From Erythrobacter donghaensis (GTDB lineage Bacteria; Pseudomonadota; Alphaproteobacteria; Sphingomonadales; Sphingomonadaceae), in NCBI RefSeq assembly GCF_001557325.1, contig NZ_LSJS01000077.1, positions 1-24,956 on the forward strand: a DNA stretch of 24,956 nucleotides, written 5' to 3'. Every line of letters starts with the position of its first letter. Within the stretch, counting starts at the first letter, position 1. A program made the position numbers and the translations under genes. The notes beneath the pieces are model-generated. The model was given only the letters and a program-made list of their open reading frames with translations. It was not told the DNA's origin and did not search any database. This document shows positions 1 to 24,956 of the stretch, piece by piece.

Positions 1-55
1 CCTTTTAGACGCCGATCACCCCGCTAACGGGGTCCTTTTTGCACGCCGATCCACA
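1..55 (-). mobile_element. IS21-like insertion sequence terminus (element extends off the left edge)
   Basis: Read on the minus strand, the DNA starts TGTGG and runs into a 22-base unit (29-50) of the form ATCGGCGTGCAAAAAGGACC plus CC, followed by a second, diverged unit (1-16, ATCGGCGTCTAAAAGG). The right edge of the window has the same tandem units. Tandem subterminal repeats next to a TG...CA tip are typical of IS21-family ends, where the transposase binds. The tip is probably at base 55. The transposase genes (istA, istB) are outside the window, so the family call rests on end structure alone. Confidence 0.6.
18..40 (+). terminator. Possible rho-independent terminator inside the IS end
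   Basis: ACCCCG (18-23), loop CTAA, CGGGGT (28-33), then CC and five T (36-40). The stem is perfect and followed by a T run, so it could stop transcripts leaving the element toward the PIN gene. The T run is also part of the repeated IS unit, so the terminator shape may be incidental. Confidence 0.35.
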
Positions 56-1046
56 ACCAGGCGGGCCTGAAATCGCCCGTGTCGTCGATCTTGTCGATGC
101 CGGTCTGATAACGGTGTTGACCACCGATCTCACCATCACCGAGGTTGCCAAAAAGTACATCCAGAGTGATTTCGACGCGATCAAGGAGATCAGCCAGCCG
201 CATTTCCGGAAGATTGTCGAGGGAGCGACCGGCGTTGCGCTTCCCGCGCTCAAGCGGCCGGAGCTTCGCGCAAAGCTGAAATCGATCTACGATGAGTCGA
301 CTACGCAGATGTTCGATGCGCTGGAGGCCAAGACGCTCCAGATCGACGAGGTGAAGCCGTCGGCAGTGTTCAGCGCCTATGCGGCAGGGGAAGGTTTCTT
401 CTCAGGCGACGGCAAGAAGGACCAGTTCCCCGACGCCTTTGCCTTCGAGTGCCTCAAGAAGGAGGCGTCGAGAAATAGCCCGGTGATCATCGTTTCGAAC
501 GATGGCGACTTTGATGGCCCGGTCGGGTCTGCGAAGCATATTTCGCTGGTGAAGTCGTTGCCCGAACTGTTCGCGGCGCTTGGCCTCGAGATGGCCGCGC
601 CGCAACTCGATCCCTTCCTGGAGACGCAGGAGGAACAGATCGTCGACCTCGTCAGTCAGGAACTTACGAATTGGGGACTGCACAGTAGCGACGTCATGGA
701 TGCGGAGATCGACGAGATCACCGTCAATTCGGTCGAAGTGAAAAAACTCACCGCCTTCAAACCAAGTGAGGCAGGTAAATCAATCCTTGTGGTCGGCACG
801 ATCGAGGTCGCAGCATTGGTGTCTTTCACTCATCCCAACTGGGATGAAGCGATGTATGATTCCGAGGACAAGGTGCTTATCCCGTTCGAGGATGAGAGCG
901 GGGAGACCGAGATCGAGCTTACCATCGACGTCGCCATGTCGATCGCGGTCGACGAGGCAGGCAATCCCGAGGAGATTGAAGCCTTGCGGTTTCGCAACAG
1001 CGATTTTCAGTATGTGACGCTCTATCCACCCGACATGTACAAATAG
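39..1046 (+). CDS. PIN-domain protein, 5'-truncated by IS insertion
   Basis: The frame is open from the IS end to the TAG at 1044-1046. Family: PIN-like nucleases of the DUF4935 type, which use clustered acidic residues to cut RNA. Seen: a helix-rich stretch starting ARVVDLVDAGLITVL, then the conserved block KKDQFPDAFAFECL (about residues 126-139) and the strand motif VSNDGDF (about 152-158), which supply the later acidic residues. The first PIN strand with its leading Asp, normally about 15-20 residues before this point, is missing: codons 1-6 lie in the IS end and the only start there is a TTG without a ribosome site. Residues 200-335 form an acidic C-terminal region I do not recognise. The gene is probably inactive. 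The truncation is clear; the exact subfamily is less certain. Confidence 0.7.
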   Translation: MHADPQPGGPEIARVVDLVDAGLITVLTTDLTITEVAKKYIQSDFDAIKEISQPHFRKIVEGATGVALPALKRPELRAKLKSIYDESTTQMFDALEAKTLQIDEVKPSAVFSAYAAGEGFFSGDGKKDQFPDAFAFECLKKEASRNSPVIIVSNDGDFDGPVGSAKHISLVKSLPELFAALGLEMAAPQLDPFLETQEEQIVDLVSQELTNWGLHSSDVMDAEIDEITVNSVEVKKLTAFKPSEAGKSILVVGTIEVAALVSFTHPNWDEAMYDSEDKVLIPFEDESGETEIELTIDVAMSIAVDEAGNPEEIEALRFRNSDFQYVTLYPPDMYK

Positions 1047-1145
1047 GGTCCGTGGATGAGACGATTCGAGGTCGAGAAGCAGTTCTGCGACATGGTCAGC
1101 CGGATCACATCGTTCAGGTCGAGTCGGCGACTCTGTTTCGGGTAG

Positions 1146-1173
1146 AAAAAAGCCGCCCACAAGGAGGCGGCTT
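1146..1173 (-). terminator. Rho-independent terminator facing left
   Basis: On the minus strand, an 8-bp stem AAGCCGCC / GGCGGCTT (1166-1173 and 1150-1157) with an 8-base loop is followed directly by TTTT. The U tract exists only in the minus direction; on the plus strand the stem runs into GATAG. No minus-strand protein gene lies just upstream of it, since the next gene to the right (HU) is on the plus strand. It could also help end the PIN transcript from the other side. Confidence 0.6.
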
Positions 1174-1421
1174 GATAGTTGGGAGAGGATGCCTGAAAGG
1201 CCCGTCTCTTGTGCATTGCATCATAGAATATTGCAACTGCGAAATTCGCAACTATGGACACGCCTGATACCGGCGTTTGCCACTAGGTGCCGGCAAAAAC
1301 TATCGCTCATGGCCTGTCCGGCCAATAAGCCGGAATCCTTCAATAAGGTCGAGCATTGAGATAGCGCCGCACGCTCCTCGCCACTATTAGAGGAATCCCG
1401 AAAAATTGCAGAAGGAACAGC
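1174..1421. promoter_or_regulatory. Non-coding region upstream of the HU gene with a dyad operator
   Basis: I see no convincing coding frame on either strand here. At 1238-1250 there is a dyad TGCGAA-A-TTCGCA. On the minus strand it sits between GTTGCG and TATTCT, a weak promoter-like pair 16 bases apart. Further hairpins are TTTGCC...GGCAAA and TGGCC-TGTCC-GGCCA in the 1270-1340 stretch. This region must carry the HU promoter, but I could not place a clear -35/-10 pair for it. Confidence 0.35.
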
Positions 1422-1700
1422 ATGATGAACAATAGCGACCTTGCCGATCATCTCGCCGGTGCGACCGGGGCCACCAAGGCTGATGCCCGCAAGGCGGTCG
1501 ATCTCGTCTTCGCCGCAATAGCTGACGCCGCCGCCAAAGGCGAAGAGGTGAGCCTCAACGGCTTCGGCAAGTTCAAGGTCAAGGACGTTCTCGCCCGCGA
1601 AGGCCGGAACCCGGCCACCGGCGAAACCATCAAGATCGCAGCGTCGAAAAAACTCTCCTTCAGCGTGGCGAAGGCCGTCAAGGACCGGCTCAACAGCTAA
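1422..1700 (+). CDS. HU-family nucleoid-associated DNA-binding protein
   Basis: A 92-residue protein, the normal size for HU/IHF. HU dimers bend DNA by placing two beta arms in the minor groove. Seen: the N-terminal helical pair (DLADHLAGATGATKADARKA), the turn VSLNGFGKF, and the DNA-contacting arm GRNPATGETIKI with the intercalating proline (about residues 61-72). The start is one of two adjacent ATGs, chosen because AAGGA lies about 5 bases ahead of the first. It is monocistronic, with a strong hairpin just after the stop. Plasmid-borne HU copies often serve in replication, partition or silencing; which applies here cannot be told. The family call is secure; HU rather than IHF is inferred from the absence of IHF-specific features. 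Confidence 0.93.
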   Translation: MMNNSDLADHLAGATGATKADARKAVDLVFAAIADAAAKGEEVSLNGFGKFKVKDVLAREGRNPATGETIKIAASKKLSFSVAKAVKDRLNS

Positions 1701-2163
1701 AGCGGGCTTGACGCCTCGATACCAAGAGATCGAGGCGTCCCCCTTCCCCGCAAGAGGCTTCCCGCAAGACCGCCACTCGCGGCTTTAATGATCGAACGAC
1801 GCGATAATCTCCGGGAAGAACATTGCAACGGCCTGTATCGGCGAACGGCGTGACCTGCCTGGACCTGCTGACACGACAGATCGCCATCCATGTTCCAGCA
1901 TTGCAGGATTGGTCGTTCGTAGCGGTCGATGTCGAGCTGGCGGTACATGACATTGCCCCTCGCGAGCAAGGTACGCAAATTCTCGCGGCTATCGTAGGGA
2001 TTGTCCCGCACGCAGAGCAAGTGCTGAATTCGGGCACGTCGATACCGTAAAGCCGGGAGTGACCAAACGCCTCGCACCGGATTATAGTCGCCGTCGTAGA
2101 TGTAGGGGCGGATGCACGGCACGGGCTTGGTCTGCGCGGTCGAGAAATGACCACATCCTGAGT
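1697..2163 (-). pseudogene. Frameshifted remnant of a thermonuclease-like (SNase-fold) gene
   Basis: On the minus strand one open frame reads IRPYIYDGD and then, about 35 codons later, RDNPYDSRENLRTLLARG, RQLDIDRYERPILQC and DLSCQQVQAGHAVRRYRPLQ, ending in SNase homology near 1820. The missing middle (IRCEAFGHSRLYGIDVPEF) is present in the neighbouring frame between about 2084 and 2026. Together these give the usual family order: the DGDT-I-R strand, the RLYGIDAPE motif carrying the catalytic Glu, a DxDRYGR-like motif, and a C-terminal GxAVRRY helix. An extra base after DGD (TATAATC where six bases are expected) and a compensating shift near the GAATTC at about 2028 explain it. As read, the frame loses the catalytic motif. 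No start codon with a signal peptide remains; an in-frame TAG lies at 2186-2188. Sequencing error could mimic this. Confidence 0.7.
1710..1739 (+). terminator. Hairpin terminator after the HU gene
   Basis: A perfect 11-bp stem, GACGCCTCGAT / ATCGAGGCGTC, with an 8-base loop (1721-1728) starts 10 bases after the HU stop. It is followed by a C-rich pyrimidine run instead of a T run, so it is a strong hairpin but not a canonical intrinsic terminator. It may also protect the 3' end of the mRNA. Confidence 0.5.
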
Positions 2164-2178
2164 CCTGAAGTAGTTTGC

Positions 2179-2194
2179 CGGTGCTCTAGCACCG
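2179..2194. promoter_or_regulatory. 16-bp dyad upstream of soxR
   Basis: A perfect palindrome with 7-base arms, CGGTGCT-CT-AGCACCG, ends 23 bases before the soxR start. It could be an operator in the soxR promoter. It does not resemble the classic SoxR box (CCTCAA...TTGAGG), so another regulator, or a short hairpin in the leader, is also possible. No clear -35/-10 pair was found next to it. Confidence 0.45.
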
Positions 2195-2217
2195 ACATTT
2201 GGTAACGAGTCTTTGCA

Positions 2218-2787
2218 ATGACTGTTGACAAAACACGTCCTCTATCTGTTGGCGCCATCGCGCAACGTAGCGGAGTCGCGGTTTCGACGATCCATTTCTA
2301 CGAGGCGAAAGGCCTCATCAAGGGCGAGCGCACAGCCGGCAATCAAAGGCGGTATCCTCGATCCGTATTGAGACGGATCGCCATTATCAGAACCGCCCAA
2401 TATGTCGGGCTTTCGCTCTCCGAACTAAAGGATTTTCTTGACCGGATTCCAGAGGGGCCGGTTACGTCAACGGATTGGCGTCGGCTCAGTGCCGAGTGGA
2501 GTACGCTATTGAACGAGCGGATAGCTAGTCTCATGAGGCTGCGTGACCGCCTCGAAACCTGCATTGGATGCGGCTGTATGTCCCTCACCGACTGCCCCTT
2601 GCGAAACCCCGAAGACAGGTTGGGCGCAGTTGGGTCAGGCCCTCAGCTCCTCTTGGTGAATTTCGCTCGTGAACCTCGTGATGATGAAGATAGCCCCGTT
2701 CATTTTCGCACCAAACGTCGCTCCTTGGCGGCGGTCAAATCCACTCTTGACGTTAACCAAGACACAAAAGGGAACGATGACTCATAG
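2218..2787 (+). CDS. soxR: Redox-sensitive MerR-family activator SoxR
   Basis: SoxR is a dimeric transcription factor whose [2Fe-2S] cluster is oxidised by redox-cycling compounds or superoxide, which switches on target promoters. Seen: a MerR winged-helix N-terminus (residues 8-75; VGAIAQRSGVAVSTIHFYEAKGLI), a dimerisation helix (about 85-113) and the cluster motif CIGCGC-x5-C with Cys115, Cys118, Cys120 and Cys126, then the SoxR signature CPLRNPEDRLG. At 189 residues it is about 35 longer than the E. coli protein (154). The extra part is a basic and acidic tail (from about residue 147) with no domain I recognise. The ATG at 2218 gives a full DNA-binding domain. It stands alone; no soxS or efflux partner is visible, as is usual outside enterics. 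The family is very secure. Confidence 0.95.
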   Translation: MTVDKTRPLSVGAIAQRSGVAVSTIHFYEAKGLIKGERTAGNQRRYPRSVLRRIAIIRTAQYVGLSLSELKDFLDRIPEGPVTSTDWRRLSAEWSTLLNERIASLMRLRDRLETCIGCGCMSLTDCPLRNPEDRLGAVGSGPQLLLVNFAREPRDDEDSPVHFRTKRRSLAAVKSTLDVNQDTKGNDDS

Positions 2788-2799
2788 CTTGGTGCCCTT

Positions 2800-2815
2800 C
2801 CCCGGTCGTTCGGGG
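2800..2815. terminator. Weak hairpin between convergent soxR and ATPase genes
   Basis: CCCCG (2800-2804), loop GTCGTT, CGGGG (2811-2815) lies in the 42-base gap between two convergent stops. There is no T tract on the plus strand, and only a short AAGGGC context on the minus side. It may act as a shared weak terminator. Confidence 0.3.
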
Positions 2816-2829
2816 CGGTGCTTCAAAAA

Positions 2830-4005
2830 TCATCCTTCCGGCATCACTCTTCGCATGAATGCATCGAACAGGGGCACGGTGAACGCTGTATCTCCATGCG
2901 CGGGACTATAGAGCATTCCTTTCGCGATCAGGCTGTTTCGCGTCGGCGCCACGCTTGAAACCTTCACGTGCAAGGCATCGGCAACATCTCCCGACCTGTG
3001 CGGTCCAGTGCCCAAAGTGGCCATGGCGCGCAGATAGCGCTTCTCGGCAGGGGTCAGACGATCGAACCGAACGCGGAAAAAGCTGGCGTCAAGTTCCGCG
3101 AGCGCGCTACGCGTTGCCGCCGCAACATCGTCTTGGGTGATCGGCGACGCCTCAGCTGCATCCCAGCTATGCTTTCCCCACTCCTGGAGGAAATAAGGGT
3201 AACCTTGGGTCTGCTCGCAGATCGCGTCCAACGCCGCATCATCGACAGCTTCGCCTTCCCGCTCGATTGGAAGCCGAATGGCATCGCGCGCGGCGTGATC
3301 ATCGAGCGGTCCGACGGAGACGAACTCGAAAAGTCGCTCCGCATAGGACTTGGCCCGGCCCATCTGCCCAACGAGTTGCGGCAAGCCAGCGGCGATCATT
3401 GTAATGGGAAGCTGCTTCTGGCTGGCCCGGTGGAGCGCACTGATCAATGCGGCCAATTGCTCTTCAGGCACATATTGGAGCTCGTCGATGACGAGTACCA
3501 CAGCTGACCCCTTCTCTCGCGCCGCCTCGCCGATTGCAACCAACAGATCGGCGAGATCAGCTTCAAGGTCGCCGCTGTCGGCCAGGCCCGGCTCGACGTC
3601 GAAATCGAGTCCCACTTCGAGATCGTCATATTTGACCTTGAGCTTTGCGAACCCGGCCAGCGCGCGAAGCGCGCGCTTAACGCCGTCCGAAGCTTGCTTC
3701 ATGCGATCGAGCCTCAGCAGCGTCGCCCGAAGGGCAGGCACGAGGATGCCGGGGAGCGAACGGTTCTCGGGAGCCTCGATGGCGACGATAGCCATGCCCT
3801 CCCCCTCGGCTGCGTCACGCATCGTCGTGAGCAGAACGGTCTTGCCTACACCGCGCAGTCCATAGAGGACGCTCGGGCGTGCCGCGCGCCCCGCGCGGAT
3901 TCGGTCGAGCGCGACCGCGTTGCGTTCAAGCAACGCATCTCGCCCCGCCAACTCTGGAGGGCGAGTGCCGGCGCCAGGCGCGAAGGGGTTACGACGAGCA
4001 TCCAT
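2830..4005 (-). CDS. AAA+ ATPase with C-terminal winged helix (ORC/Cdc6-like 'archaeal ATPase' type)
   Basis: A 391-residue soluble P-loop ATPase. Seen: Walker A GLRGVGKT (residues 49-56), Walker B VVLVIDELQ (169-177, with the acidic pair D174-E175), a sensor-like segment ITMIAAGLP, a lid domain with GYPYFLQEWGKHSWD, and a C-terminal winged-helix region (about 315-391) with RYLRAMATLG and SSVAPTRNSLIAKGML. This layout matches the ATPases grouped with STAND/ORC-like proteins, found in mobile elements, replication loading and some defence modules. The substrate and partner are unknown. The ATG at 4003-4005 is chosen because the protein then starts just ahead of the conserved NPFAPG...ELAGRD segment. 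An inverted repeat overlaps this start, suggesting autoregulation. The ATPase call is sure; the role is not. Confidence 0.85.
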   Translation of the reverse strand: MDARRNPFAPGAGTRPPELAGRDALLERNAVALDRIRAGRAARPSVLYGLRGVGKTVLLTTMRDAAEGEGMAIVAIEAPENRSLPGILVPALRATLLRLDRMKQASDGVKRALRALAGFAKLKVKYDDLEVGLDFDVEPGLADSGDLEADLADLLVAIGEAAREKGSAVVLVIDELQYVPEEQLAALISALHRASQKQLPITMIAAGLPQLVGQMGRAKSYAERLFEFVSVGPLDDHAARDAIRLPIEREGEAVDDAALDAICEQTQGYPYFLQEWGKHSWDAAEASPITQDDVAAATRSALAELDASFFRVRFDRLTPAEKRYLRAMATLGTGPHRSGDVADALHVKVSSVAPTRNSLIAKGMLYSPAHGDTAFTVPLFDAFMRRVMPEG

Positions 4006-4056
4006 AGCGAGGTTATGGTGGTTTATCGTTTTTTTGTAAACTTGATAATCTCGCTA
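4005..4056. promoter_or_regulatory. Split inverted repeat over the ATPase start and promoter region
   Basis: TAGCGAGGTTAT (4005-4016) is matched by ATAATCTCGCTA (4045-4056), 11 of 12 positions pairing, with arm centres 40 bp apart (about four helical turns). Between them lie an A+T-rich stretch with a run of seven T and smaller dyads (GTTTA/TAAAC, TTATC/GATAA). The inner arm abuts the ATG of the ATPase gene, so a protein bound here would block its expression. Confidence 0.5.
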
Positions 4057-4074
4057 TAAGTCGCGTCTCAAGGG

Positions 4075-4103
4075 TTGCAGAAAAGCGCCCCAACCGCTAT
4101 TCT
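4075..4103 (+). promoter_or_regulatory. Sigma70-like promoter of the small membrane protein gene
   Basis: TTGCAG (4075-4080), a 17-base spacer, and TATTCT (4098-4103). Initiation would fall near 4110, leaving a very short leader that contains the ribosome site AGGAG (4111-4115) just before the ATG at 4121. Confidence 0.5.
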
Positions 4104-4120
4104 CCGTCACAGGAGAAAGC

Positions 4121-4330
4121 ATGCGCTTCCCAAAATTCGACCTCGACACATATAATCGAACGAAGGATTTGTCCGGCGGTCCCATCTACGCGATTGTCGA
4201 GGAAGAGATTCCTGAGATCGAAATGATCACCGACGAAAACGGGAACCCCACTCGTGGCGGTCTAATAGGCTACGCCCTCGCCTACGTTTGCATGGCCGGC
4301 CTCGTGGGAGCGATGTTCTACATCCTCTAA
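4121..4330 (+). CDS. Small single-pass membrane protein of unknown function
   Basis: A 69-residue protein that I do not recognise. The first 46 residues are polar and acidic (EEEIPEIEMITDENGNP); residues 47-69 form one hydrophobic helix (GLIGYALAYVCMAGLVGAMF) reaching almost to the C-terminus, so it is probably a tail-anchored inner-membrane protein. A clear AGGAG lies 5 bases before the ATG, and a promoter-like pair sits just upstream, which makes it more credible than a chance ORF. It diverges from the ATPase gene and converges with traG, whose stop is only 3 bases beyond its own. An entry-exclusion or stabilisation role would be a guess. Confidence 0.65.
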   Translation: MRFPKFDLDTYNRTKDLSGGPIYAIVEEEIPEIEMITDENGNPTRGGLIGYALAYVCMAGLVGAMFYIL

Positions 4331-4333
4331 GCT

Positions 4334-7141
4334 CTATTCGCGAAGCTTGGGGTCTTGGAAGAATCCGCGATCGTGGTCGCGGTTCACCTCCTGCTCAAGA
4401 TCAGCGGCCCCTTGAACCCGCTGCCCTCGCATCGTCTGCGCCGCAGCGCGGTCGCCCCCCAGCTCTGCCTTGCCGGCCTCGATGATCGCAGCGGCGCCGA
4501 CATCCCCGCCGCCGCCAGGACCGGCGGGCAGCCGCCCAGGACCATGCGGCCGGTAGGAGGCCCTGACATCCGCCTCGTTCCCCACGCTCGGCCGATTGAC
4601 ATCGACCAGGTCCGGATCGTGGAGGCGCCCCGCAATCTCCGCCCGGATGCCATCCTGCTTGTCATGCATCCAGCGCGTGATCATCTCCTGGCGCACAAGC
4701 CGCTGCTGGTCTGTGAGATCGGTTGCCCAAAGCTCGGGCGCGTCAAGCCCCGGATTTTCGACCTGTTGGCGGCGATACCATTGCGCAAGATCCTGGCTCA
4801 GATTCTCGCTGAGCTGCATGCCATGCGTCTCGGCATAGCTGGCGTCGCGTGACAGCTGCTGGGAAAGCTCCTCAAGGCGCCGGGCCGTCTCAGAGTACGA
4901 CTTTGCCAGCGCCAGAGAATCCTCCGTACTCGCCGACGCCGATGATGTGGCGGATGCCCGGCTGAAGCTACCGCTGCGCGAATAGGTCCCATCGGACATC
5001 GAGGCGCCGCTTCCGCTCGAATGTTCGTCACGCACGCCACTCGAGGATGTGTTGGCGCTGTCGCTGCCGCGGGTTTCGTCAGTCGCATGCCTTAGCGCAT
5101 CTGTCTGAGACCCTGATTTCGATACGCTGCCGCCAATGCCGGGAAGGCGGCCCAAAATTCCTCCGCGACCGCCCGACCCTCCAGCCGTCTGCCGTCCCGT
5201 TCCTGCGGACACCACCCCGGAGATCTGGTCGCTCGTCTGCGCCTGACGATCATGGCCCTGAGATATTCGCTGACCTTGAGAGATCGTATCCCGTTCCTCC
5301 AGACCCTGCGTGCTGCTCCCGGTCCGCCGGTCGAATTGATCGACGGACGTGTTCGCCTGCCGGCCGCTGCTCGAATCCCAGCCGGACGACCGCTCGGTCG
5401 AGGTGCCGAATGCACTGCGGTTGGCATGCGTAGCGGTCAGGACCTCGGCCGCGGCATTCTCATAAGCCTGCGACTGTCGGTGCGCCTCGCTCGCCATCTC
5501 CCGCCATTCCGCGACCGACCCGGTCGTCATGGTAGGGGTGAAGCCGAGGCGCGAAATGGCCCCCGACGTGTCGAAGACGTCCTGACCATTGCCAAAGCCG
5601 TTGATCATCGCGCCATTATCCTGGCGCCAGCCCATGCTCGGGGCGCCGCTCATATAGCTCGGCGCCGTGGTCCACTGATCGGCCTGCCGCATATTCGAAG
5701 TCGAGTTCGCCCAGCTCACATTGCCATAGGAGTAGTTTCCGGTGGTCTGCTCGAGCGCGGCGGCCTCCGCCGCGTTCTGCGCCGGCGCCAGCATCGACAT
5801 GGACTGGCCAGCAATCGACATCGCGCCGCGAGCAAGACCGGCCGCGAGGAAAGGCACGCTCATCAGCATGAAGCCGGCGATCGTCGCCGTCTCGCCGTTG
5901 ACCGCGCCGATGCCGGCATAACTTCCAAGCGTCACGCCTCCCCCGGCCACGCCGTTCGCCGCGGATTCCGCCCTTGTCATGCAGATCATGTGGAGGATGA
6001 CATAGAGCGGGCCCCAGGCAGCCAGGTAGAAGAAGCCCATGGCATAGCCCTTGAGCGTGCCAACCCCCGTCTGGGGCATGAGGAACAGCGGGAAGATGAC
6101 TGGGAACATCGCGAAGAAGACGACGGTCAGGACGATGTTGAGGATCGGCACCCAGGCCATCGCCTGCTGGGCAATCGAATTATAGGTGTTGCGCGCCTGG
6201 ATGTCGGCGCGCGTCTGGGCGAAGGTGTCTATCGCGGCCGCGCCTGCCCCACCAGCCATGCTGTTGCGTGCTTGCATGAAGGCGTTGATCGCTGTGTTCT
6301 GCCGCATCGTTTCGGTGAAATTGCTCCCCGATCCGGTGAACGCCGTGTTCGCGATCGGCACGTCATGCTTGAGCTTGTCGGCGGCCAGGGCGTTGCTGAG
6401 CCTGGGATAGACCTCCTTACCCCAGATCGGAGCATTGGCCTCGATCATCGGCGCCCATTGCGCGTCGAGCGCCTGGTAGGCCTGGCGGCAGGTGATGATG
6501 AAGTTCTGAACGGTGCCGTCGCCCTGGCGCTCCAGCCATTCCTGCGAGCGCGCTTCCGAGCCCGGCCCGATCGCGGCCCACAGGTCGGGCGCCTTGGCGA
6601 GGTTCGTGAGCGACTTCTGATAGAGCATCACGTCGCCGAACACGCAGTTCTTGAAATGGTTTTCGAGGTTGGTCGAGAACTCCGCGTCGCGAACAACGAA
6701 ATTGCGGGTCGCGTCGAACAGGCGCGCGCCATAGACCATGCCATTGCTCGAATAATTGAGCTCGCTGGGCATGACGAACACCGTCTCGGCCGTCCGCGTC
6801 AGCCAATCCCCGACCTGCGTCGTAAAGCTCGCCAGCACACCCAGGCCCATCGGCACATTGTCGATAGTCGATGGCGCGAGGCTCGGGTTGATCCGGTCGG
6901 TCACCTTGATGCTCACCGTGGGCACCATCAGGCAAAGATAGATCGCCGTCGCCTGGAGGAACCAGTTCATCCACGCCTTGTAGTTAAGCGTGAAGGCGAC
7001 AACGAGCAGCGAGTAGATGAGGCCCATCACCATCACGACCCGCAGGAGCGAGCGGTAGCCCCCTCCCCCTGACCAGGCAGCGACGGCGTTGAACACGTTT
7101 ACGAGATACTCGCCGCCCCCGACCGTGAAGACCTCCAGCAT
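4334..7141 (-). CDS. traG: TraG, F-type conjugation mating-pair stabilisation and pilus assembly protein
   Basis: An inner-membrane protein that in F is needed for pilus assembly (N-terminal part) and mating-pair stabilisation and exclusion (C-terminal part). Its 935 residues match the F protein (938). Seen: N-terminal membrane segments (about 31-60 VVMVMGLIYSLLVVAFTL and 63-80), a periplasmic stretch with FKNCVFGDVM, more membrane helices in 325-460 (WVPILNIVLTVVFFAMFPV, YAMGFFYLAAWGPLYVILH), then a long Ser/Gly/Gln-rich hydrophilic region (about 500-760) and a charged helical tail. The N-terminal membrane domain is the conserved part; the C-terminal half is typically variable. It is the last gene of the operon, 29 bases after traH, with GGGAG before the ATG. 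The specificity region for a cognate TraS-like partner cannot be read from sequence. Confidence 0.93.
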   Translation of the reverse strand: MLEVFTVGGGEYLVNVFNAVAAWSGGGGYRSLLRVVMVMGLIYSLLVVAFTLNYKAWMNWFLQATAIYLCLMVPTVSIKVTDRINPSLAPSTIDNVPMGLGVLASFTTQVGDWLTRTAETVFVMPSELNYSSNGMVYGARLFDATRNFVVRDAEFSTNLENHFKNCVFGDVMLYQKSLTNLAKAPDLWAAIGPGSEARSQEWLERQGDGTVQNFIITCRQAYQALDAQWAPMIEANAPIWGKEVYPRLSNALAADKLKHDVPIANTAFTGSGSNFTETMRQNTAINAFMQARNSMAGGAGAAAIDTFAQTRADIQARNTYNSIAQQAMAWVPILNIVLTVVFFAMFPVIFPLFLMPQTGVGTLKGYAMGFFYLAAWGPLYVILHMICMTRAESAANGVAGGGVTLGSYAGIGAVNGETATIAGFMLMSVPFLAAGLARGAMSIAGQSMSMLAPAQNAAEAAALEQTTGNYSYGNVSWANSTSNMRQADQWTTAPSYMSGAPSMGWRQDNGAMINGFGNGQDVFDTSGAISRLGFTPTMTTGSVAEWREMASEAHRQSQAYENAAAEVLTATHANRSAFGTSTERSSGWDSSSGRQANTSVDQFDRRTGSSTQGLEERDTISQGQRISQGHDRQAQTSDQISGVVSAGTGRQTAGGSGGRGGILGRLPGIGGSVSKSGSQTDALRHATDETRGSDSANTSSSGVRDEHSSGSGASMSDGTYSRSGSFSRASATSSASASTEDSLALAKSYSETARRLEELSQQLSRDASYAETHGMQLSENLSQDLAQWYRRQQVENPGLDAPELWATDLTDQQRLVRQEMITRWMHDKQDGIRAEIAGRLHDPDLVDVNRPSVGNEADVRASYRPHGPGRLPAGPGGGGDVGAAAIIEAGKAELGGDRAAAQTMRGQRVQGAADLEQEVNRDHDRGFFQDPKLRE

Positions 7142-7170
7142 CGACGCGCTCCCGCTTCAGTTCAGCCGCA

Positions 7171-8637
7171 CTAATTCAGACCTTGGGCGTTCAGCCCGCG
7201 CGAGAAGTTGAGCGCGGACGCCATCCCCGGCGTCATCGAGTTCTGCAGGGTAGACTCCAGCATGATGCTGCGGTTGATGATCTGCATCGTCACCTGCAGT
7301 TTGTTGTTGAGACGGACATCCCGCTGGCTGAACTTGGCGCGCGTGGCCGCGATCTGTTGCTTCCACTGCGTCGCGGTCTCCTGGTCGAAGGTCTGGTAGT
7401 GAACCTTCGCCTGCTCGACCCGGTCCAGCATATTGTCGAGCATGGCAGAGAGCAGGTCGACGGCCACAATCTCGGACAGCGTCTGGATCTCGCCGTCGGT
7501 CAGCGCATAGTGGGCATAGGCCTGCACGGCGAGGATCTTGTAGATCGGCACGGTCGCGAGGTTGAGGAGCTGCTTTTCGGCGGCGTTGAGCGGCGTGTCC
7601 GACCGGATCTTGTCGCTCATCGACTTGATCATCGTGGCGATCCGCGGGCGCAGCGCCGACGATGCCGGGACCGACAGGGTCTGTTCGCCGACATCGTAGC
7701 AATTCTCGTCGTTGCACTTCAGCATCTTGACCGGCGGCGCGTCCGCCGTGCCGTCGAGCAGCGCAGTGACGACGGCGTCTTCCGCCGGACCGAACATCAC
7801 CACCTTGCCGCCAACGCTCGGGTCCGTCGACGGCGTCGTCACGACCGTACCAACGAGCGTCATGATATATTCGGAGAAGGACTGGTCGAACGCCCCGAAC
7901 TTGGCGGACTTCTTCAGCGCCTCCCAGGTATAGTTGTGCGGTTCGCCGACCAGCTGGTCCTTCATCGACGCATCGGTGTTCCCGGCGATTGTCGAATCCC
8001 GCCGATTGCCGTTGTTGCAGCCCTGACGCGAGGCGGCCCAGTCGGAAAAGACGCCCTGGCTGTTGCCGACCGCCTCGCAAATGGTCGCCCGGGTCGAATC
8101 CATCTGGGGCCAGATTCCGCCGACCAGCGCCTGAGCGGTCTCGCAGCTGGAGATGTTCATCTGGTTGAGGAGCTGCGCCTTCTGGCTGAACTCGTCCATG
8201 ACCTTACCGATCTCGGGCGAGACGGAATCGATGGCCAGCTTGAAGGCGAACCCAAGCGCGTTGTTGGCCGTCGCCTTCAGCATCGCCACGATCTCGGACG
8301 CATTGATGAAGGAGAAGCTTCCAGAAAACAGGTCGATGCCGCCGCAGCCCGCACGGGCGCTCGGAAGCTGAAGATTGAACGGCTGCACGCTCTTCTGCGG
8401 GAAACGCGTCCAGACATTGCCGAGAGAGTAATAGCCGGCCGACTGACCCTGATAGGCCGAGGGGCCGGTCACGTTGGCAGCGCCGCCCGCGTCGGAGAAG
8501 AAGTTGTTCATCTCGGACGCGACGTCGGCGCGCGCGACCCCGACGATGGAAAAATTGAGCGCGGCCATCATGGCCATCGAGCCGGCGGCCGAGCGGAAGA
8601 AGCGGCGGGCGCGCCCTTTGCGATGATCCTGTCCCAT
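7171..8637 (-). CDS. traH: TraH, F-type pilus assembly protein
   Basis: A periplasmic or outer-membrane-associated protein required for F pilus extension, known to interact with TraF, TraU, TrbB and TrbI. At 488 residues it is a little longer than F TraH (458). Seen: a twin-basic N-terminus and hydrophobic segment with a likely signal cleavage after VGVARA (about residue 36), the family block GCGGIDLFSGSFSFIN (about 98-113), paired cysteines in ISSCETAQ and RATICEAVG, and an acidic C-terminal third with helical, coiled-coil character (LDNMLDRVEQAKVHYQ). The ATG overlaps the traF stop as TGATG, indicating translational coupling. Its cysteines make it a likely client of the disulfide enzymes in this operon. 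Confidence 0.93.
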   Translation of the reverse strand: MGQDHRKGRARRFFRSAAGSMAMMAALNFSIVGVARADVASEMNNFFSDAGGAANVTGPSAYQGQSAGYYSLGNVWTRFPQKSVQPFNLQLPSARAGCGGIDLFSGSFSFINASEIVAMLKATANNALGFAFKLAIDSVSPEIGKVMDEFSQKAQLLNQMNISSCETAQALVGGIWPQMDSTRATICEAVGNSQGVFSDWAASRQGCNNGNRRDSTIAGNTDASMKDQLVGEPHNYTWEALKKSAKFGAFDQSFSEYIMTLVGTVVTTPSTDPSVGGKVVMFGPAEDAVVTALLDGTADAPPVKMLKCNDENCYDVGEQTLSVPASSALRPRIATMIKSMSDKIRSDTPLNAAEKQLLNLATVPIYKILAVQAYAHYALTDGEIQTLSEIVAVDLLSAMLDNMLDRVEQAKVHYQTFDQETATQWKQQIAATRAKFSQRDVRLNNKLQVTMQIINRSIMLESTLQNSMTPGMASALNFSRGLNAQGLN

Positions 8638-9452
8638 CAGTAATCGCTCCCCACTTTCGTGTTCGTGAGCGTGAAGATGCGATCCATGATCTCATCGGCG
8701 CTCAGGATGCCGTATCCAACCGGAATGGTCCGTTTGGTCACCGTGTCGAAGAGGACCAGCGCCGGTGTCTCATTGCCCGGCACGCCCATGCGCGCCCGCT
8801 GCCCGGAATCGACGACATGTTCCGGAAAATCGCGGCTCGGCCCCCCGTCCATCGATACGGCCATGACCGCCATCCGGTGGCTGTCGGTCACCGAGCGAAG
8901 GATCGGGGCGAACAGCTCACAGGCGCCGCAGCTCTGCGCGAAGAAGTAGAACAGCCCGTAGCGCTGCCCCAGGTTGGTCAGGACCGCGTCGCGATCGGCC
9001 TTTCGATTGTCGAGCCAGGCACGCTTGCCGACCGTCGAGACGGGCCTTTGCAACGTGTAGTCGATGTCGGGGTTCTGCCAGAGCGCGCGCTGCCACACGT
9101 CGGAGAAAGTCGAGGCGCGGTCGAGCTGCTCGCGCTGGAAGCGGACGTAGGCGATGACGTTCTCTTCGGTCGGCTCCAGGATCGCCTTGGCCTTCAATTC
9201 GTCGAGCTGCTTCGTGATCGCCGCCATCCGGTCGACCGCGCTCGGCGGCGGCGACGGTTGCGCCTCGCGCGGCAAGGGTCTGGGCTTGTCGCAATAGAAC
9301 CATTGTCCGAGCTTCCGCTCGCCGCAGTAGAAAGCATCCGGCCGGTTCTGCTCGATCGTGTCGCGTGACGGCGGCGCATCCTGCGCCAACAGGGGAGCAG
9401 CAGTCCCAATCGACAGGGCGAGCAGCATCGAGAGTTTAGCGACGGGGGACAT
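8637..9452 (-). CDS. traF: TraF, thioredoxin-fold conjugative pilus assembly protein
   Basis: A periplasmic protein of the F-type pilus assembly group with TraH, TraU and TraW. Seen: a signal peptide (MSPVAKLSMLLALSIGTA, cleavage near PLLAQ), the TraF-typical segment FYCGERKLGQWFYCDKP, and a thioredoxin-like domain with an active-site pair CGAC at about residues 171-174 (SCGACELFAP), then a cis-Pro-like GNETPALVLFD. F TraF itself lacks the CxxC, while many relatives keep it, so this copy is probably redox active. I chose the start at 9452, not the in-frame ATG at 9470, because an AAAGGA precedes it and the longer version lacks one; 271 residues result. Its start overlaps the end of a small upstream ORF. 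Confidence 0.92.
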   Translation of the reverse strand: MSPVAKLSMLLALSIGTAAPLLAQDAPPSRDTIEQNRPDAFYCGERKLGQWFYCDKPRPLPREAQPSPPPSAVDRMAAITKQLDELKAKAILEPTEENVIAYVRFQREQLDRASTFSDVWQRALWQNPDIDYTLQRPVSTVGKRAWLDNRKADRDAVLTNLGQRYGLFYFFAQSCGACELFAPILRSVTDSHRMAVMAVSMDGGPSRDFPEHVVDSGQRARMGVPGNETPALVLFDTVTKRTIPVGYGILSADEIMDRIFTLTNTKVGSDY

Positions 9453-9663
9453 CACGCTTCGTCCTTTCATCGGCTGAGGCGGTTTGCGCGGAAGGGAGTG
9501 CGAGCGGTGGGTTGGGTGTCAGACTGTCCCAGGCTGCGGGGTGGACGCAGCAATCGGCCACGGTCGCGGGAGAGCCACCGCAACGATGGTGGGGCGTTGG
9601 GGCCGACGGTTGCAGCGCCAGGGATGCCAGGACGAGGGGCAGCTCGAGAACAGGGATAGGCAT
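9436..9663 (-). CDS. Possible small exported protein between traN and traF
   Basis: A 75-residue frame fills most of the 270-base gap between traN and traF and overlaps the start of traF by 17 bases, as coupled genes of this operon do. Starting at the ATG at 9663 it has AAGGA 8 bases upstream. The N-terminus (MPIPVLELPLVLASLALQPS) is weakly signal-like; the rest holds cysteines (HHRCGG, ADCCVH) and many Pro/Ala residues. No family is recognised. Composition is that of high-GC DNA, so a chance ORF is possible; spacing and ribosome site are the only support. Confidence 0.4.
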   Translation of the reverse strand: MPIPVLELPLVLASLALQPSAPTPHHRCGGSPATVADCCVHPAAWDSLTPNPPLALPSAQTASADERTKRDVPRR

Positions 9664-9723
9664 GGTCACTTTCCTTGGGTTTGCGCTGCGGCCCCTGCGG
9701 CAAGGAGATCGGATCGGCCCATC

Positions 9724-11589
9724 TCACTTGCCGTGGAGGTCGTAGTAGTTCTGAATTTTCTGCTGGATTTCGGTCATGGTCTGGACTTCGTCCGGCAGCT
9801 TGGCCGCATCCATGAAGTCCGCATAAACCTCGGTGAAATCCATTACCGACAGGTCGAGCCGCGAGAACTCGTCGATCGTGAAGCCAATGCACTGTTCCTT
9901 TTTCGGCGCCCCCCACGGCTTGCCGAGCTGCACACGGCCCTGCTCCTGGAGGATGCGGGAGAGCTTGCTCTCGAAGCAGCAATAAGCGGTGCGCCGCGTG
10001 CTGCAGATGCCGAGGAAACTCGACGAGCAATAGGTGCCGAGATTATGGCACAGGCCCATCCGGTCCTTGATGTCGAGCCTCATCTCGTCCTGTGAACATG
10101 CGAAAAGGACCAGGAAGGGGGTCGCGAGCGCGGCGATCGCCGCGGGACCGCCCGCCAGCGCAGCCGCGCCAGCGCCGACCGTCAACAAACCCGACGTCTT
10201 GCCCGCACAGCAGTTGATAAGGCCGAACACCGGCTTGTGGCAGGTCTCGCGCGTGCCGCTGAAGACCCGGAGATCGGCTTCGTTGAACTCCTTGCCCGCC
10301 TGGTCGATCGCATGCAGCGCAACGAGCGCGTCCTTGAACTCGGTCGACGCTTCGCGAACGATCGGCTCGCAGTCGCCGTTGATGCAATAGACGTCGTCGC
10401 CGCAGATATATTGCGGCGCATCGCTCGTGCCTCCGGAAGGCGTCGGGCACCTGTAGACGCGGTTCTCGACTTTGCAGGGCCCGCCATCAGGCTCCTCGTC
10501 AAGGCATTCTGTGCGCAGATAGGTGCAGCTCCCGTTCGCCTCGAGATCACCGCAGTCATTGGCTGTTGAGATCCGGTGGCATTGATAGGTCCGCTGCCAG
10601 GCCCAGCAGGGCTGGGTGACAGGAACGCCGTCGACGATCCGGGTGACCGGGTCGCTCGACGTGCACACTTCGGTCTCGAGCGTGCAGTTCGGGTCGCCGG
10701 CATTGGCGGCGCATAGCCCCTCGTTGCGCGTGATGACCGGCACGGCCGGTTCTTCCTGCTTCGTGAGCCAGTAATTGCCGGTCGAGAGCACATAGCCCGG
10801 ATGATACTCGCCCGGCGTGATCCCCTGGGCCTCGGCGGTGCATTTGACCTCGACGGCGGTGTGGCCAAGGCTTTTGCAGGTCGGCGCCGCAGTATATCCA
10901 TAGGCGCTCATATTGTCGCAATAGTCGATCGGGCGGCTTTCCCAGCAGATGCCGGTGGCGATCTCGTCGTCAAAAGCCGCGCGGGCGGGATAGGGCCCGC
11001 CATCTGTCGGCAGGAAGCTCAACCGACCCGTGTAATAGGTGTAGATCGTCCGCTTCTCGGTGTGAACGTCAAGGCTGACGTTGCAGGTCCGGGCTTCCGT
11101 GGTGACCTTGCTGCCGGCGTTGCAACTCGCCTCATAATAGCCCGCGCTCCCCGGCGCGGCGGGCAGCGGCACGCATGTGCCCTTGGTGCCGCCCATTTCC
11201 TCGCCAGCGAGATAGGTCGAGGGATCGTTTTCGACCGATGTCGCGCGCGCCGTGGTCGCGAGGATCTCGGAATTGCTGAACGTGGCCCGGCTGTGATCGG
11301 CATCGGTGGTGATGCGATATTGCTCGTTGGACGACTTGGCCGCCTGGGCGTCGGACTCAAGCTTACCGGGATCGTCGAAATAGGATCCTTCGGGCAAGCT
11401 CGTGCCGGAATAGCCGGGGACCGCGGCGGCTTGCGCATCGCTGGACGGCACCAGCGTGGAATCGTTGCGCTTCTCCGTACCCAGCGCCTTCCCCTCCTGG
11501 CGCGCCTCGTCGAGCGTCATCTGGGCAAGCGCGGGCGAACTCGCCATAACGACGCCGAAGAGCGCAGCCAGGACGAGATACGCCCTCAT
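9724..11589 (-). CDS. traN: TraN, cysteine-rich outer-membrane mating-pair stabilisation protein
   Basis: TraN is an outer-membrane adhesin that binds the recipient surface and stabilises mating pairs. At 621 residues it is close to F TraN (602). Seen: a signal peptide ending ASSPALAQ (about residue 22), then a protein very rich in cysteine, with pairs and clusters such as CDNMSAYGY, CGDDVYCINGDCEP, INCCAG, CHNLGTYCSSSFLGIC and TAYCCFESKLSRILQEQGR. The last of these and KKEQCIGFTIDEF are hallmarks of the conserved C-terminal half. The middle (about 130-330) is the variable receptor-recognition part in known TraN proteins. The ATG overlaps the trbC stop as ATGA. The disulfide load explains why DsbC and a CxxC TraF sit in the same operon. 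Confidence 0.94.
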   Translation of the reverse strand: MRAYLVLAALFGVVMASSPALAQMTLDEARQEGKALGTEKRNDSTLVPSSDAQAAAVPGYSGTSLPEGSYFDDPGKLESDAQAAKSSNEQYRITTDADHSRATFSNSEILATTARATSVENDPSTYLAGEEMGGTKGTCVPLPAAPGSAGYYEASCNAGSKVTTEARTCNVSLDVHTEKRTIYTYYTGRLSFLPTDGGPYPARAAFDDEIATGICWESRPIDYCDNMSAYGYTAAPTCKSLGHTAVEVKCTAEAQGITPGEYHPGYVLSTGNYWLTKQEEPAVPVITRNEGLCAANAGDPNCTLETEVCTSSDPVTRIVDGVPVTQPCWAWQRTYQCHRISTANDCGDLEANGSCTYLRTECLDEEPDGGPCKVENRVYRCPTPSGGTSDAPQYICGDDVYCINGDCEPIVREASTEFKDALVALHAIDQAGKEFNEADLRVFSGTRETCHKPVFGLINCCAGKTSGLLTVGAGAAALAGGPAAIAALATPFLVLFACSQDEMRLDIKDRMGLCHNLGTYCSSSFLGICSTRRTAYCCFESKLSRILQEQGRVQLGKPWGAPKKEQCIGFTIDEFSRLDLSVMDFTEVYADFMDAAKLPDEVQTMTEIQQKIQNYYDLHGK

Positions 11590-12332
11590 GGATGGGCCTT
11601 GCGCATGTTGGCGAGGCCAACCGCTGCGACCCGTGCGCCCGGGCCATTACCGTCCGCGAACTGCTCGAGCGCATATTCGACCGAGACGTTGCCGACGAGC
11701 CGATCATAGGGCGGCAGCTTGGTCTGGCAGGAGAAGCCGGCGCAAAGATCGAAGTCCGACGAGACACTGACGTATGTCGGCACTGCCTGGACATCGAAAG
11801 CGCGGAACAGCCGCGGATCGATGCCGACATTGGCGAAATCGTCCTGCCGGTCGATGATCTTGCCAAGGCTCGTGGCGAACTCCTTCATCGAATTGTTGGG
11901 GAAGCCGCGGAACACGACCACCCCGCCGGCCCTGGCCGTGTCGCCGATCAGCTTCTGCAGCGACTGCGGTGGCATCGACAGGCTCGCGAAGACGATGAAC
12001 TGGGGCGCCTCGCCCTTCCCTGCCGTCGCGTTCGACGCGGCACCGGCCACGATCTCGTCGAAATCGACGGGGCCTGCCGGTCCCTTGGGCAGATCGCTCT
12101 TGGCGACCCGCTGCATGTTCTCCATGCCAGCGTCGCGAACGGTCTGCGCGTCCTCGCGGAAGGCGTCGCCCCTATCCTTCACATGGTTGACGAAAGCCTC
12201 GGCATCCGCCTGTAGGTCCGCCGAACGCTGCTTGATCGCCTGGACGTCGATCCCGTCGACGGTCTGCGCGAGCAAGGCCGTCACGCTCGCCAAGCCAAGG
12301 ATCGCTGCGAAGCCCCAGAGGTATTTGCGCAT
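11586..12332 (-). CDS. trbC: TrbC, F-type pilus assembly protein
   Basis: A periplasmic protein of the F-type extension/retraction group; it acts with TraW, and in some elements the two are fused. Seen: a signal peptide (MRKYLWGFAAILGLASVTAL, cleavage near LLAQ), a helical region, and the conserved domain from about residue 95 with APQFIVFASLSMPPQSL, GGVVVFRGFPNNSMKEF, IDPRLFRAFDVQAVPTYV and a Cys pair around LCAGFSCQT. This domain resembles a thioredoxin fold without an active-site CxxC. I chose the ATG at 12332 because it follows a GGGGG ribosome site by about 8 bases; a longer reading would run into traU. It has 248 residues and ends in ATGA overlap with traN. Confidence 0.93.
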   Translation of the reverse strand: MRKYLWGFAAILGLASVTALLAQTVDGIDVQAIKQRSADLQADAEAFVNHVKDRGDAFREDAQTVRDAGMENMQRVAKSDLPKGPAGPVDFDEIVAGAASNATAGKGEAPQFIVFASLSMPPQSLQKLIGDTARAGGVVVFRGFPNNSMKEFATSLGKIIDRQDDFANVGIDPRLFRAFDVQAVPTYVSVSSDFDLCAGFSCQTKLPPYDRLVGNVSVEYALEQFADGNGPGARVAAVGLANMRKAHP

Positions 12333-12343
12333 TGGACGGCCCC

Positions 12344-13363
12344 CTACAGCACGCAGCAATTGCGTTTGCGCCAGACGAGGTAGCCCATGTCCTCGCCGGC
12401 GGCGGGATAGGCGCGACCTGCGTCAGGCGGCATGGTGGATGCCCCGATCGTGGAGCAGGCGAAGCGGCCGCTCACGGTGGGGATCGGATTGACCATCTGG
12501 AAGCGGTATTGCTGCTTGCGCATGATCGGCATGAGGTACTTCTTGCAGAGCCCGGCCGAGCCCATCGTCCCCCAGGCAAGAGCTTCGCGGTGCATCTTGT
12601 AGGCGAAGCGCGACAGTGCGAGCCGCGAGGACTGAACATGGCCGATCGAGGACGGCACGTTGCCGTTGAGCGGATACATGCTGCCCTGGCACCCCGCACA
12701 CCAGAACAGCGGATCGAGCGGCAGGTGGACGGTCCCGGCGATGCAGTCGCCGGCGCAGGCGACCTGGGCGATCGGGTTAGCGAAGACGACGGCTTCCGGA
12801 TTGATCAGCGCCGTCAGACTATCGTCCTGCCAGAGCGGATCGACCTCGGTCATATAGGCGATGTCGAAGCTCGCCTGCTCGAAGCAGACGAAGTCGGTCA
12901 GGATCTCCATCCAGTAGAGCAGCGGATAGACGTACCAGTGCACGTGCCATTTGGCCGTGCTCTGCGAGCGGCCGCCCACCATCGAGGGGCCGGCCAGATA
13001 GCCCTGGCCGATGTCGAACCCCGGCGCGATGCGCACACCCCCGAGATTAGGAAAGCACCAGGGCTTCATTGTGACGTCCGCGAGCCGCACCGGCTCCCAG
13101 AAGCCGACCGAGATGCCGATCCTGGGAAGCGGGCTGCCACAAAAGCAGATCGGGGAAGCGGGATTGCTCGTATCCGGCCGGCCGCTCGGCCAGATCTTGA
13201 GGCCGCCGACCGAGAGTGGGAACAGGCAAGACCAACACACGTCGGTGATCGGATTGACGAACTTCCCGTGACAGGTCGGCCCTGCCGCCTGTGCGCTCGG
13301 CGCCAGAAAGAAGGCTGCCAGCGCCATGACGAGAAGCCGCAGAGCTGATCGAAAGCCGCGCAT
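12344..13363 (-). CDS. traU: TraU, F-type pilus assembly and DNA-transfer protein
   Basis: A periplasmic protein needed for pilus assembly and efficient DNA transfer. At 339 residues it equals the usual size (F: 330). Seen: a signal peptide (MRGFRSALRLLVMALAAFFL, cleavage after APSAQA), then GPTCHGKFVNPITDVCWSCL, FCGSPLPRIGISVGFWEP, KWHVHWYVYPLLYWMEIL, ACAGDCIAG and WCAGCQGSMYPLNG, all characteristic and rich in paired cysteines. The start at 13363 gives the signal peptide directly; the frame is open further upstream but that part overlaps other genes. The ATG overlaps the stop of the preceding small gene as TGATG. It is one of the most conserved proteins of F-type systems, so the call is secure. 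Confidence 0.95.
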   Translation of the reverse strand: MRGFRSALRLLVMALAAFFLAPSAQAAGPTCHGKFVNPITDVCWSCLFPLSVGGLKIWPSGRPDTSNPASPICFCGSPLPRIGISVGFWEPVRLADVTMKPWCFPNLGGVRIAPGFDIGQGYLAGPSMVGGRSQSTAKWHVHWYVYPLLYWMEILTDFVCFEQASFDIAYMTEVDPLWQDDSLTALINPEAVVFANPIAQVACAGDCIAGTVHLPLDPLFWCAGCQGSMYPLNGNVPSSIGHVQSSRLALSRFAYKMHREALAWGTMGSAGLCKKYLMPIMRKQQYRFQMVNPIPTVSGRFACSTIGASTMPPDAGRAYPAAGEDMGYLVWRKRNCCVL

Positions 13364-13632
13364 CACTGATCCTCCCCGGCAGGTTCGAGAAAGGCGGTGT
13401 CCGCGCGATGCTTGCGCGCGAGGTAAAGCGCCGTGGTCAACAGCGTGGCCGCCAGCAGCGACGCGATCGCACAGGGCGCCGCCTGACCGCTGATCCGCAT
13501 CAACGGCTGCAAGCCCGCGACACTGGCGGCCAGTAGCAGGCAAAGAACCTGCCAGATCCGGCGCAGCCGCCGAAGATCGCGAGTCTCGGGTGCCGCCATC
13601 GGCGTTCGGAGCATGTCGAGCCACAGCGGCAT
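13363..13632 (-). CDS. Small two-helix membrane protein between traW and traU
   Basis: An 89-residue protein starting MPLWLDMLRTP, with a basic segment (ETRDLRRLRRIW) followed by a hydrophobic helix (about 27-44), a short polar loop (QPLMRISGQ) and a second helix (about 54-70), ending in a charged tail. It is probably an inner-membrane hairpin with both ends in the cytoplasm. Its ATG overlaps the traW stop as TGATG, and its stop overlaps the traU ATG the same way, so it is firmly built into the operon. In F, traW is followed directly by traU, so this is an addition. I do not recognise a family and assign no function. Confidence 0.7.
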   Translation of the reverse strand: MPLWLDMLRTPMAAPETRDLRRLRRIWQVLCLLLAASVAGLQPLMRISGQAAPCAIASLLAATLLTTALYLARKHRADTAFLEPAGEDQ

Positions 13633-14288
13633 CAGCCCGGGCTCCCGGACTTCAACACCACCTCGGAGACGCGCATCACCTTGCCAGCCTGGGTGACCAC
13701 GGCTGGCGTATGCTCGATGCCGAAGCGGGAAGTGAGCTTGCCTTGCTGATCGAAGTAGAAACGCCGCTTCTTCGCGGTCATCTGCTCGACCGGCGATCCA
13801 CGCACGAAGATTATCTTCGCCTTGAGGTCCGTGTAGCGCGTCGTGGCCCAAGCGAGCTGCTCGCTATCGTCACCGTCGATGAAGACAAGGTCCTGACGGA
13901 TCGAGACGAAGTCGAGCGGGTTGATCCGCTGTCCCGCTGGGGCGATCAGGTTGCCCTTCTGGTCGCGGATGTCGCGTTCCATCGTGACCGACGGATCGAA
14001 GTCCCAGCTCCGGGCGGTCCGGGCCGGGGTGACCCCCGTGACGGGATCGGGTCGACGAACTTTCGCCTCGACGCGCTTGGCGAACATCTCGTTGGTCCGG
14101 GCGAGCTCGCCGCTTGCCTCTGCGCGGCGCAGGCGGTTTTCAATGGTGGAGAGCAGATCGGGCTCGATGACCGGGAACGCCTGCGCGGCCTGGCCATAGT
14201 CCTTGGCCTCCGACCGCATCGGCCCAACGACGATCAACCCGCCGACCGTTGCGGCGATGGCCAGCCCGCCTGAGATGAGCACCCTCAT
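13632..14288 (-). CDS. traW: TraW, F-type pilus assembly protein
   Basis: A periplasmic pilus assembly protein that works with TraU and TrbC. At 218 residues it is the typical size (F: 210). Seen: a signal peptide (MRVLISGGLAIAATVGGLIV, cleavage near RSEA), then KDYGQAAQAFPVIEPDLL, the central WDFDPSVTMERDIRDQKG and GQRINPLDFVSI, and the C-terminal LVFIDGDDSEQ and RFGIEHTPAVVTQAG, matching the TraW family. The last part resembles the TrbC-like thioredoxin-fold segment (a TPAVV turn). The ATG at 14288 overlaps the stop of the peptidase gene as ATGA; an upstream in-frame extension has no support. Confidence 0.93.
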   Translation of the reverse strand: MRVLISGGLAIAATVGGLIVVGPMRSEAKDYGQAAQAFPVIEPDLLSTIENRLRRAEASGELARTNEMFAKRVEAKVRRPDPVTGVTPARTARSWDFDPSVTMERDIRDQKGNLIAPAGQRINPLDFVSIRQDLVFIDGDDSEQLAWATTRYTDLKAKIIFVRGSPVEQMTAKKRRFYFDQQGKLTSRFGIEHTPAVVTQAGKVMRVSEVVLKSGSPG

Positions 14289-14818
14289 AGGATCGGCTCC
14301 CCGGTTCCTATGACCTGGCGCGCGCATACGAAGCCGATTTCGGCATAGCGGCTGTCGAAGCCATCCTTGTGCGGCGTAGCCGCGAAATAGCATCCCTGCG
14401 GCACCGGGCCGGTTGCGCCCGGCGTCAGGCGTTCACCAAAGCGTGTGAGCGGTTTCATCTGCGCGACGAGGTGGCCGTTCACCGCAACCTGGCGGCCAAC
14501 GTGGCTGATCGTGTCGCCCGGCATGCCGTAGACGATCTTGCCGAACATCCGCGGCTTCGCGCCGAAGTGGCGACGCAGGAGCGTGCTTGGCGGCGGGTCG
14601 AAGAAAACATAGTCTCCGCGCGCCGGCAGCTTGTGGCGCTGGATGAGGAAGGCCCAGTTCGGAAGCGAACCCGTCGTGTTGATCAGCAGCAGATGATCGT
14701 CGCGCCATGCGCTGATCGCGCTGAGCAGAACGCTGCCCGCGATGAACAGGCCGAACAACAGCCATAGCCGCGTGCGTGGCCGCCAGCTTGGGCGCGCCTC
14801 ACTGGCCGCCGATGCCAT
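14285..14818 (-). CDS. S26-family conjugative signal peptidase (TraF/TrhF type)
   Basis: A membrane-anchored serine protease of the signal peptidase I clan. In IncP and IncC/SXT-like systems such enzymes process the pilin or other transfer proteins. Seen: one N-terminal membrane helix (about residues 18-36), the nucleophile motif TGSLP with Ser51, strand DYVFFDPP, and GKIVYGMPGD holding the probable catalytic Lys94, followed by the family's box-D/E-like FVCAR...IG end. It is 177 residues from the ATG at 14818, which follows a strong GGAGG by about 5 bases and overlaps the end of trbI by 20 bases. F lacks this gene and relies on host LepB; having it next to traW recalls IncC/SXT trhF. Whether TraA is its substrate is not known. 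Confidence 0.88.
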   Translation of the reverse strand: MASAASEARPSWRPRTRLWLLFGLFIAGSVLLSAISAWRDDHLLLINTTGSLPNWAFLIQRHKLPARGDYVFFDPPPSTLLRRHFGAKPRMFGKIVYGMPGDTISHVGRQVAVNGHLVAQMKPLTRFGERLTPGATGPVPQGCYFAATPHKDGFDSRYAEIGFVCARQVIGTGEPIL

Positions 14819-15488
14819 CGGAGCCTCCGAAGGTCGAAACTTGCGCAGCTGGCGGAGCATATTGCGGAACCGGCTGCTGCTGCCCTGAAGACACCATTCC
14901 TGGCGCCGCCATGCCCTGTGCGGCCATCATGGGATCGATCGGAGGAGCAGCCCCGGGCATCTGGCCCGGCATCTGAGCCGGGGCTGCAAGTTGGGGTCTC
15001 GCGGCCGCCATCGCCTGGGCATTCATCTGCTGCAGCTCCTCGGCCGAAGCTTGGCGCGGCCGCGGGACGCCCGAGGCGTAGACCGATTGTCTGAGGCTGT
15101 CGGTTATATCGGGCACGTTCTTCGTGAGCACGGCTTCGCCGACGAGCACGATCTGGCCGCCAGCACTGCGCCGCTGCAGTTCCTTGTCGAGCGACGCCAT
15201 GAAGCCCCGCATCTCGGCCTCGACCTGCGCCGGAGGCGATGTCGAGCGCGCCTGCGCCTGCACATATTCCCCGACGATCGAGGAGAGCCGCGCCGAGACG
15301 ATATGATCCTGCTTGGGCGTCACCAGTGTCTTGGTGACCCACATGCCCCAGACCACAGTGGCCAGAAGGATCAGCCCGGCGAGGATCTGCATACGGCTGA
15401 AGCCAGCGAAGAATGTTCGTCTGGGCTTCGCTGGCGCTGCTGGCGATACCGGTGGCGCGGGAAGGTCGAGTTCGGGTTGCTCAGCCAT
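14799..15488 (-). CDS. trbI: TrbI, F-type inner-membrane protein affecting pilus extension/retraction
   Basis: In F, TrbI is a small inner-membrane protein whose loss gives long pili, implying a role in retraction. Seen: a proline-rich cytoplasmic start, one membrane helix (about residues 35-52, LAGLILLATVVWGMWVTK), then the family segment IVSARLSSIVGEYVQAQARS and VLVGEAVLTKNVPDITD. At 229 residues it is about 100 longer than F TrbI (128). The extra part (from about 145) is rich in Met, Pro, Gln and Ala with MPGQMPGAAP-like repeats and looks disordered. The start overlaps the preceding small gene by 8 bases. The core family match is good; the tail has no known role. Confidence 0.88.
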   Translation of the reverse strand: MAEQPELDLPAPPVSPAAPAKPRRTFFAGFSRMQILAGLILLATVVWGMWVTKTLVTPKQDHIVSARLSSIVGEYVQAQARSTSPPAQVEAEMRGFMASLDKELQRRSAGGQIVLVGEAVLTKNVPDITDSLRQSVYASGVPRPRQASAEELQQMNAQAMAAARPQLAAPAQMPGQMPGAAPPIDPMMAAQGMAAPGMVSSGQQQPVPQYAPPAAQVSTFGGSDGIGGQ

Positions 15489-15834
15489 GGCGGGGGTCTC
15501 CCTGCGATCGGGCCGAAGGCAGGATCCTGCCTCTCCGCAGGACCATGAGCCCCACGGAAAGGATGAGATGTGCGACGGCGAAGATGGTCTTGAACGATGC
15601 GACCCGATCCGGGGTCGCGATGACGTAGCGGGTGCTGAGGTTGTTGAGCTGGTTCATCAGGCCATCGAGCGAGAAGCCGCCAAGGGCGAGAAAAAACAGC
15701 GCGAACAGGCCCCAGGTCATGAGCAGCGTTGATGCGAGGAAGCCGCCGAAATACAGGGTGAAATGAAGCATCGCGCGCGCGTCGATCGACGGCGGCGCGG
15801 ATGGCTGTACCCTCGGCTCTGTGCTGCTGGCCAT
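15481..15834 (-). CDS. Small membrane protein between traC and trbI
   Basis: A 117-residue protein with three hydrophobic stretches (about residues 22-41 MLHFTLYFGGFLASTLLMTW, 43-55 LFALFFLALGG, and 83-98 FAVAHLILSVGLMVL), a polar loop with MNQLNNLSTRYVIATP, and a basic C-terminus. It starts 3 bases after the traC stop with GGAG about 7 bases ahead of the ATG, and overlaps trbI by 8 bases, so it is translated with the operon. Its position is where F has trbI right after traC, so it is an insertion relative to F. I cannot assign it to a family; it may be a system-specific inner-membrane component. Confidence 0.72.
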   Translation of the reverse strand: MASSTEPRVQPSAPPSIDARAMLHFTLYFGGFLASTLLMTWGLFALFFLALGGFSLDGLMNQLNNLSTRYVIATPDRVASFKTIFAVAHLILSVGLMVLRRGRILPSARSQGDPRHG

Positions 15835-15837
15835 GGC

Positions 15838-18423
15838 TCACTCCGCCGCTTGCGCGAGCTCGGGATCCTCGTGAGAGGCCCATTTTTCCGGGTTGTCCGG
15901 GAAGGCGATCCGCTCGATCGCCTCATCCATGGTGAGGCCCTGCGTGACGAGATCCTCAATGGCGGCGTAGACGGCCGGACTGGAGGAATAGACCGTGGAC
16001 GAGAAGGGATCGAGCACCAGGCGGCCGACCGCCAACGTCTCTGGCCCCTTGATCAGAATGTCGGAATATTCGCGGCCGTTGATCTTCAGCGAGCGCAGCA
16101 GCGCGTCGGTATAGTCGTCCATCTCGAAACGATCATGCTTCTTGAAGTCGGCGATGGTCTCCGGCTTCTGCTGGAGAATGACGAACCAGTCGCTGTTCTC
16201 AAGGGCGGCGATCGAACCCGCAGACTTGTAATAGTCGTTGAGCGACTGGGTCGCGGTGATGAGCGACGCATAATATTTACGGCAGGTACGCGCAAAGGCC
16301 TCGATGAACTCGGCCATCGCCCCGCCGCGCATCATCTGCCACGCTTCATCCAGGAATAGCGCCTTGGGGATCGAACGGTCGACCTTACGCATCATTTGCT
16401 GTGACATGAACAAGATCGCGGCCAGCACTACGCTGCGCAGTTCCTCACGTGACGAAAGATCGGAGAGTTCGAAAACGGTGAGCTGGGCCGACAACTCGAA
16501 GGACACTTCGCCCTGGAAGAAGCGGCCATAAGTGCCGGCGGAGGAGAATGGCCGCATAGCTATGCCAAGATCGGTGGCCTGCTGGTTGCCGGTCGCATCC
16601 AGGGCGGTGATGATATCATCGATCGAACCAGCCCGCCCCTTCTCCGCCCAGACCGTGTTGACTGCGCCGTCGATCAGGCCGCGCTCGGTATCGTTGAGCC
16701 GATCCATGTGGCGCGACATCTGGTTCACGATGGCCTTGAGCATTGCCATGCAGTCGAGGAGATAGTCCTCATCGGTCGCCGCGAGTTCCTCGTCGATCAT
16801 GCTGAACGGGTTGAGACAAAAGCCCGAAGCCATCGTGAACTCGACGAAAGCGCCGCCCTGGAGCTTGGCGGAATGCTCGAACGAGCGTCCGTCGTCGATG
16901 ACGACAACGCGGGCGCCGGCGCCACAGAATGACGCGCACAGCTCCTGCAGCGTCACCGATTTGCCGGAGCCCGACTTGCCGAAGACAGCGACATTGTGGT
17001 TGCCGGCCGCATTCTCGAACGGGCTCCAGAAGAAGGGCTGACCACGTCTGCCGATCAGCATCAGATGGGGCACCTGGCTCCCGAGGAACTCGCCCTGAAT
17101 GGGGGCGAGATTAGCGGCGGTCGTGGTCAGCAATGTGCGCATCCGCTTCATGCGCTCGAGATCGCGCGCGAGACCGTTGGCCATCGTCATCGGCATCGCG
17201 CAGAGCAGACCCATGATCTGCAGGTAGCGATCGTCGAGAAGATCCCAGCCCGCTGCCCGGTACACGGATTTGAGTACCCGTTCGTTCGCGTCCCCCCGGC
17301 CCTTCGGGGAGAAGGCGGTGACACTGAAGAAGACGCGCACGAGCTTGCGGCCCTGGCGCAGCTCGTCGTTCACATAGCGCCATTCCTGGCTCTGATCGCG
17401 CAGCTGCGGCAGGAAGCGCGACGATTTTGAATCGGCCAGGCTCGTTGTGCGCATGAACTTGAAGCTGGCCTTGTTGCTCGCGGCCATCGGATCGGGGAAT
17501 TCGACACAGAGATTGGTCGCGACCGGGCACGGCATGCGCAGCTTGTCGGTAAACATGTCGCCGATCAGCCGGGCGACGTCCCATGGCGCCCAGCGTGCCG
17601 GCAGGTTGCGCACCGAGAACGAGCGGACGTCGAAGACGTCCGGCAGAATTTCACCGATCTCCGGCGCTTCGTCGATGGTCTTGCCGGTGGGCCGGAATCG
17701 CTCGGTGCGAAGCAGCATCCGGTCAGACTCGATATGCAATTCGACGTCCCGGCGGATTGCCTGGTCCGCGATCGGATCGAGCGGATTATAGCTGACCACG
17801 TCCTCGCCGGCAGCAGTAGTCGGCGAGGTAATGTCGTCGATCCAGGCAATGAGTGCCTGCGGATCCATCGTCCTGGCCGACACATTGATCGAGGCAAGCG
17901 CCGAGATGATGCCGTCCATGACGGCGACGATCTCCTCTGCCGTCACGCTCGAGCTCTCGGGCGTCGAATAGGAGATCGCCACGCGGTGATTGCGAAGCGA
18001 AAAGGGCGCGTCGGCCGAAAGCGACTTCCAGACCCCGTCGGTCAGGAAGTCGACCCGGTGCTTGGCCATGCGCTCATAGACGCCGCGCGCGGAATAGCGC
18101 GGGAGATACCATTTGGAGAGGCGCTCGCCGATCCGCGGACTCATCCATTGGTGGAACTGCAGACAGCCGGGGGCAGGAATCGCCTCCGAGAGAAACTGGG
18201 TCAGGATCTCGCCCGTGCGTTCGTCCGCGCCGACGAGCGGCGCTGCTTCGATCACGAAGCTGCGCGATGCGCTGTTGTAGAATATCCCGGTCTTGGGATC
18301 ATAGCTGCGATAGGGCAGCCAATGCGCCAGCATCGGCACGCCAAACTCCGGCCGCTCGGCGTCGGGCCGCTTGGCGTCGCCCAGGATCCCGGACAGCAGG
18401 CTCTCGAAGAAGCTCCCCGCCAT
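15838..18423 (-). CDS. traC: TraC, type IV secretion ATPase for pilus assembly (VirB4 family)
   Basis: A cytoplasmic, membrane-associated ATPase that powers pilin extraction and pilus assembly. Its 861 residues match F TraC (875). Seen: N-terminal family segments (MLAHWLPYRSYDPKTGIFYN, LQFHQWMSP), Walker A GKSGSGKS at about residues 480-487, the strand RVVVIDDGRSFEH, Walker B KALFLDEAW at about 687-695, and the C-terminal VirB4-type motif SLITATQSLNDYY with RPE-like QQKPETIADF. Both nucleotide motifs are intact. The ATG is chosen because it follows the traV stop by one base and gives the normal N-terminus (MAGSFFESLLSG). It is the only ATPase of the secretion apparatus in the window; the coupling protein TraD is absent. 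Confidence 0.96.
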   Translation of the reverse strand: MAGSFFESLLSGILGDAKRPDAERPEFGVPMLAHWLPYRSYDPKTGIFYNSASRSFVIEAAPLVGADERTGEILTQFLSEAIPAPGCLQFHQWMSPRIGERLSKWYLPRYSARGVYERMAKHRVDFLTDGVWKSLSADAPFSLRNHRVAISYSTPESSSVTAEEIVAVMDGIISALASINVSARTMDPQALIAWIDDITSPTTAAGEDVVSYNPLDPIADQAIRRDVELHIESDRMLLRTERFRPTGKTIDEAPEIGEILPDVFDVRSFSVRNLPARWAPWDVARLIGDMFTDKLRMPCPVATNLCVEFPDPMAASNKASFKFMRTTSLADSKSSRFLPQLRDQSQEWRYVNDELRQGRKLVRVFFSVTAFSPKGRGDANERVLKSVYRAAGWDLLDDRYLQIMGLLCAMPMTMANGLARDLERMKRMRTLLTTTAANLAPIQGEFLGSQVPHLMLIGRRGQPFFWSPFENAAGNHNVAVFGKSGSGKSVTLQELCASFCGAGARVVVIDDGRSFEHSAKLQGGAFVEFTMASGFCLNPFSMIDEELAATDEDYLLDCMAMLKAIVNQMSRHMDRLNDTERGLIDGAVNTVWAEKGRAGSIDDIITALDATGNQQATDLGIAMRPFSSAGTYGRFFQGEVSFELSAQLTVFELSDLSSREELRSVVLAAILFMSQQMMRKVDRSIPKALFLDEAWQMMRGGAMAEFIEAFARTCRKYYASLITATQSLNDYYKSAGSIAALENSDWFVILQQKPETIADFKKHDRFEMDDYTDALLRSLKINGREYSDILIKGPETLAVGRLVLDPFSSTVYSSSPAVYAAIEDLVTQGLTMDEAIERIAFPDNPEKWASHEDPELAQAAE

Positions 18424-18424
18424 C

Positions 18425-19435
18425 TCACTTGTCCTCCGGCACGGCAGCAGGGAAGTTCGCGGCCTTCACCGTCGCGCCGATCGCCGCCGGCGCGGCTGCC
18501 GCTCCGGTCTGCGCAACGCCGGCATCCCGGGCATCCTTAGCCGCGCCATTGGCGACCTCCTGATAGTGGGGATCGGCCTTCACGCGCGCGACCGCCGCCG
18601 CGCCGGTCGCGCTCATAGGCTGCGGAGCGGGTGCCGAGGCCGCCTTGGCTTCGGGACTGCCGCTCGCCGGTGCATCAGAGGGGGGATGAGGCACCGTCGA
18701 AGCGGCAGCCGGCGGAGTATGGCTCAAAGCCGCCGCCGTTCCCGAACCGGATGTCGCTGGCGCCCTGGGAGCGAGACGCGCCCTGACATCCGCTTTGATC
18801 GCACTGACCGGATCGGGGGCCGGATCAGGCTTGCGCGCCCGGGCAGCCGCAACGGCCGCCGGGTCCGGTCCGTTCGGATCGCTGTCGGCGAAGCCTGTCA
18901 GCGGCGGATCGATGCGGTCGACCGCATCACCAAGCGATTCCTGGATGTCTGGTGCCACCGCCGACGCCCGCGCCGGCATGGACGCCTGCATCAGAGCCTG
19001 CTGCCGCCATTCCCCGCTCGCGACGACCGCATGGACCGCACTGGCCTCGTGGAGCCGGCCACGCTCGTCGATATAGGGCTGAAAGACGATCCGCAGCACC
19101 TTCTCTTGGCTGCGTCCGGCATCGGTCGAGGCAAGGCGCGCGGATTGGCCCATCGCCACGCGATTGGTTTTCCCGCGCATCGGCTGCCGCATATTGCCGG
19201 TGGGCAGAGCATCGCCGTCCGAAGGGTCCGCCGAGATGAGCGCAAGCGCCCTGTCGTCGATCGTCGAACTCGGCGCGCAGATGCCGTCGGGCGCCGCGCA
19301 GGAAAAGCTGCCGCGCACATTGCCGCCGAAACTGGCGCAGCCATTGAGCGCCAGGAGACTGGTCAACCCGAGCACACCCGGCAGCCACAGACGACGGCGG
19401 CCGCCGCCATGCCCAACCAAGGACCGCCGGATCAC
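18425..19435 (-). CDS. traV: TraV, outer-membrane lipoprotein of the transfer core complex (extended)
   Basis: TraV anchors the TraK-TraB core to the outer membrane, like VirB7. Seen: a GTG start at 19435 preceded by GGGAGG, basic residues, a hydrophobic stretch and the lipobox LALNGC with acylated Cys33, then the TraV cysteine segment GSFSCAAPDGICAPSS. The GTG overlaps the dsbC stop as GTGA. The frame stays open upstream to 19753 but that part covers dsbC and has no role. At 336 residues it is almost twice F TraV (171); the second half (about 160-336) is rich in Ala, Pro, Asp and Ser and probably disordered. The lipobox and position between dsbC and traC, as in IncC/SXT, make the call strong. 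Confidence 0.88.
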   Translation of the reverse strand: MIRRSLVGHGGGRRRLWLPGVLGLTSLLALNGCASFGGNVRGSFSCAAPDGICAPSSTIDDRALALISADPSDGDALPTGNMRQPMRGKTNRVAMGQSARLASTDAGRSQEKVLRIVFQPYIDERGRLHEASAVHAVVASGEWRQQALMQASMPARASAVAPDIQESLGDAVDRIDPPLTGFADSDPNGPDPAAVAAARARKPDPAPDPVSAIKADVRARLAPRAPATSGSGTAAALSHTPPAAASTVPHPPSDAPASGSPEAKAASAPAPQPMSATGAAAVARVKADPHYQEVANGAAKDARDAGVAQTGAAAAPAAIGATVKAANFPAAVPEDK

Positions 19436-20307
19436 GACTGGCCTCCCTTGAGCCAATTCTCGAGGAAGGCGCGCGGCCGGTAGCCCTCGATCACCGCACC
19501 GTCGCCGCGCACGATGACCGGCGTGCCGCTGAGACCATGGCGGTGGGCGAAGGCCTCGTTCGCATCGAGCCCCGAGGTGTTGCAGGAAGGTCCTGCCTTG
19601 ATTTCCTCTCCGGCATAGGCTGCATGCAGCGCGGCCTCCCGGTTCCTGGCGCAGTAGACGCGGTCGGCGACATCGCGGCTTCCGAGCACCGAGATCGGCC
19701 GTTCGACGACCCGCACGTTCATGTCCTTCAGGACACTGGTGAGCGCCCGGCAATAGCCACAGCGGAAATCGGTGAAGACCGTGATCGTCTGGCCCGAAGG
19801 ATTGCCCCAGACGATCGCACCGTCTCGGGGCAGCTCGGCGAGCGAGAGCTTCTGCGGCGTCGCAGGGCGGACTGGCTTCTCCACCCGGCCCGGCGTTGCC
19901 GCAGCGAGCTGTGAAGTATCGTCTTCGCCGCCCGCATTTGCCGCCGCATTGGCCTTCGCGGCTGCGCCGACGAGCATGTCGGGGTTCATCTCGAGCAGAC
20001 GGGCGGCCGTGATGTCCTGCCGGGTCTGCATGTCATAGACGCGGCCGATGACGAGGAAACGCGCGCCCGTATCGACGTAGAACAGGTTGGCGCCCGCGGT
20101 AATCTCGCAAAGGCCGCTGATCTTGCCGCAATCGATAGCGGTGACCGGTGTCTTGGGCAGCCGCGTCTTTAGGAGCAACCGGACCCGGTCTTCCGGGCTG
20201 TTCGTGTCGGCCGCGAGCGCGATGCCGGCGACGCTCAGCCCGAGGAGCGTGGTGAGGACGAGGCGCGACGGGCGGCCCAGCGCGCGCAGACGATCAATTG
20301 CGAACAT
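19432..20307 (-). CDS. dsbC: DsbC-family thiol:disulfide interchange protein
   Basis: A periplasmic disulfide isomerase, probably dimeric, that corrects disulfides in transfer proteins. Seen: a signal region with cleavage after GIALA (about residue 34), an N-terminal dimerisation domain (LLLKTRLPKTPVTAIDC, CEITAGANLFYVDTGARFLV, VIGRVYDMQTRQDIT), an Ala-rich linker, then a thioredoxin domain with TVFTDFRCGYC (active CGYC at about 183-186), RVVERPISVLG and the cis-Pro motif SGTPVIV. The ATG at 20307 follows GGAGGG by 6 bases and overlaps traB by 14 bases. An operon-borne dsbC between traB and traV is known from IncC/SXT-type elements; F has trbB elsewhere for this job. Likely clients here are TraN, TraU and TraH. 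Confidence 0.92.
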   Translation of the reverse strand: MFAIDRLRALGRPSRLVLTTLLGLSVAGIALAADTNSPEDRVRLLLKTRLPKTPVTAIDCGKISGLCEITAGANLFYVDTGARFLVIGRVYDMQTRQDITAARLLEMNPDMLVGAAAKANAAANAGGEDDTSQLAAATPGRVEKPVRPATPQKLSLAELPRDGAIVWGNPSGQTITVFTDFRCGYCRALTSVLKDMNVRVVERPISVLGSRDVADRVYCARNREAALHAAYAGEEIKAGPSCNTSGLDANEAFAHRHGLSGTPVIVRGDGAVIEGYRPRAFLENWLKGGQS

Positions 20308-21631
20308 AGACACCCTCCAGGAAGACAATCTCAACATCGATGCCGGTCGGCATCTCAATCACGGGCTGGTATTGCTCGGCGCGTTCGATCAGATATTTGG
20401 AGACCATGTCGCCAGTCTGGGCGACGCCCTCGCCGAAACCGCCCTCGAGGATGTCGCCCGTCGAGAGCTTCTGGCGCTGGCCGTTGGTCGTGATGTTGGT
20501 GCCCTGGAAGACCGAGTTGGCATTCGCCGAGAAGCCACGGCCGAAGCCGCCAGCAAGGCCCGCCAGGAAGGCCTGGGTCACGAGCGAGCCTTCGCGGGAC
20601 ACCACCCGGCCACGCACGCCCGTCTTACCCCCGAAGGCGATGAAGCCCTTGACCTCGGAGACCGCGTAGCGGCCGCCGGGCTGCGGGCAGGTCATCTTCT
20701 GAAGCTTGACGTAGACCTTCTCGCTCGAGAGGTCGCCGCGCGCCGCGCCGTTGATGAGGCAGCCCTCTATCTTGGTCGTGAGCAGGCGGCCGTTCTGGTA
20801 GACCGAGCGCGCCGGACCCGTCACACGCAGCACGACGGGCAAGGGATCGCTCTGGCTGTTGACCCCCGCGCTCGCATCCACGCCCACGATCACCTTCGCA
20901 CGCGCGAAGCTGTTGGGCGGCAGATAGTTGACGCTGTCGGTATAGACCGTGTTGCCCTTGGCAATGCGGGAGGCGTTGCCGCTATCCGTCGTCGTGAAGT
21001 TGACGAGCTTCACTTCCGCGGCCGAAGCGATCGGAGCCGCCGCTTGCGTTCCGCCCTGCGCGCCCGGTCGCTGATAGGCCTGCGGACCATAGGGCCCGTA
21101 CATTGCGGCCGGGCCGGGCGCCGGTGCTGCGGCAGTCCGGCGATCAGCGACCTGCCGGCGAAGTTGCTCGTTTTCGGCCTGGTAGGCGGACAGGACCCGC
21201 TGGCCATCGGCCTGCATCGCCTGATTCTGGCCCTTCAGCGCCTCGACCTGCGCGGTCAGCGCCTCGAGCCGGCTATTCTGCCCGTCGATCGACTTGAGTT
21301 GGTTTTCTGTCGACTGAAAGCGGTTCTCCGAAAGCGCCATCCATTCCTGCTGGGAGAGGTTGCGGTTGACGAGATCCTTGGTGGAGACGTCGACCTCGCT
21401 GACGCCGTCGTCGGTCTCCTTCGATTTGTCGCCGTCGCCGCCGAAGATCCAGAAGGACGAAAGGACCAGGCCCACGCCCGCGACGCCGGCGAGGAGCAGA
21501 CGCTGGCGGCGGCGGACTGCGTCATTGGCACCGAGATCGCCCGACAGCGGGGAAACTCCCTCTTCGGTGCCGCCCTCGCTGCCGCCGTCGAGAGGACGGC
21601 GACTGCGCTTCAGGAAATCGGAAAGAGCCAT
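20294..21631 (-). CDS. traB: TraB, VirB10-like channel protein of the core complex
   Basis: TraB spans from the inner to the outer membrane and forms the transfer channel with TraK and TraV. At 445 residues it is near F TraB (475). Seen: a cytoplasmic start (MALSDFLKRSRRP), one membrane helix (about residues 40-62, LLLAGVAGVGLVLSSFWIFG), a coiled-coil stretch (about 95-150, ENRFQSTENQLKSIDGQ and KGQNQAMQADGQRVLSAYQ), a Pro/Gly-rich linker, and the VirB10-type C-terminal domain (YLPPNSFARAKVIVGVDAS, EGCLINGAARGDLSSEKV, FGGKTGVRGRVVSREGSLV). I chose the ATG at 21631, four bases after the traK stop and preceded by GGTGAGG; the 57 extra codons upstream overlap traK. Confidence 0.94.
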   Translation of the reverse strand: MALSDFLKRSRRPLDGGSEGGTEEGVSPLSGDLGANDAVRRRQRLLLAGVAGVGLVLSSFWIFGGDGDKSKETDDGVSEVDVSTKDLVNRNLSQQEWMALSENRFQSTENQLKSIDGQNSRLEALTAQVEALKGQNQAMQADGQRVLSAYQAENEQLRRQVADRRTAAAPAPGPAAMYGPYGPQAYQRPGAQGGTQAAAPIASAAEVKLVNFTTTDSGNASRIAKGNTVYTDSVNYLPPNSFARAKVIVGVDASAGVNSQSDPLPVVLRVTGPARSVYQNGRLLTTKIEGCLINGAARGDLSSEKVYVKLQKMTCPQPGGRYAVSEVKGFIAFGGKTGVRGRVVSREGSLVTQAFLAGLAGGFGRGFSANANSVFQGTNITTNGQRQKLSTGDILEGGFGEGVAQTGDMVSKYLIERAEQYQPVIEMPTGIDVEIVFLEGVYVRN

Positions 21632-21635
21632 ATCC

Positions 21636-22472
21636 TCACCTTCCCGTAGGAGTATTTTGGCCAGCCAAGGGGCTCGGACCATTTTGCGAGACGAGGTAGG
21701 CCGTGGTGACCTTGCCCGGTGCGAGCTTGGTGTCGGCGATCGAGACGGCGAGCGCGCTCGAAGGAGCGACCATGCTTGTGGTAAGCTCGACGCTCTGGTC
21801 ACCCTTGTTCTCGATCCGAAGCACCCGGCCGGTCAGCTCGGAACCCCGATATTCGGCGATCATCTGGACCTTGAGAGTGCCAACATAGACGGGGCGCAGG
21901 GTGCGCTGGCGCATCTCGTAGCCATCGGCGACGGCATTCGAATACATGGCCTGGACAAGCTCGACGGCGGCATCCTGGGGTCCCAGCTGATTGGCGGGAC
22001 CATTCTCGGCCGCCTTTTCGTTGGCGATCGCAGGGTTCGAAACAAAGACCTGGGCGGCCTGGTCCCCGCTGATCCGGCACACGAACTTGTAGACGTAGCC
22101 GCGCTTGCTGGTCGCGAAGAAGGAAAGCGCGGGTCGGCCAAACCCGTCTGGCACAGACAGGTAGATGTCACCGCGGACCGGCTCGTTGACGACCGAGAAG
22201 TCGTCCTGCGGATTGCCGGTCGAGATCTTCGACACGCTCGCGAACTCGTCCTCGACGAGGCTGATGCGGGTCAGATCCTTGGCCGACGCGGTGCAATCAA
22301 CCTGCGCGCTGTCGCTCGCCATGATCGTCTGATCGGCGAAGGCCGGCTCGGCGATGAGGAAGACCGCCAGGGCGACGAGGCTTGCGCCGATGAAGCGGCT
22401 CGCGTGGCAAGTCACGCGCGAGAGGAAGGCAGTGCCGAGCGCGGCACTCCCGATAGCATAGACCGGCATCAT
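21636..22472 (-). CDS. traK: TraK, secretin-like core protein of the transfer system (VirB9 analogue)
   Basis: A periplasmic protein that joins TraB and the TraV lipoprotein in the outer-membrane part of the core. Seen: a signal sequence with a long n-region and cleavage after AEPAFA (about residue 46), an N-terminal beta-rich domain (DLTRISLVEDEFASVSKIST, VNEPVRGDIYLSVPDGFGRP), and a C-terminal TraK-type domain (LRPVYVGTLKVQMIAEYRGSELTG, RVLRIENKGDQSVELTT). It has 278 residues against 242 in F. The two adjacent ATGs at 22472 overlap the traE stop (ATGA) and have GGGGAG 6 bases upstream. A GTG about 20 codons in (VTCHASRF) would give a shorter, more typical signal peptide, so the start is not certain. 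Confidence 0.92.
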   Translation of the reverse strand: MMPVYAIGSAALGTAFLSRVTCHASRFIGASLVALAVFLIAEPAFADQTIMASDSAQVDCTASAKDLTRISLVEDEFASVSKISTGNPQDDFSVVNEPVRGDIYLSVPDGFGRPALSFFATSKRGYVYKFVCRISGDQAAQVFVSNPAIANEKAAENGPANQLGPQDAAVELVQAMYSNAVADGYEMRQRTLRPVYVGTLKVQMIAEYRGSELTGRVLRIENKGDQSVELTTSMVAPSSALAVSIADTKLAPGKVTTAYLVSQNGPSPLAGQNTPTGR

Positions 22473-23050
22473 GATGAGCTCCCCTGTTGGTCTTTCGCGG
22501 AGCCGGTCTTCACCATCCCGAAGCCCACCAGCTTCAGCGACAGGCCGGAATATTCCCAGTCGTAGCGGAAGGTGCGGTTCTCGCTGGAGATGACCTTGTT
22601 GCCGACGATCGTGTGCAGTTCGCCGGTCACCTCCGAGCGGAGGTTCCTGGTGTCGATCTCCATCTTCTGGATGGTGAAGAACTGCGAGATCGAGGAGCCG
22701 CGCTGCTCGCTGACGATCTTGAGCAGGTCGGCCTTGATCTTGCCCTGCGTGCGCGGGCTCGCAATGTCGAGCACCGCATTCATCCAGTATTCGAGGTTCT
22801 GCGGGCTGCGATCGAGCGTCAGCACGACCGTGTCGCGCGTGATCATCTCCAGATATTCGCGGCTGACGCCGGCAGAGCTGACCGTCAGCGGAGAACGCAG
22901 CACTGGTTGCAGCACCACCTCGCGGTCGCGCGACAGGCTGACCGTGCAGAGCAGCAGGGTGATCACGGCGAGCGCCACCGCGGCGACGGCCAGAATGTTG
23001 CGCTGGCGCAGGATCCGCTGGCTGTTCGTATGGCTGTAGGAAAGTTCCAT
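22469..23050 (-). CDS. traE: TraE, inner-membrane core component of the transfer system
   Basis: TraE is a VirB5/VirB8-like bitopic inner-membrane protein required for pilus assembly. Its 193 residues match F TraE (188). Seen: a short cytoplasmic start (MELSYSHTNSQRILRQRN), one membrane helix (about 19-38, ILAVAAVALAVITLLLCTVS), then the conserved periplasmic domain with REYLEMITRDTVVLTLDRSP, NLEYWMNAVLDIASPRTQ and the C-terminal strands TGELHTIVGNKVISSENRTF and YSGLSLKLVGFGMVK. The ATG lies one base after the traL stop and the stop overlaps traK. It is the second inner-membrane gene in the classic traA-L-E-K-B order. Confidence 0.95.
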   Translation of the reverse strand: MELSYSHTNSQRILRQRNILAVAAVALAVITLLLCTVSLSRDREVVLQPVLRSPLTVSSAGVSREYLEMITRDTVVLTLDRSPQNLEYWMNAVLDIASPRTQGKIKADLLKIVSEQRGSSISQFFTIQKMEIDTRNLRSEVTGELHTIVGNKVISSENRTFRYDWEYSGLSLKLVGFGMVKTGSAKDQQGSSS

Positions 23051-23051
23051 A

Positions 23052-23342
23052 TCACCCCGCCATCAGTCGAAGATATGAGGGTGGCGTGGCTCTCAGGCCG
23101 GTGAAGCCGGCCGGAAGATGCCAATAGGCCAGGTGAAGCAGCCAGGACGTCGCCCGGCCTGCCTTAGCTTTTCTGAGACCCCACCAGCCCGCCCCCGAAA
23201 GAAGCATGCCGATAAGGATGTGCTGAGACAGGATCCCCCAGACGAATGGGATAACCATCGCCAGGAACTCATCCAGCGTCCACAGCCCGATCAGCTCGGG
23301 ATCGTCGAGATGAGTTGGAATGACGTACTTGTCTGCGGCCAT
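23052..23342 (-). CDS. traL: TraL, inner-membrane pilus assembly protein (VirB3-like)
   Basis: TraL is a small inner-membrane protein at the base of the pilus assembly machine. Its 96 residues match F TraL (91). Seen: the family start YVIPTHLDDPELIGLWTLDE, two adjacent hydrophobic segments (about residues 28-55, MVIPFVWGILSQHILIGMLL), then LRKAKAGRATSWLLHLAYWH with the typical HxxYW ending and a hydrophobic tail. A GGAGG lies upstream of the ATG. It follows traA after 60 bases that contain a hairpin, the only sizeable untranslated gap in the early operon. Confidence 0.93.
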   Translation of the reverse strand: MAADKYVIPTHLDDPELIGLWTLDEFLAMVIPFVWGILSQHILIGMLLSGAGWWGLRKAKAGRATSWLLHLAYWHLPAGFTGLRATPPSYLRLMAG

Positions 23343-23366
23343 TGCACCACCCCCTCCTGGACCTGG

Positions 23367-23384
23367 GCGGAGCTGCTACTCCGC
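23367..23384 (-). promoter_or_regulatory. Intercistronic hairpin between traA and traL
   Basis: On the minus strand, GCGGAG / CTCCGC (6 bp) with a 6-base loop, extended by partial pairing CCTG...CAGG on both sides. It lies 18 bases after the traA stop and ahead of the traL ribosome site. There is no U tract, so it is more likely a partial attenuator or an mRNA-stabilising stem that lets the pilin be made in excess over the downstream proteins. Confidence 0.4.
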
Positions 23385-23401
23385 ACAGGCCTGGGATCGG
23401 T

Positions 23402-23722
23402 TCAGATCGTCGCGGTCACGGTGGACGTGACGATCGGCACGCCGGTTCCGGCACCGACGCCGACGCCGACCGGGATCGCGATCTGCCCCATCGAGAAGCG
23501 ACCCGAAGCGAGGGCGACCACGCCGCCGGCGAGGCTGAGCACCGTGATGATCTTGCCGCCGGATCCCTCGAGGAAGTCGGTGAACTTAGTGAGCGCGGTG
23601 TTGAACGTCGTGTCGGCGCCGGCGAAGGCGGGACCGGCGAAGAAGAGAAAAGCGAACAGGAGTACGGCGAGGGCGAGGATCGCCAGCTCCGCGTGTCCGC
23701 TCTTTTGGAGGACAGACTGCAT
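23402..23722 (-). CDS. traA: TraA, F-type conjugative prepilin
   Basis: The major pilus subunit precursor. From the ATG at 23722 (GAAGGA 8 bases upstream) it has 106 residues: a long leader with a hydrophobic core (about residues 12-30, ELAILALAVLLFAFLFFAG) and cleavage after PAFA (about residue 34), leaving a 72-residue mature pilin, near the 70 of F. The mature part has a short amphipathic start (GADTTFNTALTKFTDFLEG), a first hydrophobic helix (KIITVLSLAGGVVALASG), a short polar turn and a second hydrophobic, Gly/Val-rich segment, the two-helix hairpin of F pilin. First gene of the operon. TraQ and TraX (chaperone, acetylase) are not visible. A longer reading to 23797 has no support. Confidence 0.88.
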   Translation of the reverse strand: MQSVLQKSGHAELAILALAVLLFAFLFFAGPAFAGADTTFNTALTKFTDFLEGSGGKIITVLSLAGGVVALASGRFSMGQIAIPVGVGVGAGTGVPIVTSTVTATI

Positions 23723-23829
23723 GTGGATTTCCTTCGATTGGAGACGCGACGGAACCGCGCCCAAACAAAGCTGGCCAATCACATCGCCGCACCGCAACGA
23801 CGTATGGGATCAGCCCCCTCCCGAATCGG

Positions 23830-23852
23830 GAAAATTTTCGATCATGTTCGAT
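23830..23852. promoter_or_regulatory. A+T-rich palindrome and 10-bp spaced direct repeat upstream of traA
   Basis: GAAAATTTTC (23830-23839) is a perfect palindrome, overlapping the first of two TTCGAT copies (23837-23842 and 23847-23852) set one helical turn apart. It lies about 110 bases before traA. No clear -35/-10 pair for traA was found, though the operon promoter must be in 23723-23870. Confidence 0.35.
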
Positions 23853-23867
23853 GTCGGTGATGAAAAT

Positions 23868-23955
23868 GGGGCACCGTGTCCCGGTGATCAGGGCATCCTG
23901 CCCCGTCATATGGGGCAAATTGGCCGGGTTGACGGGGCGTTATGCCCTGCAATTG
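23868..23955. repeat. Four 22-bp iterons, each holding a palindrome GGGCA-N3-TGCCC
   Basis: Starts at 23868, 23890, 23912 and 23934, exactly 22 bp apart. Conserved in at least three of four copies: GGGGCA at positions 1-6. Conserved in all four: GGG at 2-4, C at 5, TG at 10-11, CC at 13-14 and G at 16. Within each copy positions 2-14 form a 13-bp dyad: perfect at 23891-23903, one mismatch in each of the other three. The array lies between traA (starting at 23722) and the divergent gene at 24065. The geometry (dyads two turns apart on about one face of the helix) is that of cooperative repressor or relaxosome-protein binding. Confidence 0.75.
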
Positions 23956-24039
23956 CGGACAGGCTTCATTCGCGGTAGATTCGCGGCGCAAGACTCGTCA
24001 GATATTAACCATTGCCTGTTCATAATCCCGGCAAGGCAA
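23953..24039 (+). promoter_or_regulatory. Probable promoter/operator region of the divergent gene
   Basis: TTGCGG (23953-23958), 17 bases, TAGATT (23976-23981) is a weak sigma70-like pair. It is covered by a direct repeat ATTCGCGG at 23968-23975 and 23979-23986 (11 bp apart). Further on, TTGCCT (24012-24017) and AGGCAA (24034-24039) form an inverted repeat flanking CATAAT (24021-24026), a second -10 candidate. The repeats suggest tight control; which promoter is used is open. Confidence 0.35.
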
Positions 24040-24064
24040 CCGACCATCGATCGGGCTCTAATGG

Positions 24065-24532
24065 ATGAGGGCAGTTCAGGACGTGGGCACTATGGGCGCT
24101 GACTCACGAGACTTTACACTGGATATCTCCGAACGCTTCTTTCATCTCACGACTGAGAGCCTTCGCCTTCATTCTAATAGTACTAAGTGCTATCAGACGC
24201 TCGAAAATCTCGTGAACAGCCGCGTTCCAGGAATAGAAAAGATAGATGATGAGGATGCGGAGAACCTAAAGCGCCATCTGGTGGCTGTCCCTACAGGCGG
24301 AAGCATTCAGATCCATTTAGAGATTACGGAGACGAGTGCCAAAAATCTTGAGAGAATAAAAGAATTGCTCGAAACAAGACTCGAAACCAACATTTCTGTT
24401 GGGGACGCTCTTTCTGCCCTTTTATTCAACTATATAGTCGAGCAGCGGGCAGCTCGCGTGATTTCCAAGCTCCAGTTGGACGAGTTCGATCAACCTCGCG
24501 AGACCGGCCCATTCAAGGGGTCCCGGCACTAA
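24065..24532 (+). CDS. Probable ribbon-helix-helix DNA-binding protein, divergent from the tra operon
   Basis: A 155-residue protein (146 if it starts at the ATG at 24092, which has AGGA about 11 bases upstream). I do not recognise it as a named family. The C-terminal half looks like a ribbon-helix-helix fold: strand SIQIHLEIT (about residues 80-88), helix SAKNLERIKELLETRLE (91-107), turn NISV, helix GDALSALLFNYIVEQ (113-127), then a basic RAARVISK. The N-terminal half is helical and hydrophilic. Such proteins bind palindromic or tandem sites, and four palindromes lie just upstream. Position next to traA recalls TraY/TraM-type relaxosome proteins or a tra repressor. Base composition is visibly lower in G+C than the tra genes. 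The RHH call is inferred from pattern only. Confidence 0.6.
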   Translation: MRAVQDVGTMGADSRDFTLDISERFFHLTTESLRLHSNSTKCYQTLENLVNSRVPGIEKIDDEDAENLKRHLVAVPTGGSIQIHLEITETSAKNLERIKELLETRLETNISVGDALSALLFNYIVEQRAARVISKLQLDEFDQPRETGPFKGSRH

Positions 24533-24544
24533 CAAGCGCGGTCA

Positions 24545-24641
24545 CCAATGCGTTAGCCTTTCGGTTCGGACAAATCTGGTCGAAACCACGCTTGCATTGG
24601 CTTTTCTGCTATGATTGTCTTCCCCATCCGAACGGCATTGG
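24545..24641. repeat. Inverted and direct repeats between the RHH-like and HTH genes
   Basis: CCAATGC (24545-24551) pairs with GCATTGG at 24594-24600 and again at 24635-24641, the latter two 41 bp apart. TTTCG (24560-24564) pairs with CGAAA (24581-24585) inside the first dyad. GTTCGGA (24564-24570) is matched by TCCGAAC (24628-24634). The first hairpin could end the upstream transcript, or the set could be an operator around the HTH promoter. Confidence 0.4.
24607..24615 (+). promoter_or_regulatory. Extended -10 promoter candidate for the HTH gene
   Basis: TGC-TATGAT, a good match to the extended -10 (TGnTATAAT), which can work without a -35; none is evident here. It lies 36 bases before an ATG at 24651 and is flanked by the GCATTGG repeats. 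Confidence 0.4.
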
Positions 24642-24683
24642 GGGATCGATATGACATCTCTTGCCAAGTTAGGGGCGTAAGTT

Positions 24684-24956
24684 GTGGAGCTCGCCCAAGG
24701 CGACGAGCTGCAGAGGGACTATGTGCCTCTGATCCTGCGGGCGATGGCTTGCAAGAAAGCAACTCAACGCAAACTCGCCCACCTGACCGGTATCAGCAAA
24801 TCGAGGCTGGGCGTTTTGCTGCACAGCAAGCCCGAAAAACGCGTCACCATGACGCTTCCTGAATTTGAAACAATATTGCACGCGCTCGGCATGAATCTAG
24901 TGTGTCAATCGGCGTGCAAACGGGACCCCCTATCGGCGCGCAAAAGGGACCCCCTT
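24684..24956 (+). CDS. Small helix-turn-helix protein, 3' end disrupted by the IS21-like end
   Basis: The GTG at 24684 follows AGGGG (24671-24675) by 8 bases. The native part (72 codons to about 24899) reads ELQRDYVPLILRAMACKKAT, then a helix-turn-helix QRKLAHLTGISKSRLGVLL, HSKPEKRVTMTLPEFETILH and ALGMNL, the pattern of Cro/CI-type (XRE) regulators. The last codons to the window edge (VCQSACKRDPLSARKRDPL) are read from the IS end and are not part of the original gene. In the same frame, 11 codons upstream, is an ATG with GGGGG before it (24651) and a TAA at 24678, giving a 9-codon leader (MTSLAKLGA). Either the leader is real or a stop mutation has cut the first codons. Its target is unknown. 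Confidence 0.62.
   Translation, partial: MELAQGDELQRDYVPLILRAMACKKATQRKLAHLTGISKSRLGVLLHSKPEKRVTMTLPEFETILHALGMNLVCQSACKRDPLSARKRDPL
24901..24956 (+). mobile_element. IS21-like insertion sequence terminus (element extends off the right edge)
   Basis: Starts TGTGTCA and carries two 22-base units, ATCGGCGTGCAAACGGGACC plus CC (24908-24929) and ATCGGCGCGCAAAAGGGACC plus CC (24932-24953). They differ from each other at two positions and match the unit at the left window edge in 20 of 22 positions. TG tip with tandem inner repeats fits IS21-family ends. The left-edge end points the opposite way, as expected for the far end of a like-oriented copy. Confidence 0.65.

Follow-up and report, generated by a model that had tools for sequence, protein, structure and literature searches.

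The intergenic region between the first gene of an F-type tra operon and the divergent genes for two putative regulators, P1 and P2, in Erythrobacter donghaensis contains an array of four palindromic units that is probably the operator of P2, a helix-turn-helix (HTH) protein whose gene is the second of the divergent pair. The case is built from sequence comparison, namely, the array itself, its recurrence in other plasmids, the concordance between one residue of P2 and one base of the operator, the stepwise spacing between the array and a promoter, and the enrichment of GANTC sites at that promoter. Throughout, the window denotes the whole stretch of DNA that was analysed, 24,956 nucleotides in length.

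The array and its recurrence in other plasmids

The four dyads, GGGCACCGTGTCC (23869–23881), GGGCATCCTGCCC (23891–23903), GGGCAAATTGGCC (23913–23925) and GGGCGTTATGCCC (23935–23947), follow one another at a pitch of exactly 22 bp, free of indels. The start positions and the pitch given in the earlier note were exact on recount, the unit positions that it listed as invariant were correct, and the array is indeed flanked by the pilin operon on one side and, on the other, by a divergent gene for what a structure model predicts to be a ribbon-helix-helix (RHH) protein. The note also had GGGCA-N3-TGCCC occurring four times: there are four dyads, but only the one at 23891 matches exactly, each of the other three having one mismatch. 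A fifth, degenerate half-site, GGACA (23957–23961, plus strand), is in phase with the array and overlaps the putative −35 element and spacer of the divergent promoter. With at most one mismatch, GGGCA-N3-TGCCC matches five times in the window, and four of these matches are the array dyads. When four dyads at a 22-bp pitch are scored without regard to sequence, the array reaches 18 of 24, with 22 bp as the best pitch, compared with a mean of 13.3 and a maximum of 16 among 40 local shuffles at pitches of 21–23 bp. Taken by itself, this shuffle test is modest evidence, and what is decisive for the reality of the array is its recurrence in other plasmids. In the genome G000, a two-unit pattern with up to one mismatch matches, on the contig of the window, at the array alone; at two mismatches, the pattern is common (349 forward matches versus 190 for the control).

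Recurrence was assessed in 145 upstream regions, mostly pilin-anchored, that form 71 clusters. These include 16 PLSDB loci found by DNA similarity, 79 and 29 pilin-anchored regions that are unselected with respect to the operator, 11 P2-anchored regions, 9 PLSDB loci picked from P1/P2 matches, and the window itself. A P2 match with an E-value below 1e-10 defines 55 of the clusters as P2-bearing. The comparison with homologous plasmids that the earlier note had named as its refutation test was made: where the flanking genes are shared, the array is retained in many such plasmids, at its position and in its dyad form, although 25 of the 55 P2-bearing clusters are without a chain of at least three units under an automatic rule, and the half-site letters differ from plasmid to plasmid. 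In the 30 clusters with a chain, it consists of three units in 10, four in 17 and five in 3, and the pitch is 22 bp in 21, 20 bp in 4, 21 bp in 3 and 23 bp in 2. A 22-bp chain is present in 18 GGGC clusters; it starts 146–149 nt from traA in 15 of them and at 137 nt in one, and the remaining two have units at 127 and then 149 nt. For 19 of the 22 clusters assigned below to operator class G, 22 bp is the pitch with the highest sequence-agnostic dyad score.

The half-sites found are GGGC, including the form GGGC-N5-GCCC, as well as GGAC and GGCC. GGAC-N5-GTCC units recur at 22 bp in clusters L091, L095 and L156, and GGAC-N4-GTCC units at 20 bp in L049, L064 and L066; L006 has GGCC dyads, and still other dyads are present elsewhere. 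When the 12-mer GGAC array pattern was sought in four genomes or records, perfect matches occurred solely at the arrays of G480 and G481, with none in G482 and W07, which have 22-bp arrays. The plasmid pDE1 of S. baderi (NZ_CP013265; the end of L182 and positions 1–120 of L188) carries a run of near-identical GGACCACGGTCC units at a 20-bp pitch, six at the start of the record, with five further perfect dyads at the other end; the array has apparently undergone tandem amplification recently.

P2 is present in 12 of the 397 genomes of the family. Among 72,556 plasmid records, P2 was detected in 44, all from sphingomonad genera, and the pilin in 86; a search for more P2 loci in other genera brought little gain. 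By this distribution, the module is plasmid-borne and patchy. By eye, other repeats can be seen upstream of traA in the more distant F-type loci L118 (GGGCGC-N-GCGCCC), L100 (TTGCCA-like), L120 (TGCGCA), L110 and L114, which suggests that the principle extends beyond the present family of P2 proteins. In L016 (Sphingopyxis DBS4 pDB-1, 3334–4361), inspection by eye revealed an unannotated divergent frame upstream of traA that looks like another tandem RHH protein, with no GGNC array.

Which protein reads the array

P2 (24684–24902, plus strand), the proposed reader of the array, matches PF13443 with 22.2 bits against a cut-off of 22, and the intact copy in L001 scores 20.6, just under it; 23 of the 46 aligned members match this family at E ≤ 0.01. 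The predicted fold of P2 fits Cro/C1-type (XRE) HTH proteins, and a sequence search of P1 or P2 against solved structures returned nothing convincing. In relatives, intact P2 consists of 164 amino acids; the copy in the window is cut after the HTH domain, at 24903, and the gene is whole in G000 and in near-identical plasmids. Both ends of the window (24903–24956 and 1–60) resemble IS21-type terminal repeats, the right one truncating P2. From 24903 on, G000 differs from the window by 40 mismatches, and P2 is intact there. The sequence that cuts P2 is found again on 126 plasmid records, most of them from Alphaproteobacteria, and such ends lie beside annotated istA/istB in L003 and L191; the window is possibly a contig that breaks off at copies of an IS21-like element.

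Each cluster was given an operator class by a fixed rule, from perfect GGNC dyads located 90–300 nt from traA, which took the place of a first assignment made partly by eye. The 71 clusters divide into 22 of class G, 20 of class A, one of class C, one tie and 27 without a class; for the 55 P2-bearing clusters, the respective numbers are 22, 17, 1, 1 and 14. Shuffled regions contain at least one dyad in 6.5% of cases and two or more in 0.5%, and 6 of the 39 P2-bearing clusters called as G or A rest on one perfect dyad. In all these 39 callable clusters, the third base of the half-site agrees with a single residue of P2, position 39 in L005 and position 28 in an intact 164-residue relative of the window P2. 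This residue is glutamine or histidine in 22 of 22 G clusters, and isoleucine, leucine, valine or phenylalanine in 17 of 17 A clusters. It is the sole error-free column among the 166 columns of the P2 alignment (the next best has 2 errors of 37–39), and it starts the HTH helix that spans residues 28–35.

The P2 tree implies at least three class changes, and the same is found with the HTH columns removed; a single clade for class A is rejected (p = 0.034), with the long or odd rows L152, L154, L158 and L159 omitted from the second tree. The residue link is supported by just three independent class changes, too few for a paired sign test (2 supported pairs, p = 0.5) to reach significance. All three callable clusters that were fetched later fit the rule: L172 (leucine, class A), pDE1 (tyrosine, A) and L189 (leucine, A), of which pDE1 presents a new residue type and L172 is near a known cluster (8-mer Jaccard 0.45). 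Two more of the later clusters, L190 and L181, lack a perfect dyad, and the stretch from L174 yielded no P2. Outside the two main classes, the C-class cluster L006 has valine at the P2 residue and a different recognition helix, L037 has arginine and mixed dyads, and two clusters with glutamine or histidine are unclassed, among them L015 (glutamine), with quite different repeats. L095, with a clear GGAC array, a decayed P1 and no P2, counts against P2 as the reader, and we take it for a decaying locus.

The other product of the divergent operon, P1 (24092–24532, plus strand), is a predicted tandem RHH protein whose fold may be TraY-like; comparison with homologues favours 24092 over 24065 as its start. 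Its model (pLDDT 83.3) combines two RHH units in one chain, with strands at 14–21 and 81–88 and helices at 23–40, 46–57, 89–106 and 112–141, and the best structural matches are entries of the F-plasmid relaxosome (TraY chains); in Pfam and NCBIfam, P1 reaches no family at its cut-off. P1 would possibly be a relaxosome accessory or a co-regulator. The earlier note put forward the protein of 24065–24532 as a candidate for binding the array, and a TraY-like P1 acting on the array as a repressor or activator of tra would be in keeping with its adjacent, divergent gene, with the predicted fold, and with the train of three molecules that F TraY forms on oriT DNA in the account of that complex in PMC12117103. 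However, the operator class follows a residue in the HTH domain of P2, and therefore P1 probably does not bind the array. No P1 column tracks the class free of error: among 146 columns, the lowest count is 3 errors in 26 rows, in the C-terminal tail, or 5 in 39 when all rows are filled. The second-strand residues of P1 vary among plasmids that share GGGC, and in 8 of the 55 P2-bearing clusters (L014, L039, L062, L076, L084, L102, L119 and L147) no P1 gene is detected, yet repeats of the expected form persist, as judged by eye; the fixed dyad rule assigns a class to L062 alone, on one dyad, and the other seven are degenerate. P1 thus seems dispensable to the array, and we consider P1 an unlikely reader. 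In L001 (S. xenophagum C1 p2, 3841–4662), an IS5-family insertion splits the P1 gene in a locus that is otherwise near-identical.

A wider regulon of P2 was considered and rejected: outside the array, six complete plasmids contain 23 sites, compared with 16 for a control pattern. Counted per strand, these plasmids have 6, 6, 6, 9, 6 and 8 motif sites, of which 2, 4, 4, 3, 2 and 3, respectively, are in the array.

The regulator promoter and the proposed switch

On the P1 side of the array, a conserved TTG-N17-T(A/T)GANTC element (23953–23982 in the window) delineates the putative promoter of the regulators, with the −35 hexamer TTGCGG at 23953–23958 and the −10 hexamer TAGATT at 23976–23981, both on the plus strand. 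The distance from the centre of the last dyad to the start of the −10 element is 32.5–36, 57 or 75–77 bp in 19 of the 23 clusters examined; in the other four, a −10 with its TTG was not found. Such steps of approximately 21–22 bp would be expected of an array that has to present a constant face to the promoter. A generic scan for sigma-70 promoters and terminators reported nothing, the putative regulator promoter included.

The stepwise spacing to a promoter also speaks against the possibility that the array is an accessory-protein site of an origin of transfer rather than a transcriptional operator. In the F plasmid, traY precedes traA, and the order lytic transglycosylase, P2, P1, array, traA resembles that arrangement. 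The MOBF relaxase gene lies about 41 kb from the array on the same contig, which is weak evidence against an oriT site because F, too, keeps the two apart. The likely relaxosome accessory protein SphTR is placed upstream of traD in section 17 of PMC5102898. We regard an oriT function of the array as very unlikely. Inverted repeats are compatible with hairpins too, so the dyads might work in RNA, for example, as a leader or attenuator; nevertheless, the array is located upstream of the conserved regulator promoter, and the identity of the dyads tracks a residue in the DNA-binding domain of P2, which leaves this reading with hardly any credibility.

GANTC is a prominent feature of the regulator promoter. 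In the window, site 1 (GATTC, 23978–23982) overlaps the −10 element and site 2 (GACTC, 23992–23996) follows 14 bp beyond; a further GANTC site is on the traA side (23823–23827). Across the P2-bearing clusters, the regulator side contains 92 sites versus 32.5 (s.d. 5.5) in dinucleotide shuffles, with sites in 54 of the 55 clusters, although GANTC partly coincides with the −10 element and the clusters are related to one another. The density at the regulator promoter is 21.6 per kb, against 1.0 in the coding sequence on the traA side and 2.5 on the P1/P2 coding side; for sites on the traA side, the enrichment is weak (40 versus 32.2 shuffled). The middle base of the GANTC at the −10 element is free (T in 19, A in 6, G in 3 and C in 1; n = 29), and the second site is most often 13–14 bp away. 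A conserved GANTC in the core promoter, a feature of CcrM/GcrA-regulated promoters, is present here. YGAKTCK, the form of GcrA-type sites given in the relevant part of PMC7987155, occurs in 39 of the 55 clusters, compared with a shuffled mean of 4.9 and maximum of 14. The genome G000 has a gene for GcrA as well as one strong match to an N6/N4 methylase.

The octamer TTAACCAT (24005–24012, plus strand) resembles a CtrA half-site and is a putative CtrA site; it is found 273–285 nt from traA in 11 of the 55 clusters. The CtrA half motif is TTAA in the part of PMC4287350 that deals with it. The full CtrA motif with one mismatch occurs on the regulator side in 2 clusters versus 1.4 shuffled and on the traA side in 5 versus 0.9, the shuffle maximum being 5.

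In the mechanism that we propose, P2 dimers would occupy one dyad after another on a single face of the DNA, at intervals of about two helical turns, and would set the expression of the P1–P2 promoter, whose −35 element abuts the array and overlaps the fifth, weak half-site. By analogy with the controller proteins of restriction-modification systems, we infer the sign of this control: activation may come from the strong upstream sites and repression from the weak site at −35, which would make the switch self-limiting. With its conserved GANTC, the promoter of the regulators is probably also acted on by CcrM methylation and GcrA of the host, so that plasmid DNA could behave differently just after replication or transfer.

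P2 on the array probably also sets the expression of the tra operon behind traA, and this is the weakest step, given that no tra-direction promoter could be defined by eye. The pilin gene traA (23402–23722, minus strand; TrbC/VirB2-type, PF04956, E = 1.1e-07, with annotated orthologues) is the first gene of a leftward F-type tra operon, followed by traL, traE, traK and traB, with family matches to TraL (7.5e-35), TraE (8.4e-57), TraK and TrbI. Just upstream of the traA ribosome-binding site, at about 23741–23763 on the minus strand, we observed a GGGCGCGG-NNCC-GTCGCG-like element that recurs, by eye, in most clusters compared and is possibly a leader hairpin.

The host-type motifs in the promoter region, GANTC and TTAACCAT, raise the question of whether a host factor rather than a plasmid protein binds the array. 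Arrays of different classes, however, reside in one strain, namely, G and A in S. cloacae JCM 10874, and G and A (the latter called from a single dyad) in S. indicum BiD32. One host factor would not account for this, and we regard binding by a host factor as highly improbable. A more speculative proposal we put forward tentatively, as possible but doubtful: the HTH residue and the operator base would change together to yield classes resembling those of phage immunity, so that plasmids in one cell are separately controlled, and the timing of the switch, once the plasmid has replicated or has entered a new cell, would be set by cell-cycle methylation of that promoter in the host. Class separation of co-resident plasmids as a rule is rejected: of the five strains or bins in which two or more class calls were obtained, three differ (one of these a metagenome-assembled genome), one is mixed and one has the same class.

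Relation to known conjugation and control systems

The window belongs, by its F-type tra genes and MOBF relaxase in a sphingomonad, with the group E F-like plasmids, and near-identical plasmids are typed MOBF/MPF_F in PLSDB. Section 17 of PMC5102898 states that group E plasmids lack TraM, TraJ, TraY and FinO, that SphTR is the only DNA-binding protein found near the transfer genes, and that it is unclear whether these genes are under any transcriptional control. Confirmation of P1 and P2 would call for revision of the statements there on the lack of TraY and of any DNA-binding protein besides SphTR. Among the open-access literature matches listed, no such site or regulator is described for sphingomonad transfer regions, and no tra regulator is reported under GANTC control. 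In the group E prototype, pCAR3, distant relatives of P1 and P2 are encoded beside traA (25.1 and 16.9 bits, weak matches from a three-sequence search). Its intergenic region contains TTCC-N5-GGAA at 149 and 171 nt from traA, TTCC at 192 nt, and GANTC at 104, 128, 259, 279 and 295; the three-unit dyad score, 11 versus 10.7 shuffled, is not above shuffles, so that an array in pCAR3 rests on position and spacing. Many sphingomonad F-like plasmids carry genes for pollutant degradation, and the array, P1 and P2 are concrete candidate regulators for such plasmids.

F TraY, like P1 as predicted, has two RHH units per chain and is encoded next to traA, whereas P1 is divergently transcribed and has no match among sequence families. 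In the group D F-like plasmids, EntFR, which has two RHH domains and is a proposed regulatory substitute for TraY, resembles P1 by description only; the part of PMC5102898 that treats EntFR mentions neither an HTH partner nor an operator array. Control of traJ/finP by Dam methylation, as outlined in the pertinent part of PMC10306973, is an F-type precedent for methylation-dependent regulation, but in the sphingomonad plasmids, the motif is GANTC. In the alphaproteobacterial promoters controlled by CcrM/GcrA, including those of repABC, GANTC lies in or near the core promoter, according to the relevant parts of PMC4287350, PMC11514494 and PMC7987155, and the module described here suggests that conjugation is linked to the cell cycle of Alphaproteobacteria.

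In its manner of working only, P2 is likened to the controller proteins of restriction-modification systems, such as C.Esp1396I, which have the Cro/C1 fold; among the annotated neighbours in 16 PLSDB loci, there is no restriction-modification gene beside P2. Compared with these controllers, P2 has an extra helical C-terminal half and would act with an array in which the dyads can number five or more. Its class switch would show, in compact natural form, how a transcription factor can change in step with its operators.
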